DNA from: an uncultured Pelagibacteraceae bacterium
GTDB lineage: Bacteria > Pseudomonadota > Alphaproteobacteria > Pelagibacterales > Pelagibacteraceae
Length of the DNA stretch: 60,741 bases
Reading direction: 5' to 3'
Assembly (NCBI GenBank): GCA_902636025.1
Contig: CACPQG010000003.1
Span: forward strand, 1 to 60,741
Made by a program: the position numbers and the translations under genes. This document shows positions 1 to 60,741 of this stretch, piece after piece. Position 1 is the first letter of the stretch. The number at the start of each line of letters is the position of its first letter. Below the pieces are notes generated by a model. That model searched no databases. It was not told the DNA's origin and saw nothing but the letters and a program-made list of their open reading frames with translations.

Positions 1-317
1 AAACAGTCTTATCTTTAAAAAGTGTTATTATTAAAACGCTTGGATTTACCTATTTGAATCCACATGTTTATTCAGACACTGTTTTTTTCCTTGGAAATTT
101 TTCAAAAAATTTTGAAATTTTTAATAAGTATTATTTTGGTTTAGGAGCAGCTATTTCATCATTTATTTTCTTTTTTTCATTAGGATATATGTCAAAATTT
201 TTTTCAAATTATTTAAAAGGTGAAAAAATTTGGAAACATATAAATAACTTTATAATTATTTTTATGAGTAGTTTATGTATATATATTTTGAGTGATTTGT
301 ATGATTATTTTGTTTAA
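1..317 (+). CDS. LysE/ArgO-family amino-acid exporter, C-terminal part
   Basis: The gene runs in from the left edge (reading frame from base 3), so only the last ~104 residues are present. The retained part has the family signature FTYLNPHVYSDTV followed by a membrane segment with FFSLGY and a last hydrophobic helix. LysE/ArgO proteins export basic amino acids or related small solutes through the inner membrane. An apparent TTG start at base 54 lies inside this conserved motif and is not the true start. The 3' end overlaps by 4 bases a small convergent reading frame. The family assignment is firm for the part seen; the substrate cannot be told. Confidence 0.8.
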   Translation, partial: TVLSLKSVIIKTLGFTYLNPHVYSDTVFFLGNFSKNFEIFNKYYFGLGAAISSFIFFFSLGYMSKFFSNYLKGEKIWKHINNFIIIFMSSLCIYILSDLYDYFV

Positions 318-442
318 GAAAAGTTTATAAATCCGAGCCAAGCTAAAATAAACACTGCTAACCAAAGTAAACCCTTTATTAAAAAAAATAAAAAACTTCC
401 AGTAACAAGATATTTGATAATTTTTTTTATTTGATTTTTCAA
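314..442 (-). CDS. Small single-pass membrane protein (42 aa)
   Basis: A 42-codon frame with a TTG start at 442 begins 12 bases after the stop of the HpsN-like gene on the same strand. It encodes a basic N-terminus (MKNQIKKIIKYL) followed by one long hydrophobic helix containing FLIKGLLWL. An in-frame TAG at 452-454 stops the frame extending upstream, so TTG (or ATA at 445) must be the start. Tiny lysine-led proteins with a KGLLWL-type helix are common in alphaproteobacteria, but I know no function. The position suggests co-transcription with hpsN and pta. It overlaps the convergent exporter gene by 4 bases. Supported only by frame, composition and position. Confidence 0.45.
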   Translation of the reverse strand: MKNQIKKIIKYLVTGSFLFFLIKGLLWLAVFILAWLGFINFS

Positions 443-454
443 TATATGCTAAAC

Positions 455-1741
455 TTAATTTGAATATCCGTATTTTCTTAATCGAACATCACCAGTTCTT
501 GCGTGTGCTTCCATACCTTCGTATCTTGATATTCTAGAAGCTGCGGCACCAACTTCTTTGGTAGACTCTTTAGTCATTCTTTGGAAGCTCAATGTTTTAA
601 TAAATTTTCCTACAAATAAACCACCAGTATATTTCCCAGCACCTTTAGTTGGTAAAATGTGATTTGTACCTGAGCACTTATCTCCGTAAGCAACAGTAGT
701 TTCTTCACCAATAAATAATGACCCATAGTTTTTTAGACGATCATGAAACCATTTTAGATTTTTTGTTTGTACTTCTAAGTGTTCTGGAGCATATTCATCA
801 CTTATTTTTGCCATTTCTTCATCAGTGTCACAAAGAATTACCTCACCATAATCTTTCCAAGCTGCTTCAGCACTTGTTCTTGGTAATTCTGGAAGTTCAG
901 AAATTAATTCGGGAACTCTTTTCATAACTTGCTCAGCAAGCTTTTTACTTGTCGTGTAAAGCCATGCTGGTGAATTATATCCATGTTCGGCTTGTCCAAC
1001 TAAATCTACAGCAACAATTTCAGGGTCAGCAGTTTCATCTGCTATAATTGCAATTTCTGTTGGTCCAGCAAACAAATCAATACCAACTTTTCCAAATAAA
1101 ATTCTTTTAGCTTCAGCAACAAATTGATTACCAGGTCCAACTAATATATCTGCAGGTTCATTTCCAAACAATCCATAAGTCATTGCAGCAATAGCTGGAA
1201 CGCCACCAAGATTTAAAATTACATCTGCTCCACAAAGATTTGCAGTATATATAATAGCTGGATGCGCACCCATTTTTTCTTTTGGAGGACTACAAGCAAT
1301 TATATTTTTTACACCAGCAACTTTTGCAGTTGTTACACTCATAACAGCTGACGCTATATGGGCATACCTTCCACCAGGTATATAACATCCTGCAGTATTA
1401 ACAGGGACTAATTTTTGACCAGCATAAAGTCCTTTTGAAAGCTCTACTTCGAAATCTTGTCCGTAATTTTTTAGTTGTGCTTCTGCAAATTTTCTTACTC
1501 TTTCATAAGAGAATTGAATATCATCCTTAGTTTTTTGATCTAGCGAATTATTTATTTGATTAATTTTTTCTTTAGAAACAATTATCTCTCCGTCAAATTT
1601 GTCAAATTTTTTTGTAAGTTCTTTACAACCATCTTCTTTGGATTTTTCTAACTCAGATAACAATTTTTGAACAATATCTCTAGTTTTTGTATCATCTGTT
1701 GAGGCAGTTTTGACGGCTTTTTTTAAATATTGAATTCCCAT
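455..1741 (-). CDS. hpsN: Sulfopropanediol 3-dehydrogenase (HpsN-like, HisD fold)
   Basis: A 428-aa protein of the histidinol dehydrogenase superfamily. The metal and catalytic positions can be seen: GQAEHGYNSP (Gln and His ligands), APEHLEV (Glu-His pair), YGDKCSGTNH (Asp) and the C-terminal EGMEAHARTGDVRL (His). Short stretches such as ACSPP, GPGNQFVAEAKR and YGSLFIGEE resemble, as I recall it, HpsN of marine roseobacters more than biosynthetic HisD, and no his genes are nearby. HpsN oxidises (R)-2,3-dihydroxypropane-1-sulfonate (DHPS) to (R)-sulfolactate with two NAD+. It lies 25 bases downstream of a phosphotransacetylase-family gene and is divergent from a BASS transporter. A HisD with a different alcohol substrate remains possible. 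Confidence 0.75.
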   Translation of the reverse strand: MGIQYLKKAVKTASTDDTKTRDIVQKLLSELEKSKEDGCKELTKKFDKFDGEIIVSKEKINQINNSLDQKTKDDIQFSYERVRKFAEAQLKNYGQDFEVELSKGLYAGQKLVPVNTAGCYIPGGRYAHIASAVMSVTTAKVAGVKNIIACSPPKEKMGAHPAIIYTANLCGADVILNLGGVPAIAAMTYGLFGNEPADILVGPGNQFVAEAKRILFGKVGIDLFAGPTEIAIIADETADPEIVAVDLVGQAEHGYNSPAWLYTTSKKLAEQVMKRVPELISELPELPRTSAEAAWKDYGEVILCDTDEEMAKISDEYAPEHLEVQTKNLKWFHDRLKNYGSLFIGEETTVAYGDKCSGTNHILPTKGAGKYTGGLFVGKFIKTLSFQRMTKESTKEVGAAASRISRYEGMEAHARTGDVRLRKYGYSN

Positions 1742-1766
1742 TTTAGAAGTATTTATATTTTGATTA

Positions 1767-2678
1767 TTAATCTAATGCAACTACTGCAGCTGCTATGGAT
1801 GCCATTCTAGCAGTTGCCTCATCAGATCTACTTGTTATTACTACTGGAACTTTTCCGCCAACCACAACTCCAGCTGCACATGCACCCATAAAATATATCA
1901 TCATTTTTACTAATGCATTACCTGCTTCTACGCTAGGAACCAACAAAACATCGGCTTGGCCAGCGACTGAATTTTTAATACCTTTAATTCCAGATGATTT
2001 TTTAGACACACTATTGTCAAAAGCTAATGGTCCAAAGACATCTGCTTTAAGATTTTCTTTTTTAGCAAGCTCAGTAATTTCTTTTGCATCAATAGAACTT
2101 TGAACACTGTCTAAAACTTCTTCAGTAGCTGAAAGAACAGAAACTTTTGGTTTTTCAATACCAATTCTATGACAAAAATTTATTACATTTTTTAAAATAT
2201 GCATTTTTGTTTTTACATTTGGAGAAACATTTAATGCGCCATCAGTTATTATTATTGGCTGATCATTCTTTTCTAATGTCATGTGCCAAATATGGCTTAG
2301 TCTAGTTTTTCCTAACAAATTATATTCTTTCTTAATTACTTCTTTCATTAAAACATCTGTGTGAATATGACCTTTAACTATAATTTTTATTTTTCCTTCA
2401 GATGCTAATTTTGCCGCTATTTTAGCTGTTGAGTTTTCTTTAGGTTCGTGAATGATTTCATATTTTGAAATATCAAACTGCAACTCTTCAGCACATTTTT
2501 GAATTTCATCTTTATCACCAATTAAAATAGGATTTATCAAATTCTCTTTGACAGCATCTATTACTGATAGCATGGGAAGCATTTTTCCGGCATTAACAAT
2601 CCCTGCTGGAATATCCTTCTTTTTATGTGCAACATCTAATAGATTAATCGGACAAATTATTTCTTTATTTGAAAGCAT
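1767..2678 (-). CDS. Phosphate acetyl/butyryltransferase family protein
   Basis: A 303-aa protein of the PTA/PTB family, which exchanges acyl-CoA and acyl phosphate. Family features include the N-terminal P-loop-like stretch around PAGIVNAG, KGHIHTDVLMKEV, IIITDGALNV, a conserved DVFGPLAFDN and the C-terminal GKVPVVITSRSDEATARMASIAAA. The length fits the short stand-alone form. It is the first gene of a minus-strand unit with the HpsN-like dehydrogenase. In C2-sulfonate degradation Xsc releases acetyl phosphate, which Pta converts to acetyl-CoA, so the pairing fits a sulfonate pathway, although Xsc is not in this window. Acetyl versus butyryl preference cannot be read from sequence. Confidence 0.75.
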   Translation of the reverse strand: MLSNKEIICPINLLDVAHKKKDIPAGIVNAGKMLPMLSVIDAVKENLINPILIGDKDEIQKCAEELQFDISKYEIIHEPKENSTAKIAAKLASEGKIKIIVKGHIHTDVLMKEVIKKEYNLLGKTRLSHIWHMTLEKNDQPIIITDGALNVSPNVKTKMHILKNVINFCHRIGIEKPKVSVLSATEEVLDSVQSSIDAKEITELAKKENLKADVFGPLAFDNSVSKKSSGIKGIKNSVAGQADVLLVPSVEAGNALVKMMIYFMGACAAGVVVGGKVPVVITSRSDEATARMASIAAAVVALD

Positions 2679-2733
2679 AAGTTATTTTTACATATATTTA
2701 CGATGTGTATATAGTAAGTTAATATGGCATAAA

Positions 2734-3582
2734 ATGGAAATTGTAACAAAAATTGCACCAATTGCGTTAGCTCTAATAATGTTAACTCTAGGATTAGGAC
2801 TAACAATCAAAGATTTTACAAGAGTTATTAGTCAACCAAAGGATTTTCTTTTAGGTGTTATTTGTCAATTAATTATTCTTCCAATTGTTGCTTTTATATT
2901 AATCAAAATATTTAAAACACCTTTAGAACTAGCGCTAGGTGTAATGATTATAGCAGCTGCTCCGGGTGGGGTAACCTCAAATATACTAACAAAGTTTGCC
3001 AATGGTGATGTTGCGTTATCAGTGTCATTAACAGCAATTATTAGTTTAGTAAGTATTATTTCAGTTCCATTTATAGTTTTTAAATCAGCAGATCTCTTAC
3101 AAGTAAATTATTCAACTAAAGAAATTTCAATGATTGGAATTTCAATTAAAATGTTTTTGGTTGTAACCTTACCTGTAATTATTGGTATGGTAATTAGAAA
3201 ATTTGCTACAATATTTATTTCATCAAATGAAAAATTAATTCAAAGGATTTCACTTTTATTATTTGTTATTGTTTTTTTGGCAATTTGGGTCGAAGAGTGG
3301 GAAAATATTACAACTTATATAAAACAGGCAGGAATTATCACGCTAGCGCTGAATATAGTTATGATGATTATTGGATATTTTGTTGCGAAGTTATTTGCAT
3401 CGGGCATGGAACAAAGAAGATGTATTTCACTTGAGTGTGGATTACAAAACGGAACATTGGCTGTATTTGTTGCATCTCAAATTTTTAATGATGTGATTTA
3501 TCTTGTACCTACAGCATCATATGCACTAATAATGTTCATCACATCGATATTTTTTGTTATTTTTATTAGAAACAAAAATTAA
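2734..3582 (+). CDS. Bile acid:sodium symporter (BASS) family transporter
   Basis: A 282-aa membrane protein with about nine hydrophobic segments and the BASS family pattern: TLGLGLTIKDF near the N-terminus, AAAPGGVTSNILTKFANGD in the middle and a later helix with ECGLQNGTLAVF. The start is ATG at 2734; a longer open frame back to 2548 is only antisense to the pta gene. The family couples Na+ to uptake of organic anions. It is divergent from pta-hpsN across 55 bases, so a role in uptake of a sulfonate or related acid is a reasonable inference, not a demonstrated one. A paralogue lies at 26981-27823. Confidence 0.82.
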   Translation: MEIVTKIAPIALALIMLTLGLGLTIKDFTRVISQPKDFLLGVICQLIILPIVAFILIKIFKTPLELALGVMIIAAAPGGVTSNILTKFANGDVALSVSLTAIISLVSIISVPFIVFKSADLLQVNYSTKEISMIGISIKMFLVVTLPVIIGMVIRKFATIFISSNEKLIQRISLLLFVIVFLAIWVEEWENITTYIKQAGIITLALNIVMMIIGYFVAKLFASGMEQRRCISLECGLQNGTLAVFVASQIFNDVIYLVPTASYALIMFITSIFFVIFIRNKN

Positions 3583-3636
3583 ATCCAGGACATTTTGCAT
3601 CTATTTGAATGAAAAAAAGTTGCTATACACACAATC

Positions 3637-4020
3637 ATGCAAATTGAAATAATTTTACCATCAGTCGTTTTAGGGATTATGTTGTTTTTTTCTTTTGCTG
3701 TTGCGCCTGTTATTTTTAAAGTTCTTAAGGAAAATGATGCAAGAAAATTCGTAAGAACGATTTTTCCTTATTATTATTGCATAAATTTAATACTGGTTTC
3801 TTTAGTATGTATTTTTTTATTTTATAAAGACTTTATAAATTTTGATTTTTATCTTCTCTTTTCTATAGCTATTCTTTTCGCTATATCATTATTTGTATTA
3901 ATGCCGATGATTAATAATGCAAGAGATCAAAAAAAAGAGAGTAAATTTAAATATTTGCATGCAGTTTCTGTGATTATAAACTTCTTACAAATTTTTATTC
4001 TTCTTTATGTTTTACTTTAA
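3637..4020 (+). CDS. DUF4149-family membrane protein
   Basis: A 127-aa protein with four hydrophobic helices. The pattern SFAVAPVIFKVL, then ARKFVRTIFPYYY, then LMPMINNARD and KYLHAVSVIIN matches the DUF4149 (TMEM205-like) family, whose molecular function is unknown. It lies 54 bases after the BASS transporter and its 3' end overlaps the next gene by 14 bases, suggesting a unit that continues into the following genes. Confidence 0.7.
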   Translation: MQIEIILPSVVLGIMLFFSFAVAPVIFKVLKENDARKFVRTIFPYYYCINLILVSLVCIFLFYKDFINFDFYLLFSIAILFAISLFVLMPMINNARDQKKESKFKYLHAVSVIINFLQIFILLYVLL

Positions 4021-4567
4021 AAAAAAAATATTTATTTTTTTTTTAGTTCTTTTCATCATTCCAAACCAATCTAAAACTGATGAAAATTTAATAAATACAC
4101 TTAAAAAAGGTAAAAGTATTATTTTTATCAGACACTCCCTAGCGCCAGGCAATGGCGACCCTTCAGGATTTATTTTAAGTGATTGCTCAACTCAAAGAAA
4201 TTTAAATAAAAAAGGAATAATTCAATCAAAAAAAATTGGAAATTTTTTTGAAAAAAATCAAATTCCTATAGATTTAGTTCTAAGTAGTGAATGGTGCAGA
4301 TGTAAAGATACTGCATTTTATGCTTTTAGTGATTTTAAAACCTTTGATGCTCTTAATTCTTTTTATGATGAAAAGTTTGCTGCTAATGAGGATAAACAAA
4401 TTAAAAATTTGAAAAAATTCATAAAAAAATGGAAAGGTGATAAAAACCTAGTCCTAGTCACTCATTATGTTGTTATAAATTCTATTTTAGGTGTGGGATC
4501 AGGCTCAGGTGAGATTGTTGTAGCGGATAAAAATTTAATTTTACAAGGAAGGATCAGCGATTATTAA
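4007..4567 (+). CDS. Exported histidine phosphatase-family protein
   Basis: A 186-aa protein with an N-terminal lysine cluster and hydrophobic stretch (FYFKKKIFIFFLVLFII) that looks like a signal peptide or anchor. The phosphohistidine motif appears as FIRHS in place of RHG, the second catalytic segment as SSEWCRCKDTA, and the late catalytic histidine as VLVTHYVV. It is thus a branch-2-like periplasmic member of the histidine phosphatase superfamily, acting on an unknown phosphoester. The start codon lies inside the end of the preceding gene (14-base overlap), which argues for translational coupling. Confidence 0.72.
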   Translation: MFYFKKKIFIFFLVLFIIPNQSKTDENLINTLKKGKSIIFIRHSLAPGNGDPSGFILSDCSTQRNLNKKGIIQSKKIGNFFEKNQIPIDLVLSSEWCRCKDTAFYAFSDFKTFDALNSFYDEKFAANEDKQIKNLKKFIKKWKGDKNLVLVTHYVVINSILGVGSGSGEIVVADKNLILQGRISDY

Positions 4568-4572
4568 ACATT

Positions 4573-6003
4573 ATGACAGTAGCTAAAAAATTTATAATTT
4601 ATTTGTTTTTCTTTACTTTTTACTTTTCTCTTGCTGTAGCAGAATTTTTTAAAGATATTTCGGATATTATCGAGAACAATGAAGCAAGACTAAGTTACGG
4701 AGTGGCAGTTTCTGATGTAAACAATGATAATAAATTTGAGTTTGTAGTTACTGGGTTTGGATATAAAAACTTAGCTTTAGGTTTTGAGAATAATAATTTG
4801 GTAAATACAATAGATAATGAAATATTCAATGATGCAGAAAGAAAAACTATTGGTGTTGCAGCTTGCGATATTGATAAAGATGGATTTGAGGAAGTTTATT
4901 TTTTGAATACAGATACTTATAGTGGAGATAAAAAATATTCAGACAGGCTTCTTGACCAAAAACAAAAAAAATTCTTTGATTTGTTTGAAATAGAGGAAAA
5001 TAAAACGTCATTAAATCTTACCGCCGGAAGATCTGTTGTGTGCGTTGATCGTAACGGTAACGGTGTATATGGATTTTATGTTGCAAATTATGGTGGCCCT
5101 ACCAGATTTTATGAACTAAATAACAACTTACTAATTGATAAAGCTCCGAAATTAAAAATCGATAGAGTTACTGGTGGAAGAGCAGTCGTAGCTGGACATA
5201 TAATTTCAGATAATACTGATATTTTTGCTGCAAACGAGAGAGGATCAAATTTTTTATACAAAAATAACAAAGGTTCTTTTACAGAATTAGCAAATGAGTA
5301 TGAGGTTCAAGACAAATATGAAAATGGGAGAGGTACAACTCTTTCTGATGTTTTTTATAGAGGACAATTAGATATTGTAAGTTCAAACTGGAATGGAAAT
5401 CATAGAATATTTGCTTTAGACGGAAATGAATTTAGAGATATTGCTCAACCTGATTTTAACGAACCAACTCGTATAAGAACGGTTATATCAGCGGATTTTG
5501 ACAACGATGGTTTTGATGAAATATTTATGAACAATATTGGTCAACCAAATAAATTATTTAAGATTTTAGATAATGGAGTTCTAAAAAAAATAGATATTCA
5601 AGTAGGTTTAGAATATTTTGGTTTAGGCACTGGAGCAGCAGTTGCTGATATTGATAATGATGGGATATTAGAATTGTTAGTTTCTCATGGTGAAAGTGGC
5701 ATGCAACCACTGAGTCTTTACAAAGCAGATATAAAAGAAAAGTTCAATTATATTAGAATTCAACCATTAAATAAATTTGGTGCACCAGCAAGAGGTGCTA
5801 CAGTAACTTTAATTTCTAATTTAAGAAAACATTCCAAAACTATCGATGCTGGATCTGGATACTTATGTCAAATGGAACCTGTAGCCCATTTTGGTTTACG
5901 AAAAGGTGAGAAGATTCGAAGTATTGTCATCCAATGGACTAATGGACAGAAAAAAAATCTTAAGATATCAAAAATAAATAAAACAATTAAAGTAAAACAG
6001 TAA
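4573..6003 (+). CDS. Exported VCBS/FG-GAP repeat protein with ASPIC/UnbV C-terminal domain
   Basis: A 476-aa protein with a signal peptide (residues ~1-22), then repeated calcium-binding-type loops such as DVNNDNKFEFV, DIDKDGFEEVY, DFDNDGFDEIF and DIDNDGILELL, typical of FG-GAP/VCBS beta-propeller blades. The last ~90 residues (from FNYIRIQPLNK, with GARGAT-like APARGATV, GSGY and HFGL) fit the ASPIC/UnbV domain. Proteins of this CRTAC1-like architecture are extracellular or periplasmic and often of unknown role, probably in carbohydrate or protein binding. It starts 5 bases after the phosphatase gene. Confidence 0.78.
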   Translation: MTVAKKFIIYLFFFTFYFSLAVAEFFKDISDIIENNEARLSYGVAVSDVNNDNKFEFVVTGFGYKNLALGFENNNLVNTIDNEIFNDAERKTIGVAACDIDKDGFEEVYFLNTDTYSGDKKYSDRLLDQKQKKFFDLFEIEENKTSLNLTAGRSVVCVDRNGNGVYGFYVANYGGPTRFYELNNNLLIDKAPKLKIDRVTGGRAVVAGHIISDNTDIFAANERGSNFLYKNNKGSFTELANEYEVQDKYENGRGTTLSDVFYRGQLDIVSSNWNGNHRIFALDGNEFRDIAQPDFNEPTRIRTVISADFDNDGFDEIFMNNIGQPNKLFKILDNGVLKKIDIQVGLEYFGLGTGAAVADIDNDGILELLVSHGESGMQPLSLYKADIKEKFNYIRIQPLNKFGAPARGATVTLISNLRKHSKTIDAGSGYLCQMEPVAHFGLRKGEKIRSIVIQWTNGQKKNLKISKINKTIKVKQ

Positions 6004-6070
6004 ATAGTAAATATTTAGCTAGGACAATTGTGACCAGTACTAATTTTTAATTTTTTGATAATAAATAACC

Positions 6071-6214
6071 ATGACTTCATGCTTATTTTCTCTTATCGTT
6101 CTTGCATTTGTTGGATTAATTGCTTTTGTATTTAGAAAACCGTCAGATAAAGAGATTAAAAAATTTAAGGATAAATCCCAGGATAAAGTAAACTGGTCAA
6201 GAATGGGTTTTTAA
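6071..6214 (+). CDS. Small membrane protein (47 aa), hypothetical
   Basis: A 47-codon ATG frame in the 242-base gap after the VCBS protein. It encodes a hydrophobic N-terminal helix (residues ~4-21), then a basic, highly charged tail ending NWSRMGF. The helix followed by a charged tail and the snug fit in the gap make it likely to be real. No family is recognised. The rest of the gap (6004-6070 and 6215-6245) shows nothing clear. Confidence 0.5.
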   Translation: MTSCLFSLIVLAFVGLIAFVFRKPSDKEIKKFKDKSQDKVNWSRMGF

Positions 6215-6245
6215 GTCTAAAAATAATACAATCTTATAATTTAAT

Positions 6246-6938
6246 ATGTCAAGAATTTCAAAGTCTATTACAATCATGATTTTATTAATCACTTTTCAAT
6301 CATCAGTATTTGCATCTGGTAAGGAATATTATGAAAATTTAGTTTCAAATTGGTCAAAAATTTTTCCTGATCAAAATAGAAATGCTGCTGGGCCAAAGTT
6401 TTTTAAGTTTATTATTGATCAAGATATGAATTACCAAGAATTTGTTGAATATAATAAACTTTATTGTGCAGTTAGTGGATCATTAATAAGTCCAGGAAGT
6501 ATGCCTGAATTTCTTTACGTAAATCAAGATAAATCAAATACAAAGATTTGTGGGTATTACTATAGATGTTGTATCCCATGTTCTTGTGATGTTATGAAAT
6601 ATTCGAATGTTAAAAAAATAAATTATCAATTTAAAGATGTAAAAAAAGATATTTATGTTCTTACTATAGATAATCCCTGTGGTAAAGAAGATTTTCCAAA
6701 AAGAGTAAACAAAAATTATTTTTGTGAAAATGATAAATTAGATACAAATCAAGTATTTGAAATAGATGGTAAATTAGTAATTGGTCTTTTACATAGAGCA
6801 AAACCTTGTAATGAACAAAATATAAATTACATTACTAAAAACGAAGTGACAGGTGAATATTGTGATATAAGAAATAATACACCTGTAGAAAGTTTACAGT
6901 CAGGAATGGGAGATATTTTTATTAAATTAGCTCGTTAA
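6246..6938 (+). CDS. Secreted cysteine-rich protein, function unknown
   Basis: A 230-aa protein with a signal peptide (residues ~1-23, cleavage near VFASG). The mature part has a compact cysteine cluster, C102, then RCC at 108-109, C112 and C114 followed by Asp (pattern CC-x2-C-x-C-D), plus C74 in YCAVSGSLISPG and further cysteines toward the C-terminus. This suggests a disulfide-stabilised or redox-active periplasmic protein. I do not recognise a named family. It ends 4 bases before the SRAP gene. Confidence 0.65.
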   Translation: MSRISKSITIMILLITFQSSVFASGKEYYENLVSNWSKIFPDQNRNAAGPKFFKFIIDQDMNYQEFVEYNKLYCAVSGSLISPGSMPEFLYVNQDKSNTKICGYYYRCCIPCSCDVMKYSNVKKINYQFKDVKKDIYVLTIDNPCGKEDFPKRVNKNYFCENDKLDTNQVFEIDGKLVIGLLHRAKPCNEQNINYITKNEVTGEYCDIRNNTPVESLQSGMGDIFIKLAR

Positions 6939-6942
6939 TTTT

Positions 6943-7572
6943 ATGTGTGGAAGATACGTCGTAACAAATCCAGTTAATAAAACAATTAAAATTGTTAAAA
7001 CGTCAATTAAAGTTGAAAATGACATGAATTATAATGCACATCCTTCTCAAGAACTGCCAATAATAAAAAAATACTCTAATGGTTTTACACTTGAAAAAGC
7101 AAAATGGGGTATTATTCCATCATGGGCAAAAAAAAAAGATTTCAAAGCTTTAATCAACGCGAGATTAGAAACTATTAATGAAAAAGTCTCTTTTAAAAAT
7201 TTGATAAAAAAAACTAGATGTGTATCTGTGATGGATGGATTTTATGAATGGAAGCGTGAGGGTACAATTAAAACACCTCATTATTTCACCAGAGATGATA
7301 AAGCTACAATGTATGTTGCTGGTATATTTAATAATGACGAGTTTTGCCTCATTACTGAAGAAGCACAAGATAATGTAAACCAAATTCACCATAGGCAACC
7401 AGTTTCATTATATGAACAAGATATAGAGAGATATTTGGAGAGCAATGAAGATATAACTTCATTTTTAGTAAAAAGAAATAAGCCTAATTTTGAATTTTAT
7501 GAAATTTCAAAAGACGTAAATAAACCACAAAACAATAGTTCTAATTTGATAGAAAAAGTAAACCTAATATGA
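6943..7572 (+). CDS. SOS response-associated peptidase (SRAP/YedK/HMCES family)
   Basis: A 209-aa protein beginning MCGRY, with the catalytic Cys2 exposed after Met removal. Other family elements are WGIIPSWA, INARLET, the SVMDGFYEW segment with its active-site Glu, and HHRQPVSL carrying the conserved His (the usual RMP is RQP here). SRAP proteins crosslink to abasic sites in single-stranded DNA and shield them from cleavage and error-prone repair. Its stop codon overlaps the ATG of the following 33-aa frame in an ATGA arrangement, so the two may be translationally coupled. Confidence 0.9.
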   Translation: MCGRYVVTNPVNKTIKIVKTSIKVENDMNYNAHPSQELPIIKKYSNGFTLEKAKWGIIPSWAKKKDFKALINARLETINEKVSFKNLIKKTRCVSVMDGFYEWKREGTIKTPHYFTRDDKATMYVAGIFNNDEFCLITEEAQDNVNQIHHRQPVSLYEQDIERYLESNEDITSFLVKRNKPNFEFYEISKDVNKPQNNSSNLIEKVNLI

Positions 7573-7670
7573 AAAAAAAATTTAAGTATATAATTTATTT
7601 TATAATTTATTTAATTCTAGTGTTTGCGTTAGCAATAGTATTTTACATGAATGGCATAAGTATAATTTAA
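7569..7670 (+). CDS. Very small membrane protein (33 aa), hypothetical
   Basis: A 33-codon frame that starts in an ATGA overlap with the SRAP stop and ends exactly one base before the ATG of msrB. It encodes MKKKFKY followed by a hydrophobic helix of about 20 residues and a short polar end, the layout of a single-pass micropeptide. The exact fit between two genes is the main support. No family is known to me. Confidence 0.5.
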   Translation: MKKKFKYIIYFIIYLILVFALAIVFYMNGISII

Positions 7671-8129
7671 ATGAATAAAAGAAAATTTATTAAATCGATA
7701 TTTTCAACCTTAGCTTTATTTTTTTTGTTACCGAAATCTTTATTAGCTAAAGTAGAAAAAAAAATAATTAATAACTCACTTACGGAAGAACAAAAAAAAA
7801 TTATGTTTAAAGAGGGAACTGAAAGACCGTTTACGAGCAGTTTGAATTATGAGACAAGAGAGGGTTTTTATCACTGCGCAAATTGTAACGCTAAATTGTT
7901 TTCCTCTAATGCTAAGTTTGATAGTGGAACAGGGTGGCCATCATTTTCTGAGGCACTCCCAGGAGCTTTTAAAACAAAAGTTGATTATTCATTTGGCATG
8001 AAACGTATTGAATATCATTGTGCTAAATGTGGAGCACATCATGGCCACGTTTTCGATGATGGACCATCAGAAACAGGAAAAAGGTTTTGCAATAACGGTC
8101 TTTGTTTAATCTTTATTCCATCTAATTAA
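7671..8129 (+). CDS. msrB: Peptide methionine-(R)-S-oxide reductase, exported
   Basis: A 152-aa MsrB. The zinc-binding CxxC pairs are CANC and CAKC, the fold signatures are FDSGTGWPSF and HHGHVFDDGP, and the catalytic cysteine is in KRFCNNG, with another cysteine in GLCL. The N-terminus (MNKRKFIKSIFSTLALFFLLPKSLLA) is a basic, hydrophobic signal sequence, so the enzyme should repair oxidised methionine (R-sulfoxide) in the periplasm. It follows the SRAP gene and the 33-aa frame without a gap. Its 3' end overlaps the convergent 147-aa gene by 4 bases. Confidence 0.9.
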   Translation: MNKRKFIKSIFSTLALFFLLPKSLLAKVEKKIINNSLTEEQKKIMFKEGTERPFTSSLNYETREGFYHCANCNAKLFSSNAKFDSGTGWPSFSEALPGAFKTKVDYSFGMKRIEYHCAKCGAHHGHVFDDGPSETGKRFCNNGLCLIFIPSN

Positions 8130-8569
8130 TCGATAAAATTAAGTTTAATTAATTTTTCTTTGTTTATTTCTTTACACCAAAGCTCATAAGTTTCACACAT
8201 TCTCCAAATTAAACCAAAAGCATTTTGTGAATTTGATAGTGGAAAAGAACTTTTAGCAAAATAAGTTTCATTGTTTTCTTGAAATTGCTTCATTACAGTA
8301 TCCTTTTGTAAATTAAGCAAATCTATAGTTTCTTTTGGTATTTTAATTCCTGTTTCATAATTAATAAAATTATTTTCTTTTATTTTAGAAAAAAGATTAT
8401 AATGGAAATTACCTTTTTTAATTTCATCAAATTCTTTGGTTGCTAAAAATCTTTCTATAAGTTCAACGTTAGTTATATCTGGTTCTAATTCTTTTATTTT
8501 AATTAATTGTAAATAAATAGATTCAGGTAAATAAAGCATTAATGGTTTAGAAGTATCTTTTTTTTTCAT
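8126..8569 (-). CDS. Conserved-type hypothetical protein next to Fur-like boxes
   Basis: A 147-aa soluble, lysine-rich protein without signal peptide or membrane segment. The N-terminal part (KPLMLYLPESIYLQLIKIK, then NVELIERFLATKE) resembles ribbon-helix-helix-like helices, but this is weak. The C-terminal half contains NAFGLIWRMCETYELWCKE. No family is recognised. Its start is 13 bases from a 15-bp palindrome of Fur type, so expression probably depends on a metal-responsive repressor. Codon use is like the neighbours. Confidence 0.55.
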   Translation of the reverse strand: MKKKDTSKPLMLYLPESIYLQLIKIKELEPDITNVELIERFLATKEFDEIKKGNFHYNLFSKIKENNFINYETGIKIPKETIDLLNLQKDTVMKQFQENNETYFAKSSFPLSNSQNAFGLIWRMCETYELWCKEINKEKLIKLNFID

Positions 8570-8581
8570 TTTATTTTTTGT

Positions 8582-8596
8582 TAATGATAATCATTA
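8582..8596. promoter_or_regulatory. Fur-like 7-1-7 palindrome, box A
   Basis: TAATGAT-A-ATCATTA is a perfect inverted repeat with a one-base centre, 12 bases upstream of the minus-strand 147-aa gene. It matches the general form of Fur-family operators (NATAATGATAATCATTAT-like). Which Fur-family protein (Fur, Mur or Zur) would bind cannot be told. Confidence 0.65.
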
Positions 8597-8637
8597 CCAA
8601 CTAAATTTTTTATTATCAATTTTATGCATTTTTTTTA

Positions 8638-8652
8638 TGATAATGATTATCA
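8638..8652. promoter_or_regulatory. Fur-like 7-1-7 palindrome, box B
   Basis: TGATAAT-G-ATTATCA is a perfect 7-1-7 inverted repeat, the classical core form of a Fur-family box. It is 41 bases from box A and 71 bases before the plus-strand cysteine-rich gene, so the two boxes could control the divergent pair. The identification rests on symmetry and resemblance to the consensus. Confidence 0.65.
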
Positions 8653-8723
8653 TTAGTTTTGAGATTTATTATCAAAAAATTTTAAAATGTTGAAAAATTT
8701 TTTTTTTTTCTTATTTTATTCAT

Positions 8724-8903
8724 ATGGAACTAGAAACACACAACTGCAGAAAATGTGGTTTAACAATATCAGCAACATGTTCAAAATGTCATAGGGTTGT
8801 TGATGTAAAAAAACTTGATGACGGATGTATCGTAAAAGTTACTAAGTGTGGTGATTGTGCTAATACTCCGGTAATTAAAGATATTTGCTCCAATCAAGTT
8901 TAA
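8724..8903 (+). CDS. Small cysteine-rich (zinc-ribbon-like) protein, 59 aa
   Basis: A 59-codon ATG frame with eight cysteines: C8/C11, C19/C22 followed by His23, C35, C42/C45 and C55. Three CxxC pairs (NCRKCG, TCSKCH, KCGDCA) indicate a metal-binding or zinc-ribbon-like miniprotein. It has no signal peptide or membrane helix. It lies downstream of two Fur-like palindromes and is divergent from the 147-aa gene, so a metal-linked role (storage, buffering or sensing) is possible. No named family is recognised. It ends 6 bases before the convergent GMC dehydrogenase stop. The cysteine pattern makes it very unlikely to be a chance frame. Confidence 0.7.
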   Translation: MELETHNCRKCGLTISATCSKCHRVVDVKKLDDGCIVKVTKCGDCANTPVIKDICSNQV

Positions 8904-8909
8904 GTTAAA

Positions 8910-10490
8910 TCAATTAAGAACTAATTCTGATCCTTTTTCAGCAATCATCAGGACCGGTGCATTCAAATTTGCACTAGGTATCTCTGGAATTACTGATGCA
9001 TCGATAACTCTTAAATTTTTAATCCCTTTTACTCTTAAGTTTTCATCAACCACAGCCATATCGTCAATTCCCATCTTACAAGTTCCGCATGGATGATAAG
9101 CTGTGTCAGCTTTAGATTTTATATATTCATTTAATTCATCATCTGTTTGAGCTTCTGAGCCAGGACCTATTTCTTTACCAGCATGCTCTGAGAGAGCTGG
9201 TTGAGATAATATTTTTCTCGCAACATGAATACACTCTCTAGTTTGTTTTAAATCCTCATCCTCTTTTAAATAATTAAATAATATTTTTGGATAATCGTAT
9301 GGATCAGAAGAGCTTAAAGTAATTTGTCCTCTGCTCTTTGGGTGATTAGGACTTGCATGTAATTGATAACCATGAGTATCAGGATCCACTAGCCCATGGT
9401 TTATCACAAAAGAAGGAAAGAAATGAAATTGAATATTAGCAACTTTTCTATCTGGTGAGGATTTTGCAAATCCACCAGCTTCTAAAAATGATTTAGAGCA
9501 TGGTCCTGATTTAAACAGAAACCATTGTATACCTGCTAATACTTTGGGTATTAATTTTGTGTATGTATATAAAGTATTAGGCGTTTTACACTCTTGCTGT
9601 ATATAAGTTTCTAAATGATCATGTAAATTTTTTCCAACTCCCTTCACATCATTTACTACCTCTATACCTTTTTCTTTAAGATGATTTGCATCACCAATCC
9701 CTGACAACATTAGCAATTGTGGTGAATTTATTGAGCCACCGCTAAGTATAACTTCTTTATTTGCGTAAACTTTTTTAACTTCATTCTTAATTTTGACCTG
9801 AACACCTATAGCCTTTTTCCCGTCAAATAATATTTTTTCTACATAAGAATTTTTTAAAATATTCAAATTTTTTCTATTTTTAACTGGATTTAAATAATAT
9901 TTACCAGCACCAGCTCTTTCACCTTGATGCATTGTTGTATCAAACATACCAAAACCTTCTTGCTCTTCACCATTCATATCAATGTTTGTTTTATGACCAG
10001 CTTGTCCTGCTGCATTTATAAAAGCTTTAAATAATGGGTTTGGGTTTTTAGATAAATTTATGGGAAGGGGACCTAAAGAACCTCTATACTGATTTTCACC
10101 TTCTGACCAAGTTTCAATTTTTTTAAAATATGGCAATACTTTTTCGTAAGACCAGTTTTTTAGACCAAAACTTTCCCATCTTGAATAATCATCCTTATTT
10201 CCTCTAACAAAAACCATCCCATTATGGGAAGAACAACCTCCTATCATTTTACCTCTTGGGCAAAAAACTCTTCTATTATTTAAATATGGCTCAGGTTCTG
10301 AGTAATATTTCCAGTTATATTTTGGATCATGCATTGTATATAAAAGAGCAAGTGGCATTTTAACTTTCCACAAGTCACTTGATCCGCCTGCTTCAAAAAT
10401 AGCAACCTTATTACCAGTATTTTCGGATAGTCTATTTGCAAGAACACATCCTGCGGATCCAGCACCAATAATTAAATAATCATAATTCAT
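8910..10490 (-). CDS. GMC-family FAD-dependent alcohol/choline dehydrogenase
   Basis: A 526-aa glucose-methanol-choline oxidoreductase. The FAD dinucleotide-binding motif is IIGAGSAGCVLANRL at the N-terminus, followed by the GMC signature region PRGKMIGGCSSHNGM, and the C-terminal active-site block with HPCGTCKMG (catalytic His) and NLRVIDASVIP...NAPVLMIAEK. Length and motifs fit BetA/alcohol dehydrogenases (acceptor). It probably oxidises an alcohol at the cytoplasmic side and passes electrons to a quinone or other acceptor. It is followed upstream by a PQQ-type sugar dehydrogenase on the same strand with a 4-base gap. No betB or betaine genes adjoin, so choline is not established as the substrate. 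Confidence 0.85.
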   Translation of the reverse strand: MNYDYLIIGAGSAGCVLANRLSENTGNKVAIFEAGGSSDLWKVKMPLALLYTMHDPKYNWKYYSEPEPYLNNRRVFCPRGKMIGGCSSHNGMVFVRGNKDDYSRWESFGLKNWSYEKVLPYFKKIETWSEGENQYRGSLGPLPINLSKNPNPLFKAFINAAGQAGHKTNIDMNGEEQEGFGMFDTTMHQGERAGAGKYYLNPVKNRKNLNILKNSYVEKILFDGKKAIGVQVKIKNEVKKVYANKEVILSGGSINSPQLLMLSGIGDANHLKEKGIEVVNDVKGVGKNLHDHLETYIQQECKTPNTLYTYTKLIPKVLAGIQWFLFKSGPCSKSFLEAGGFAKSSPDRKVANIQFHFFPSFVINHGLVDPDTHGYQLHASPNHPKSRGQITLSSSDPYDYPKILFNYLKEDEDLKQTRECIHVARKILSQPALSEHAGKEIGPGSEAQTDDELNEYIKSKADTAYHPCGTCKMGIDDMAVVDENLRVKGIKNLRVIDASVIPEIPSANLNAPVLMIAEKGSELVLN

Positions 10491-10494
10491 AGAT

Positions 10495-11556
10495 TTATAC
10501 TTTTTCCATTACCCATAAACTTTTTTTGCTTAAAAAATAGATCTTACCATTTTTAGGATGTACTTGAATATCTCTTATTCTTCCTATTTTTCTTTGAAAA
10601 ATTACATCTTCTTTAACACTTTCTAAATTAGTAAAATCTAATTTTCTTAAAGACATATCTTTTAAAGAAGTTATTAAAGCATTACCATTCCATTCTTTGA
10701 ATTCTTCTCCCTTATAGATAGTAATTGCACTAGTAGCTATCGACGGAACCCAGTACTGGATTGCTTTTGTGAAACCTGGCTTCCATTTTGGTCCAATTTT
10801 AGTACCACTATAATTTGTTCCTCCCCATCCCAAAATTTTCCAACCATAATTTTCACCTTTTTTTACCTCTCCAAACCAATCTCCTCCTTTTGCTCCATGG
10901 TTACTAATATAAATTTTCTTATCAAATGGTGATAAAGTAAGTCCTTGAGGATTTCTTACTCCAATTTGAAATATTTCTGGCAACCAATCTTTTTTATCTA
11001 AAAATTTTGGATTATCTTTAGGAATTTTACCATCAAGATAAATTCTAATAATACTACCAGGGTGCTTTGAAGGGTCTTGCGCAATCATCCCTTGACCTCT
11101 CTCGCCAACCGAGGCAAATAAATAATCATCGTTTATTGCTAGCCTTGATCCAAAATGATAAGGAGAGTCAATTGGTGGATAAGCTTGAAATATATTTTTA
11201 AATATAATTTTGTCTCTATTGAAATCGCCCCTGGCAATAGAAGTGCTAGTTTTGTTATTACCTCTATCCTCTGTATACGAAACCCAGACCGTATTATCTT
11301 TAAAAATAATATCTAGTAATCCTCCCTGACCATATTCAAGAACATTAAGATTATGATTAATTATTTTAGTTTTATTGTTTTTTAAACTAACAATTACAAT
11401 TTTCCCAGATTTTTCTGTAATAAGTAATTCGTTTTTGTTTATAAATGTAGATCCCCATGGCTCGTCAAGATCTACAATTTTCGTAATTGTAAAATTTGAG
11501 GCATTTAAGTCTGATAATAAAAAAAAAAAAATAAAAAGGTAAATTAAATTTTTCAT
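10495..11556 (-). CDS. PQQ-dependent aldose sugar dehydrogenase-like protein (GSDH/YliI family), exported
   Basis: A 353-aa protein with a signal peptide (residues ~1-19, ending SDLNA) and a six-bladed beta-propeller of the soluble glucose/sorbosone dehydrogenase type. Family landmarks are LLITEKSGKI, GQGGLLDI, GSRLAINDDYLFASVGERG, IFQIGVRNPQGL, NHGAKGGDWFGEV with GENYGW, and WVPSIATSAI. Such enzymes oxidise aldoses in the periplasm using PQQ, if PQQ is available; no pqq genes are seen here. Its 5' end overlaps the Ldh-family gene by 4 bases, and it is followed by the GMC dehydrogenase, forming a possible oxidation operon. Confidence 0.82.
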   Translation of the reverse strand: MKNLIYLFIFFFLLSDLNASNFTITKIVDLDEPWGSTFINKNELLITEKSGKIVIVSLKNNKTKIINHNLNVLEYGQGGLLDIIFKDNTVWVSYTEDRGNNKTSTSIARGDFNRDKIIFKNIFQAYPPIDSPYHFGSRLAINDDYLFASVGERGQGMIAQDPSKHPGSIIRIYLDGKIPKDNPKFLDKKDWLPEIFQIGVRNPQGLTLSPFDKKIYISNHGAKGGDWFGEVKKGENYGWKILGWGGTNYSGTKIGPKWKPGFTKAIQYWVPSIATSAITIYKGEEFKEWNGNALITSLKDMSLRKLDFTNLESVKEDVIFQRKIGRIRDIQVHPKNGKIYFLSKKSLWVMEKV

Positions 11557-12551
11557 AGATTTTTTAAATCTTTTAAAATTTGACTTGGAATAATAATTTT
11601 TTTATTCATATTTTTTTTATAACGTCTATATTTATTTTGGCCAGGGTATAAAATCTCGCTTACCCCTTTTATTTTAGGAAGTTTTTTAACTCGCTTAATA
11701 TTCTCTTTTATTCTTTTATTAAAATTTCCAACAAAAAGATTTGTTTTAAATACAATAAACAAATGTCCAATATTTTGAGGTCCTGTAAAGTTATCAAAGG
11801 GATCTTTAACTTTTCCTCCATGATTACTGCCAGTAAAAACCCCACTTAAAATATCTACCATCCATGCAAGACCAGATCCTTTAAAACCTGAAATAGGCAA
11901 TTGAACACCTTCAAGTGCTCTATTTGGGTCGGTAGTAGGTCTGCCATGTTTATCTAAAGCAACATATTTAGGAATACTTTTTCCAGTCATTGCTGCCACT
12001 CTTATTTTGCCTCTGTTTATTAAAGACATAGACGTATCTAGTATGAAAGGAGCTTTAGATCCGGTAGGAGCTCCAAAACACAAGGGATTTGTCCCAAATA
12101 AACTTTTTTTAGCACCGTAGGGAGCGACTGCAGGAGGTGCATTAGTAAAACAAAGCGCAATTAAATTATTTTTTACAGCTTGCTCAACATAGTAACCTGA
12201 CAAACCAAAGTGACCACTATTTTTAATACCAACAATGCTAATACCAGTCCTTTTTGCACTACTGATAGCTTTTTTAATTCCTATATCGGCTGCTACAAAA
12301 CCAATACTATTATTAGCATCAATTAGAGTAATAGATTCAGAAATTTTTTTAAATTTTATTTTAGGTTTTGGATTTATTAATTTTTTTTTAATCCTTTCGC
12401 AATACATTTTTAACCTCGAAATTCCGTGTGATTTAGCCCCTACAATTTCTGCATTTATTAAAGCGTCTGCACAAATTTTTGCGTGATTTTTACTTAATCC
12501 ATATTTTTTAAAAATATCGATTATTGAATTAATTAATTTTATATTTTTCAT
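11553..12551 (-). CDS. Ldh-family NAD(P)-dependent 2-hydroxyacid dehydrogenase (malate/lactate/sulfolactate type)
   Basis: A 332-aa member of the Ldh_2 family, unrelated to classical lactate dehydrogenases. Seen are AEIVGAKSHGISRL, the catalytic-histidine segment KNSGHFGLSGYYVEQA, APYGAKKSLFGTNPLCFGAPT and FKGSGLAWMVDILSGV. Members oxidise or reduce 2-hydroxyacids such as malate, ureidoglycolate or (R)-sulfolactate (ComC). Because the window also encodes an HpsN-like enzyme that would make sulfolactate, a sulfolactate role is conceivable, but the adjacent genes do not support any particular substrate. It starts 2 bases after the following membrane-protein gene's stop. Confidence 0.8.
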   Translation of the reverse strand: MKNIKLINSIIDIFKKYGLSKNHAKICADALINAEIVGAKSHGISRLKMYCERIKKKLINPKPKIKFKKISESITLIDANNSIGFVAADIGIKKAISSAKRTGISIVGIKNSGHFGLSGYYVEQAVKNNLIALCFTNAPPAVAPYGAKKSLFGTNPLCFGAPTGSKAPFILDTSMSLINRGKIRVAAMTGKSIPKYVALDKHGRPTTDPNRALEGVQLPISGFKGSGLAWMVDILSGVFTGSNHGGKVKDPFDNFTGPQNIGHLFIVFKTNLFVGNFNKRIKENIKRVKKLPKIKGVSEILYPGQNKYRRYKKNMNKKIIIPSQILKDLKNL

Positions 12552-12553
12552 TA

Positions 12554-14389
12554 CTAGTTTTTCTTATAAATTTCCCATTGCTCAATTTTCTTGTAAATAG
12601 AGTAATTATTTTTGATAAATTTATCCGCTGTAGGCATATTTTTTCTGTTTGCTAGCCAGTTTATTGGAGAGGAATATAAAATATAATTAGGCATGTTTTT
12701 TTTTAGTTGGTTAATAAATTTGTCTTCAGTCCATCCATTTACTATGTGTCCAGGAATATAAAATTGTGTACAGGATGGTTTATTTAAAAAAAATGGCATC
12801 GATATATCATCTGTAAAAATCTGAACACATTTATCTTTTTTGGTAATAATTGCATATTCTCTTATAAATTTAGATTGTTTACTTGTTAAGAAAGAATCAT
12901 TTTTTGCAACTAACAAATTATTAATATTTGAATAAAAATTAAATATATTATTAATTTTTCTATTTTCACCCATCATTATATAAAAGCTACCAATAACAAC
13001 TACAACAACTAGATAAGTAATTTTATTATTAAAAATAGGACTTTTTAAATTTTTTAAAAAATTTTTTTTTTCAGCAAAACAATATATATAAAATAAAACT
13101 GAAAAAAATACTAAGTAAGTATAAAAACCAGATGAATATTTTATGTGAGGTGTATCTGATCTCATTAGCGCTGAATTAAAAAAAAGAACTGAAGATAAAA
13201 AAAGGAGTATTATTATTATTTTTGTTTCATAAGATACGCTAATTCTATTATAAAATAATAAGTTAATAGAAAATATTCCAGCTAAAGTTATCAAAAGTAA
13301 TGCTCTTGTAAACCTAGTACTTCCTTCACTAAATGGTTTTGGGTATTCAATTCCTAATAAATAATCTGAAATACTTATTATAAATTTTGTCTGAAAAAAA
13401 AATTCCTGTATCTCCTGTGAAGGAAGAAATAAAAAAAAAATCAACCAACCTAAAATTATACCCGAAAAAACAAAAAAAAATTTTGAAAACTCTTTTTCAA
13501 AAATCAAATAGACTAATATTATTACAAGCAAAGCATTAGTATAAAAACCAACATCTATAAACCATATAATTGAAACTAATGAAAAAAAACCAAGCACAAG
13601 AGACATAAATATATTTCTTTTTTGATTTAGTAACACATCAATAGCAAATAAAATAAATAGCAGATATAGAAAAGACCTTGGGGAAAAAGGACTTATCCTT
13701 GGATAGTGGTAATGTGCTAAATTAATTATTGTAAATACAAAGATTATTAAAAATATTGGTTTATAATTTGTTTCTATATTAAGAGATAATATTATTTTTC
13801 TAGCAATAAGTATTAAAAGCAATTTGTTGAGAGCTATCCAAAGAAGATGTGAAAATTTTATTGATCCAATTGTAAAATTATCAAAAAATAAATAAATAAT
13901 CGAACCGATATTATTGGCTATAAAACCATAGTCATACATTGTAGATAGCCAAAGTTTACTTGTAGCAATTGTATTTATTGGGGGTACTAAAAATGTACCT
14001 TCATGGAAAAAATCAACTTGTGAAATATATTTATTAAAATCTAAAGAAAAGAAATCAATAAATACAAAAGATATTAAATAAAAAGTTACAATATTTAAAT
14101 TATTACATTTATTGGAAAAATTTACCTCTCTTTTTAGGAAAAAATTTTTACTAGAAAAAAAATTTGCTGTGTTTGACTGTCTTAAGACTGCAATTAAAAA
14201 AAATAATAGCGGAAAGAAAATAAAAAATGTAAATCTCAAAAGTTCATTAGTAGGATTGTATTTTTTTGAAGAATATTCTCCATAAATTAAATTCTCTTCG
14301 TTATATGGAATCTTAATATATTCCCAAACCAGAGTTGATATTAGCAAGCATAATAATAAGATTAAGTATGGATAAATTTTTTTCATCAT
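12554..14389 (-). CDS. Polytopic membrane protein, possible GT-C type glycosyltransferase
   Basis: A 611-aa protein with about 12-13 hydrophobic segments covering residues ~1-480 and a soluble C-terminal region of ~120 residues. The periplasmic loop after the third helix contains SQVDFFHEGTFLVPP, a position where GT-C glycosyltransferases carry acidic residues. This architecture fits an envelope sugar transferase, but no specific family is recognised. Its stop is 2 bases from the start of the Ldh gene and its start abuts the GT17-like gene (1-base overlap), so it probably belongs to a surface-glycan unit with that gene. Confidence 0.55.
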   Translation of the reverse strand: MMKKIYPYLILLLCLLISTLVWEYIKIPYNEENLIYGEYSSKKYNPTNELLRFTFFIFFPLLFFLIAVLRQSNTANFFSSKNFFLKREVNFSNKCNNLNIVTFYLISFVFIDFFSLDFNKYISQVDFFHEGTFLVPPINTIATSKLWLSTMYDYGFIANNIGSIIYLFFDNFTIGSIKFSHLLWIALNKLLLILIARKIILSLNIETNYKPIFLIIFVFTIINLAHYHYPRISPFSPRSFLYLLFILFAIDVLLNQKRNIFMSLVLGFFSLVSIIWFIDVGFYTNALLVIILVYLIFEKEFSKFFFVFSGIILGWLIFFLFLPSQEIQEFFFQTKFIISISDYLLGIEYPKPFSEGSTRFTRALLLITLAGIFSINLLFYNRISVSYETKIIIILLFLSSVLFFNSALMRSDTPHIKYSSGFYTYLVFFSVLFYIYCFAEKKNFLKNLKSPIFNNKITYLVVVVVIGSFYIMMGENRKINNIFNFYSNINNLLVAKNDSFLTSKQSKFIREYAIITKKDKCVQIFTDDISMPFFLNKPSCTQFYIPGHIVNGWTEDKFINQLKKNMPNYILYSSPINWLANRKNMPTADKFIKNNYSIYKKIEQWEIYKKN

Positions 14390-15273
14390 TAATCAAACCA
14401 TTTGCTTAATTTCTCTTTATTAAAATTTAAATAATCAGGTAATAATCTTTGATCAATTTTTTTTAATTTATATTCAAAATTATGTTTATCTGTCCTTGTT
14501 TGATCTGCTTTATGATTATATGAAACTATTTTTTTTGATATTTGATCCTGAATTTTATCTATCGTTAATCCTGAAGTCTCAAATTCATTGTGGTGCCCGT
14601 AGTTAGATAGTTTATCAAATATCTGTTGTGCAGTTTTAATATTTGAGAAGTGCCACCCACCATTTTCAATAATCTTTACATTTGTAGATTTCATTTTTGA
14701 AAAATAGGCATCTAATCTCCAGTATGGATAATTCTTATTTTTTAAATTTTTTAACCAAGAAAATGATTTTAGATATTTTTTTTTACAACCTTTTGTTCCA
14801 TGCCAATTTATATAATCATAAAGTAGATTAAATTTGTAATAAAAAATTAGCTGCTTAAATATTAAAATATTATTATCAATATTTTCTATTTTTAAATCTT
14901 TTAAATTTGGTATTTCATCATTATCACTAAGCAAAACCAAATCATCATCTGTTGCATCTTTTATTCCTTTAAACATATAGTTGTATGATTGCTCAATTCT
15001 CTTAATACTATTAATTCTTTTGATAGCGGAGTCATCTTTATTGTTCTTTAATTTTAAAATATCTTTTGGTTCATCTTCAATTACCAAATATATAATTTTA
15101 TCTTTAAACTTTTTATAATTGTTTATTTTGAAATTTAAATTTTTTTTATTGCCACTATGAGAAAAAATAGATTCTGCTACTATAAACTTGTCCACATAAT
15201 CATTTAATATGTGGAAACGGATATCCATCATTAGTTCTTCATCAAAGTAGGTAGTACAATCAAAGATTTTCAT
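14389..15273 (-). CDS. Glycosyltransferase family 17-like protein
   Basis: A 294-aa protein beginning MKIFDCTTYFDEELMMDIRF, with FIVAESIFSHSG, LVIEDEP and LLSDNDEIPN (a DxDE-type metal/nucleotide-sugar site), the arrangement seen in GT17 (N-acetylglucosaminyltransferase-like) proteins of bacteria. Its role would be to add a sugar to a surface glycan. No signal peptide or membrane helix is seen, so it acts in the cytoplasm. It overlaps the downstream membrane-protein gene by one base. Confidence 0.75.
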   Translation of the reverse strand: MKIFDCTTYFDEELMMDIRFHILNDYVDKFIVAESIFSHSGNKKNLNFKINNYKKFKDKIIYLVIEDEPKDILKLKNNKDDSAIKRINSIKRIEQSYNYMFKGIKDATDDDLVLLSDNDEIPNLKDLKIENIDNNILIFKQLIFYYKFNLLYDYINWHGTKGCKKKYLKSFSWLKNLKNKNYPYWRLDAYFSKMKSTNVKIIENGGWHFSNIKTAQQIFDKLSNYGHHNEFETSGLTIDKIQDQISKKIVSYNHKADQTRTDKHNFEYKLKKIDQRLLPDYLNFNKEKLSKWFD

Positions 15274-15282
15274 TAATAAGTA

Positions 15283-17208
15283 TTAACCTTTTCCACGCCA
15301 AGGAATAGTCTTATCTATAATTTTTCTGAGGGTGAGATCAAACAAAAGTCCCAACATTCCCATAATAAATATAGTTATCCAAATTACTTCATATTGGAAA
15401 TATTTTTTTGCAACGTTTTCAACAAATCCAATCCCAGTTGTACCTGCAAGAAATTCGGCAGCAACTAAAGTCCCCCAACACATACCAACCGCTACTCTTA
15501 TACCTGTAAGAATTTCCGGAAGAGAGTTTGGAAATATTACATGTCTTAATATCTGTTTTTTCGAAGCCCCCAAGGAATGTGCGGCATGGATTTTTGATAG
15601 TTGCGTTCCAGATGCCCCAGCTCTTGCTGAAATAATCATTATTGATAATGATACCATAAATAGTAAAAAAACTTTTCCTGTATTATCAATTCCTAAAACC
15701 GAAATAATAAGTGGGGCCCATGCGAGTGGAGGAACAGGTCTGTAAAGTTCAATTAAAGGATCAAAAAATCCTTTTGCAAATCTATTTAATCCCATAAATA
15801 GACCAAGAGGTACACCAATTAATATTCCAAAAACTAATCCAAGAAAAACTCTTAAAAAAGAATCCCAAATATGTCCATAAGGCACAGGTACTTTAAACAA
15901 ATTAAAATCACCAGTTACAATTTTAAGAACTCCACCTTTGAAGTTCTGTTTTACTATTCCATCTTTAGTGTGAACAGGATATTCACCCGGTAAAACGTCT
16001 GCAATCCAGTCTGGCAAAATAAAGCCAATCATTTTGCTCACATCAACCATTTGTACCCACAATAAAGGAATATCTTTGTAACCCACACTTGGTTTTGACA
16101 TTAATATGAATTTATTAAAAGTATCGGATGGTTTAGGTAGCCATCTACCTGATCCTTGTTCTGAACAACTAGGACCACTAGCAACGATAGTTCCTGCAGG
16201 AAATAAGAAAATATCGATTAATCTCAATTCACCTTGTTCTTTTTTTTGAGCATTATCAAATTTGACAATTGCTGCCTGCATTTTATCTAATGAATTTGGA
16301 GGATAGATACTTGCAAATTCAATTCTTCTAGCAATCTTAACAATATTCTTTGCGTATGTTGAGGCCACTTCTTCACTATCACTTAAGTTTTTCCTATAAG
16401 ATTTAATTTCCTCTTTTAGTTCTTTAATCCTGCTTTTAAATTGAGGGTTATGATTTCTTAACTTAAAAAATTCATCACTTATTAAATTTAATTCTTGGGC
16501 GGCGGTGTGAAACTTTAAACCCCTAGATGTTGCAGGCACTAAAGGTACCTCTAACGTATTTTCAATAGATCCTGACCCTGCATCTACTTTAGTGATACCC
16601 CAACCACCTTCTTCATTTACAGCTTTCAACCTTTCATTGAACTCTTGCTCGGTTTCAAAAGGGTAATCAGGTTTTTGGAAATTTTCAGTTAATAGATTAA
16701 TTTTTCCAGTGATATCATCTATTTTTAGTTGGGTCTCAATTTCTAATAAATCTTCATTTGTAAGTAATGGGATGAGTTGATTAGTTTTACTTATGTAACT
16801 AATTAGTATTGTTTTTTGTTGGCTATTTAGTTCCTCAGAATTTTGAATTTCATTTTGAATTAATTTTAAATTTTTATTCTCCTTTTTGATTTGTGAAGTG
16901 CTTTTGAACTCTCTTTCCTCAATTGGGAATTGATATTTCAATCCGAGAAGAGAGTCATTCACTTTTGCAACCTGGCACAGCTCATTTGCAGATTTTGGAT
17001 AAAATCCTTTAGCAATATCCCAAGAATAATAGAGCCAAATTAAAAGTAAGAAGCTACTTCCAACAATTACCCAGTGAGTACCACCTAAAGCTCTTTCTGG
17101 ATTTCCAAATACTGCATCTACTTTTTCAGTTCTTATTAATCTTCGTCCATAAAGAATACAGCCAACTACAGCAAAGAATATTAGAAAAGTTAATATTTGA
17201 GTCAGCAT
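15283..17208 (-). CDS. tauC: ABC transporter permease of taurine/sulfonate type with large inserted periplasmic region
   Basis: A 641-aa protein, more than twice the usual ~275 aa of TauC/SsuC. The last ~205 residues (from GHIWDSFLRVFLG) are a standard BPD permease domain with the ABC-coupling segment AAHSLGASKKQILRHVIFPN. Before it are two N-terminal helices (~4-21 and ~46-64) and an insertion of about 370 residues between helix 2 and the permease domain. The insertion is rich in charged helices (coiled-coil-like around 225-285) and should lie in the periplasm. It follows the ATPase gene directly, the ATPase stop abutting its ATG. Context and similarity suggest taurine or a related sulfonate as substrate. 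Confidence 0.78.
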   Translation of the reverse strand: MLTQILTFLIFFAVVGCILYGRRLIRTEKVDAVFGNPERALGGTHWVIVGSSFLLLIWLYYSWDIAKGFYPKSANELCQVAKVNDSLLGLKYQFPIEEREFKSTSQIKKENKNLKLIQNEIQNSEELNSQQKTILISYISKTNQLIPLLTNEDLLEIETQLKIDDITGKINLLTENFQKPDYPFETEQEFNERLKAVNEEGGWGITKVDAGSGSIENTLEVPLVPATSRGLKFHTAAQELNLISDEFFKLRNHNPQFKSRIKELKEEIKSYRKNLSDSEEVASTYAKNIVKIARRIEFASIYPPNSLDKMQAAIVKFDNAQKKEQGELRLIDIFLFPAGTIVASGPSCSEQGSGRWLPKPSDTFNKFILMSKPSVGYKDIPLLWVQMVDVSKMIGFILPDWIADVLPGEYPVHTKDGIVKQNFKGGVLKIVTGDFNLFKVPVPYGHIWDSFLRVFLGLVFGILIGVPLGLFMGLNRFAKGFFDPLIELYRPVPPLAWAPLIISVLGIDNTGKVFLLFMVSLSIMIISARAGASGTQLSKIHAAHSLGASKKQILRHVIFPNSLPEILTGIRVAVGMCWGTLVAAEFLAGTTGIGFVENVAKKYFQYEVIWITIFIMGMLGLLFDLTLRKIIDKTIPWRGKG

Positions 17209-18006
17209 TTAATTATCTTTCCCCATAATTTCCTCTTCCATGTTCCAGATCATTTCAAGGATTTCCTCTCGTTTTTGAGAAAAATCTTTATTTTTTTTTA
17301 TTTCCCTTAGGTCCTCTTTTAATCCCATTGAGGCAAATGGTAGATTGTATTCTTTATGTATCCTTCCTGGCCTTGGAGCCATCACATATAATCTTTCACC
17401 AAGAAGTAAGGCTTCTTCAACCGAGTGAGTAATTAGAATAATTGTTTTACCAGTTTCTTTCCAAATTTTTAAAACTAGAGACTGCATTTTTTCTCTTGTA
17501 AGAGCATCAAGAGCTCCTAATGGTTCATCCATTAAAATTAAATCTGGGTTATTGATTAGACATCTTGCAAGAGCAACTCTTTGCTGCATTCCACCAGATA
17601 ATTGATAAGTTGGAGTATTTCCAAAACCTTTTAATCCAACAATCTCTAACCATGCATCAACTTTTTTTTGAGTTTCAACTGGATCTTCTTTTTTCATTCT
17701 TAATCCAAAGTTCACATTTTCAGCAACTGTAAGCCATTCAAATAAAGCACCTTGCTGAAAAACCATTCCTCGTTCAACTCCTGGTCCATCTATTTCTTTA
17801 TTATTAAGAGTAATACTTCCTGAAGTTGGTCTAATAAATCCTGCAGTAATGTTTAGTAGTGTGGTCTTTCCACAACCAGACGGCCCAAGAACTGTAAGAA
17901 GCTCTCCTTTTTTGAGAGTAAAGTTTAAATCTTTTAATGCATGTACAGTTTCCCCCTTAGGAGTTTTAAAAATCATGTTTAGATTTTGTGAAATTAGATC
18001 ACTCAT
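17209..18006 (-). CDS. tauB: ABC transporter ATPase of taurine/sulfonate type
   Basis: A 265-aa nucleotide-binding subunit. Walker A is GPSGCGKTT, the Q-loop is MVFQQGALFEWLT, the signature is LSGGMQQRVALARC, Walker B is LILMDEPLGALD and the switch histidine is in LITHSVEE. The sequence order and the FxWLTVxENV pattern are those of the nitrate/sulfonate/taurine family. It lies between the binding-protein gene (88 bases upstream, with a terminator-like hairpin between) and the permease gene (0-base gap). Confidence 0.88.
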   Translation of the reverse strand: MSDLISQNLNMIFKTPKGETVHALKDLNFTLKKGELLTVLGPSGCGKTTLLNITAGFIRPTSGSITLNNKEIDGPGVERGMVFQQGALFEWLTVAENVNFGLRMKKEDPVETQKKVDAWLEIVGLKGFGNTPTYQLSGGMQQRVALARCLINNPDLILMDEPLGALDALTREKMQSLVLKIWKETGKTIILITHSVEEALLLGERLYVMAPRPGRIHKEYNLPFASMGLKEDLREIKKNKDFSQKREEILEMIWNMEEEIMGKDN

Positions 18007-18039
18007 AAAGAGACTTTATATTTGAATTTTAAATAAAAA

Positions 18040-18073
18040 AATAGGCACCAATTTATTACAATTGGCGCCTATT
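18040..18073 (-). terminator. Intrinsic terminator-like hairpin between tauA and tauB
   Basis: On the minus strand a 14-bp stem (AATAGGCGCCAATT pairing with AATTGGTGCCTATT, one G-U pair) closes a 6-base loop and runs into seven Us. It lies 21 bases after the tauA stop. It should stop part of transcription after the binding-protein gene, so that tauB and tauC mRNA are made at a lower level. Confidence 0.8.
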
Positions 18074-18094
18074 AAAATTTAAATTACCCTTAGA

Positions 18095-19036
18095 TTATAA
18101 AGGTAAAAAACTAGTATCTACGTTTCCTCTTGGTGTTCCCATTCCTTTTAGGAATGCATCAAGATTTCCACTTTCCATAGATTGTTTAGTTTCCTCAGGT
18201 GTTAGAAATTTGAAGCCACTTAAAGTTTCTTTCATATCAGCAACTTTCATTTCAGAAGCTTTTGACATTGCGTTCATATCACTTTTACCAGCTCTATATC
18301 TTGCATTTGCTTCGTGAGTTACTTCAATAAAAGTTCTAAGCATTCCAGGGTTTTCCTTCATAAACTTAGTAGTCACTGAAGTAATATCTATTCCCAAGAT
18401 ACCTGCATCTCTAGCTTCTTGAACAGTAAGTAATCTAGATCCAACTGCAGTTGCAGCTTTAATAGAGTTACCACCAAATAAACATGCCATTACAACATCA
18501 CCGCTTACTAAAGCAGCAGCTCCTTCTTCAGGATCCATTTGTATGATATCCATTTTTTTTCTATCAGCACCGACTACCTTCATACTTTCATCAAACACAT
18601 ACTCAGCCATCGTTCCTAGAGGAACAGCAACTTTTTTACCTTCTAATTCAGTAGCGTTCGCTTTTGTAATACCAGATGCATTAGATGTCACACACGTTGT
18701 TCCACCCATTCCATATTCCATTGCTATATCTACAAGCTTGATTGGTGCTTTAGATTTAACAGCATTTATAAAAGGTACTAATCCCTGAGAATAAGAAATA
18801 TCAATGTCACCTGCCAGCATAGCATCTGTCATAGCTCCACCATTTGTGAAGTTTGTCCATTTAACTGGTACACCTAGTGCTTTTGCAAAGTTTTTTTTCA
18901 TCATGTCCTCTAAATTAGGACTTGGCCATTCTAGAAAGTAAGCTACTCTAACTTCATTAGCTGCAGAGTTTGCAGCAGAAATACTTAAGTTTAGAGCAAC
19001 AAAACAACCTAGAAGAAAACTAATTATTTTTTTCAT
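18095..19036 (-). CDS. tauA: Periplasmic taurine/sulfonate-binding protein
   Basis: A 313-aa substrate-binding protein with a signal peptide (residues ~1-25, ending SAANSAA). The sequence has the TauA/SsuA pattern: VRVAYFLEWPSPN, GGAMTDAMLAGDIDISYSQG, VTSNASGI, LEGKKVAVPLGT and ACLFGGNS. The ribosome site AAGGGG precedes the ATG by 5 bases. It is the first gene of the tauABC-like unit and is divergent from the aminotransferase gene over a 199-base region that carries candidate promoter and operator sequences. The family is clear; the substrate (taurine or another sulfonate) is inferred from context. Confidence 0.85.
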   Translation of the reverse strand: MKKIISFLLGCFVALNLSISAANSAANEVRVAYFLEWPSPNLEDMMKKNFAKALGVPVKWTNFTNGGAMTDAMLAGDIDISYSQGLVPFINAVKSKAPIKLVDIAMEYGMGGTTCVTSNASGITKANATELEGKKVAVPLGTMAEYVFDESMKVVGADRKKMDIIQMDPEEGAAALVSGDVVMACLFGGNSIKAATAVGSRLLTVQEARDAGILGIDITSVTTKFMKENPGMLRTFIEVTHEANARYRAGKSDMNAMSKASEMKVADMKETLSGFKFLTPEETKQSMESGNLDAFLKGMGTPRGNVDTSFLPL

Positions 19037-19128
19037 TTTTCCCCTTTTTCATTATTATTTATAAGCATATTTAAATTCAAAATTAAACTGATGTAAATGA
19101 TCATTTGGTTTAATTTAAGCCTACAGAT

Positions 19129-19156
19129 TTGATTAAACAATCTAAGGTTGTATAAT
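19129..19156 (+). promoter_or_regulatory. Candidate promoter of the aminotransferase/ald unit
   Basis: A perfect TATAAT (19151-19156) lies 16 bases after TTGATT (19129-19134), a sigma-70-like pair in the divergent 199-base region. Transcription would begin near 19163, within the palindrome described next, 70 bases before the start codon. AT-rich DNA often gives such matches, so this is provisional. Confidence 0.5.
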
Positions 19157-19160
19157 TTAA

Positions 19161-19179
19161 TCTTAGTGTTAAACTAAGA
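19161..19179. promoter_or_regulatory. Candidate operator in the taurine-type divergent region
   Basis: TCTTAGT and ACTAAGA form a perfect 7-bp inverted repeat around the 5-base spacer GTTAA. It overlaps the expected transcription start of the aminotransferase gene, a place where a repressor would block initiation. A further imperfect pair TTCTAG/CTAGAA follows at about 19184-19214. No regulator gene is adjacent. Confidence 0.45.
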
Positions 19180-19235
19180 AAATTTTCTAGTGTAAAATTA
19201 ATAATTAGTCTAGAAACTAAGTATCTACTAAATTT

Positions 19236-20582
19236 ATGAGTACTGATAACAAAACTAAAATTCCTAATTCTTTGAATGAGCACTGGATGCCATTTACTTC
19301 TAATAAGGATTTTAAAGAAAGACCAAGATTAATTACAGAAGCTAAAGGTTGTTATTTGAAAAATCATGAAGGTAAAACAATGATAGATGCTAGCTCTGGA
19401 TTATTTTGTAACCCATTAGGACACGGTAGAAAAGAAATTATTGATGCAATTACAAATCAACTCAAGGTTCTAGATTATTGTCAACCATTTCAACAAGGTT
19501 TTGGTGGATCTTTTGATTTAGCAACTAAAATTTCTAAACATACTCCTGGAAATTTAAATAAAATATTTTATACGATCTGTGGTTCTACAGCTGTAGAAAC
19601 AGCGATAAAAATTGCAATCGCTTATCATAAAGCAAGAGGAGAGGGTCATAGATATAGATTTGTTGGTAGAGAAAGAGCTTACCACGGCATGAATATTGGT
19701 GCTACATCGGTAGGAGGAATGATTAACAACGTAAAGACTTTTGCAAGCGTTTTAATGCCTGGTGTTTTACATATGAGACATACGCATTTACCAGAACATA
19801 AATTTGTTAGTGGTCAACCAGAAACAGGTGCTGAGATGGCGGATGATTTAGAGAGAATTTGTATTAATTTTGGTGCAGAGAATATTGCTGCATGCATTGT
19901 TGAACCTGTTGCAGGATCTACTGGCACACTTGTTCCACCAAAAGGATATTTACAAAGGTTAAGAGAAATCTGTGATAAGCACGGCATACTTTTAATATTC
20001 GATGAGGTAATTACTGGCTGGGGAAGAATGGGATCAGCATTTGGTTCGCAAGAATTTGGCGTTACACCAGATATTATGACTATGGCAAAAGCAACAACTA
20101 ACGGAATTAGTCCAATGGGTGTTGTGGCTTGCAAAGACGAAATTTATGATGGAATAGTAGATAACGCTCCAAAAGGAACAATCGAGTTATTTCATGGTTA
20201 TACTTACTCTGGAATTCCAATATCAGTTGCTGCTGCTTTAGCAGTTCAAGATATTATTGAGAAAGATGATATATTTAAAAGAGCTAAAGAAATGTCTACT
20301 TATTTTCAAGAAGGATTATTTTCACTTCAAGATATTGATGTTGTTGATAATATTAGAGGATACGGAATGATGGGTGGAATTGATATTAAAACGGATAAAA
20401 AACCTGGTATCGCAGGCCTAACAACATTCAAGCATTGTTATGAAGCAGGAGTAAATTTTAAAGCTACAGGAGATTGTTTGATAATAGCTCCGATGTTCAT
20501 TTCAGAAAAAAAACATATTGATGAAATCATAGATAAATTAAGAAAAGGGATTACAAGCTATTCAAAAAGTAAAAAAAATTAA
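19236..20582 (+). CDS. tpa: Omega-amino-acid:pyruvate aminotransferase, likely taurine:pyruvate
   Basis: A 448-aa class III PLP-dependent aminotransferase. N-terminal LNEHWMPFTSNKDFKERPRL and GLFCNPLGHGRKEI, the cofactor segment LLIFDEVITGWGRMG, and the Schiff-base lysine in MTMAKATTNG mark the omega-amino-acid:pyruvate group. It lies divergent from TauABC-type transporter genes and 17 bases before alanine dehydrogenase. In taurine catabolism this enzyme makes sulfoacetaldehyde and alanine from taurine and pyruvate. Beta-alanine, hypotaurine or other omega-amines remain possible, because sequence alone does not separate them. Confidence 0.75.
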   Translation: MSTDNKTKIPNSLNEHWMPFTSNKDFKERPRLITEAKGCYLKNHEGKTMIDASSGLFCNPLGHGRKEIIDAITNQLKVLDYCQPFQQGFGGSFDLATKISKHTPGNLNKIFYTICGSTAVETAIKIAIAYHKARGEGHRYRFVGRERAYHGMNIGATSVGGMINNVKTFASVLMPGVLHMRHTHLPEHKFVSGQPETGAEMADDLERICINFGAENIAACIVEPVAGSTGTLVPPKGYLQRLREICDKHGILLIFDEVITGWGRMGSAFGSQEFGVTPDIMTMAKATTNGISPMGVVACKDEIYDGIVDNAPKGTIELFHGYTYSGIPISVAAALAVQDIIEKDDIFKRAKEMSTYFQEGLFSLQDIDVVDNIRGYGMMGGIDIKTDKKPGIAGLTTFKHCYEAGVNFKATGDCLIIAPMFISEKKHIDEIIDKLRKGITSYSKSKKN

Positions 20583-20599
20583 TTTTCATTTGGAGGGAT

Positions 20600-21715
20600 A
20601 TGAAAATTGGTGTTCCTAAAGAGATAAAGCCGCAAGAAAACAGAATTGGACTAACTCCTGAAAGTGTCAAAGATCTTATTAGCAATGGTCATGAGGTATT
20701 GGTTGAAAAAAATGGTGGCTATGAGGCAGGTTTCGAGAATAAACAATATGAAGACGCTGGCGCGAAAATTGTAAATAAAGCTGAGGATATTTTTAATGAC
20801 TCTGAAATTATAGTTAAAGTAAAAGAACCTTTAGCAAATGAGGTAAAAATGATTAGAGAAGATCAAATTATTTTTACTTACTTACATCTTGCAGCGGCAA
20901 AAGATTTAACTAATGGTTTAATAAAGTCAAAAGGTGTTTGTATTGCATATGAAACTGTTACAGATAACAATGGAAGGCTGCCATTGTTAGCACCTATGAG
21001 TGCAGTCGCTGGTAGAATGTCGGTTCAAGCTGGTGCACATTGTTTAGAAAAAAATCAAAAAGGTAGAGGTGTTTTATTAGGTGGTGCTCCAGGTGGTGAT
21101 CCTGCGGATGTTGTTATTCTTGGCGGCGGTGTTGTTGGAGAAAATGCTGCAATTATTGCTACTGGGATGAGAGCAAAAGTTCACGTTGTTGACAAGTCTC
21201 AAGACAGACTTGATCAATTAGTCAATATGTTTGGTGATAAAATTATACCTGAACTTAGTGATAAGTGCGATTTAAATAAATTAATTGCGGAGTGTGATTT
21301 GTTGGTTGGTGGAGTTTTAATACCTGGTGCAGAGGCACCAAAATTGGTAACAAAAAAAATGTTAAAAAATATGAAACGGGGTTCAGTTATTGTTGACGTT
21401 GCAATTGATCAAGGCGGATGCGTAGAAACAAGTAAACCAACAACACATGCAAATCCAACTTATATTGTAGATGATATTGTTCATTACTGTGTAGCAAATA
21501 TGCCTGGCGGGGTACCAAGAACCTCCACATTTGCATTAAATAAAGCAACATTACCCTTTTTAAATAAACTTGCAAAACATGGATATAAAAAGGCTCTTAG
21601 AGAAGATAAAAATTTTCTCGCAGGATTAAATGTTTGTAAAGGCGATGTGACATATAAAGCAGTAGCAGATGTTTTTGGACACAGTTATGTTTCACCAGAT
21701 AAAGCAATAAATTGA
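20600..21715 (+). CDS. ald: Alanine dehydrogenase
   Basis: A 371-aa enzyme with MKIGVPKEIKPQENRI at the start, the substrate-binding residues in IFTYLHLAAAKDL and the NAD-binding glycine motif VILGGGVVGENAA. It deaminates L-alanine to pyruvate and ammonium with NAD+. Behind the aminotransferase it would restore the pyruvate acceptor and release the amino nitrogen. A strong ribosome site (TGGAGG) precedes the ATG. The length and motifs are standard. Confidence 0.93.
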   Translation: MKIGVPKEIKPQENRIGLTPESVKDLISNGHEVLVEKNGGYEAGFENKQYEDAGAKIVNKAEDIFNDSEIIVKVKEPLANEVKMIREDQIIFTYLHLAAAKDLTNGLIKSKGVCIAYETVTDNNGRLPLLAPMSAVAGRMSVQAGAHCLEKNQKGRGVLLGGAPGGDPADVVILGGGVVGENAAIIATGMRAKVHVVDKSQDRLDQLVNMFGDKIIPELSDKCDLNKLIAECDLLVGGVLIPGAEAPKLVTKKMLKNMKRGSVIVDVAIDQGGCVETSKPTTHANPTYIVDDIVHYCVANMPGGVPRTSTFALNKATLPFLNKLAKHGYKKALREDKNFLAGLNVCKGDVTYKAVADVFGHSYVSPDKAIN

Positions 21716-21735
21716 TTATTAAATAGGGGTAATAA

Positions 21736-22176
21736 ATGTATAGGCCTTTGCCAGATGGATTGACTATAAAAAACTCTCCAATTGAAGGACTTGGTTTATT
21801 TACAAATGTTGATATAAAAAAAAATACGTTCATTGGTGTTACTCATATTAGAGATGAGCAATTTGAAAATAAATATATTAGAACACCGTTGGGTGGTTTT
21901 TATAATCACTCTGATGACCCAACAGTTGTTAGAATGGTGACAGATTCATTGCCTAAGCTAAAATTTGGAGACGTATTAGATGTTGATGCAACAACTAAAA
22001 AATTCCCAGGGAATGATAATGATGGTGAAAATGTGTTTTTTAATCTTCAAGAAAAACCCGACGCAAAATATTTTTTTATGGTTGCAGCAAAAGATATTAA
22101 AGCTGGAAACGAATTGACTGCGAATTATAATCTATATACATATCCAAAAACAGGCGTTGGATTACAGATGATTTAG
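21736..22176 (+). CDS. SET-domain protein (protein-lysine methyltransferase-like)
   Basis: A 146-aa protein with the SET fold pattern: SPIEGLGLFTNVDIKKNTFIGV at the start, GGFYNHSDDPTVV (the NHS cofactor/substrate motif) in the middle and KDIKAGNELTANYNLY at the end, where the catalytic Tyr lies. Bacterial SET proteins of this size can methylate protein lysines with SAM; targets are not known. It follows ald by 20 bases, preceded by AGGGG, so it may be the third gene of the aminotransferase operon. Its 3' end overlaps the convergent galE gene by 15 bases. Confidence 0.75.
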   Translation: MYRPLPDGLTIKNSPIEGLGLFTNVDIKKNTFIGVTHIRDEQFENKYIRTPLGGFYNHSDDPTVVRMVTDSLPKLKFGDVLDVDATTKKFPGNDNDGENVFFNLQEKPDAKYFFMVAAKDIKAGNELTANYNLYTYPKTGVGLQMI

Positions 22177-23151
22177 TTTCTTCTCCCACTTAATAGCACT
22201 ATTTATTATTTTTTTAATATCATTAAATTTCGGTTTCCATTTAAATATTTTTTTAAATTTTGTAGAGTTAGCATAAACTTGACCGACGTCACCAGGTCTT
22301 CTATTTTTAAAATTTATAATAGTATTTTTTTTCATTTTTTTGAAAATTTTTGAGATTTCTAATACTGAGTAACCTTTTTCATATCCACAGTTAAAAGTGT
22401 CAGATCTAAAATGTTTATTGAGGTAATCAATGCATTTAATATGTATATCTGCAATATCCGAAACATGTATGTAATCCCTCACACATGTTCCATCCTTAGT
22501 CTTATAATTTGTACCGTGTATATTTATTTTAGGCTTAGCTTTGAAATATTGAATTGCTAAATTCTTGATTAATCGATCATTTTTATTACCTATCTCACCT
22601 ATTTTAACAGAGCTGCTCGCTCCCCCCACATTAAAATATCTTAAAATAATATAATTAAATTGATATTTTTTAGAAAATTTTTTGATTAAATTTTCTGATT
22701 TATATTTTGTAAAAGCATAGAAACTTTTAGGATTAGGTTTTCTTTTTTCACTTACTTTTCCTTTAACATTTCCATATACAGAGCAAGATGATGAGTAGAT
22801 AAAATTTTTTACACCCAAATTTTTACATGCTTTCAAAATACTTAAAGTCCCTTTTACATTGTTGAAATAATATTTTTTTTTGAATTTTTGTGACTCAGCA
22901 ACACTCGCAAGCCCAGCTAAATGAACAATTGTATCTATATTATTTTTTAAAATAATTTGTCGTATTGCTCTAGTGTTGTTTATATCTGCCTTTACAAATT
23001 TGGTTTTTTTGTTAATTAATTTTCTGTTACCTCTTTTTAAATTGTCTACTATTATTACTTTACATTTTGTTTTCACTAGTCTTTCAACCACACTGCTTCC
23101 TATGTAGCCAGCTCCTCCAGTTATCAAAATTTTATTAGCTTTATTAGTCAT
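22162..23151 (-). CDS. galE: UDP-glucose 4-epimerase-like sugar-nucleotide epimerase
   Basis: A 329-aa extended short-chain dehydrogenase. The NAD site is ILITGGAGYIGSSVVERL, the substrate segment VHLAGLASV, the catalytic pair is YAFTKYK (YxxxK), with SSSCSVYG before it, and RDYIHVSDIADIH and FNCGYEKGYSVLEI are GalE landmarks. It interconverts UDP-glucose and UDP-galactose (or the N-acetyl forms) for surface polysaccharide synthesis. It diverges from the dehydrogenase gene at 23176 with only 24 bases between the starts. Confidence 0.88.
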   Translation of the reverse strand: MTNKANKILITGGAGYIGSSVVERLVKTKCKVIIVDNLKRGNRKLINKKTKFVKADINNTRAIRQIILKNNIDTIVHLAGLASVAESQKFKKKYYFNNVKGTLSILKACKNLGVKNFIYSSSCSVYGNVKGKVSEKRKPNPKSFYAFTKYKSENLIKKFSKKYQFNYIILRYFNVGGASSSVKIGEIGNKNDRLIKNLAIQYFKAKPKINIHGTNYKTKDGTCVRDYIHVSDIADIHIKCIDYLNKHFRSDTFNCGYEKGYSVLEISKIFKKMKKNTIINFKNRRPGDVGQVYANSTKFKKIFKWKPKFNDIKKIINSAIKWEKKLNHL

Positions 23152-23175
23152 TAATTTTGTATAAATATATTAATA

Positions 23176-25620
23176 ATGAAAAAAGATCTTCCAAAAAGCA
23201 CAAAAGTTGTAGTAATTGGCGGTGGTGTTGCTGGGTGTTCATGCGCATATCATTTGGCAAAATTTGGTTGGAAAGACACTATTCTTCTTGAGAGAGACCA
23301 ACTTACATCAGGAACCACTTGGCATGCAGCAGGTTTGGTCGGTCAACTAGGTGCATCTCAAACTATAACTAAATTAAGAAAATACTCTCTAGATTTATAT
23401 AAAGCTCTTGAGGAAACTACTGGCCTATCAACAGGTTTAAAACAAAATGGTGCAATAACAGTTGCTTCAACAAAAAATAGAATGCAAGAATTATTGAGAC
23501 AAGCAACTACTGCGCAGTTGTCAAGTGTAGAAGTTCAAATCCTTAACAAACAACAAACTATAAAAATGTATCCTGTGATTGAGAATTCAGACATAGAAGG
23601 AAGTGTTTTCATGCCAAATGATGGGCAAGCTGATCCAGTTGGTGTTACAAATGTTCTTGCAAAAGCTGCAAGAATGGAAGGAGTAAAAATATTTGAAAAA
23701 ACCCCAGTAAAAAAAATTTTAGTTAAAAAAAATAAAATTGTTGGAGTTGATACAATTTATGGAAAAATAGATTGCGAGTATGTAGTTCTTGCATCAGGAA
23801 TGTGGTCTAGACAAATAGCAGAAGATATTAACGTAAGTGTACCTCTTTATCCTAATGAACATTTTTATATAATTACAGAACCTATCAAAGATTTACCTAA
23901 AGACTTACCTGTTTTAAGAGATTTTGATGCTTGTATATATTTAAAAGAGGACGCAGGTAAAATGCTCGTAGGAATATTTGAGCCAAATGCAAAACCTGCA
24001 TTTAAAGAAACTGGTATTGTACCAGAAGATTTTTCTTTTGGGGAATTTCCTGATGACTTTGATCACTTCGAGCCATATTTAGAAAAATCTTTTCATAGAT
24101 TGCCAATGCTAAAAAATGCTGGCATCAGAAAATTTTTTTCAGGTCCTGAATCCTTTACCCCCGATACGCAATATCTACTGGGTGAAACAGCAGAGGTAAA
24201 AAAATTATATACTTGCTGTGGTTTTAATAGTATTGGAATTGCAAGCGCAGGAGGCGCTGGGAAAGTAACTGCAGAATGGATGATAAATGGACATATTAAT
24301 GAAGATTTATTTTCATTAGATATAAAAAGATTTCAAAAATTTCATTCTTCAAAAAAATTTATAATTGAAAGAGTTACTGAAACTTTAGGAGATTTATATG
24401 GCATGCATTGGCCTTACAAGCAACATTCTACATCAAGAAATCAAATATTACTACCATATCATGAAGAGCTTAAAAAAGCGGGAGCATGTTTTGGAGCAAC
24501 AGCAGGTTTTGAAAGACCAATGTGGTATTCATTAAATGGGAAAGACCAAACTTATAAATATAGTTTTAATTATCAAAACTGGTACCCATCAGCAAAATAT
24601 GAAACATTAAATGCAAGAAAAAATGTTGGTTTTTTTGATCTATCTTCCTTCTCAAAATTTGAATTAGTAGGCGCAAATGCTCACGAAGAGTTACAAAGAA
24701 TATGTACTGCGAATATAAAAAATATACCTGGTAAAACAACTTACACACAAATGCTTAATGAAGATGCAGGTATAGAGACTGATCTTAGCGTTGTTTGTAT
24801 GGATAAAAATTATTTTAGAATTACAAGTTCTGCTGCAACAAGACAGCGTGATAAATTTCATGTTCGAAAATACTTATCAGACAAAGTTGAATTGATAGAT
24901 GTAACAGAAGAATATTGTTGTTTTGGTTTATTTGGGCCAAAAAGCAGAGAAATGATAAGTACATTATGTAATGATGATTTTTCAAATGAAGTTTTTAAAT
25001 TTGGAACTGCTAAATATATACAGATTAAAGATATTAAAGTTTGGGCTCAAAGACTATCTTATGTAGGTGAGCTAGGATATGAACTATATGTAAAAAGTGA
25101 ATATGCAAAAAAACTTTATGATACAATTATAGATAAAGGAAAAAATTTTCAATTATCACACTGTGGTATACACGCAATGGATATTATGCGTATGGAAAGT
25201 GGTTTTTTACACTGGGGACACGACATATCACCCGAGGATAATCAATATCAAGCAAATTTAGGTTTTGCTGTAAGTTTCAAAAAAAATATAGATTTTATAG
25301 GAAGAGAGGCATTGATTAAAATTAAAAATAAGAAGCCCTCTAAAAAATTAATAATGTTAACATTAAAGGATAGCCGTCCTGGTGAGCCACTACTTCTTCA
25401 TGAAGAACCAATCTATATAAATGATAAAATCGTAGGAAGAACTACCTCTGGTAATTACTCTTTTTGTTTCAATAAAAATTTATCATTTGGTTATATAAAT
25501 GGAAATGTCTCTGAAGAGGATCTTGAAAGAGCAGATATTTTTATAGAGATAGAGAAAAAGAAGCACGCAGCGTCTTTTCAAACAAAAAGCTTAAACCAAA
25601 ATAATTACAAAAAAATATAA
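23176..25620 (+). CDS. Dimethylglycine/sarcosine dehydrogenase-type flavoprotein with GcvT domain
   Basis: An 814-aa two-domain enzyme. The N-terminal DAO-type domain begins KVVVIGGGVAGCSCAYHLAK (FAD-binding) followed by the SGTTWHAAGLVGQL segment typical of DMGDH/SARDH, where the FAD-linking histidine sits. The C-terminal half (~residues 435-800) is a GcvT-like folate-binding domain with GLFGPKSRE, VGELGYELYV, GIHAMDIMRMESGFLHWGHDI and SGNYSF. Such enzymes demethylate dimethylglycine or sarcosine and pass the methyl group to tetrahydrofolate. In SAR11 these osmolyte products feed glycine and C1 pools. Which methylated amine is used cannot be fixed from the sequence. Confidence 0.85.
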   Translation: MKKDLPKSTKVVVIGGGVAGCSCAYHLAKFGWKDTILLERDQLTSGTTWHAAGLVGQLGASQTITKLRKYSLDLYKALEETTGLSTGLKQNGAITVASTKNRMQELLRQATTAQLSSVEVQILNKQQTIKMYPVIENSDIEGSVFMPNDGQADPVGVTNVLAKAARMEGVKIFEKTPVKKILVKKNKIVGVDTIYGKIDCEYVVLASGMWSRQIAEDINVSVPLYPNEHFYIITEPIKDLPKDLPVLRDFDACIYLKEDAGKMLVGIFEPNAKPAFKETGIVPEDFSFGEFPDDFDHFEPYLEKSFHRLPMLKNAGIRKFFSGPESFTPDTQYLLGETAEVKKLYTCCGFNSIGIASAGGAGKVTAEWMINGHINEDLFSLDIKRFQKFHSSKKFIIERVTETLGDLYGMHWPYKQHSTSRNQILLPYHEELKKAGACFGATAGFERPMWYSLNGKDQTYKYSFNYQNWYPSAKYETLNARKNVGFFDLSSFSKFELVGANAHEELQRICTANIKNIPGKTTYTQMLNEDAGIETDLSVVCMDKNYFRITSSAATRQRDKFHVRKYLSDKVELIDVTEEYCCFGLFGPKSREMISTLCNDDFSNEVFKFGTAKYIQIKDIKVWAQRLSYVGELGYELYVKSEYAKKLYDTIIDKGKNFQLSHCGIHAMDIMRMESGFLHWGHDISPEDNQYQANLGFAVSFKKNIDFIGREALIKIKNKKPSKKLIMLTLKDSRPGEPLLLHEEPIYINDKIVGRTTSGNYSFCFNKNLSFGYINGNVSEEDLERADIFIEIEKKKHAASFQTKSLNQNNYKKI

Positions 25621-25715
25621 AACGAATACTCAAACTGAGCATAAAAAATTAATCTAAACCCCAAATTGAACAACCTATAGATTGTAAATTTTTTTTCATC
25701 ATGATTAGTTATTAT

Positions 25716-25934
25716 ATGTCTACAGAACAATTTAACAAAAACCCTGACACACAACTTATGATAGACTCTATAGAGGCAGTTGAAGTTAAGAAAAAAAGAC
25801 CACAGAGAGTAGACATTAACAATCTGATTGAAAGAGTAAGAGAAGAAAAGAAAAAAGAAAAAAAAGAAAATTTGATTTTCATTAGTTTAATAGCTTCAGC
25901 TGTTCTTATAACAGGTGCTATTGCATCATTTTAA
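25716..25934 (+). CDS. Small tail-anchored-like membrane protein, hypothetical
   Basis: A 72-aa protein (77 if the ATG at 25701 is used) with an acidic N-terminal part, a long charged Arg/Lys/Glu region (RVREEKKKEKKE) and a single C-terminal hydrophobic helix ending near the C-terminus (LIFISLIASAVLITGAIASF). Such a layout suggests a tail-anchored or single-pass protein with a cytoplasmic charged arm. No family is recognised. I preferred the second Met because the first five codons look extra, but no ribosome site decides it. It is convergent with the regulator gene, 3 bases apart. Confidence 0.5.
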   Translation: MSTEQFNKNPDTQLMIDSIEAVEVKKKRPQRVDINNLIERVREEKKKEKKENLIFISLIASAVLITGAIASF

Positions 25935-25937
25935 ATT

Positions 25938-26927
25938 TTAATTACTATAAATTCTGGCGGCATTAAACAATTTACAAGACATTTCAGAAATTTTATTTAC
26001 ATTTTGAAGCCTAAATTTGTCAACTTCTTTAATTTTTTGAGAATTAGATATTTTGTAAAGACCGCTATCACTTTTTAAAATAAACTTGTTTTTAACCAAA
26101 AAGTTTAATTTTCGAATAACGGTTGGTCTTGGTATTCCAGTAAGATCTGCAATGGTCATAGCATTTAATCCCAACGTCTCAGTCAATGATAGTAATTCAT
26201 TTAGATAAGTATCTTTTACTTTTTCTGGATATTTAGATGTTGTTTTAATTTTTTTTGTTAAAGCTAAATTTTGATTATAAACTATCATTGCCCAAATTTG
26301 TACAGTTTCATAATCTCTAAAAAATTTTTGTTTAAATGTAGTTAACATATCAATTTGAAACTTAAGAAAATAATTCCAGCAGTGTGTATAATTATTTTTA
26401 ATTAATAATTCTAAATCTAGAGATGATATTTCTTGATTAATTACATTTGATTTTTTTAAAAGTCTAGAAAGATTTGACAAAAATTTTGAAATTAAATGAA
26501 TAGATGTAGTTGGTTTTTGCAAATTGTAAGCATTTCTATTTATTACTACTGCCTTTTTATTTTTTTTAATAATTCCTATTTTTTCTAACTCTAGAATTTT
26601 TCGTCTTGCAGTTTCTTTAGATATTGACAGCTCTTTTGCAACACTAACAATATTAAATTTTTTAAGCTCATACTGATCAATATTATAAAATTGATCAAAA
26701 TCATATTTTATAAAATATTCCGCATAACTATCAAAAGTTTTACTCACCAAACTCATTAATATAAAATATTTGTCTAAATCCTTGAAAGTTATGTATGCGT
26801 TATTTAACCAAATTCTTTGTAATTCAAAGTAGTCAGTTATTATATCTATATAGTTTTTGGCAAGAACATTGTAGACATCAGACACTAATACTTCTGTTGA
26901 AAATTTAAATCGGTTATCTTTTAACAT
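25938..26927 (-). CDS. Transcriptional regulator with two helix-turn-helix domains
   Basis: A 329-aa protein with two winged-helix-like HTH segments: residues ~93-128 (SVAKELSISKETARRKILEL followed by a wing with GIIKK) and residues ~257-292 (MTIADLTGIPRPTVIRKL followed by KNKFILKSDSGLYKI). The regions between are helical, with no recognised ligand domain. It has a transcription-factor-like arrangement, perhaps MarR-like halves in tandem. It diverges over 53 bases from the BASS transporter at 26981, which may be its target. Confidence 0.65.
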   Translation of the reverse strand: MLKDNRFKFSTEVLVSDVYNVLAKNYIDIITDYFELQRIWLNNAYITFKDLDKYFILMSLVSKTFDSYAEYFIKYDFDQFYNIDQYELKKFNIVSVAKELSISKETARRKILELEKIGIIKKNKKAVVINRNAYNLQKPTTSIHLISKFLSNLSRLLKKSNVINQEISSLDLELLIKNNYTHCWNYFLKFQIDMLTTFKQKFFRDYETVQIWAMIVYNQNLALTKKIKTTSKYPEKVKDTYLNELLSLTETLGLNAMTIADLTGIPRPTVIRKLNFLVKNKFILKSDSGLYKISNSQKIKEVDKFRLQNVNKISEMSCKLFNAARIYSN

Positions 26928-26980
26928 TATTTTAATTTTTATTTAACTTAATAATAAAAATATAGTATGTAAATTAATTT

Positions 26981-27823
26981 ATGGAATTCATTAAGCTTGT
27001 TGGACCATTTGGTGTCTTTTTTATAATGTTTGCATTAGGTCTTAACTTAAATATTAATAGATTTGTTAGAGTATTCAGCAGACCAAGGAATTTTATAATT
27101 GGTATATTATGTCAAGTCATTATTCTTCCTATTATTGGCTTGGTAGTTATCAGTTATTTACCTATGGAGAAGGAATTTCAAATTGGAGTTTTTCTTTTGT
27201 TAATTATGCCATCTGCTGCAATGTCTAATTACGCCACAAGAATTGCCGATGGAAACGTTCCCTTATCTATTTGCCTGACATCAATCTGTGCATTAATGTC
27301 TTTTGTAACAGTCCCGTTATATTTAAATTTTTTTTCAAAATTTTTATACAATCAGAGTTTTGACTTACAATTGTTTACTTTTTCAATTAAAACATTTTTG
27401 TTTATCACATTACCGGTTTTTATTGGAATTTTTTTAAGGGAAAAATTTAATAATTTTGTAAAAAAATATACTTTCACACTTGATAGAGTAGCTTTTGTTG
27501 TTTTTTTAATAGTTGTTTTTATAGCTATTTATACCGAAAAAGATAACCTGGTAGGTTATTTTGATGATGTTGGGGTCACAATGAGTTTAATTTTAGTTTT
27601 AGTGTTTCTATCATCATTTATTATTACACAAATATTTATAGATGATGTTCAATCAAAAAGAGCAATTAGAATTGAGGCATTATTACAAAATGGTGCTATG
27701 GGATTTGTAGTTGGGGCATTAATGTTTTCTGAAATTAAATATCTAATTCCAATAACTATTTATGCGCTTCTACAATACTGTTTTCTTTTATTTTATTTAG
27801 GAAATATGAAATTAAAAAAATAA
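26981..27823 (+). CDS. BASS-family transporter, second copy
   Basis: A 280-aa membrane protein of the same family as the transporter at 2734-3582: FALGLNLNINRFVRVF near the N-terminus, MPSAAMSNYATRIADGNVP in the middle and EALLQNGAMGFVV toward the end. It has about nine hydrophobic helices. The family usually imports organic anions with Na+. It lies divergent from a two-HTH regulator and after the DMGDH-type gene region; no substrate is implied by sequence. The next gene, an FkbM methyltransferase, starts 10 bases later. Confidence 0.8.
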   Translation: MEFIKLVGPFGVFFIMFALGLNLNINRFVRVFSRPRNFIIGILCQVIILPIIGLVVISYLPMEKEFQIGVFLLLIMPSAAMSNYATRIADGNVPLSICLTSICALMSFVTVPLYLNFFSKFLYNQSFDLQLFTFSIKTFLFITLPVFIGIFLREKFNNFVKKYTFTLDRVAFVVFLIVVFIAIYTEKDNLVGYFDDVGVTMSLILVLVFLSSFIITQIFIDDVQSKRAIRIEALLQNGAMGFVVGALMFSEIKYLIPITIYALLQYCFLLFYLGNMKLKK

Positions 27824-27833
27824 TTTAAATAAA

Positions 27834-28532
27834 ATGATTAAATTATTTTATAAACCATATCTGTATTATAACTTGTTTATCCGTCATAAAATTCAAAATA
27901 AAAGGTCAACTTATTCTCAATTTCAGGAGGATTTATTTATCAATAACTTTTTTAAAGATAAATCTAATGGCTTCTATATTGATATTGGATGTTACCACCC
28001 TGTAAAATATAGTAATACCGCGTTAATTTATAATAAGGGTTGGTCTGGAATAAATATAGACTTAAACCAGACATCAATTGATTTGTTTAATATCGCAAGA
28101 AAAAGAGACAAAAATATTTGTGCTGCAATTTCAAATAATAATCAATTAGCTGAATTTTACTTTGATCATTTATTAAGTCCAGTAAATACATTAAGTAAAG
28201 AATTTTCTGATTTAAGTTATAAAAATATATCAAGAAACAAATATATCAAAAAAAGTATTCAAAAGTTTACCTTTGAGAAACTTATTGAAAAATTCAACTT
28301 AAAAATACCTAACATTGATTTTTTAAATGTTGATGCAGAAGCACATGACTTTGAAGTTTTAGAAGGATTCAATTTTGATAAATATAAGCCAAAAATAATA
28401 TGTGTTGAGCTTTATGATACCAAGTTAGAATTAAAAGAAGAAAAATTTAAAGACTATTTGACAAGTTTCAAATATTCATTAATTAAAAAAATTGGTCCAA
28501 ATGGAATTTTCTGTTATAAATCTAAATTTTGA
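27834..28532 (+). CDS. FkbM-family methyltransferase
   Basis: A 232-aa SAM-dependent methyltransferase. The SAM site is FYIDIGCYHPVKYSNT, with GINIDLNQ and the typical FkbM C-terminal DFLNVDAEAHDFEVLEGF. Members methylate sugar hydroxyls in polysaccharides and secondary metabolites. It lies 10 bases after the BASS gene and 18 bases before the cupin gene, at the left border of a surface-sugar region. Confidence 0.83.
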   Translation: MIKLFYKPYLYYNLFIRHKIQNKRSTYSQFQEDLFINNFFKDKSNGFYIDIGCYHPVKYSNTALIYNKGWSGINIDLNQTSIDLFNIARKRDKNICAAISNNNQLAEFYFDHLLSPVNTLSKEFSDLSYKNISRNKYIKKSIQKFTFEKLIEKFNLKIPNIDFLNVDAEAHDFEVLEGFNFDKYKPKIICVELYDTKLELKEEKFKDYLTSFKYSLIKKIGPNGIFCYKSKF

Positions 28533-28550
28533 AGTTGGAATAATCATTAA

Positions 28551-28958
28551 ATGAGCATTATTAAGTCTCTTATTAAACAGTACAAACTGAAACCTCATCC
28601 TGAGGGTGGATATTATAGAGAAGTATTTAAAAATAAAGATGTCAGCCAAATTTATTTTTTATTAGAGGGTCATCAACATTCTCATTGGCATAGAATAACT
28701 AAAAATGAAATATTACATTTTTATTTAGGTAGTCCATTAATAATATATACCTCTAAAGACGGAGAGGAATTTAAAACTAATGAAATTGGATCTAAAAATA
28801 AATTTATATTTAGTATAGATAAAAACACTTGGTTCGCTATGAAGCCAGCGGGTTCATTCAGTTTAATCGGTTGCACCGTTGCGCCAGCTTTTGAATTCGA
28901 CGATTTGGAGTTAGCACCAAAAGATTGGAAACCTTCTAAATTTAATATTAATTTTTAG
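28551..28958 (+). CDS. Cupin_5 (DUF985) family protein
   Basis: A 135-aa single-domain cupin. KPHPEGGYYREVFKN, SQIYFLLEGHQHSHWHRI, EILHFYLGSPL and the C-terminal AVAPAFEFDDLELA are characteristic of the DUF985 family. It is a small metal-binding beta barrel of unknown reaction, sometimes suggested to act on sugar phosphates. It stands next to FkbM and before the tRNA-derived fragment. Confidence 0.82.
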   Translation: MSIIKSLIKQYKLKPHPEGGYYREVFKNKDVSQIYFLLEGHQHSHWHRITKNEILHFYLGSPLIIYTSKDGEEFKTNEIGSKNKFIFSIDKNTWFAMKPAGSFSLIGCTVAPAFEFDDLELAPKDWKPSKFNINF

Positions 28959-28993
28959 AATTTCTTGTTTGAATGAAAAAAAATAAGTAGCAC

Positions 28994-29025
28994 ATATCAA
29001 CAAGAATTCAATCGCGGGGTAGCTC
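28994..29025 (+). repeat. Degenerate copy of tRNA promoter plus 5' end
   Basis: This 32-base stretch matches 27 of 32 bases, without gaps, to 30861-30892, which covers the leader and the first 13 bases of the intact tRNA. The last 12 bases, GCGGGGTAGCTC, are identical. After that the match stops and no D-, anticodon or T-arm follows. The two copies are in direct orientation 1.87 kb apart and bracket an FkbM methyltransferase and a PhyH-like gene. It reads as a remnant of duplication or insertion at the tRNA gene. Confidence 0.7.
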
Positions 29026-29041
29026 TAATTTAACTAATAAA

Positions 29042-29740
29042 TCAAAAAAACATGTTATTAATATAAATTCTATCTTCCCACTTCTGGAAGGGAGTTTTAA
29101 AGCATTTAACAAGTCTGAAATTATTTTTTGTTAAAAAATTTTCTATTTTTTTATTATCATAATTTAGATACATGTCATGAAAAGAAAATTCAATTAAAAT
29201 TATTTTAATATTCTTTATTAATTTTTCCGCTCCTAATAAAACTGACATTTCGTGACCCTCGGTGTCAATTTTTAGAAAATCAATCTTTTTTATTTTTTTT
29301 TTTAAGCAAAAACTATCAATTTTTTGAACCTCAACCTTCTCTTTCTTTAAAAAAATTTTTTCTCCTAAAATGTTTGATTTAAAAGTTAAATATTTGGAAG
29401 CATCGTTCAAGAAAGAAAATGTTGATGTTCCTTCCTGATAACTAATGTTTAAATCTAACAATGTATCTTGATCACTTATTCCAAGATTGTATATATTAAT
29501 ATTGTTGTAGCTTTTATAGTGATTTAATTTTTCATAAATTTTTTTTTCAGCTTCAAAAGCATAAATATTAAAATTGGATTTATAAATATTTAGACAAATA
29601 TCTATGAAAGATCCCTTATAACATCCTACATCAAAAATTACATTAACACCTGAATTAAAATATTTATTTATATAATTTTCAATTCTTTTTAAGTGATATT
29701 TTTGATGAATATAGTCGAGAATTTTGGGGATAATGGCCAT
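29042..29740 (-). CDS. FkbM-family methyltransferase, second
   Basis: A 232-aa SAM-dependent methyltransferase with VNVIFDVGCYKGSFIDI (SAM site), IYAFEAEKKIYEKL and the FkbM-type segment DFLKIDTEGHEMSVLLGA. The expected substrate is a sugar or polysaccharide hydroxyl. It is divergent from the PhyH-like gene, and both lie between the degenerate and the intact tRNA copies. It differs clearly from the FkbM protein at 27834 and is not a recent duplicate. Confidence 0.83.
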   Translation of the reverse strand: MAIIPKILDYIHQKYHLKRIENYINKYFNSGVNVIFDVGCYKGSFIDICLNIYKSNFNIYAFEAEKKIYEKLNHYKSYNNINIYNLGISDQDTLLDLNISYQEGTSTFSFLNDASKYLTFKSNILGEKIFLKKEKVEVQKIDSFCLKKKIKKIDFLKIDTEGHEMSVLLGAEKLIKNIKIILIEFSFHDMYLNYDNKKIENFLTKNNFRLVKCFKTPFQKWEDRIYINNMFF

Positions 29741-29803
29741 TGCGAATTAATACTAATTGTTTATAAAATAAATTTAAAGATAATTCTTAAAAAACTATTT
29801 AAT

Positions 29804-30802
29804 ATGTTTAAAAAAACGTTCTTTTTAATTAAAACTTTTTTCACACAAGTTATAATTTATTTTAGGCTGATAAAAAATTATAAAAAATTGGCAAGAAGAA
29901 AAAATTTAAGTTTTTATATCTTTTCAATACCACCTATTGGATTTTTTCTTTATTTAATTTCAAAAATTATTATAAAATCTAAAAATCGATATTTAGCAAA
30001 CTTATTTTTTGATATATTTGTATTTAAGTCTATCATTAGATTTTTATCACCGGAGGAAAAAAAATATATTTCAGAAATATTAAAATCTTATAACTTGTTA
30101 TCTCTTAATGAGATTAAAAAAATTAACCTAGATAATGTAATAAATATGAAAGTTTTAAATTTAGAAAATGATGGCTATTGTAATTTAGGTAAAATATTTT
30201 CTGACCAAGAATGCGATAATTTTATAAAAAATCTTAATGGTAAAGACTGCTATAATAGTCAAACACCAATGCAAAGCGATGGTAACTTGTTGAAATTTGA
30301 CCAATCAAAAGATACTTTTTCTAAATCTAATTATTCTTACTTTTCATTTTTGCCAGAGGATACATTGTCATTTTTACCAATAAAGAAACTTTTAAATGAC
30401 AAAAACTTAGTCAGTATAATAAAAAGTTATTTAAATTTTGAACCTGAGATATACAGTTGTGTTACTTGGTTTAATCCAAAAAGTAAAAAAAATCATTATG
30501 TTCATAGGCTTCATAGAGATCCTGACGACTTCAAATTTTTAACAATGATAATATATTGGAATAAAACTAATCAATCAAACGGCGGTATTTTTTATTTAAA
30601 AAAATCCCATAACTCAACCGTGAGTGAAGAAAAAAAGGATTTTCTTACTGGACCAAAAGGTCAGGTTTACCTAGCAGATTTATTTGGTCTTCATGCCGGC
30701 GGTAAAATTTTAGATAATTATAGATACGTGACTTACATTAGATTTGGTAAATTACACAATCATGCCTCAACAATTGATGCTTTTCTCACTACACCCGTTT
30801 AG
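29804..30802 (+). CDS. PhyH-like Fe(II)/2-oxoglutarate dioxygenase
   Basis: A 332-aa protein with a basic N-terminus and hydrophobic segments near residues ~50-75, then a dioxygenase-like C-terminal domain: the iron motif HRDPDD (HxD) in HRLHRDPDDFKF, GGIFYLKKSHN, and the distal histidine in DLFGLHAGG followed by YIRFG (2-oxoglutarate arginine). Similar enzymes occur in surface-glycan regions. I start at ATG 29804; a longer frame from 29693 overlaps the divergent FkbM gene and lacks matching family sequence. The substrate is unknown. Confidence 0.65.
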   Translation: MFKKTFFLIKTFFTQVIIYFRLIKNYKKLARRKNLSFYIFSIPPIGFFLYLISKIIIKSKNRYLANLFFDIFVFKSIIRFLSPEEKKYISEILKSYNLLSLNEIKKINLDNVINMKVLNLENDGYCNLGKIFSDQECDNFIKNLNGKDCYNSQTPMQSDGNLLKFDQSKDTFSKSNYSYFSFLPEDTLSFLPIKKLLNDKNLVSIIKSYLNFEPEIYSCVTWFNPKSKKNHYVHRLHRDPDDFKFLTMIIYWNKTNQSNGGIFYLKKSHNSTVSEEKKDFLTGPKGQVYLADLFGLHAGGKILDNYRYVTYIRFGKLHNHASTIDAFLTTPV

Positions 30803-30835
30803 AAACCTACATAAATTGTTTTTTTATAATCATTA

Positions 30836-30863
30836 TTGCACTTAAAATTAAAACTATTATATA
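30836..30863 (+). promoter_or_regulatory. Candidate promoter of the tRNA gene
   Basis: TTGCAC (30836-30841) and TATATA (30858-30863) are spaced by 16 bases, and transcription would start about 10 bases before the mature tRNA. The last part of this leader is what is copied in the degenerate fragment at 28994. Confidence 0.45.
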
Positions 30864-30879
30864 TCAATATTAATTGAAT

Positions 30880-30956
30880 GGCGGGGTAGCTCAGTTGGTT
30901 AGAGCGCGGGACTCATAAGCCCGAGGTCAGTGGTTCGATCCCACTTCCCGCTACCA
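30880..30956 (+). tRNA. tRNA with CAU anticodon (probably elongator tRNA-Met)
   Basis: A complete 77-base tRNA with an encoded CCA end. The acceptor stem (GGCGGGG pairing with TCCCGCT, G-U allowed), D-arm (GCTC/GAGC), anticodon arm with CAT at 30914-30916, and T-arm (AGTGG/CCACT around TTCGATC) all fold. The D-loop and lack of three GC pairs before the anticodon loop argue against the initiator. Position 31-39 would be an A-G mismatch. A CAU anticodon can also be tRNA-Ile (lysidine), which I cannot exclude. It ends at the stop codon of convergent rmlA. Confidence 0.93.
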
Positions 30957-31826
30957 CTAATCAATCAATTTTTTTAAATAATTTGAATATTCACAATTTC
31001 CATAAAACTGTATAGCGTTCTTAACTTCTTTTTTGGAAATCCATTTATTGTTTAAAGCTATCTCCTCTAAACATGCAATCTTAAAACCTTGTCTATTCTC
31101 TATAGCTGATACAAAAGAACTAGTTTTGTAAAAATCCTCAATCGAACCTGAGTCTAGCCATGCTCCACCTCTACCTATTAAATCTGCAGTTAATTTTTTG
31201 TTTTTTTTATATTTATTTATTAAATCAACAATTTCTAATTCTTTTCTTTTTGATGGTTTAAGTTTTTTTGCATAATTTACAACATTGTTATCAAAAAAAT
31301 ATAAACCAGTTATAGCAAGATCTGAAAGAAATTTTTTCGGTTTTTCTTTTATATTAATAACCTTTTTTCTTTTATCTATTTTAGCAACTCCATAAAGTTC
31401 TGGTTTATTTACTTTATGTAAAATTATTTTTGCACCTTTTTTTAATTTTACAGAATTTAATAATTGTTTAGTTAAATTCTGACCATAAAAAAAATTGTCT
31501 CCAAGAATTAATGCAACATTATCCTTTCCAATAAATTTTTGTCCTAGTATGAAGGCGTCTGGCAAACCTCTAGGAGAGGATTGTTCTTTGTAGGTGATAT
31601 TTACTCCAAAGTTATTACCATTTGGAATTATTTTCTTATATTGTGAGAGTTGTCCTTTGTTAACAATGATTAATATATCTTTTATTTTTGCTAACATTAA
31701 AATTGAGAGTGGGTAAAATATTAAAGGTTTATCATAAATTGGAAGCAATTGTTTATTCACTGCTTTTGTAAGTGGGCTCATCCTTGTTCCCATTCCACCT
31801 GACAATATTATACCTTTTTTAATCAC
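30957..31826 (-). CDS. rmlA: Glucose-1-phosphate thymidylyltransferase
   Basis: A 289-aa nucleotidyltransferase with the activation motif GGMGTRMSPLTKAVNKQLLP, PLIFYPLSILM, LILGDNFFYG and GAWLDSGSIED. It makes dTDP-glucose, the first step to dTDP-rhamnose and other deoxysugars. Its start overlaps the rmlB stop by 4 bases. Its stop follows directly on the convergent tRNA. RmlC and RmlD are not in the window. Confidence 0.93.
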   Translation of the reverse strand: MIKKGIILSGGMGTRMSPLTKAVNKQLLPIYDKPLIFYPLSILMLAKIKDILIIVNKGQLSQYKKIIPNGNNFGVNITYKEQSSPRGLPDAFILGQKFIGKDNVALILGDNFFYGQNLTKQLLNSVKLKKGAKIILHKVNKPELYGVAKIDKRKKVINIKEKPKKFLSDLAITGLYFFDNNVVNYAKKLKPSKRKELEIVDLINKYKKNKKLTADLIGRGGAWLDSGSIEDFYKTSSFVSAIENRQGFKIACLEEIALNNKWISKKEVKNAIQFYGNCEYSNYLKKLID

Positions 31827-32848
31827 TTAACTTTGTTACCCAATCTTGCAGTTATATCCTTTTTTTTTAAACTCAAATAATATCCTGGATTTCTTAAATA
31901 CCAATCAAAAGTCATACCTAAACCATTAAGAATATTTATTTTTGGTTTCCATTTAAGTTTTTTAATTAATTTATTGCTATTAAGAGCATATCTAACATCA
32001 TGACCTGGTCTATCTTTTACAAATTTAATATTTACATTTTTCCCAATCTTAAATTTTGATTTTGCCACTTTAATTAAAAGTTTTGAAATTTTAATATTAT
32101 TTAGATTTATGTTAGATCCAATATTATAAAAATTTCCAACTTTTCCTTTCTCTAAAATTTTTATTAAAGCCTCGCAGTGATCGTCAACATAAATCCACTC
32201 TCTAGAATTTTCACCTTTTCCATAAATTGGTAAGCTTTTGTTATTAAAAATATTATAAATTAATTTAGGAATTAATTTCTCAGGGTGTTGTCTTGGACCA
32301 TAATTATTTGAGCAATTAGTAATAATAGCAGGAATTTTAAATGTTCTAATATATGAATATACCAAATGATCAGATGAAGCTTTTGATGCTGCATAGGGTG
32401 AGCTAGGCTTGTATGCATCTTCTTCCTTCGATCTACCCGTCAAAACATCTCCATAAACTTCATCAGTTGAAATATGAATTAATAAAGAATTTTTGTTGCT
32501 CTCAACAAACTTCCTAAAAGCTTGCAATAATTTAAATACTCCTAAAATATTACTCTTTATAAAACTTTCTGGTCCATCAATAGATCTGTCAACATGAGTT
32601 TCAGCAGCAAGATTAAAAATTGCATTCGGTTTATATTTCTTAAAAATCTTTAAAATTTTTTTGTCATTATTAATATCTATTTTAAAAAACTTATAATTCC
32701 CATTATTTGAGAATTTTTTTACATTATAAAAATTTGAAGAATAAGAAACTTTATCAATATTAATTACAAAATATTTTTTTTTTAGAAGAATTTTAATTAA
32801 ATTACTGCCTATAAAACCAAGGCCACCAGTAACTATAACTTTTTTCAT
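31823..32848 (-). CDS. rmlB: dTDP-glucose 4,6-dehydratase
   Basis: A 341-aa extended SDR enzyme: NAD site VTGGLGFIGSNLIKIL, FNLAAETHVDRSIDGP, the active-site STDEVYGD (Asp-Glu pair), YAASKASSDHLV (YxxxK) and NCSNNYGPRQHPEKLIP. It converts dTDP-glucose to dTDP-4-keto-6-deoxyglucose. Coupled by a 4-base overlap to rmlA and facing a GT2 gene across 49 bases, it belongs to the surface-sugar patch. Confidence 0.94.
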   Translation of the reverse strand: MKKVIVTGGLGFIGSNLIKILLKKKYFVINIDKVSYSSNFYNVKKFSNNGNYKFFKIDINNDKKILKIFKKYKPNAIFNLAAETHVDRSIDGPESFIKSNILGVFKLLQAFRKFVESNKNSLLIHISTDEVYGDVLTGRSKEEDAYKPSSPYAASKASSDHLVYSYIRTFKIPAIITNCSNNYGPRQHPEKLIPKLIYNIFNNKSLPIYGKGENSREWIYVDDHCEALIKILEKGKVGNFYNIGSNINLNNIKISKLLIKVAKSKFKIGKNVNIKFVKDRPGHDVRYALNSNKLIKKLKWKPKINILNGLGMTFDWYLRNPGYYLSLKKKDITARLGNKVK

Positions 32849-32897
32849 TATTTTTTTTACAATAATTGTCTATTTAAGTATACTTTTTTTAATTTTA

Positions 32898-33746
32898 ATG
32901 AAATTAAATTTAGACGATATAACATTTATAATTGTAACTTATAAAAGTGAAAATATTATTCAAAATTGTTTAAATTCACTTCCTAAGAACTCAAAAAAAA
33001 TCATTATCGAAAACTCAAATAACATTAATTTAGAAAAAGATTTAAAATCAAAATATGACAATATTGAGGTAATAATCTCAGATAATATAGGAATGGGTGC
33101 AGGAAATAATTTGGGTTTAAAAGCTTGTAAAACTAATTATGCATTTGTATTAAATCCAGATACCAAATTACACGTAAATACACTAAGCAAGCTTATAGAG
33201 GCATTAAATCATGTATCTGAATTTACTTTAGCATCACCTTTAAATGATAATAAAAATTTTCCAAACTATAAAAAGGTGATCCCATCGAGGAATGCGAATA
33301 GTAATATTTTATTGGTAGAAAGTATTGATGGATTTTCAATGTTATTTAATCTTCAAAAGTTTAAAGAAAAAACTTTTTTTGATGAAAATTTTTTTCTTTT
33401 TTTAGAAAATGACGATCTCTGCTTAAGAACAAGAAAAAAAAATGAATATATATATGTCGTTACAGACTCTTTTATAAATCACAAAGGTGGCATTAATACC
33501 AACGATAAACTTGAATATTTAAGAAACTGGCATTGGATGTGGTCTAAGTTTTATTTTAACAAGAAGCATTATGGCTTCTTAATTGCTTTCATAAAAATTT
33601 CTTTAAATTTAAGCTCAGCACTCTTTAAATATTTAATTTATTTATTTCTTTTTAATTCACATAAAAAAAAAATATACAAAATGAGACTTTGTGGAATTTT
33701 TGCATCTATAATTGGGAAAAAATCTAGTTTTAGAGTAGATAATTAG
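32898..33746 (+). CDS. Glycosyltransferase family 2
   Basis: A 282-aa GT-A enzyme. FIIVTYKSENIIQNCL starts the nucleotide-binding fold, GMGAGNNLGLKAC and FVLNPDTKL (DxD-like NPDT) follow, and FFLFLENDDLCLR is the acceptor/catalytic-base region typical of rhamnosyltransferase-like GT2 proteins. Hydrophobic stretches near the C-terminus suggest membrane association. The match to RmlA/RmlB suggests a rhamnosyl or deoxysugar transfer, without proof. It overlaps the apt stop by 4 bases. Confidence 0.83.
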   Translation: MKLNLDDITFIIVTYKSENIIQNCLNSLPKNSKKIIIENSNNINLEKDLKSKYDNIEVIISDNIGMGAGNNLGLKACKTNYAFVLNPDTKLHVNTLSKLIEALNHVSEFTLASPLNDNKNFPNYKKVIPSRNANSNILLVESIDGFSMLFNLQKFKEKTFFDENFFLFLENDDLCLRTRKKNEYIYVVTDSFINHKGGINTNDKLEYLRNWHWMWSKFYFNKKHYGFLIAFIKISLNLSSALFKYLIYLFLFNSHKKKIYKMRLCGIFASIIGKKSSFRVDN

Positions 33747-34270
33747 TGCCCAGGAAATTCTATTAAATTCTCGACTTTGTAATTTTGTTTTCTTAAATTA
33801 TCACAACCCTTCAAATCAAATAAATTTATTACAAAAATAAACCCTGCAGTTATTCCTTGAGATATATTTACAAGTTTTGCTGCCGCTTCAGCCGTTCCAC
33901 CAGTAGCAATTAAATCATCGATTATTAATACTTTGTCATTTTTTTTTATAGAGTCTTTATGCACCTCAATAGTAGCTTTCCCATATTCGAGCTCAAAATC
34001 AACTGAGTGTGTATCAGATGGAAGTTTGTTTTTTTTTCTAAGCATAATAAAAGGTTTCTTGGCCAAATACGATACAGCGGAAGCGAATACAAATCCTCTA
34101 GACTCAATTGCAGCAATCTTATCGAAATGGAAATTTTGAGATTTTTCAAATATTAAATCAATACAGTGAGCAAATGCTTTTTCATCTTCGATTAAGGTAG
34201 TGATATCTCGAAATAAAATTCCCTTTTTGGGATAATCAGGTATTGATCTGATATAATCTTTTAAATCCAT
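33743..34270 (-). CDS. apt: Adenine phosphoribosyltransferase
   Basis: A 175-aa type I phosphoribosyltransferase with IPDYPKKGILFRDIT, AAIESRGFVFASA, RKKNKLP and the PRPP motif VLIIDDLIATGGTAEAA. It converts adenine and PRPP to AMP. Its divergent neighbour 40 bases away is mtnP, whose product is adenine, which makes the pairing metabolically sensible: adenine from MTA is salvaged. Confidence 0.95.
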   Translation of the reverse strand: MDLKDYIRSIPDYPKKGILFRDITTLIEDEKAFAHCIDLIFEKSQNFHFDKIAAIESRGFVFASAVSYLAKKPFIMLRKKNKLPSDTHSVDFELEYGKATIEVHKDSIKKNDKVLIIDDLIATGGTAEAAAKLVNISQGITAGFIFVINLFDLKGCDNLRKQNYKVENLIEFPGH

Positions 34271-34310
34271 AAATTTTTAAGTTATAAATAATTAAAGCAT
34301 TTTAAATAAT

Positions 34311-35180
34311 ATGACAAATAAATTAGCAATTATTGGTGGAAGTGGGTTGTATGATGTGGAAGAATTTAAAGATAGAGAATTTCTAGACGTAAAAACATCT
34401 TGGGGAAATCCATCAGATAAAATATTAAAAACCAAATACAAAGGTAAAGAAGTTTATTTTTTACCAAGACATGGAAGAGGGCATTATATTTCACCATCTA
34501 AAATTAATTTCAGAGCGAATATTGATGCTTTAAAACAGCTTGGTGTATCAGATATTGTATCAATTTCTGCTGTAGGATCTTTAAAAGAAAATCTGCAACC
34601 AGGAAAATTTGTAATTGTAGATCAATTTATTGATCGTACCTTTGCTAGAGATAAAACTTTTTTTGAAGACGAGATAGTCGCTCATGTCTCAATGGCTCAC
34701 CCGACTTCAAATGGTCTTATGAATGCTTGTGAGGAGTCTATTAAAAAATCTGGTATTGATTACCAAAGAGGAGGAACATACCTTGTAATGGAAGGACCGC
34801 AATTTTCAACACTTGCTGAATCAAATTTATATAGAAACTGGAAAGCTGATGTTATTGGAATGACTAACATGCCTGAAGCAAAGTTAGCAAGAGAAGCAGA
34901 AATAAGATATGCATCGGTATCAATGGTTACAGATTATGATTGTTGGCATCCAGATCATGAAAATGTTGATGTTCAAAAAGTGATAAAAGTCCTATTGGAA
35001 AACGCTGCTAAGGCAAAGGACATGATTAAAAATTTAATAGATTGTTTTGAAAAGAGCATAGAGCCCAATGATCCGACTAATAATTGTTTAGATGTTGCAA
35101 TTATAACTGCTCCAGAAAAAAGGACAGAAAAAACTAAAAATAAACTTAAATTTATTGCAGGGAGAGTTTTAGGTAAATGA
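34311..35180 (+). CDS. mtnP: S-methyl-5'-thioadenosine phosphorylase
   Basis: A 289-aa phosphorylase with AIIGGSGLYDVEEF, FLPRHGRGHYISPSKINFRA, VSISAVGSL, YLVMEGPQFSTLAES, GMTNMPEAKLAREAE and VTDYDCW, the set expected for MTA phosphorylases rather than purine nucleoside phosphorylase. It splits MTA, a by-product of spermidine synthesis, into adenine and 5-methylthioribose-1-phosphate. Its end overlaps the GFA-family gene by 4 bases, and it heads an operon running to speDE at 38605. Confidence 0.93.
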   Translation: MTNKLAIIGGSGLYDVEEFKDREFLDVKTSWGNPSDKILKTKYKGKEVYFLPRHGRGHYISPSKINFRANIDALKQLGVSDIVSISAVGSLKENLQPGKFVIVDQFIDRTFARDKTFFEDEIVAHVSMAHPTSNGLMNACEESIKKSGIDYQRGGTYLVMEGPQFSTLAESNLYRNWKADVIGMTNMPEAKLAREAEIRYASVSMVTDYDCWHPDHENVDVQKVIKVLLENAAKAKDMIKNLIDCFEKSIEPNDPTNNCLDVAIITAPEKRTEKTKNKLKFIAGRVLGK

Positions 35181-35626
35181 CAAAAAATAAAGAATTGAAG
35201 GGTAATTGTGGATGTGGAAATGTAAAATACACTATTAAAGATGAGCCGTTATTTACCCAAGCCTGTCATTGTAAAGATTGTAAAATTTCTACAGGATCAT
35301 CCTTTGTAATTCATACCATGGTTTTAGATAAAGATTTAGAAGTCAAAGGGGATGTTGCATCTATAGAATTACCGACAGGAAGTGGAAAGGGCGTGAATGC
35401 GTATTTTTGTATTATTTGTGGTGTTTATGTTTACTGCAAATATAACATTTCTGAAGGTAGAATTGCTATCAGAACTCAAACTCTAGAAAATCCGATTACA
35501 CCACAAGCTCATATTTTTGTGAAAGACAAAGATCCATGGATAGAAATAAGTAATAAAAAAATTTGTTATGATAAATATTATGACAGAGATAAAATTTGGC
35601 CTAAAAAAAGTTTAGATAGAATATAA
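35177..35626 (+). CDS. GFA (CENP-V/glutathione-dependent formaldehyde-activating) family protein
   Basis: A 149-aa zinc protein. KGNCGCGNVKYTI, QACHCKDCKISTGSSF and FCIICGVYVYC give the cysteine layout of the GFA fold. Members bind glutathione adducts or act as carbon-sulfur lyases; many are uncharacterised. It sits between mtnP and mtnA in an overlapping operon. Because the downstream aldolase may release methylthioacetaldehyde, a role in handling a reactive thio-aldehyde is an attractive but untested inference. Confidence 0.8.
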   Translation: MTKNKELKGNCGCGNVKYTIKDEPLFTQACHCKDCKISTGSSFVIHTMVLDKDLEVKGDVASIELPTGSGKGVNAYFCIICGVYVYCKYNISEGRIAIRTQTLENPITPQAHIFVKDKDPWIEISNKKICYDKYYDRDKIWPKKSLDRI

Positions 35627-35627
35627 A

Positions 35628-36698
35628 ATGAAAATTGAGGAAAAGGAATATCGTACAATTTGGTTTGAAAATAATATTGTCAAAATAATTGATCAAACAA
35701 AACTACCACATAGATTTGTAATTAAGGATATTAAAACTATAAAGGATGCAGTTAATGCAATTAAAGTAATGGAGGTGAGGGGCGCACCATTAATAGGTGC
35801 TACAGCTGCCTATGGACTTGTGTTATCTATTTTAGAAAATAAAGATCAATCTTTTTTAAAAAACTCAGCAAACGATTTAATTAAATCAAGACCTACAGCA
35901 ATAAATTTAAAATGGGCCGTCGACAGAATGATGAAAAAAATTTCAGGAGTTAATAGCGATAAAATTTTTGCAACCGCTTTAAATGAAGCTAAAGAAATTG
36001 CTGAGGAGGATGAAAAATTTTGTGAAAAGATTGGATTACATGGTTTAAAAATAATTGAGGAGATCCATAATAAAAAAAAAGATACTATTAATATTTTAAC
36101 ACATTGTAATGCAGGGTGGCTTGCAACAATAAATTGGGGAACAGCAACCTCTCCTATTTATCACGCACATAAGAAAGGAATTCCCTTGCATGTATGGGTG
36201 GATGAGACAAGACCAAGAAACCAAGGAGCAAATCTTACATCATTTGAGCTTAATGAAGAGCATGTCCCAAATACAGTAATTGCAGATAATACAGGAGGAT
36301 TATTAATGCAAAGAGGAAAAGTTGATATGTGCATTGTTGGAACAGACAGAACTTTAGCAAATGGAGATGTTTGTAATAAAATTGGCACTTATCTAAAAGC
36401 TCTGGCAGCAAAAGATAATCATATTCCTTTTTATGTAGCACTACCCAGTTCTACAATTGATTGGAATACAAAAAATCATAAAGACATTCCTATAGAAGAG
36501 AGAAATTCTGAGGAACTATCATACATTGAAGGATTAGACGATAAAGGGAATGTTAAAAAATTACAAATTTATCCTAAAAAAAGCAAAGCTATGAACTTAG
36601 CTTTTGATGTAACTCCAGCTAAATATGTAACAGGTTTGATTACTGAAAAAGGGGTTTGCGATGCATCAACTGAGGGACTTAAAAATTTATTCAAATGA
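35628..36698 (+). CDS. mtnA: S-methyl-5-thioribose-1-phosphate isomerase
   Basis: A 356-aa isomerase of the eIF2B-alpha-like family. Features are MEVRGAPLIGATAAYG, the catalytic Cys in LTHCNAGWLAT, VWVDETRPRNQGA and the catalytic Asp in IVGTDRTLANGDVCNKIGTY. It converts methylthioribose-1-phosphate to methylthioribulose-1-phosphate. It lies one base after the GFA gene and overlaps the next small gene by 4 bases. Confidence 0.95.
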   Translation: MKIEEKEYRTIWFENNIVKIIDQTKLPHRFVIKDIKTIKDAVNAIKVMEVRGAPLIGATAAYGLVLSILENKDQSFLKNSANDLIKSRPTAINLKWAVDRMMKKISGVNSDKIFATALNEAKEIAEEDEKFCEKIGLHGLKIIEEIHNKKKDTINILTHCNAGWLATINWGTATSPIYHAHKKGIPLHVWVDETRPRNQGANLTSFELNEEHVPNTVIADNTGGLLMQRGKVDMCIVGTDRTLANGDVCNKIGTYLKALAAKDNHIPFYVALPSSTIDWNTKNHKDIPIEERNSEELSYIEGLDDKGNVKKLQIYPKKSKAMNLAFDVTPAKYVTGLITEKGVCDASTEGLKNLFK

Positions 36699-36898
36699 AA
36701 AAAAATTTATATTTTATACTTTTTTTGATTATAGCGTTTATTATGCTTTATATATCAAGAATTGAATACGGATCTCATAGTTTAGATAAATCAATGAAAG
36801 CATGCATTATTGCTCAAAAAAAATTAGATAAGAGTAAAAATATTGGTGATATCAAATCTTTTTGTGAAAGAGAAATTAACAAAAAACTTAAAAAATAA
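36695..36898 (+). CDS. Small single-pass membrane/exported protein (67 aa)
   Basis: A 67-aa protein with an N-terminal hydrophobic helix (residues ~5-21) and a charged tail with two cysteines (KACII and SFCERE) spaced 23 residues apart, which could form a disulfide if the tail is periplasmic. It is locked between mtnA (ATGA overlap) and the aldolase gene (TAATG), so it is surely translated with them. The function is unknown; its place inside an MTA operon is curious. Confidence 0.6.
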   Translation: MKKNLYFILFLIIAFIMLYISRIEYGSHSLDKSMKACIIAQKKLDKSKNIGDIKSFCEREINKKLKK

Positions 36899-37557
36899 TG
36901 TTAGAAATAAAGAAAGAGGTAATTAAGTATGCGAAAAAACTTAATACTGAAAACCTTTCACCTTTGAGATCTGGCAATATTTCAATGAGAGGAATTAATG
37001 ACGGAGTAGAAGGCTTCTTCATTACACCTTCGGGCATTAAATATGAAGATTTAGTAGCCGAAAGTATAGTTTTTCTTGAATTAAACGAAACAAACAATTT
37101 AAAAAAAATTTCAGACAAAACTATAAATCCATCTTCAGAATGGCGCTTTCATCAAGATATTTATATAAAAAAAATAGACGCCGAAGCGATAGTTCATGCC
37201 CATTCAGCAAATGCTACAGCTGTTTCAGCACACGGTAAAAATATCCCAGCATTTCACTATATGGTCGCATTAGCAGGTGGAAATAATATTAAATGTGCAG
37301 AATATGCAACCTTTGGTACAAAAGAACTTTCTCAAAATATTCTAAATGCACTTAAGGAAAGAAAAGCTTGCCTTATGTCTAATCATGGCCAGGTTGCATT
37401 TGGCAAATCTCTTAATGAAGCATTTGAACTCGCCCAAGAGATTGAAAATATTTGTCATCAATATATAAATACAATAAAGTTAGGAAATCCCAAGATTCTT
37501 TCAGATGATGAAATGAAAAAAGTCTTGGAAAAAATAAAAAATTATAAAAAAAATTAA
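36898..37557 (+). CDS. Class II aldolase/adducin family protein, probable methylthioribulose-1-phosphate aldolase (or MtnB dehydratase)
   Basis: A 219-aa protein with the zinc histidines in AIVHAHSANATAV (HxH) and CLMSNHGQVAFG, plus LRSGNISMR and FFITPSGIKYEDL, the standard class II aldolase/MtnB/AraD fold. After MtnP and MtnA, it could either cleave methylthioribulose-1-phosphate to DHAP and methylthioacetaldehyde (the DHAP shunt aldolase) or dehydrate it (MtnB, universal methionine salvage). The absence of mtnC/D/E-type genes here favours the aldolase, weakly, since those could be elsewhere. Confidence 0.75.
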   Translation: MLEIKKEVIKYAKKLNTENLSPLRSGNISMRGINDGVEGFFITPSGIKYEDLVAESIVFLELNETNNLKKISDKTINPSSEWRFHQDIYIKKIDAEAIVHAHSANATAVSAHGKNIPAFHYMVALAGGNNIKCAEYATFGTKELSQNILNALKERKACLMSNHGQVAFGKSLNEAFELAQEIENICHQYINTIKLGNPKILSDDEMKKVLEKIKNYKKN

Positions 37558-37564
37558 AAATTTT

Positions 37565-38605
37565 ATGACAAAAGTTGGTGAACATATAACATTAGACATC
37601 ATCGGTACTGTTAAAGAGTATGACCCAAAATTTTTTGAGAAACTGGTATATAAAATTGCAAAAAAAGCAAAGGTAACAGTTTTAGAAATATCAAAATATA
37701 AATTTGAACCTCAGGGTTTTACTCTAGTGGCTCTTTTAGCTGAAAGTCATATAAGTTTTCATACTTTTCCTGAAAAAGGAATTATAAGTTTTGATTTTTT
37801 TACATGCGGGAAGGTTAATCCTATAGTTGCTTTAGATATTATTAAAAAAGATATTAAACACAAAAAGATTGTTAAAAAAGAATTTAATAGAGATAACATT
37901 ATTTATTATGATGATATTTATAGTTCGCCAGGACTAAAAAAGTATTATTTGGTTAAAGATATTTTGGAAGATTTTAATTCTAAAGTTGGCCAACACATTG
38001 AAATTTTAAATCTTGAACAGTTTGGAAAATCTTTATTTATTGATAATGAACTTCAAGTTGCTGAGAGCGATGAGCATTTGTATAGTTCAACTTTCGTTAA
38101 TTCTGGTATTAAATTAAATCCCCAAAAAGAGAAATCTGCAATTATTGGTGGTGGTGATGGAGGTGTTGCTAGAGAGTGTATATCACAAGGATTTAATTTT
38201 ATAGACTGGTTTGAGTTGGATCCTGAAGTGGTCGAAGTATGTGAAAAGCACTTAAGTAAAATAGGTAAAAAAGCTACAACAAAAAATTCAGTTAAGTGTG
38301 TTTGGGGCGATGCATTTGAAAGTATTAAAAAAATTGAAGATAATAAATATGATAAAATATTCGTAGATCTTAATGATGATCAGTATTGTATTGATCTTGC
38401 TGCAAAAAATATAAATTCACTTAAAAGAATTTTGAAGCCAAACGGAACAATAACTGCGCAGGTTGGAAGCCAAGATAAAAAACCTAAACAAGTTAAAAAA
38501 TGGCTCAGTTTATTTGAAAAAAGCTTTGGAAATACATCCTTAGATAGAATCTATATACCAAGTTTTGATTGTTCTTGGAATTTTGCTTCTTCATTAAATA
38601 AATAA
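37565..38605 (+). CDS. SpeD-SpeE fusion: SAM decarboxylase-like domain plus spermidine synthase
   Basis: A 346-aa protein with two domains. Residues 1-~108 are a class 1b S-adenosylmethionine decarboxylase: the self-cleavage site is LAESH (Ser61 becomes pyruvoyl), followed by HTFPEKG (His66) and FFTCG (Cys81). Residues ~120-346 are an aminopropyltransferase: GKSLFIDNELQVAESDE, the SAM-type site IIGGGDGGVARE, ELDPEVVEVCE, GDAFE and DKIFVDLNDD. Together they would decarboxylate SAM and add the aminopropyl group to putrescine, releasing MTA, which the upstream genes process. SpeD-type proteins with ornithine/arginine decarboxylase activity are known, so the substrate of the first domain should be considered open. 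Confidence 0.87.
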   Translation: MTKVGEHITLDIIGTVKEYDPKFFEKLVYKIAKKAKVTVLEISKYKFEPQGFTLVALLAESHISFHTFPEKGIISFDFFTCGKVNPIVALDIIKKDIKHKKIVKKEFNRDNIIYYDDIYSSPGLKKYYLVKDILEDFNSKVGQHIEILNLEQFGKSLFIDNELQVAESDEHLYSSTFVNSGIKLNPQKEKSAIIGGGDGGVARECISQGFNFIDWFELDPEVVEVCEKHLSKIGKKATTKNSVKCVWGDAFESIKKIEDNKYDKIFVDLNDDQYCIDLAAKNINSLKRILKPNGTITAQVGSQDKKPKQVKKWLSLFEKSFGNTSLDRIYIPSFDCSWNFASSLNK

Positions 38606-38661
38606 TTTCTTTTTAAATCATATAATTTGTGAAATACTTATTAAAAAAAATTGGAGGCGAA

Positions 38662-39489
38662 ATGAATATTATTAAAAGATTTGGCTTAGGAGTTTTGATT
38701 ACTTTGTTTCTATCATTTTCTGCTAATGCTGATAAAATTAAAATTGGAACAGAGGGAGCATACCCACCTTGGAATTCAAAAGATGCTTCTGGTAAACTTA
38801 TTGGATTTGAAGTTGAGCTTGCTTGGACACTATGCAGATATATAGGTGAACAATGCGAGATAGTTGAGCAAGATTGGGATGGAATGATACCAGCTCTTAT
38901 TATGAGAAAGTTTGATGCAATAATGGCAGGTATGTCAATAACTGCAGAAAGACAGAAAGCAATTAGTTTTTCGCAAGGATATGCCGACGAAGTGGCGTCA
39001 CTTGCGGTAATGAAAGGTTCAAGTTTAGAGGGTATGGATACACCGGCTGGGATTAATCTTACTAAACCAAATGCTGCAGCAAAAAAAGCTCTTAAAACCT
39101 TGACTACTGCTTTAGCAGGTAAAACAGTATGTGTGCAAACTGCAACAATTCACCAAAACTTTTTAGACTCTGGTGATGTTGGAAAAGTAAATGTGAGAAC
39201 ATATAAAACTCAAGACGAAGTTAACTTAGATTTAGCATCTGGAAGATGTGATGCTGCATTAGCTGCTGCTGTAGCTTTTAGTGATTATGCAGAAAAATCA
39301 GGTAAACCAGTTGTATTAGTTGGACCAACTTTTTCAGGTGGTGCATTTGGTAATGGAGTAGGTGTTGGTATAAGAAAAGATGACACAGAGCTTTTAAACG
39401 CTTTTAATAAAGCAATCGACAAAGCAAGAAAGAACGGCGACATTAGTAGAATTGCTACTAAGTGGTTCGGCTTCGATGCATCTATGTAA
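38662..39489 (+). CDS. Polar amino-acid ABC transporter substrate-binding protein
   Basis: A 275-aa periplasmic binding protein with a signal peptide (ending SANA, residues ~1-22). IKIGTEGAYPPWNSKD, GKLIGFEVELAWTLCRYIG, WDGMIPALIMRKFDAIMAGMSIT and LASGRCDAALAA place it with the Lys/Arg/Orn/His/octopine group. I start at ATG 38662, which has the ribosome site GGAGG five bases before it; a frame from 38629 adds only non-signal residues. It follows speDE by 56 bases. A basic amino acid that feeds polyamines would fit the context, but the ligand is unproven. Confidence 0.87.
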   Translation: MNIIKRFGLGVLITLFLSFSANADKIKIGTEGAYPPWNSKDASGKLIGFEVELAWTLCRYIGEQCEIVEQDWDGMIPALIMRKFDAIMAGMSITAERQKAISFSQGYADEVASLAVMKGSSLEGMDTPAGINLTKPNAAAKKALKTLTTALAGKTVCVQTATIHQNFLDSGDVGKVNVRTYKTQDEVNLDLASGRCDAALAAAVAFSDYAEKSGKPVVLVGPTFSGGAFGNGVGVGIRKDDTELLNAFNKAIDKARKNGDISRIATKWFGFDASM

Positions 39490-39503
39490 ATAATTTTAGA
39501 TTT

Positions 39504-39526
39504 GGCGACTATAATATATAGTCGCC
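39504..39526 (+). terminator. Strong hairpin between binding-protein and permease genes
   Basis: GGCGACTATA and TATAGTCGCC form a perfect 10-bp stem with a 3-base loop, 15 bases after the binding-protein stop and 8 bases before the permease start. No U-run follows, so it is more likely an RNA-stabilising or processing hairpin than a true terminator. It would favour the binding-protein mRNA over that for the permeases. Confidence 0.6.
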
Positions 39527-39533
39527 GGTCTGT

Positions 39534-40226
39534 ATGGAACTTCTTTCATTCGGAAAAACTGGTTGGGGCGATGAACTGTTAATCGCAACAATGATGACAA
39601 TTGCTGTTTCAATAACAGCTATGTTGATAGGTTTTCTTTTTGCTTTAATATTTACCCCACTTAAATTATCCAAAAGTAAATTTTTAAATCTTATAGGAAA
39701 CTGTTACACCACAATTATCAGAGGAGTTCCTGAATTATTGGTAATTTATTTATTTTTCTTTGGCGGAAGTGGAGCAGTTATGTATGTTGCTTCTATATTT
39801 GGATATAATGAGTATATTGAAATCAATGCATTTATCACTGGATCTTTTGCAATTGGTATTATCTCAGGAGCTTATTCCACAGAAGTTTTTAGAGGAGCAA
39901 TTCAATCAATTGATAAAGGACAATTTGAGGCCTCAAAGGTTTTAGGTTTAAAAAAACCAGTTCATTTTTTTAAAGTGATTATGCCTCAAATGTTAAGACT
40001 TGCCATTCCCAATTTAAGTAATGTATGGCAAATTACTTTAAAAGATACTTCACTTATTTCAGTAACAGGTTTAGTTGAAATAATGAGGCAATCTTACATT
40101 GCGGCTGGATCGACAAGAGATCCTTTATTTTTTTATTCATTTGCAGCAATTTTATATTTATTGCTAACATTTTTAAGTATGAGGTTAATAAATAAATTAG
40201 AAATTAGATACAGTAGGGGTTACTGA
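39534..40226 (+). CDS. Polar amino-acid ABC transporter permease (HisQ/ArtQ type)
   Basis: A 230-aa membrane subunit with five helices. TIIRGVPELLVIYLFFFGG is the typical HAAT-family N-terminal segment and FRGAIQSIDKGQFEASKVLGLKK is the ATPase-contacting EAA loop. It is the first of two permeases and shares one base with the second. No ATPase gene follows in the window, so the transporter must use an ATPase encoded elsewhere. Confidence 0.88.
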   Translation: MELLSFGKTGWGDELLIATMMTIAVSITAMLIGFLFALIFTPLKLSKSKFLNLIGNCYTTIIRGVPELLVIYLFFFGGSGAVMYVASIFGYNEYIEINAFITGSFAIGIISGAYSTEVFRGAIQSIDKGQFEASKVLGLKKPVHFFKVIMPQMLRLAIPNLSNVWQITLKDTSLISVTGLVEIMRQSYIAAGSTRDPLFFYSFAAILYLLLTFLSMRLINKLEIRYSRGY

Positions 40227-40900
40227 TGGATTTTGAACTAATGATAAATAGTTTTCCAAAACTACTGAATGCAACTTTAATAACACTAAAACTATTATCT
40301 GCATCATTAATTTTTGGATTATTTATTGGTCTTTGTTTTGCAATTCTTAGAGTCAATAAAAACCCATTTGTAAATAAATTCGCCTATGGTTATTCATATG
40401 TATTTAGAGGAACGCCACTATTGGTTCAAATATTTATTATTTATTTTGGTTTAGGTCAGATAGAGTATTTAAGATCAACAGTATTATGGGTAATTTTAAA
40501 AGAACCATATTGGTGTGCAATAATTGCTTTTTCACTTAATACTGGAGCTTACACATCTGAAATATTACGATCTGCATTTCAAACAATTAAACCTGGAATT
40601 ATTGAAGCTGGTCAGAGTTTGGGAATATCTAGTAAAATTATATTTTATAAAATTCAAATTCCTATAGCTATAAGACAATCTTTACCAGCTTACGGCAATG
40701 AGATCATTTTAATGATGAAAGGTACTTCTTTAGCAAGTACCGTTACTTTGATGGATTTGACTGGAGTTGCAAAATATATAATTTCAACGACTTTTAAACC
40801 TATTGAAGTATTTATTGTTGCTGGTGGAATTTACCTATTTATAACTTTTATAATCCATAACGTGATTAAATTTTTGGAAAAAAAATACAGTTTCAATTAA
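40226..40900 (+). CDS. Polar amino-acid ABC transporter permease (HisM/ArtM type)
   Basis: A 224-aa membrane subunit with five helices, YVFRGTPLLVQIFIIYFGLGQ near the start and the EAA loop RSAFQTIKPGIIEAGQSLGIS. It pairs with the preceding permease to form the membrane channel. Its 3' end overlaps the convergent M24-fold gene by 4 bases, which explains why no ATPase gene follows on this strand. Confidence 0.88.
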   Translation: MDFELMINSFPKLLNATLITLKLLSASLIFGLFIGLCFAILRVNKNPFVNKFAYGYSYVFRGTPLLVQIFIIYFGLGQIEYLRSTVLWVILKEPYWCAIIAFSLNTGAYTSEILRSAFQTIKPGIIEAGQSLGISSKIIFYKIQIPIAIRQSLPAYGNEIILMMKGTSLASTVTLMDLTGVAKYIISTTFKPIEVFIVAGGIYLFITFIIHNVIKFLEKKYSFN

Positions 40901-42048
40901 AGAATAACCAAATCCAGTTTTTGATTACCAAGTCTTTCGTTACCTTTATCATTAACCAAGTATGTTTCCCCTAAATTCATCGCTAATTGATTTTCTGAGT
41001 CCATTAAAATCATATGCATAAAGAATACATTCCCAGGTTCAATGACATAAGAGTTACCAGTGTATAACATTGGCCAGTCCATCCAATTGGGAGAAAATGT
41101 AGCGCCTAAAGAGTAACCACACGCATTCATTCTTGCTTTATTGAAACCAAGATCATCCAGAGTTTTCGCATGAGCATCAAAAACTTCTCCGGTTTTACTT
41201 CCTGGTTTAAGTTTATTTTCGCAATTCTTTAATGCTTCAACACAAGCCTCATACATTTTATAATGTTTGGGATCCGGTTTGCCAATGGGAATAGTTCTAA
41301 ACATTGCTGAATGATAATGTTTATATGTACCAGCCCATTCCACAGTTAATTGATCTTGGTTACCCAAAATTTGTTTTTCTGATTGATAACGACATAGCAA
41401 AGCATTTTTTCCTGATCCAATAATGAATTCATTTGCAGGATAATCCCCACCTCCCTCAAAAATAACTCTATTCATTTCAGCTAGTATTTTCGACTCACTC
41501 ACGCCAGTTTTTGCGTGCTTCCAGACTTCATTCAAAGCTTTATCAGCGAGCTCTGCAGCTTTTTTAACATAAACAATTTCTTCTTTAGATTTAACAACCC
41601 TTAACTTTGTTATTAAGTCTGATTTATCTTCAACACTACAATAATTTTCTAAAGATTTATTCAGTCTTAAAGCATTTCCTCCAGTTAAGCCATAAGCTTC
41701 ATATTCAACACCTAATTTTTTACCTTTAAGATCCAACTCATCTAAAATGACTTTAAGATCATTTGTTGGATTAGAACCATCTTTATCAACCCAAATTCTA
41801 ATATCTTTTATGTTCGATGTATTTTGAGCCTGTCGTAGATCAGGAGCTCTAGTTAATAATATTGTATTACCATTTTTATCTAAAACTAGAGTTTGAAAAA
41901 AAACATATCCAAAAGTATCATAACCAGTCAACCAATACATAGACTCTTGTCTAAACATTAGAAGAGCATCAAGATTTTGTTCTCCCATTGACTTTAAAAC
42001 TTTTTTTTGTCTATTTGAAAATTCTTCTTTTGAAAATTGTAGCCCCAT
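40897..42048 (-). CDS. M24-fold hydrolase lacking most metal ligands (ectoine hydrolase/creatinase-like)
   Basis: A 383-aa pita-bread protein with an N-terminal creatinase-like domain (ALLMFRQESMYWLTGYDTFG) and a C-terminal M24 domain. The usual metal ligands D, D, H, E, E are largely replaced: VEWAGTYKHYHSAMFRT has Glu and Ala at the two Asp positions, CGYSLGATF has Tyr at the His, and FFMHMIL lacks the first Glu; only the last Glu (GETYLV) remains. It is thus not an active metallo-aminopeptidase; metal-free relatives include creatinase and ectoine hydrolase (DoeA-type), which open C-N bonds in osmolytes. The true substrate is unknown. Confidence 0.7.
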   Translation of the reverse strand: MGLQFSKEEFSNRQKKVLKSMGEQNLDALLMFRQESMYWLTGYDTFGYVFFQTLVLDKNGNTILLTRAPDLRQAQNTSNIKDIRIWVDKDGSNPTNDLKVILDELDLKGKKLGVEYEAYGLTGGNALRLNKSLENYCSVEDKSDLITKLRVVKSKEEIVYVKKAAELADKALNEVWKHAKTGVSESKILAEMNRVIFEGGGDYPANEFIIGSGKNALLCRYQSEKQILGNQDQLTVEWAGTYKHYHSAMFRTIPIGKPDPKHYKMYEACVEALKNCENKLKPGSKTGEVFDAHAKTLDDLGFNKARMNACGYSLGATFSPNWMDWPMLYTGNSYVIEPGNVFFMHMILMDSENQLAMNLGETYLVNDKGNERLGNQKLDLVIL

Positions 42049-42056
42049 TAAATAAT

Positions 42057-42446
42057 TTAATAACCAGTATATTCTTTAATTTCCTTAATGATTGATCCGG
42101 TATGATTATTAATCTCTAATTTAATTTTTGCTCGATCGTCATTTAGAAAATGCACATCTCTTGAAAGTTTAATAAACTTCCCTGTAAAATCTTTATCTTT
42201 TTCACATTGTCTTTTTTCATCTTCAATGATCCAAAGTTTAGCATTAATCTCTTTAAGTGAGCGATAAAGTTTATTTAACCTGTCATCAGATTTTACATTT
42301 TTTTTCAACTGTTCTTTTAATATAGAGTATTCATTATTAATGAATTTTAATTTTTCAGGATCTTTAATTTTTTCTTGTTTAATCTCTAAAATAGAAATTT
42401 TGTCTAAGAGTTCTCCAATTGAAACTTCAACAAGTATTTTATTCAT
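42057..42446 (-). CDS. DUF6165-family protein
   Basis: A 129-aa helical protein beginning with the conserved block LVEVSIGELLDKISILEIKQEKI, which I recognise as the DUF6165 family of marine and other proteobacteria. Most of the sequence is charged helix (coiled-coil-like). The function is unknown; members often lie near glycosyltransferases, as here, where a heptosyltransferase-like gene diverges 32 bases away. Confidence 0.7.
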   Translation of the reverse strand: MNKILVEVSIGELLDKISILEIKQEKIKDPEKLKFINNEYSILKEQLKKNVKSDDRLNKLYRSLKEINAKLWIIEDEKRQCEKDKDFTGKFIKLSRDVHFLNDDRAKIKLEINNHTGSIIKEIKEYTGY

Positions 42447-42478
42447 AAATTTTTATATTATGTTAAGTTGTTTAAAAT

Positions 42479-43411
42479 ATGTCTAATATTTTAATTATTA
42501 AACATGGATCTTTAGGTGATATAGCCCAAGCAAGCGGTGCAATTCAAGACATTTATGAAAACAATAAAGATCACAAGCTTTATGTTATGACCTCTAAGCC
42601 CTACTTAGATTTATATAAAAAAAACCCTCTTATTACTGATGTAGTTCTAGATAAAAGATTATCTAGATTCAATCTTATTTATTTATATTTATTAATGAGA
42701 AAAATAAAAAAACTTAAATTTATAAAAGTATTTGATTTACAAAATTCATCAAGAACTTCATTCTATAAAAAAGTATTATTCCCAAATTCAAATTATAATT
42801 CCTGGTCATCATCGGAAACAACATTGCCCTCAAATACCACAAAAGAAGAATTTGACAAACTTTCAGTTTTAGAGAGATTTGATCATCAATTAAAAACTTC
42901 TGGATTAAACACTAAACATACACTCAAACCAAATTTTGATTGGTCTTGTTCAGATATATCAGAAATTAATTCTAAATTTAAATTAGGAAAATATATTATT
43001 TTATTCCCATTTTGTTCACCACATCTTCATTTAAAAAAATGGCCCCATTACAATGAACTTATAAAATTAATTAAAGATGAGTTTAAAAATGAGTATAAAG
43101 TTGTAATTGCACCAGGGCCCAATGAGCTTCAAGAGGCAAAGAATTTTAATGCGGAATGCATTTTAAATAATGGAAAAGCTCTTAAAATTCCTCAACTTTC
43201 ATCTCTTATTAAAAACAGTTCTTTTGTAGTAGCTAATGATACAGGACCAGCACATATGTCAGCTCATCTTGGTGTTAAAGGTATTGCCCTTTTTGGATCT
43301 CATACAACGGCTTACAAGGTAAGCATTGAAAGAGAAGAATTTAAAGCAATTCAAGTTTCTGATTTAAAAAAGTTAAGTGCAAGAAAAGTTTTTGAAAAAA
43401 TAATTCTATAA
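42479..43411 (+). CDS. Glycosyltransferase family 9 (heptosyltransferase-like)
   Basis: A 310-aa GT-B enzyme: ILIIKHGSLGDIAQASGAI at the start is the GT9 motif, YIILFPFCSPHLHLKKWP and FVVANDTGPAHMSAHLGVKGIALFG complete the nucleotide-sugar site with the DTGPxH signature. It would transfer heptose or a similar sugar to the lipopolysaccharide core. Its 3' end overlaps the convergent GT4 gene by 6 bases. Confidence 0.87.
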   Translation: MSNILIIKHGSLGDIAQASGAIQDIYENNKDHKLYVMTSKPYLDLYKKNPLITDVVLDKRLSRFNLIYLYLLMRKIKKLKFIKVFDLQNSSRTSFYKKVLFPNSNYNSWSSSETTLPSNTTKEEFDKLSVLERFDHQLKTSGLNTKHTLKPNFDWSCSDISEINSKFKLGKYIILFPFCSPHLHLKKWPHYNELIKLIKDEFKNEYKVVIAPGPNELQEAKNFNAECILNNGKALKIPQLSSLIKNSSFVVANDTGPAHMSAHLGVKGIALFGSHTTAYKVSIEREEFKAIQVSDLKKLSARKVFEKIIL

Positions 43412-44488
43412 AATTTTTTGATAACTTTTAATTATTTTATCCCAATAAAAGTTTTCTGAAAATTTTTTTGCCTCTTTTCCATATTCTTTATATTTATGAT
43501 CTTTTAGCATTTTATCTATTGAGGAATAAATTTCCTCAAGATTATTTCCATCACAAATTAATCCTGTCTTTTCGTGTAATATTGCATCTGAAGCTCCACC
43601 ATCTTTTCCGCCAATAGAAGGAATTCCATATTGCGCAGCTTCAATATATGCAATTCCAAAACCCTCGACTGATTTATTATGAATTATAGAGGGCATTATA
43701 AAAATATTTGATTTGAATATTAAGGCATTCTTAAGTTCTGTTTCAACATTCTTTAGAAAAATAACATGGTTATTTAGGTTAAGTTCATTAACTAATTTTT
43801 TCAAATTTTCTTCCTCATCTCCATAACCAATACAAATATAGATAATATTTGGATACAGTTCTTTTAAATTTCTAATTGCCATAATAACTTTTTCATGATT
43901 TTTTCTTTTGTCGAATCTAGAAACAGTAATCAATCTATTTGATTTTCCATTAAAAATTTTTTCAGCTTGATCCAAATCTTTTTTAGAAATCTCTTTTACT
44001 GCATCAACACCTGGATTAATTACATCTATTTTATTTTCATTTACCCCCATATTTATTGCTAAATTTTTTGTAAAAATTGAGTTTGATATCACATGGTCAA
44101 CATTATTTAAAATATTTGTTAATCTTTTATTTTGTCTTGAGCCTTTTTCATGATTAATTTCTTTCGAATGAATTAAGCATATTTTTTTTTTCCTAGTATT
44201 TATGAGCTCCAAACTCTTCCAGTGATCAGCAATTATACAACTAACATTTTTGTTATTTTTTATAAATTCATTAATTAAATAGGATTTTCTATATTTTCTA
44301 AAAAATTTCGGCCCCCCAATTCTTTCAATAGAAAAATTAACATTATTATCAAAATTCAAATAATCTTCATGATAATCAGCAAAAACTTTTACAATATTTA
44401 ATTTAGATAAAGATTTAGTTAAACCATACATTAGATTTTGCATACCACCAATTTCAGGAGGGAAATTTCTAGTTAAAATTAAATACAT
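43406..44488 (-). CDS. Glycosyltransferase family 4
   Basis: A 360-aa GT-B enzyme: RNFPPEIGGMQNLMYGL near the start, VISNSIFTKNLAINMGV, LITVSRFDKRKNHEKVI, YICIGYGDEE and the C-terminal donor motif SVEGFGIAYIEAAQYGIPSIGG (EGFGxxxxEA). It should add a hexose to a surface glycan or glycolipid. It adjoins the redoxin gene by 5 bases, with no functional link evident. Confidence 0.87.
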   Translation of the reverse strand: MYLILTRNFPPEIGGMQNLMYGLTKSLSKLNIVKVFADYHEDYLNFDNNVNFSIERIGGPKFFRKYRKSYLINEFIKNNKNVSCIIADHWKSLELINTRKKKICLIHSKEINHEKGSRQNKRLTNILNNVDHVISNSIFTKNLAINMGVNENKIDVINPGVDAVKEISKKDLDQAEKIFNGKSNRLITVSRFDKRKNHEKVIMAIRNLKELYPNIIYICIGYGDEEENLKKLVNELNLNNHVIFLKNVETELKNALIFKSNIFIMPSIIHNKSVEGFGIAYIEAAQYGIPSIGGKDGGASDAILHEKTGLICDGNNLEEIYSSIDKMLKDHKYKEYGKEAKKFSENFYWDKIIKSYQKIL

Positions 44489-44493
44489 TTAAT

Positions 44494-45048
44494 TTATTTA
44501 ATCCACTTTATATTACAGCCCATACTTGGGTGTTGTTTCTCTGGGCCTTGACCTGTTTTTGAAATTAAAGTTAAAGCTTTAAATAACTCACTATCACCTT
44601 CATCTATAGGTTTTAAATCCTTTAACTGTTTAATTCTACCTCTGTACTGAAGTTCCAAGTTACTATTATAAGCAAAAAAGTCTGGTGTACAAACAGCATT
44701 ATATGTTCTAGCTACTTTCTGTGTTTCATCATGAAGGTATGGAAAAGAAAAATTATTTTCTTTTGAAAAGATAATCATGTTTTCAAAAGAATCCTCTGGA
44801 TAATTTTTTACATCGTTAGAGCATATTGCAACTGAATTAATTCCAAATTCTTTTAAATTTTTACAATCTTCAACTAAACCTTTAATTATTGCCTTAACAT
44901 ATGGGCAGTGGTTACAAATAAACATTATTAAAGTTCCTTTTTCACCCTTTAAATCATTTAAAGAAATTATTTTATTATCTGTAGATTTAAGTTTGAAGTT
45001 TTCAGCTTTTTTTCCGAAATCGCAAATTGGAGTTTTTGTAAGAGACAT
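44494..45048 (-). CDS. Thioredoxin-like/peroxiredoxin-family protein
   Basis: A 184-aa AhpC/TSA-Redoxin fold protein. FKLKSTDNKIISLNDLKGEKGTL leads to MFICNHCPYVKAI, where CNHC takes the place of the redox CxxC. FPYLHDETQKVARTYNAVCTPDFF has the cis-Pro and an extra Cys. It matches the thioredoxin-family protein group with CPYV motif found across bacteria; the partner is unknown. No signal peptide is seen, so it is cytoplasmic. It is divergent from the carbonic-anhydrase-like gene, with 20 bases between starts. Confidence 0.82.
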   Translation of the reverse strand: MSLTKTPICDFGKKAENFKLKSTDNKIISLNDLKGEKGTLIMFICNHCPYVKAIIKGLVEDCKNLKEFGINSVAICSNDVKNYPEDSFENMIIFSKENNFSFPYLHDETQKVARTYNAVCTPDFFAYNSNLELQYRGRIKQLKDLKPIDEGDSELFKALTLISKTGQGPEKQHPSMGCNIKWIK

Positions 45049-45068
45049 GGTACAACAATATATAATTT

Positions 45069-45581
45069 ATGTTTTATGATTTAAAAGATAAAAAACCAAA
45101 AAACTCTGGCGAAAATTGGGTAGCACCTAATGCGGTTGTGATAGGTGATGTAACTTTAGAGAAAAATACAAGTATATGGTTTAATGCAACTTTAAGAGGT
45201 GATTTAGAAAATATTCATATAGGCGAGGGGTCAAATGTTCAAGATGGATGTGTGCTACATACTGATCCCGGTTATCCATTAAAAGTAGGAAAAAATGTTA
45301 CTGTGGGTCATCTGGTTATGCTTCACGGATGTTCAATTGGAGACAACAGTTTAATTGGTATTGGTGCCGTAATATTAAACAACGCAAAAATTGGAAAAAA
45401 TTGTATAATTGGTGCAAAAGCATTGATCACTGAAAATAAAGTGATCCCTGACAATTCACTTGTAATTGGCTCGCCTGGCAAAGTAGTGAGAGAGGTTACA
45501 GAAGAAGAAAAAAAAGCTGTATCTGAAAATACAAAACATTATCAGGATAATTGGAAAAAATATTCAAAATCAATATTTTAA
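45069..45581 (+). CDS. Gamma-class carbonic anhydrase-family hexapeptide protein
   Basis: A 170-aa left-handed beta-helix protein built of hexapeptide repeats. The three zinc histidines are visible in [35 protein letters not shown] and [10 protein letters not shown] are family landmarks. Members such as YrdA/PaaY bind zinc; carbonic anhydrase activity varies. It starts 20 bases from the divergent redoxin gene and 3 bases before the methyltransferase gene. Confidence 0.88.
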
Positions 45582-45584
45582 TAT

Positions 45585-46214
45585 ATGAAATTTAAATTTT
45601 ATCTTAGAAAAACTAGTTTTAAAAAGGACTTAGACTCTGCAAGACTTTTATTATTAGAAATTGAAAAATACAAACCTGCTAATTTTTTAGAAGTTGGAGT
45701 TTACCAAGGCGTTACATCAAGGAATATTTGTGAAATTTTAAACAAAATTCACAAAAATAACTTTAAATTTGTTGGTATAGACTTTTTTGAGGACAGAAAT
45801 TTGGATTTAGATAATAAAGAGATGACAGTTAAGCATAACAAGCTATCTAATCCATTTAAACATATATTGTTTAACTTGATACTTAGTAAAGATTTAAACT
45901 CGTTAAAGTCTGTAAAAGGATTATTAAAAAAATTTGGAACATGTGTTGAACTTCTTAAAGGATCAAGCGATGTTCAACTGTCAAAAGTAGACTTGCAAAA
46001 TATTGATTTTGTTTTTTTAGATGGAGGCCATTCATACGAAACTGTTAGTAATGATTTAAAAATAATAACCTCAAAATTAAAGAAAAATAAAATAATTATT
46101 TGTGATGATTATGATCAGGTTAAATATGGTGTTAAAAAAGCTGTGGACGAGCTTAAAGGAAAAGTTTCAGAAATCATAAATTTAAACAACAGATTAGTAA
46201 AAATTGTAGTTTAA
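45585..46214 (+). CDS. Class I SAM-dependent methyltransferase
   Basis: A 209-aa protein with NFLEVGVYQGVTSRNICEIL (SAM site, motif I), FVGIDFFEDRN and DFVFLDGGHSYETVSNDLKII, the last being common to the Methyltransf_24 group. Similar genes occur among surface-glycan genes. The substrate is unknown. It is next to the gamma-carbonic-anhydrase gene and ends 20 bases from the convergent beta-carbonic-anhydrase-like gene. Confidence 0.78.
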   Translation: MKFKFYLRKTSFKKDLDSARLLLLEIEKYKPANFLEVGVYQGVTSRNICEILNKIHKNNFKFVGIDFFEDRNLDLDNKEMTVKHNKLSNPFKHILFNLILSKDLNSLKSVKGLLKKFGTCVELLKGSSDVQLSKVDLQNIDFVFLDGGHSYETVSNDLKIITSKLKKNKIIICDDYDQVKYGVKKAVDELKGKVSEIINLNNRLVKIVV

Positions 46215-46234
46215 TCTTAAATTACTTGAATAAA

Positions 46235-46630
46235 TTAACCTTTAAGAGATAAAATCTTAAAATTTACTTTTAAATTAGGAAATTTTTTACTTAAAATTTT
46301 TTTTATCTTTTTAAAAGATTCTTTATGTATTTTATTTTCAATAGAGTGATTGAATTCCTTTTTACAATTTACTATTTTTGCTGCACCACAATCACTATGA
46401 TTTATTACAATAAGTTTTTTAATATTATGTAATTTTATTGAAGTTGATAAATTATCTAAAAAAGTAGATTGCCATTTTTTGAATTTTTTATGGGTTACTC
46501 CAATAGCTGCACCCGCAATGGTAAATGAACTATATTTTCCAGTTAATTTTTTAGTTTTTAAATATTTAAATACTTTTTGTTGAAATCTAGGATCGATACA
46601 AGAAAGAACCATTGCCTCATATTTTTTCAT
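46235..46630 (-). CDS. Short beta-carbonic-anhydrase-like protein
   Basis: A 131-aa protein with the zinc motifs of beta-class carbonic anhydrase, SCIDPRF (CxDxR) and VINHSDCGAAK (HxxC), but shorter than the usual 190-220 aa. The N-terminal arm helices and C-terminal part are missing. The start is ATG at 46630, which overlaps the preceding stop by one base (TAATG); a longer frame to 46645 runs into the upstream gene. It could be a reduced enzyme or a binding protein. It is coupled to the PNPOx-family gene. Confidence 0.75.
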   Translation of the reverse strand: MKKYEAMVLSCIDPRFQQKVFKYLKTKKLTGKYSSFTIAGAAIGVTHKKFKKWQSTFLDNLSTSIKLHNIKKLIVINHSDCGAAKIVNCKKEFNHSIENKIHKESFKKIKKILSKKFPNLKVNFKILSLKG

Positions 46631-47229
46631 TATGGTACAAGCCAACTTTCTTTTTTGTTTACTAAATCAAACTTAGCTCTACGATGTCCTTTAGCAGCCA
46701 AGTAAAGCCATTCAATTGATTTAATTTTACATTTGATAACAGTAAAATTTTTATAACCATCTTCACTTTGCTTCATTGTATAGTCAAAATCTTCCAATTT
46801 AGATATCATTCCTGATGTAGGATTTCCTGAAATAGTTCCGGGAGGGCTATCAGTTAAATAACATCTTCTACTTATGTGTTGAGTTTTTTTCCAAGATTCT
46901 TCAGTAGTAGAGTTTTTATTATTAACCTCACACTCAACTTTCACTCTTAATTGTATCTTTTCCTCTTTATCGTAGAAAACTAGAGAAGCATTTTTATTTT
47001 TTTTTAAAATATCCACCTTTGGTGATCTTAAATCAGTATGAAATTGTAATATATTATTAGCTCTATCAGATTTTCTTAAAACAACAATTCTACCATCAAC
47101 TTCATCTTGATGAGCACAGATAAAGACTGGAATTCTGAATGATGAGCCTCTGTTAGTCACAGCATCATCTAACATAGACCAATACTTATTTTGAATTTTC
47201 TCCAAGTTTTCGTAGTATGCTGGTTGCAT
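46630..47229 (-). CDS. Pyridoxamine 5'-phosphate oxidase-family FMN-binding protein
   Basis: A 199-aa split-barrel flavoprotein. FRIPVFICAHQDEVDGRIVVLRKSD, LQFHTDLRSPKVDIL, ASLVFYDKEEKIQLRVK and IEWLYLAAKGHRRAKFDL form the FMN-binding pattern of the Alr4036-like branch. It is not certain to make pyridoxal phosphate; related proteins act in other redox steps. It is followed by the carbonic anhydrase-like gene in a TAATG arrangement and preceded 6 bases away by the GarR-like dehydrogenase. Confidence 0.8.
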   Translation of the reverse strand: MQPAYYENLEKIQNKYWSMLDDAVTNRGSSFRIPVFICAHQDEVDGRIVVLRKSDRANNILQFHTDLRSPKVDILKKNKNASLVFYDKEEKIQLRVKVECEVNNKNSTTEESWKKTQHISRRCYLTDSPPGTISGNPTSGMISKLEDFDYTMKQSEDGYKNFTVIKCKIKSIEWLYLAAKGHRRAKFDLVNKKESWLVP

Positions 47230-47235
47230 ACGATA

Positions 47236-48105
47236 TTACTTTCTAAATCTTTTGATTAAACTTGAAGTGTCCCAACGATTACCGCCTAGGCCCTGAACTT
47301 CTCCATAATATTTATCTACAAGCTCTGTAACGGGTAATAATGAACCATTATTTTTTGCTTCATCCATAGCAATTTTTAAATCCTTTCTCATCCAATCTAC
47401 TGCAAAACCAAAATCAAATTTATCATCAATCATTGTTTTAAATCTATTTTCCATTTGCCAAGATTGTGCAGCACCTTTTGAAATAACTTCAATAACATCT
47501 TCCATGTTTAATCCAGCTTTCATTCCAAAATTAATTCCCTCTGACAAGCCCTGAACTAATCCTGCAATACAAATTTGATTAACCATCTTGGCTAATTGTC
47601 CACTTCCTGCTTTACCAAGTAATTTCATTTTTTTGCTGTAGCAGTCAATTTTATCTTTTGCTTTATTAAAGTCTGCTTGATCTCCACCAATCATAACAGT
47701 TAACGCTCCATTTTCTGCACCAGCTTGTCCACCAGATACAGGAGCGTCTAAAGCACCAAATCCATTTTTTTTTGCATATTCATATATCTCCCTTGCAATT
47801 GTTGCTGAAGCTGTTGTGTTATCGATATAAATTGATCCTTTTTTAATTGCCTTAAAAGCACCATTGTCTCCGAAAGTAACTTCTCTTAAATCATTATCAT
47901 TCCCAACACATGTAAAGACGTATTCAGCACCCTTTGCTGCTTCTGCTGGTGTTTCTGCTAATTTTCCTTTGTGTTCACTAATCCATTTTTCTGCTTTTGA
48001 TTTTGTTCGATTAAAAACAGTTACATTGTGTCCACCTTTTGATATATAACCAGCCATTGGATAACCCATTACACCAAGACCTATGAAAGCAACATTACAA
48101 GTCAT
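47236..48105 (-). CDS. NAD(P)-dependent beta-hydroxyacid dehydrogenase (GarR/HIBADH type)
   Basis: A 289-aa enzyme with the cofactor motif FIGLGVMGYPMAGYISKGG, FTCVGNDNDLREV, the substrate-binding segment DAPVSGGQAGAENGALTVMIGG and the catalytic lysine in AGSGQLAKMVNQ. Members reduce tartronate semialdehyde or oxidise 3-hydroxyisobutyrate and related acids. The start lies only 8 bases from the divergent MFS gene, so promoters must lie partly inside the neighbouring gene. Confidence 0.87.
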   Translation of the reverse strand: MTCNVAFIGLGVMGYPMAGYISKGGHNVTVFNRTKSKAEKWISEHKGKLAETPAEAAKGAEYVFTCVGNDNDLREVTFGDNGAFKAIKKGSIYIDNTTASATIAREIYEYAKKNGFGALDAPVSGGQAGAENGALTVMIGGDQADFNKAKDKIDCYSKKMKLLGKAGSGQLAKMVNQICIAGLVQGLSEGINFGMKAGLNMEDVIEVISKGAAQSWQMENRFKTMIDDKFDFGFAVDWMRKDLKIAMDEAKNNGSLLPVTELVDKYYGEVQGLGGNRWDTSSLIKRFRK

Positions 48106-48113
48106 AATTTTTT

Positions 48114-49322
48114 ATGTTTAATAATTTAAATTTTAAAGTAATTTTATTTGGTTTTATTTTTACATTTTTTTCAAGTTTTGGACAGAGTTTTTTTCTTGGC
48201 TTATTTAATTCAAGTATAAGAGATGCTCTTTCAATTTCTCATGGACAATTTGGCTCAATTTATGCATCAGCAACTTTATTTAGTAGCTTAATTTTAGTTT
48301 GGTTTGGGAAAAAAATTGATGATATAAATATTCTCAAGTTTTCTTACTTGGTAATTATTTTATTGGCATCTTCTTGTTTTTTCTTTTCAAAGATATCATC
48401 AGTCTATTACCTTTTTTTGGCAATACTTTTTATGAGATTTTCGGGTCAAGGTATGATGTCTCATACCGCAACTACAACGATTTCAAGATTTTTTAATAGA
48501 TCGAGAGGTAAAGCTTTAAGCACTTCTTGGTTTGGTTTGTCTACATCTGAATTTATTTTACCAGTGCTAATAATTTATCTTTTAACTATTTATGAATGGA
48601 GAGACATCTGGATTGTAATTTCATTAATTGTAATATTATTTTTACCGGCAGCTTCATTTCTTTTAGTAAAGAACTTAAACTTAGAGTCTAGAGAAACTAA
48701 CAATTTAGAAAATAGAGGTAAAAATAAGATTAAAGATTGGAAAAGAATCGAGGTTTTAAAAGATTACAGATTTTATATTATTAGCGCAAATATGCTTGCT
48801 ATGCCATGGATTGCGACAGGGACATTTGTATATCAATCCTTCATATTAGAGTCCAAAAATTGGGGACCCTATATTATAGCTCAATCTTTTATGGTTTATT
48901 CGATTATGTCAGTTATCACATTATTTGTATCTGGATTTTTAATAGATAAGTTTACCAGCAGAAAAATATTGGTTTACATGAATTTACCTCTTTTACTTGC
49001 AACAATAGTAATAATTTATTTTAATAATCCTTTTACAGCATTTATTTTTTTGGGTTTAATCGGTATTTCGAATGGCTTTGCAAACGTTCTAGGATCTTCT
49101 ACTTGGGCAGAGATATATGGTGTTAAATATATTGGATCGATTAAAGCTTTAACAACAGCATTGATGGTATTCTCAACAGCTTTTGGAACAGCTTTTTTTG
49201 GAATATTAATCGACCGTGGTTTTTCTGTTGAGAAAATTGCAGTAATATCTAGCGTTTATATATCAATATCTTTAATCATGCTTTTTACTGTCAGATCTAA
49301 ACTTAATCCTGTTAAGTTATAA
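48114..49322 (+). CDS. Major facilitator superfamily transporter
   Basis: A 402-aa membrane protein with 12 hydrophobic helices. QSFFLGLFNSSIRDALSISHGQFGSIYA, the helix 2-3 loop WFGKKIDDINI and RFSGQGMMSHTATTTISRFFNRSRGKALS are typical of OFA/anion:cation-like MFS members. It probably carries a small organic acid. It is divergent from the GarR-type gene, which may act on the same acid. Confidence 0.8.
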   Translation: MFNNLNFKVILFGFIFTFFSSFGQSFFLGLFNSSIRDALSISHGQFGSIYASATLFSSLILVWFGKKIDDINILKFSYLVIILLASSCFFFSKISSVYYLFLAILFMRFSGQGMMSHTATTTISRFFNRSRGKALSTSWFGLSTSEFILPVLIIYLLTIYEWRDIWIVISLIVILFLPAASFLLVKNLNLESRETNNLENRGKNKIKDWKRIEVLKDYRFYIISANMLAMPWIATGTFVYQSFILESKNWGPYIIAQSFMVYSIMSVITLFVSGFLIDKFTSRKILVYMNLPLLLATIVIIYFNNPFTAFIFLGLIGISNGFANVLGSSTWAEIYGVKYIGSIKALTTALMVFSTAFGTAFFGILIDRGFSVEKIAVISSVYISISLIMLFTVRSKLNPVKL

Positions 49323-49364
49323 AAATATCTTGATTTTATGTATAAGCAGGTATAAATACCCCGC

Positions 49365-49874
49365 ATGGCAAGAGTAACAGTTGAGGATTGTGTTGATAAA
49401 GTAGAAAGCCCCTACGAATTAGTTTTAGTTGCTAAAGAGAGAACTACACAATTAAATTCGGGTGTTGAACCAACGGTCAGTATTGACAAAGATAAAAATA
49501 CGGTAATTTCTTTGAGGGAAATTGCAAATGAGAATATCAAAGTTTCAGATTTAATTGATAGTGGAGTTTATAAACTTAGAAAACATGTTGAACAAGTTGA
49601 TGACTCATTAACAGAAGATGAAGAGGTAGGTGATGATTTTGAAAACTTGTATAAGGGTGAAATATCTAAGAGTGGAACACCAATATTACCGTCAAAAAGA
49701 GCTAGAAAGATACCAGAAAAAACACAAGCTTTTTCTAAAGAGGACATTGCTCAAAGTGCTCCTATGCAATCTACGGAACAAGCTGAGCCGTCTGGAGAAA
49801 CAGAAGATGCATCTGTTGAAGATTTAAAAGACCAAGAGATTAAAGAACCAAGTGAAGACGCAAATCAAGACTAA
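49365..49874 (+). CDS. rpoZ: RNA polymerase omega subunit, with long acidic tail
   Basis: A 169-aa protein. The first ~65 residues are omega: MARVTVEDCVDKVESPYELVLVAKERTTQL, with NTVISLREIANENI. The rest (~100 residues) is an acidic, proline/glutamine-rich tail without recognised domain, longer than typical omega (~90 aa). TATAAA lies 8 bases before the start codon inside a small palindrome (GGTATAAATACC), so the mRNA may be nearly leaderless. It overlaps the convergent CoA-transferase gene by 4 bases. Confidence 0.85.
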   Translation: MARVTVEDCVDKVESPYELVLVAKERTTQLNSGVEPTVSIDKDKNTVISLREIANENIKVSDLIDSGVYKLRKHVEQVDDSLTEDEEVGDDFENLYKGEISKSGTPILPSKRARKIPEKTQAFSKEDIAQSAPMQSTEQAEPSGETEDASVEDLKDQEIKEPSEDANQD

Positions 49875-51016
49875 TTACAAAACTCCTCAATAATTTTTTT
49901 TCTATGTTCATCTAAATCTGGGATGTCTCCTCTTTTTGTCTCGTCTTTATAGGAGGACATTTTGATTGGATTACCTGCTGTTTTAAAATCACCAACATCT
50001 TTGTGAAAAGTATCAACTATCATATTTCTTGATTTTATTTGCGGATTTTCTACAGCATCTTTAATATTAAAAATAGGACCACACGGAATTTTTTCATTCT
50101 CCATTTTTTTTATCCAATCCTTAGTATTTAAAGATTTAAGTTTTTCCTCCATAATTAATTTAAGATTATCCATATTTTCACAACGTGATAAATTATTTTT
50201 AAATTTTTTATTATTAGGCAGATCATTTAACCCAAGAACTTTGCATAATTTTTCAAAAAGTTTATCATTTCCTGCTGCAATAATTATGTAACTATCTTTT
50301 GTTTTAAAAGCCTCAAATGGTGCAATAGATGGGTGTCTTGATCCCATTGGTTTTGGTATTTCATTTTTAGATAAATAACGTGCTATAGCATTTTCAAGAA
50401 TTGCAATTTGACAATCAAGCATTGAAACATCAATAAACATGCCTCGACCAGTTTTTTCTCTATCATATAGAGCTGCATTAATTCCAATTGTCGTGAATAA
50501 AGCAGCAGTAATATCTCCTATAGAAGTTCCAACTCTTGTTGGTTCTGAGTTTGGTTGTCCAGTAACGCTCATTAAACCGCCCATTCCTTGAACAACCATA
50601 TCGTAGGCAGGTAATTCTTTTAATGGTCCGGTTTGACCAAAACCAGATGCAGAAGCATAAATTAATTTGGGAAATTTTTTACAAATATCTTTCCAGCCTA
50701 AGCCCCATTTCTCTAATGTTCCAGGTTTAAAATTTTCAACAAGAATATCTGCTTTACTTAATATATTTAAAAATATTTTTTTATCTTCTTCATCTTTTAA
50801 GTTTAAGGCAATACTTTCTTTCCCTCTATTTAATGACATGAAGTATGCTGAATTATCTTTGACAAAAGGACCAAATTTTCGAGAGTCATCACCTATACCT
50901 GGTGCTTCTACTTTTATTACTCTTGCACCCATGTCTGAGAGCATCATTGTACAATAAGGGCCCACTAATACTCTTGTTAAATCAACAACCAGTAAGTTTT
51001 TTAAAGGTCCATCCAT
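49871..51016 (-). CDS. CaiB/BaiF-type (family III) CoA transferase
   Basis: A 381-aa protein beginning GPLKNLLVVDLTRVLVGPYCTMML, with DILVENFKPGTLEKWGLGW, the catalytic Asp region SMLDCQIAILENA and AFEAFKTKDSYI. Such enzymes move CoA between carboxylic acids through a covalent aspartyl intermediate. The substrate cannot be told. Its start faces the TRAP binding-protein gene across 97 bases. Confidence 0.88.
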   Translation of the reverse strand: MDGPLKNLLVVDLTRVLVGPYCTMMLSDMGARVIKVEAPGIGDDSRKFGPFVKDNSAYFMSLNRGKESIALNLKDEEDKKIFLNILSKADILVENFKPGTLEKWGLGWKDICKKFPKLIYASASGFGQTGPLKELPAYDMVVQGMGGLMSVTGQPNSEPTRVGTSIGDITAALFTTIGINAALYDREKTGRGMFIDVSMLDCQIAILENAIARYLSKNEIPKPMGSRHPSIAPFEAFKTKDSYIIIAAGNDKLFEKLCKVLGLNDLPNNKKFKNNLSRCENMDNLKLIMEEKLKSLNTKDWIKKMENEKIPCGPIFNIKDAVENPQIKSRNMIVDTFHKDVGDFKTAGNPIKMSSYKDETKRGDIPDLDEHRKKIIEEFCN

Positions 51017-51051
51017 AAATTAATAACGTTATATATGAGTTAATAGCGAAC

Positions 51052-51080
51052 TTGACTCTTAATCATATCTTATCTTTAAT
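51052..51080 (+). promoter_or_regulatory. Candidate promoter of the TRAP transporter operon
   Basis: TTGACT (51052-51057) and TTTAAT (51075-51080) are 17 bases apart, a good sigma-70-like pair ahead of dctP, whose AAGGGG ribosome site lies just before the ATG at 51114. The position 34 bases before the start codon is right for a short leader. Confidence 0.5.
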
Positions 51081-51113
51081 ACACTTTTTTTAATAACTAA
51101 AGAAGGGGAAAAA

Positions 51114-52124
51114 ATGTTTAAAAAAATATCTTTATTTTTAACTTCATTAGTATTTATCCTAACTACAATTGGATCGGCTTATGCAATCACTCTAAAGGCG
51201 AGTCATCAATGGCCAGGCACACCTAGAGCTGATGGTTCTTATGATCCAAGACATGAAATGGTACAGATAATTGCTGATGAAATGAAAAAAGCAAATGTAG
51301 GAGTTGATATCAGAATTTATCCTGCAAAATCGCTTTATAAACCAAAAGAACAGTGGAAACCAATGACAACAGGTCAATTGGATATTTCTGCTTTTCCATT
51401 AGCGTATGCATCTAAGTTTCATCCAGAATTTGATGCAACTTTAATGCCAGGAACAGTAAAAAATCACGATCATGCATTGAGATTTAATAAAGGTCCAATG
51501 ATGACTGAGATTAAAAAAATTATTAATGATGCTGGTGTAGTTGTATTATCTGACGCTTGGTTAGGTGGAGGTTTTGCATCTAAAACAAAATGCATTAAAA
51601 ATCCTAGTGACGCTAAAGGACAAGTTATGAGAGCAGCTGGTAAAGCATTTAACCAAATGTTAGAGGCAGCTGGCGCAGGTATACAAAGTATGCCATCATC
51701 TGAAATTTATACTGGTCTTCAAACTGGAGTACTTACTGGTGCAAATACTAGTTCAGGAAGTTTTGTAAGTTATAAGATTTATGAACAAGTAACTTGTGCA
51801 ACTCCTCCAGGTAAGTTTGGATTATGGTTTATGTACGAGCCAATTTTAATGTCAAAAATGAGTTTTGATAAATTAAACTCTAAACAACAAGATGCTTTAA
51901 TGAAAGCTGGAAAAGTTGCAGAAAAATATATGACTGCTCAAGTCGAAAATTTAGATAAAAAATTTGAAGACGCTTACAAAGCAGCAGGTGTAAAATTAGT
52001 ATATATGAATGCAAAAGATCATGCAGCTTGGGTTGAGATTGCTAAAAAATCTTCTCACAAAGCATTTGCTGAAAAAGTTCCAGGTGGCGATAAGCTAATG
52101 GAAATGGCTTTATCAGTTAAATAA
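51114..52124 (+). CDS. dctP: TRAP transporter periplasmic binding protein
   Basis: A 336-aa protein with a signal peptide (residues ~1-24, ending SAYA). LKASHQWPGTPRADGSYDPRHEMVQIIADEMKK, DIRIYPAKSLYKPKEQW, MTTGQLDISAFPLAY and KGQVMRAAGKAFNQML (with the conserved Arg that binds carboxylates) are the DctP-family pattern. It should bind an organic acid and hand it to DctQM. The gene ends 51 bases before dctQ, with a terminator-like hairpin between. Confidence 0.88.
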   Translation: MFKKISLFLTSLVFILTTIGSAYAITLKASHQWPGTPRADGSYDPRHEMVQIIADEMKKANVGVDIRIYPAKSLYKPKEQWKPMTTGQLDISAFPLAYASKFHPEFDATLMPGTVKNHDHALRFNKGPMMTEIKKIINDAGVVVLSDAWLGGGFASKTKCIKNPSDAKGQVMRAAGKAFNQMLEAAGAGIQSMPSSEIYTGLQTGVLTGANTSSGSFVSYKIYEQVTCATPPGKFGLWFMYEPILMSKMSFDKLNSKQQDALMKAGKVAEKYMTAQVENLDKKFEDAYKAAGVKLVYMNAKDHAAWVEIAKKSSHKAFAEKVPGGDKLMEMALSVK

Positions 52125-52141
52125 AAAAATATATAAAGAAG

Positions 52142-52175
52142 AACCCCTATTTAATTTCAAATAGGGGTTTTTTTT
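52142..52175 (+). terminator. Intrinsic terminator-like hairpin overlapping the dctQ ribosome site
   Basis: AACCCCTATTT and AAATAGGGGTT form an 11-bp stem around a 6-base loop, running into an eight-T tract (52168-52175) that ends at the dctQ ATG (52176). It should end most transcripts after dctP. AGGGG (52163-52167), the likely Shine-Dalgarno of dctQ with 8-base spacing, lies in the 3' arm of the stem. Confidence 0.85.
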
Positions 52176-52670
52176 ATGAAAAAAAAGTATTTAAAGTTTT
52201 GTAATCTTGTTGCCCAGGCTTGCGGGGCTTTTGCTGTTTTAGCATTATTGTTATCAATCTTAGTCATTGTAGAATTAGTATTCGAAAGATACTTTTTTCA
52301 AAGAGCGATTACTTGGCAAACAGAATTAGTAACAATGCTTTTGGTTGCATCAACATTTATTGGAAGTGCATATGTGTTAAGTGAAAAAGCACATGTCAGT
52401 ATGGAATGGATATATGATTTTTTATCTAATAAAAATATTATTAGATTAAAAATCTTTACATCGTTTTTAAGCCTACTTTTCTTCTTAATTCTATTTTATT
52501 TTGGATTTTTAATGGTTGAGGAAGCATTTACAAAAAATTACTCAACAGGAACTGTTTGGGATCCGCCACTTTGGATTCCGTATTCTTCAATGATGATTGG
52601 AGCTATTTTAATGATACTTCAATACATAGCAGAAATTATAAAATTAGTTGATGATAAGGATTATAAGTAA
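52176..52670 (+). CDS. dctQ: TRAP transporter small permease
   Basis: A 164-aa protein with four hydrophobic helices. FFQRAITWQTELVTMLLVASTFIGSAYVLSEKAHVSMEW is the DctQ family region, and the C-terminal helix ends in a charged tail. It is the small membrane subunit of a TRAP transporter. Its start follows a terminator's U-tract directly, and its stop overlaps the dctM ATG by one base. Confidence 0.85.
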   Translation: MKKKYLKFCNLVAQACGAFAVLALLLSILVIVELVFERYFFQRAITWQTELVTMLLVASTFIGSAYVLSEKAHVSMEWIYDFLSNKNIIRLKIFTSFLSLLFFLILFYFGFLMVEEAFTKNYSTGTVWDPPLWIPYSSMMIGAILMILQYIAEIIKLVDDKDYK

Positions 52671-54001
52671 TGGATCCACTAATAATAGCATTGATTGTTG
52701 CAGTTTTTACTTTGATTGTTCTATTTTCAGGAATCCCAATTGCTTTTGGTTTGAGTTTCGTGTCGATAGCATTACTTGTTTTTTTTGAAGGTTTTCAAAT
52801 GTTAGATGTTTTTGCTGAAACATTCTATGCAGGACTAAATTCTTTTGTTCTACTTTCAATTCCAATGTTTATTTTAATGGGGATGGCAGTAGCCAATTCA
52901 CCAGCAGGCAAGGATTTATATATTGGTTTAGATAGATGGTTATGGAGAGTTCCAGGTGGATTAGTTATTTCTAATATAGGTGCATGCTCAATTTTTGCGG
53001 CCTTAAGTGGTTCAAGCCCAGCTACCTGTGCAGCAATTGGTACTATGGGTATACCTGAAATGAGAAAGAGAGGGTATTCAGATCAAATAGCTACAGGAAC
53101 TATTGCTGCTGGAGGAACTTTAGGGGTTTTAATTCCACCAAGTATAGTTTTAATTGTTTATGGTATTGCAACTGGTACTTCTATCGGAAGATTATTTTTA
53201 TGTGGCTTAATACCTGGATTCATGCTTGCAGGTATGTTTGCAATATGGGCATTAATTCATAGTTACTTTATTGATAAAGATGCTGCGAAAGCTCTGAAGA
53301 ACAGAAAACGACCAACATTAAAAGAAAAACTTGAGGTTTTGCCAAGAATTTTTCCTTTTTTAGCAATCATTGCTGGAGTTCTATATGTTTTGTACGGAGG
53401 GGTTGCAACTCCATCTGAAGCTTCTGGTGTTGGGGCATTTTTAGTTTTTGTTATGATAGCAGTTGTTTATAAAATTTATCAACCAAAAAAAATATGGAAT
53501 ATAGTTAAAGTTTCAATGAAAGAAAGTGTAATGATAATGTTCATCATTGCAGCATCATACCTTTTTGCATTTACTCTTTCACAACTTTATGTAACACAAT
53601 CTTTAGCTCAGAGTATGGTAGAGCTCAGCTCAAACAAATGGGTTATATTTATTTTAATAAATATATTTCTATTAATCGCTGGTTTCTTTTTACCTCCAGT
53701 TGCAGTAATTGTTATGACTTCAGCGATTCTATTACCAGTTATTACCACTCTCGGTTTCGACCCTTATTGGTTCGCTATTGTATTTACAATTAATATGGAG
53801 ATTGGATTGATTACTCCACCTGTAGGTCTAAATCTTTATATAATTAAAGGTATAACACCTGATGTTAGTTTAAAGGAAATTCTAAAAGGATCTGTACCTT
53901 TTATGATAATAATGGCATTAGCAATCCTAATACTATGTATTTTTCCAGAAATTGTTACATGGTTACCTGATAAAGTAATGGGTAAAGCTCTTGGATATTA
54001 A
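52670..54001 (+). CDS. dctM: TRAP transporter large permease
   Basis: A 443-aa membrane protein with about 12 helices. IPMFILMGMAVANSPAGKDLY, GSSPATCAAIGTMGIPEMRKRGYSDQIATGTIAAGGTLGVLIPPSI and MEIGLITPPVGLNLYII are the conserved ion-coupling and substrate-path segments of DctM. It completes the dctPQM set. The end overlaps dusA by 11 bases. Confidence 0.92.
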   Translation: MDPLIIALIVAVFTLIVLFSGIPIAFGLSFVSIALLVFFEGFQMLDVFAETFYAGLNSFVLLSIPMFILMGMAVANSPAGKDLYIGLDRWLWRVPGGLVISNIGACSIFAALSGSSPATCAAIGTMGIPEMRKRGYSDQIATGTIAAGGTLGVLIPPSIVLIVYGIATGTSIGRLFLCGLIPGFMLAGMFAIWALIHSYFIDKDAAKALKNRKRPTLKEKLEVLPRIFPFLAIIAGVLYVLYGGVATPSEASGVGAFLVFVMIAVVYKIYQPKKIWNIVKVSMKESVMIMFIIAASYLFAFTLSQLYVTQSLAQSMVELSSNKWVIFILINIFLLIAGFFLPPVAVIVMTSAILLPVITTLGFDPYWFAIVFTINMEIGLITPPVGLNLYIIKGITPDVSLKEILKGSVPFMIIMALAILILCIFPEIVTWLPDKVMGKALGY

Positions 54002-54995
54002 AAAAAAAATTAATAGAAAAATTTCAGTTGCTCCCATGATGGATTGTACCGACCGTCATGATAGATATTTCTTAAGACTTATAAGTAAAAATGTAATGCT
54101 TTACTCAGAAATGGTTGTTACTAAAGCAGTATTACGTGGTGATAGGCATAAATTACTTATGTTTAATGACTTAGAAAACCCTTTAGCTTTACAAGTGGGT
54201 GGTTCTGATAAAAAAGAACTAGCGGAAGTGGCTAAAATTGCTGAAGATTATGGTTATGATGAGATTAATATCAATTTAGGCTGTCCTAGTAAAAAGGTTC
54301 AAAAAAATTCTTTTGGGGCTTGTTTAATGAAAGAACCAGATCTTGTATCTGAATGTTTGGCTGAAATGAAAAAATCTTGCAGTATTCCAGTCACAGCTAA
54401 AACAAGAATAGGGTTTGATGATACAGAGGAATTTGACTATTTAAATATGTTTGTCAATAAAATGAAACAAACTGGTTGTAAAACTATTATTTTACATGCC
54501 AGAAAGGCAATTTTAAAAGGTCTTACCCCAAAGCAAAACTTAAATATTCCAAAATTAAACTATGGAATGGTTTATGAGATTAAGAAATCTAATCCAGATT
54601 TAGAAATTATAATTAATGGAGGAATTACTACCACAGATCAGATTAAAAACCATTTAAATTATTGTGATGGTGTGATGATAGGTAGGGCAATTTATCAAAA
54701 TCCGTATTTTTTAAAAGATATTGAGAAAGAAATATTTAATAATTCAAATGTATCATCAAGAGAAGATATTGTTAAACAAATTCTAGAATATCTTGAAAAA
54801 GAACTTAAAACTGGAACTAAAGTAAATCAAGTAATGAGACATACAGTTGGACTTTATTATGGTCAACCAGGTTCGAAAGAGTGGAAAAAATATTTAAGTG
54901 ATAATATGATGGCAAGAGATTCTGATTTCCAAAAAGCAAAACATATTATGGATATTGCTCAAAATAATGAAAAAGCAAATCAATTAACTGCCTGA
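53991..54995 (+). CDS. dusA: tRNA-dihydrouridine synthase A
   Basis: A 334-aa flavoenzyme: ISVAPMMDCTDRHDRYFLRLI (FMN site), LALQVGGSDKKEL, the catalytic Cys in NINLGCPSKKVQKNSFGACLM, AKTRIGFDD, ILHARKAILKGLTPKQN and IIINGGI. It reduces uridines in the tRNA D-loop (U20/U20a for DusA). Its ATG lies inside the end of dctM, an unrelated gene, as is common in such compact genomes. Confidence 0.93.
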   Translation: MDIKKKINRKISVAPMMDCTDRHDRYFLRLISKNVMLYSEMVVTKAVLRGDRHKLLMFNDLENPLALQVGGSDKKELAEVAKIAEDYGYDEININLGCPSKKVQKNSFGACLMKEPDLVSECLAEMKKSCSIPVTAKTRIGFDDTEEFDYLNMFVNKMKQTGCKTIILHARKAILKGLTPKQNLNIPKLNYGMVYEIKKSNPDLEIIINGGITTTDQIKNHLNYCDGVMIGRAIYQNPYFLKDIEKEIFNNSNVSSREDIVKQILEYLEKELKTGTKVNQVMRHTVGLYYGQPGSKEWKKYLSDNMMARDSDFQKAKHIMDIAQNNEKANQLTA

Positions 54996-55831
54996 TGGAA
55001 AATATAGATTCAGGGGTCATAATAAATCTTTTAACAGTATTAGCTATTGCTGCAGCTGTTGCGGGTTTTATGGCAGGATTACTTGGAGTAGGGGGAGGAA
55101 TAATAATGGTACCTGCTCTTTATTATGCATTTAGTGTTCTTGACTTTGATATTGTTACAAGAATGCATTTGTCTGTTGGAACATCTCTTGCAATAATTAT
55201 TCCAACTTCAATAATTTCAACAAAAACTCATATGGAATATGATGCGGTAGATTTTAAAATGGTAAAGACTTTTGGTGTTTTAATTGTCTTGGGTGTTTTG
55301 GCTGGAACGTTTTTAGCAGTAAATTTAAAAACTCCAGCTCTAGTTTTATTCTTTGCAATCTTTTCATGTTTTGTAGGATTATTTTTTATTTTTTTAAGAG
55401 AAAAACTCGTTGAAAGCCCAAAAAAAATTTCAAATACAATTAAAAATATTTCAGGTTTATTAATTGGTTTTATTTCTGTACCTCTAGGAATTGGTGGCGG
55501 TTCATTAATGGTGCCATTTATGAGAACCTTTGGATATGATATCAGAAAATCCATAGGAACTGCGGCTGCAGTTGGATTTTTAATTGCAGTGACAGGAACC
55601 ACCACAATGATAATAGGTGGAAATATAATTGATAATGTTAATACACCATATAGCGTTGGTTATATAAATCTTTTAGGGTTTGCTGTATTTGTACCAGTAA
55701 CAATGGTCATGGCAAGAATAGGCGCAAAGGTTGTGTATAAAATTAACAAAAAAATATTAAGTAGAATATTTGGCTGTTTTTTATTAATTGTATCTGCTAG
55801 ATCGTTCTTTGAATACTTTAGTATAACTTAA
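54995..55831 (+). CDS. TauE/SafE-family sulfite/sulfonate exporter-like protein, first copy
   Basis: A 278-aa membrane protein with eight or nine helices. Two halves each carry a glycine-rich segment: MAGLLGVGGGIIMVPAL near the N-terminus and ISVPLGIGGGSLMVPFM in the middle, the classic TauE/SafE signature. HLSVGTSLAIIIPTS is another family site. TauE/SafE proteins export sulfite or sulfoacetate or other organosulfur anions. It overlaps the dusA stop by one base and is followed 13 bases later by a second copy. With taurine- and DHPS-type enzymes in the window, sulfite disposal is a plausible role. Confidence 0.85.
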   Translation: MENIDSGVIINLLTVLAIAAAVAGFMAGLLGVGGGIIMVPALYYAFSVLDFDIVTRMHLSVGTSLAIIIPTSIISTKTHMEYDAVDFKMVKTFGVLIVLGVLAGTFLAVNLKTPALVLFFAIFSCFVGLFFIFLREKLVESPKKISNTIKNISGLLIGFISVPLGIGGGSLMVPFMRTFGYDIRKSIGTAAAVGFLIAVTGTTTMIIGGNIIDNVNTPYSVGYINLLGFAVFVPVTMVMARIGAKVVYKINKKILSRIFGCFLLIVSARSFFEYFSIT

Positions 55832-55844
55832 TCAAAAGGTTTTT

Positions 55845-56678
55845 TTGTCACTAACATATTTAATAAACGAATATTGGTATTTCTTACTACTAATAATATT
55901 TGCAGCAATTGCTGTTGGTTTTTTTGCAGGTTTATTTGGTATCGGTGGTGGTTTAATTTCTGTTCCTTGCCTTTTTTTTATCTTTGAAACGTTAAATTTC
56001 GATAAAAATTATTTGATGCATTTAACTGTGGGAACAGCATTTACTATTACTATTTTTACATCAACAGTTTCTGTCATAACTCACCACAAAAACAAACTAG
56101 TAGATTTAAGCGTGGTTAAGACTTTTGGTATATTTGTGGTTATTGGAGTGCTGATAGGCACTTTTTTTGCATCTATCATGAAAACTAAGATGTTAGTTCT
56201 GTTCTTTTCTATAGTTGTATATGTTTTTGGAGCTTATTTAATGTTAGCACAGGAAAAAATTAAAAAAATTAAACCTAATCCATCACTTTCCCCACGTATT
56301 ATTTTTGGAACTTTGTCTGGATTTATTTCAGCACCAATGGGTATTACTGGTGCAATGATGAATGTGCCAATATTAAGATATTTGGGATATCCGATTAGCA
56401 AATGTATTGGAAGCGCTGCCGCTATTGGTTTTTTTATATCATTTACTGGATCAATAGGCTTTTTAATTTCTGGATTTTATTTTGATGTAAATTTACCTTT
56501 TAGCATTGGTTTTATTAACATTCCTGCTTTTATTGTCTTTGTACCGATTACAAGTTTTATGGCAAGAGTAGGAGCGAATACAGTTTATAAAATGGATAAA
56601 TTAAAAGCTCAAAGATTGTTTGGAGTTTTTTTATATACTGTAGGAACAATATTTATTTATAGATATTTTAATATTTAA
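55845..56678 (+). CDS. TauE/SafE-family exporter-like protein, second copy
   Basis: A 277-aa membrane protein, paralogous to the preceding gene. FFAGLFGIGGGLISVPCLFF near the start and ISAPMGITGAMMNVPILRY in the middle are the repeated glycine signatures, and HLTVGTAFTI matches HLSVGTSLAI of the first copy. The second signature lacks two of the glycines. Start is TTG at 55845. It abuts the end of the convergent phosphohexomutase gene. The pair may form a heteromer or have different substrates. Confidence 0.83.
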   Translation: MSLTYLINEYWYFLLLIIFAAIAVGFFAGLFGIGGGLISVPCLFFIFETLNFDKNYLMHLTVGTAFTITIFTSTVSVITHHKNKLVDLSVVKTFGIFVVIGVLIGTFFASIMKTKMLVLFFSIVVYVFGAYLMLAQEKIKKIKPNPSLSPRIIFGTLSGFISAPMGITGAMMNVPILRYLGYPISKCIGSAAAIGFFISFTGSIGFLISGFYFDVNLPFSIGFINIPAFIVFVPITSFMARVGANTVYKMDKLKAQRLFGVFLYTVGTIFIYRYFNI

Positions 56679-58124
56679 TTAAATTTTTTGATCGTATTTA
56701 CCAATCTTACCAGTTTGTTGTAAAAGATTATCAATAAAATCAAAAATTTCTTTTTTAATTTTATCCGAAGTCGGACTTTCAGTAACTATAACTAGTGAAG
56801 GTTTATTTGATGAAGCTCTAATTAATCCCCAAGACCCATCTTTTAGAGTAAATCTTATACCGTTTACTGTCAAAATATCTATTATCTCTTGGCCCTCAAT
56901 TTTTATATTTTTATTTTTTAAATCTTTAATTTTAAAAGTTATATCATCTATAACATCATATTTTTCATTATCTTTACAAAAGGGACCCATAGTAGGACTT
57001 TGAAATGTTTTTGGTAGAGCATTGATTAAAACATCTAAATATTCATTTTGATTGTCTAATAATTTACATACTTGAATGGCGGAGTTAATACCATCATCAT
57101 ATCCATATCCTAGTGGTTTATTAAAAAAGAAATGACCACTTTTTTCAAATCCTGCTATTGCATTGTCTTCATTTACCTTTCTTTTAATATATGAATGGCC
57201 GGTCTTCCAATAAATAGTTTCACAGTTATTTTTTTTTAAAATTTCATCTTTCATAAATAATCCTGTTGATTTAACATCTACAACAAACTTTGAATTTTTA
57301 TGAGAGTTAGAAATATCTCTTGCAATTAATAAACCAATTTTATCTGCAAATATTTCATTTCCCTTATTGTCTATTACACCAACTCTATCACCGTCCCCAT
57401 CAAACCCAAAACCAACATCTGCTTTGTTTTCTCTAACACATTTAGCGATTTCATGAAGCATCTCCATATCCTCTGGATTAGGGTTATACCTTGGAAAAGT
57501 ATAATCTAAATTACAATCTAATTCTATTACATCACAACCTATACCTCTTAAAATATCTGGGGCAAAAATACCAGCAGTGCCGTTTCCACAAGCTGCTACT
57601 ACCTTTAGTTTTTTTTTAATTTTATTTTGTGATAGTTCATGAATGTAAGTTTTATTAAAATCTTTCACTTCTTCATATTTTCCAGATCCTTTTGAAAATT
57701 TTTCATTTAATACAATATCTTTTAGATCTGACATTTCATCCTTGCAATGAGTTAGGCCTTTTTCAATTCCCATTTTTATTCCTGTCCATCCGTTTTCATT
57801 ATGACTTGCAGTTATCATTGCTACTGCATCAGAATTTAATTTAAATTGAGAAAAATATACTGTAGGTGAGAGACACAAACCTATATCTTTTACGTTGCAA
57901 CCTGTTGATAATAGTCCTTTAACAAAATTTTTTTTTACATTTTCACTATATGATCTATAATCATGCCCAACTATTACTGTTGGATTTTTTATTTTAGAAA
58001 TAACTTGAGTCCCAAATCCCTTTCCAACTGAATCGATTCCCTCCTCATTAATGCTTTCTGGAAATAACCACCTTGCGTCATATTCCCTAAAGCCTAAGGG
58101 ATCTATTTTTTTAAGATTAGACAT
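56679..58124 (-). CDS. manB: Phosphomannomutase/phosphoglucomutase
   Basis: A 481-aa alpha-D-phosphohexomutase: LGFREYDARWLFPESIN, VGHDYRS, the phosphoserine loop AMITASHNENGWTGIKMG, the metal-binding GFGFDGDGDRVGVID and the sugar-recognition region with AGFEKSGHFFFN (GFExSGH). It interconverts hexose 1- and 6-phosphates for nucleotide-sugar synthesis, feeding the rml, galE and glycosyltransferase genes. It is convergent with the second TauE/SafE gene with no gap. Confidence 0.9.
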   Translation of the reverse strand: MSNLKKIDPLGFREYDARWLFPESINEEGIDSVGKGFGTQVISKIKNPTVIVGHDYRSYSENVKKNFVKGLLSTGCNVKDIGLCLSPTVYFSQFKLNSDAVAMITASHNENGWTGIKMGIEKGLTHCKDEMSDLKDIVLNEKFSKGSGKYEEVKDFNKTYIHELSQNKIKKKLKVVAACGNGTAGIFAPDILRGIGCDVIELDCNLDYTFPRYNPNPEDMEMLHEIAKCVRENKADVGFGFDGDGDRVGVIDNKGNEIFADKIGLLIARDISNSHKNSKFVVDVKSTGLFMKDEILKKNNCETIYWKTGHSYIKRKVNEDNAIAGFEKSGHFFFNKPLGYGYDDGINSAIQVCKLLDNQNEYLDVLINALPKTFQSPTMGPFCKDNEKYDVIDDITFKIKDLKNKNIKIEGQEIIDILTVNGIRFTLKDGSWGLIRASSNKPSLVIVTESPTSDKIKKEIFDFIDNLLQQTGKIGKYDQKI

Positions 58125-58201
58125 GTTGATATTTGTATATTTTTTTTAATTTTTTATTGCTAAATTTTTTATTATGTTCTATAAATGTTCTGTTGATTTT
58201 T

Positions 58202-58248
58202 AATTCATATAGTGTATTAAAGATATCTTCGTACAACATATAGTTGTT
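58202..58248 (+). promoter_or_regulatory. Two NrdR-like boxes upstream of nrdA
   Basis: The motif CATATAG occurs twice, at 58206-58212 and 58237-58243, 31 bp apart, i.e. three helical turns, as in paired NrdR boxes. The second copy is inside the inverted repeat ACAAC-ATATA-GTTGT (58233-58247); the first has GTGT after it, like the consensus right arm. A -35-like TTGATT (58193) and -10-like TATTAA (58215) overlap the first box. NrdR is the usual repressor of nrd operons. Confidence 0.65.
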
Positions 58249-58268
58249 TAACAAATTTTAAGGGATTT

Positions 58269-60209
58269 ATGAATAAATTAGTATCTCAGGCAATAAAGAA
58301 AGCTGTCTCAGAATACAGCAATAACAACCAAGAGTTGATTAATAAGGATAAAAGACCAGATTTATTCTCCTTAAATAATAATACTGAACTATTCCAAAAC
58401 TCTAGAGGAATAACTATCAAAATAGACAGATCAAGAGATAGTAATTTAACAGATTTTGGTAAAGCAACTTTAAGCGATAGATACTTAGGAGAAAATGAGT
58501 CATTCCAAGATCTATTTGCAAGGGTTGCTAGTCATTATGCAGATGACAATTTACATGCACAAAGACTTTACAATTATATAAGTCAACTTTGGTTCATGCC
58601 AGCAACGCCAGTTTTATCTAACGGAGGAACAACAAGGGGTCTTCCTATCTCGTGTTTTCTCAACGAGGCAGGAGATAGCCTAAACGGAATTTTAGATTTA
58701 TGGAGTGAAAATGTTTGGCTAGCAGCTAGAGGAGGAGGAATTGGAAGTTACTGGGGTAACCTTAGATCTATTGGTGAAAAAATTGGAAGAGTAGGTAAGA
58801 CTTCTGGAATAATTCCATTTATTAAAGTTATGGACTCTTTGACAATGGCAATAAGCCAGGGTTCTTTGAGAAGAGGATCGGCAGCATGTTATCTACCAAT
58901 TGATCATCCAGAAATTGAAGAGTTTATTGAAATGAGAAGACCTACAGGAGGTGACCCAAACAGAAAAGCTTTAAACTTACATCATGGAGTTTTGGTATCA
59001 GATGCGTTTATGCGAGCAGTAGAGATGGATGAACAGTGGGCGTTAAAAAGTCCAAAAGATGGAGCTGTTCAAGCAACCGTATCAGCAAGAAATTTATGGA
59101 TTAGACTTCTAACAGCTAGAATCGAAACTGGTGAGCCATATATAATTTATATAGACACAGTTAATAGAATGATCCCACAACATCATAAGCTTGCGGGTTT
59201 AACTGTTAAGACATCAAATCTTTGTAGCGAAATTACTTTACCGACTGGTGTTGATAAAGAGGGTAGAGATAGAACTGCAGTATGTTGTTTGTCCTCTTTA
59301 AACGTAGAAAAATATGATGAATGGAAAGATGATGAAAATTTTATTGGTGATGTAATGAGATTTTTAGACAATGTTCTTACTGATTTTATTGAAAATGCAC
59401 CAGAACAATTTAGTGATGCAACATACTCTGCGTTAAAAGAAAGAAGTGTTGGATTGGGTGTAATGGGACTCCATTCATTTTTTCAAAAGAAAATGATTCC
59501 GTTAGAATCTGTTATGAGTAAAGCTTGGAATAAAAAGATTTTTGAACACATTCATAGACATGTCGATAAAGCATCAAAAGATTTAGCTGAAGAAAGAGGG
59601 CCTTGTCCTGATGCAGCTGAGTATGGAATTAATGAAAGATTTTCAAATAAAACCGCTATTGCTCCAACAGCATCTATTTCTATTATTTGTGGTGGAACAT
59701 CACCAGGTGTTGAACCTATAGCCGCTAATAGTTATACGCATAAAACTTTATCTGGATCATTTAATGTAAGGAATAGACATTTAAAACAAATCCTTGCTAA
59801 ATACGATAGAGATAACGATGAAGTTTGGTCAAGCATTACAACTAATCAAGGATCTGTTTCACATTTAGATTTCTTAAATCAAAATGAAAAAGATGTATTT
59901 AAAACAGCTTTTGAGCTAGATCAAAAATGGATAATAGAATTGAGCGCTGATAGAACACCTCATATATCTCAAGCTCAATCAATAAACATATTTTTACCTG
60001 CAGATGTGCATAAAAAAGAGCTACATCAAATTCACTTTCAAGCCTGGAAAAAAGGATTGAAAAGCCTGTATTATTGTAGGTCAAAATCAATTCAACGTGC
60101 TGAAAATGTTAATGATGCGAAATCAACAGATATTACAGCTAACGTTTACAAATCTAACAAACAACAAGACAGTCAACCAGAATACGAGGAGTGTTTATCA
60201 TGTCAGTAA
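58269..60209 (+). CDS. nrdA: Class I ribonucleotide reductase, large subunit
   Basis: A 646-aa protein. The catalytic cysteines lie in PISCFLNEAGDSL, SNLCSEITLPTG (thiyl radical) and CCLSSLNV; the C-terminal redox pair is ECLSCQ. No ATP-cone (overall-activity) domain is found before the catalytic core, which makes the protein shorter than E. coli NrdA (761 aa). A radical-transfer tyrosine pair near the C-terminus is visible as SLYYCRS. It reduces ribonucleoside diphosphates. AAGGGA precedes the ATG. Its 3' end overlaps nrdB by 10 bases. Paired NrdR-like boxes lie upstream. Confidence 0.94.
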   Translation: MNKLVSQAIKKAVSEYSNNNQELINKDKRPDLFSLNNNTELFQNSRGITIKIDRSRDSNLTDFGKATLSDRYLGENESFQDLFARVASHYADDNLHAQRLYNYISQLWFMPATPVLSNGGTTRGLPISCFLNEAGDSLNGILDLWSENVWLAARGGGIGSYWGNLRSIGEKIGRVGKTSGIIPFIKVMDSLTMAISQGSLRRGSAACYLPIDHPEIEEFIEMRRPTGGDPNRKALNLHHGVLVSDAFMRAVEMDEQWALKSPKDGAVQATVSARNLWIRLLTARIETGEPYIIYIDTVNRMIPQHHKLAGLTVKTSNLCSEITLPTGVDKEGRDRTAVCCLSSLNVEKYDEWKDDENFIGDVMRFLDNVLTDFIENAPEQFSDATYSALKERSVGLGVMGLHSFFQKKMIPLESVMSKAWNKKIFEHIHRHVDKASKDLAEERGPCPDAAEYGINERFSNKTAIAPTASISIICGGTSPGVEPIAANSYTHKTLSGSFNVRNRHLKQILAKYDRDNDEVWSSITTNQGSVSHLDFLNQNEKDVFKTAFELDQKWIIELSADRTPHISQAQSINIFLPADVHKKELHQIHFQAWKKGLKSLYYCRSKSIQRAENVNDAKSTDITANVYKSNKQQDSQPEYEECLSCQ

Positions 60210-60741
60210 TAAAACAAGAAAAAAAAGAAATTATTCAACCAAAAAAAATGGGTCTATTAGTAGAAAACCCAGTTTATAAACCGTTCAGATATCCTTGGTG
60301 TTATGATGCATGGTTAACACAACAAAGAATTCACTGGCTTCCAGAAGAGGTGCCTTTAGGAGATGATGTAAGAGATTGGCAAAAAAACTTGTCTCAAGCT
60401 GAAAAAAATTTATTAACGCAGATTTTTAGATTTTTTACTCAAGCGGATGTTGAAGTAAATAACTGTTATTTGAGACACTACACAACAGTTTTTAAACCTA
60501 CAGAAGTATTAATGATGATGACTGCTTTTGCAGCAATGGAGACAGTTCACATCGCTGCTTACTCACATTTATTAGATACAATTGGAATGCCGGAGTCAGA
60601 ATACTCTGCATTTATGAAATATAAAGAGATGAAAGATAAATACGATTATATGCAAAATTTTAATGTAAACTCAAAAGAAGACATTGCAAAAACCGTTGCA
60701 GTATTTAGTGCTTTTACAGAGGGACTTCAGCTTTTCGCAAG
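60200..60741 (+). CDS. nrdB: Class I ribonucleotide reductase, small subunit, 5' part
   Basis: The first 180 codons are present before the window ends. After a short N-terminus (MSVIKQEKKEIIQ, no ATP-cone) come the di-iron ligands: Asp in FFTQADVEVNN and Glu/His in AMETVHIAAYSH, with the Tyr of HIAAY at the radical position (four residues after the His), so it is a tyrosyl-radical type and not the phenylalanine (Ic) type. A GAGGAG ribosome site lies within nrdA. NrdB makes the radical that NrdA uses. Confidence 0.93.
   Translation, partial: MSVIKQEKKEIIQPKKMGLLVENPVYKPFRYPWCYDAWLTQQRIHWLPEEVPLGDDVRDWQKNLSQAEKNLLTQIFRFFTQADVEVNNCYLRHYTTVFKPTEVLMMMTAFAAMETVHIAAYSHLLDTIGMPESEYSAFMKYKEMKDKYDYMQNFNVNSKEDIAKTVAVFSAFTEGLQLFA

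Follow-up and report, generated by a model that had tools for sequence, protein, structure and literature searches.

The window analysed here, 60,741 nucleotides of contig CACPQG010000003.1 (assembly GCA_902636025.1) from an uncultured Pelagibacteraceae bacterium, contains a 1.85-kb segment that is almost certainly an insertion at the 5′ side of a tRNA-Met gene. Read from the left, the DNA is composed of an old leader with tRNA bases 1–13, the segment, and a second, different leader with a complete tRNA. The best explanation of the arrangement as a whole, held with modest confidence, is that a foreign segment carrying FkbM and PhyH genes was put in 5′ of tRNA-Met by a perhaps site-specific route and would then have been eroded.

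The tRNA stub, the two leaders and the flanking genes

The single tRNA of the window is an intact tRNA-Met (CAT) on the forward strand at 30880–30956/30953 (ARAGORN, Rfam), identical over 77/77 bases in 96 of the 116 relatives with a full copy. Positions 28994–29025 match 30861–30892 at 27 of 32 bases without gaps, and the 12-mer GCGGGGTAGCTC is identical in both copies (29014–29025 and 30881–30892); the start-to-start distance from the left copy to the tRNA is 1867 bases. The left 12-mer corresponds to tRNA bases 2–13, and the remaining tRNA sequence is absent after it. By sequence comparison and alignment to relatives, a stub of the original tRNA-Met (bases 1–13, with base 1 altered and 2–13 exact) was placed at 29013–29025 on the forward strand. 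The repeat described in the first-pass annotation, with its 12 identical bases, the intact gene at the right copy and the truncated left one, was thereby reproduced.

The 12-mer occurs at these two places only in the 929-kb genome with one mismatch allowed, so that the genome-wide check proposed for other 5′-tRNA fragments gave no widespread repeat. The same two places were the only ones in the window with two mismatches allowed, where shuffling expects 0.26 and two or more matches were reached in 3 of 100 window shuffles; base composition predicts about 6e-6 exact copies (4 kb, one strand). The score of the stub against the tRNA (24) equalled the top score of the reversed-tRNA control (24) over 232 stretches from 117 tRNA loci, the row for L150 having been left out as a slicing artefact. 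As the bare 12-mer is within chance in a survey of this size, the case rests on position and synteny. It is extremely improbable that the left stretch resembles the tRNA by chance, as a promoter-like or random sequence and no remnant of the gene: the 12-mer alone does no better than the best control stretch, but the DNA from the cupin gene through the leader to tRNA base 13 aligns unbroken with the relative G026, the leader also aligns with G119 and G009, and the 12-mer is found nowhere else in the genome.

The surroundings of tRNA-Met were compared in 116 of 150 genus relatives, which were all those with a full-length copy listed. In three of them (G026, G119 and G009) the flanks of the window meet at one tRNA. 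In G026 the left flank, from −2330 to −1854 relative to the tRNA of the window, aligns with −463 to 13 (85%, 535 bits), running from the cupin gene to tRNA base 13, and the right flank aligns from −36 onward over 10 kb at 93%; the contig extends for only about 500 bases on the upstream side of the tRNA and shows cupin, leader and a single intact tRNA-Met in that order. The corresponding values were 82% on the left (leader only) and 94% over 10 kb downstream for G119, and 88% (leader only) and 86% over 10 kb for G009, whose site is not bare, as a 122-aa gene of its own and element-type repeats are present. In each of these relatives the left alignment goes no further than tRNA base 13.

On the left flank, an SBF-type transporter gene (26981–27823, forward strand) is followed by an FkbM-domain gene (27834–28532, forward strand), both assigned by Pfam and synteny, and this order upstream of tRNA-Met is common to G119 and G009. 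A Cupin_5 (DUF985) gene (28551–28958, forward strand), with 84% protein identity to that of G026, is found at this place in G026 only. The right flank starts with an rfbA-like nucleotidyltransferase gene (30957–31826, reverse strand; Pfam, synteny) and is colinear over about 10 kb with G119 and G026 at 93–94%. The segment is absent at the site in the three relatives and has no full-length match in 398 relatives among the matches listed, in agreement with an insertion at the 5′ end of the tRNA; not every relative compared has the genes and the fragment.

A false join of two strains' contigs at the conserved tRNA is very unlikely. Such an artefact would be favoured by a tRNA sequence that many strains share unchanged and by a genome of 83% completeness in 33 contigs, but a long shared stretch exists at the right join only. 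The left join (cupin, leader, 13 bases, FkbM) lacks an overlap of this kind and would therefore not be expected from misassembly.

The left leader (28977–29012, forward strand) agrees with the G026 leader at 31/36 bases, plus 18/20 further upstream, and the TATA of its −10 region reads CACA. The leader before the intact tRNA (30844–30879, forward strand) is of another type, with 25/36 identity to the left one, 27/36 to that of G026 and 7/20 further upstream. By a simple pattern, a TATA-like motif was present in 114 of 115 relatives' leaders, the sole miss reading TATTAA; the right leader of the window has it and the left one does not. With its G026-like leader and lost −10 motif, the left copy is read as the abandoned original: judged from the continuity of the aligned sequence with G026, it is the promoter of the original tRNA with the first 13 bases. 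Leader comparison alone cannot date the copies, because over the last 36 bases the right copy is the nearer one for most relatives' leaders (74 of 116, against 37 for the left and 5 ties), and the age call rests on the continuity with G026. The leader of G119, for example, agrees with the right copy at 31/36 and with the left at 29/36, and the right leader matches that of G109 at 32/36. The leader part of the repeat match is to be expected, since the tRNA-Met promoter is conserved among the relatives.

Tandem duplication of the tRNA region, which had been offered beside insertion, was discarded: the leaders differ, the left one follows the cupin gene without a break, as in G026, and G026 has a single copy.

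The inserted segment and its genes

The inserted segment (29026–30843) has a GC content of 23% and contains no (0) direct repeat of at least 6 bases at 11-bp spacing. It holds an FkbM-family methyltransferase gene with a complete Pfam domain (29042–29740, reverse strand) and a PhyH-like dioxygenase gene (29804–30802, forward strand). The PhyH match is weak (24.1 bits, cut-off 22), so that of the two gene assignments made earlier the first was upheld and the second upheld weakly. FkbM and PhyH are the only Pfam matches of the two genes, and there is no integrase gene among them; surface modification may be the role of this cargo.

The top-scoring FkbM relative in 150 genomes showed 45% identity over 224 aa, this being a common domain, and one 96-aa stretch reached 48%. 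The PhyH protein was matched in 9 of 299 relatives; the top-scoring other match had 33% identity over 274 aa, and one 74-aa stretch had 45%. No donor for the PhyH protein was found in genome_contigs or viral_contigs with a single-protein query that can detect close relatives only. At the DNA level (29026–30850), with up to two candidate places scored per genome in 399 genomes, the only full-length match among the matches listed was in the window's own genome, many of the other 398 genomes being incomplete; the next-best match among those listed covered 200 of 1825 bases at 74%. No blastn match (E 1e-5) was obtained between the insert and the loci fetched around tRNA-Met in relatives.

The left end of the insert resembled five left ends of relatives' elements weakly, with random-stretch fractions of 0.03–0.05 for four and 0.54 for the fifth in five uncorrected tests, and its right end showed no similarity to five element right ends (0.19–0.95).

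tRNA-Met as a landing site in related genomes

Where a full-length tRNA-Met was listed for a relative, it was present in one such copy per genome. Partial copies of at least 44 bases were found near the full tRNA in 14 of the 116 relatives. Five carry 5′ fragments (bases 1–44, 1–57 or 1–63), all upstream, the 1–44 fragment matching its own tRNA at 42/44 bases; nine carry 3′ fragments starting at base 24, 25, 27, 28 or 31, all downstream, which correspond to 11 elements since two of the nine relatives hold two in tandem. The fragments of all 16 elements are on the strand of the tRNA and overlap in bases 31–44, that is, in the anticodon arm. The 24 same-strand matches of the fragment scan were made up of the 16 elements, four matches of 11–12 bases (one being the stub of the window), two at other loci (G011, G027) and two duplicates that arose because G101 was fetched twice. 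There was one opposite-strand match of 11 bases, and the reversed-tRNA control gave 2. Left out of the 116 were G053, whose stretch shows a 5′ fragment but lacks the full tRNA, and G011, with fragments at another locus and no full tRNA; L155 (the second fetch of G101) and L156 (the other locus of G027) were not counted.

Of 80 more genomes of the genus, the 12-mer is present in 55, and five contain two copies of it, 1.5–5.5 kb apart on the same strand of a single contig; the reversed 12-mer gave 2 matches. An integrase gene adjoins the left fragment in G187 and G222. Repeats with no visible integrase were seen in G156 (partly by Pfam, via L219) and G192 (by gene list), and G194 has a 55-base 5′ fragment and an insert without repeats. 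Overall, the 5′ fragments of relatives span 44–63 bases.

Use of the 5′ end of a tRNA had been called unusual. This is correct in general, the available part of the Islander paper (PMC4383910) reporting 5′ fragments in 159 of 3919 islands and an upstream 5′ fragment as an allowed configuration. It does not apply to tRNA-Met in this genus, where such use recurs: the 5′ type makes up 5 of the 16 elements at tRNA-Met (binomial chance 3e-4 against the Islander share), although these five are not fully independent because three share one repeat type.

In the ends of 18 elements, 16 at tRNA-Met and two at other loci, 29 direct repeats of at least 6 bases were detected at 11-bp spacing, as compared with 0–4 at each of the other spacings from 8 to 14. 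At least one was present in 16 of the 18; G121 and G132 had none at this threshold, and a 5-base version was seen by eye in G121. Near the tRNA across 117 loci the signal was less clean, with 24 repeats at spacing 11 and 1–16 at the other spacings from 8 to 15. The 24-base repeat TGGTCCACTGGTGGTCCACTGATA was found at 13 places in genome_contigs (84,980 species, one genome each), all in Pelagibacteraceae and four of them in genomes already in the relatives' set. In 11 of the 13, tRNA-Met bases 1–63 lie 36 bases before the repeat; of the other two, L225 has a mutated fragment and L222 none. A full tRNA-Met follows downstream in nine, and the other four run off the stretch. The exact patterns of three repeat types matched no viral contig.

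Eroded elements, with repeats before the tRNA and no 5′ fragment, were found in G126, G029 and G009, and the same erosion with another repeat in G090, within 4.5–9.9 kb of upstream coverage; in G017, with 865 bases upstream covered, repeats were likewise present without a fragment.

In a set of 22 genomes that included the window's own, 14 had a Phage_integrase match, and 12 of these had one match; the single frames, of about 310–327 aa, are taken to be putative Xer recombinases. Within the integrase-less elements of the 22 genomes no Phage_integrase was found. The element at tRNA-Met of G187 (L232, C15:1-9000) is 5.5 kb long, with a 58-base 5′ fragment, GATCACA repeats at its bounds and genes for a tyrosine integrase, an AAA/primase-like protein and a terminase small subunit. 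From these genes the element may be regarded as satellite-like, its gene set presumably resembling that of PICI-type phage satellites. Its repeats resemble those of the integrase-less G077 element and those of the two elements located off-site, in G011 and G027.

The following were recorded beside these counts. A 4.5-kb element of G222 (L233, C12:14000-21438) at the same site has an integrase, a primase-like protein, and GGGCACA and GGACTCA repeats. A 12-kb island of G082 (L214, C1:1-14000) on the 3′ side extends from tRNA-Met to a phosphoribosyltransferase-like gene and contains an integrase, a DNA-methyltransferase-like gene (by eye) and, near 9.0 kb, a further att region in inverted orientation; it lies beyond the contig end of the G082 tRNA stretch and outside the 11 3′-side elements. 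In G011 (L054) and G027 (L156) a protease-type gene stands between GATCACA repeats, with tRNA-Met pieces 22–56 and 1–46/1–51 at the ends; this locus, after hisA/hisF-like genes (named by eye), is perhaps a secondary insertion site.

Possible routes of insertion, known systems and element cargo

The foreign 1.85-kb segment almost certainly entered on the 5′ side of the one full-length tRNA-Met (CAT) of the genome. We infer that this DNA brought along a tRNA promoter and the 5′ part of a tRNA, so that the tRNA would have been rebuilt with an imported front and its original back; the imported promoter would now drive it, and the old front end would have decayed to the stub. By the most likely route, a tyrosine integrase acting in trans would have recombined the DNA site-specifically within the anticodon arm, as is also proposed for the relatives' 5′-side mini-elements at tRNA-Met; the element ends and most of the displaced fragment would have been lost afterwards. 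The insert is like these mini-elements in site, side, orientation and approximate size, and in that the intact tRNA is preceded by a leader of its own. Unlike them, it has no 11-bp-spaced repeats and a fragment of 13 bases, against fragments of 44–63 bases that reach the anticodon arm. The G194 insert is also repeat-less but keeps its 55-base fragment. With no repeats and 13 bases of tRNA, the insert of the window would be either an eroded member of the group or an import by ordinary recombination.

The site-specific route has about an even chance. In its favour are the 5′-side elements in 5 of 116 relatives and in 5 of the 55 further genomes with the 12-mer, the eroded elements found elsewhere and the repeat-less insert of G194; against it are the missing repeats, the short fragment, the weak or absent likeness of the insert's ends to element ends, the two separate losses that are needed and the new leader, which is like the ordinary leaders of other lineages and not like that of the GGTCCAC elements. 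Ordinary recombination without an integrase is to be taken seriously, if improbable on balance, and was rated slightly below the site-specific route. A donor with the order FkbM, PhyH, tRNA-Met would have crossed over within the identical tRNA on the right and joined with short or no homology at tRNA base 13 on the left. The insert without element end repeats, the arbitrary fragment length, the resemblance of the new leader to those of other lineages, the conserved downstream flank and the tRNA identical in 96 of 116 relatives as a ready anchor are all consistent with this event. The right flank is homologous to relatives, and at the left join no homology was identified. However, the donor arrangement was not found in the 398 relatives among the matches listed, nor a donor of the PhyH protein in the contig collections, and a one-sided join that leaves a stub is probably rarer than a clean double crossover.

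On a broader reading, the tRNA-Met (CAT) of Pelagibacteraceae would be a landing site used from two sides. Integrase-bearing satellite-like elements and the more numerous integrase-less elements of 0.5–3.5 kb would enter it via the anticodon arm, replacing either its back half or its front half with the promoter, and the integrase-less ones would be moved in trans by integrases reading matching 11-bp-spaced arm repeats. The window would then be an eroded front-side member, and its tRNA gene would consequently run on the promoter of a mobile element. This broader reading is tentative and falls a little short of an even chance.

Few free-living cells have genomes as small as those of SAR11, which are often described as poor in mobile elements. 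If the two-sided reading is true, repeated uptake of pieces of one to a few genes, mostly integrase-less, would be a cheap route of gene gain, and in the 5′ mode mobile DNA would repeatedly replace the promoter of a tRNA that has one full-length copy per genome. A standard island finder would miss such pieces by design: according to the available part of its description (PMC4383910), Islander rejects candidates without an integrase or below 2 kb, its length range being 2–200 kb, and these filters would reject the segment of the window. The segment is like the tRNA islands described there in having an intact tRNA at one end and a displaced fragment at the other, on the same strand and on the correct side, and differs in its length below 2 kb and in the lack of an internal integrase.

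CIMEs, as portrayed in the accessible text of PMC5704250, are cis-mobilizable elements, decayed ICEs or IMEs, which keep att sites and have lost integration and transfer genes. This description suits those integrase-less elements of the relatives that have both ends, but many of the small elements combine closely similar ends with differing cargo, and the insert of the window is without ends and visible arm-type repeats. Compared with phage satellites (PICI, PICMI; VEIMEs, tycheposons), the insert has no integrase, AAA/primase-like protein or terminase small subunit. The accessible sections on pelagic flexible genomic islands (PMC10872708) place islands at tRNA genes, with copies of the final 20 bp of tRNA-Lys marking an additive one; such copies represent the 3′ end, whereas here both sides of one tRNA are used. 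In the part of Wilhelm 2007 available (PMC2217521), HVR4 is flanked by tRNA genes and HVR2 holds an integrase, and no discussion of tRNA islands was found in the available part of a SAR11 ecogenomics paper (PMC7318151). No paper on integrase-less elements at SAR11 tRNA-Met was found in the open PMC literature, a weak absence as subscription papers and preprints are outside that scope.

Three viral contigs (L168, L169 and L170) contain a near-complete tRNA-Met, 755 bases of L169 being covered. A 424-aa integrase-type gene lies beside the tRNA in L168 and L170 (Pfam for the L168 gene only), and the only 11-bp-spaced repeats of these two contigs flank the tRNA. Integration of such viral DNA might leave two tRNAs.

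Ten element proteins were compared with Pfam. An HNH nuclease, a DUF4379/CapR zinc-finger type, T5orf172, an Mrr-type restriction nuclease and trypsin-PDZ were matched; four proteins had no family, and one (G194) gave weak methyltransferase matches only. Signal-like starts were seen by eye in many further element genes. Small cargo proteins in L044, L045, L046, L231 and L215 have the near-identical start MKKLLGIVVLGLL and differing bodies, and a protein with this start adjoins an integrase once (G124 C5).
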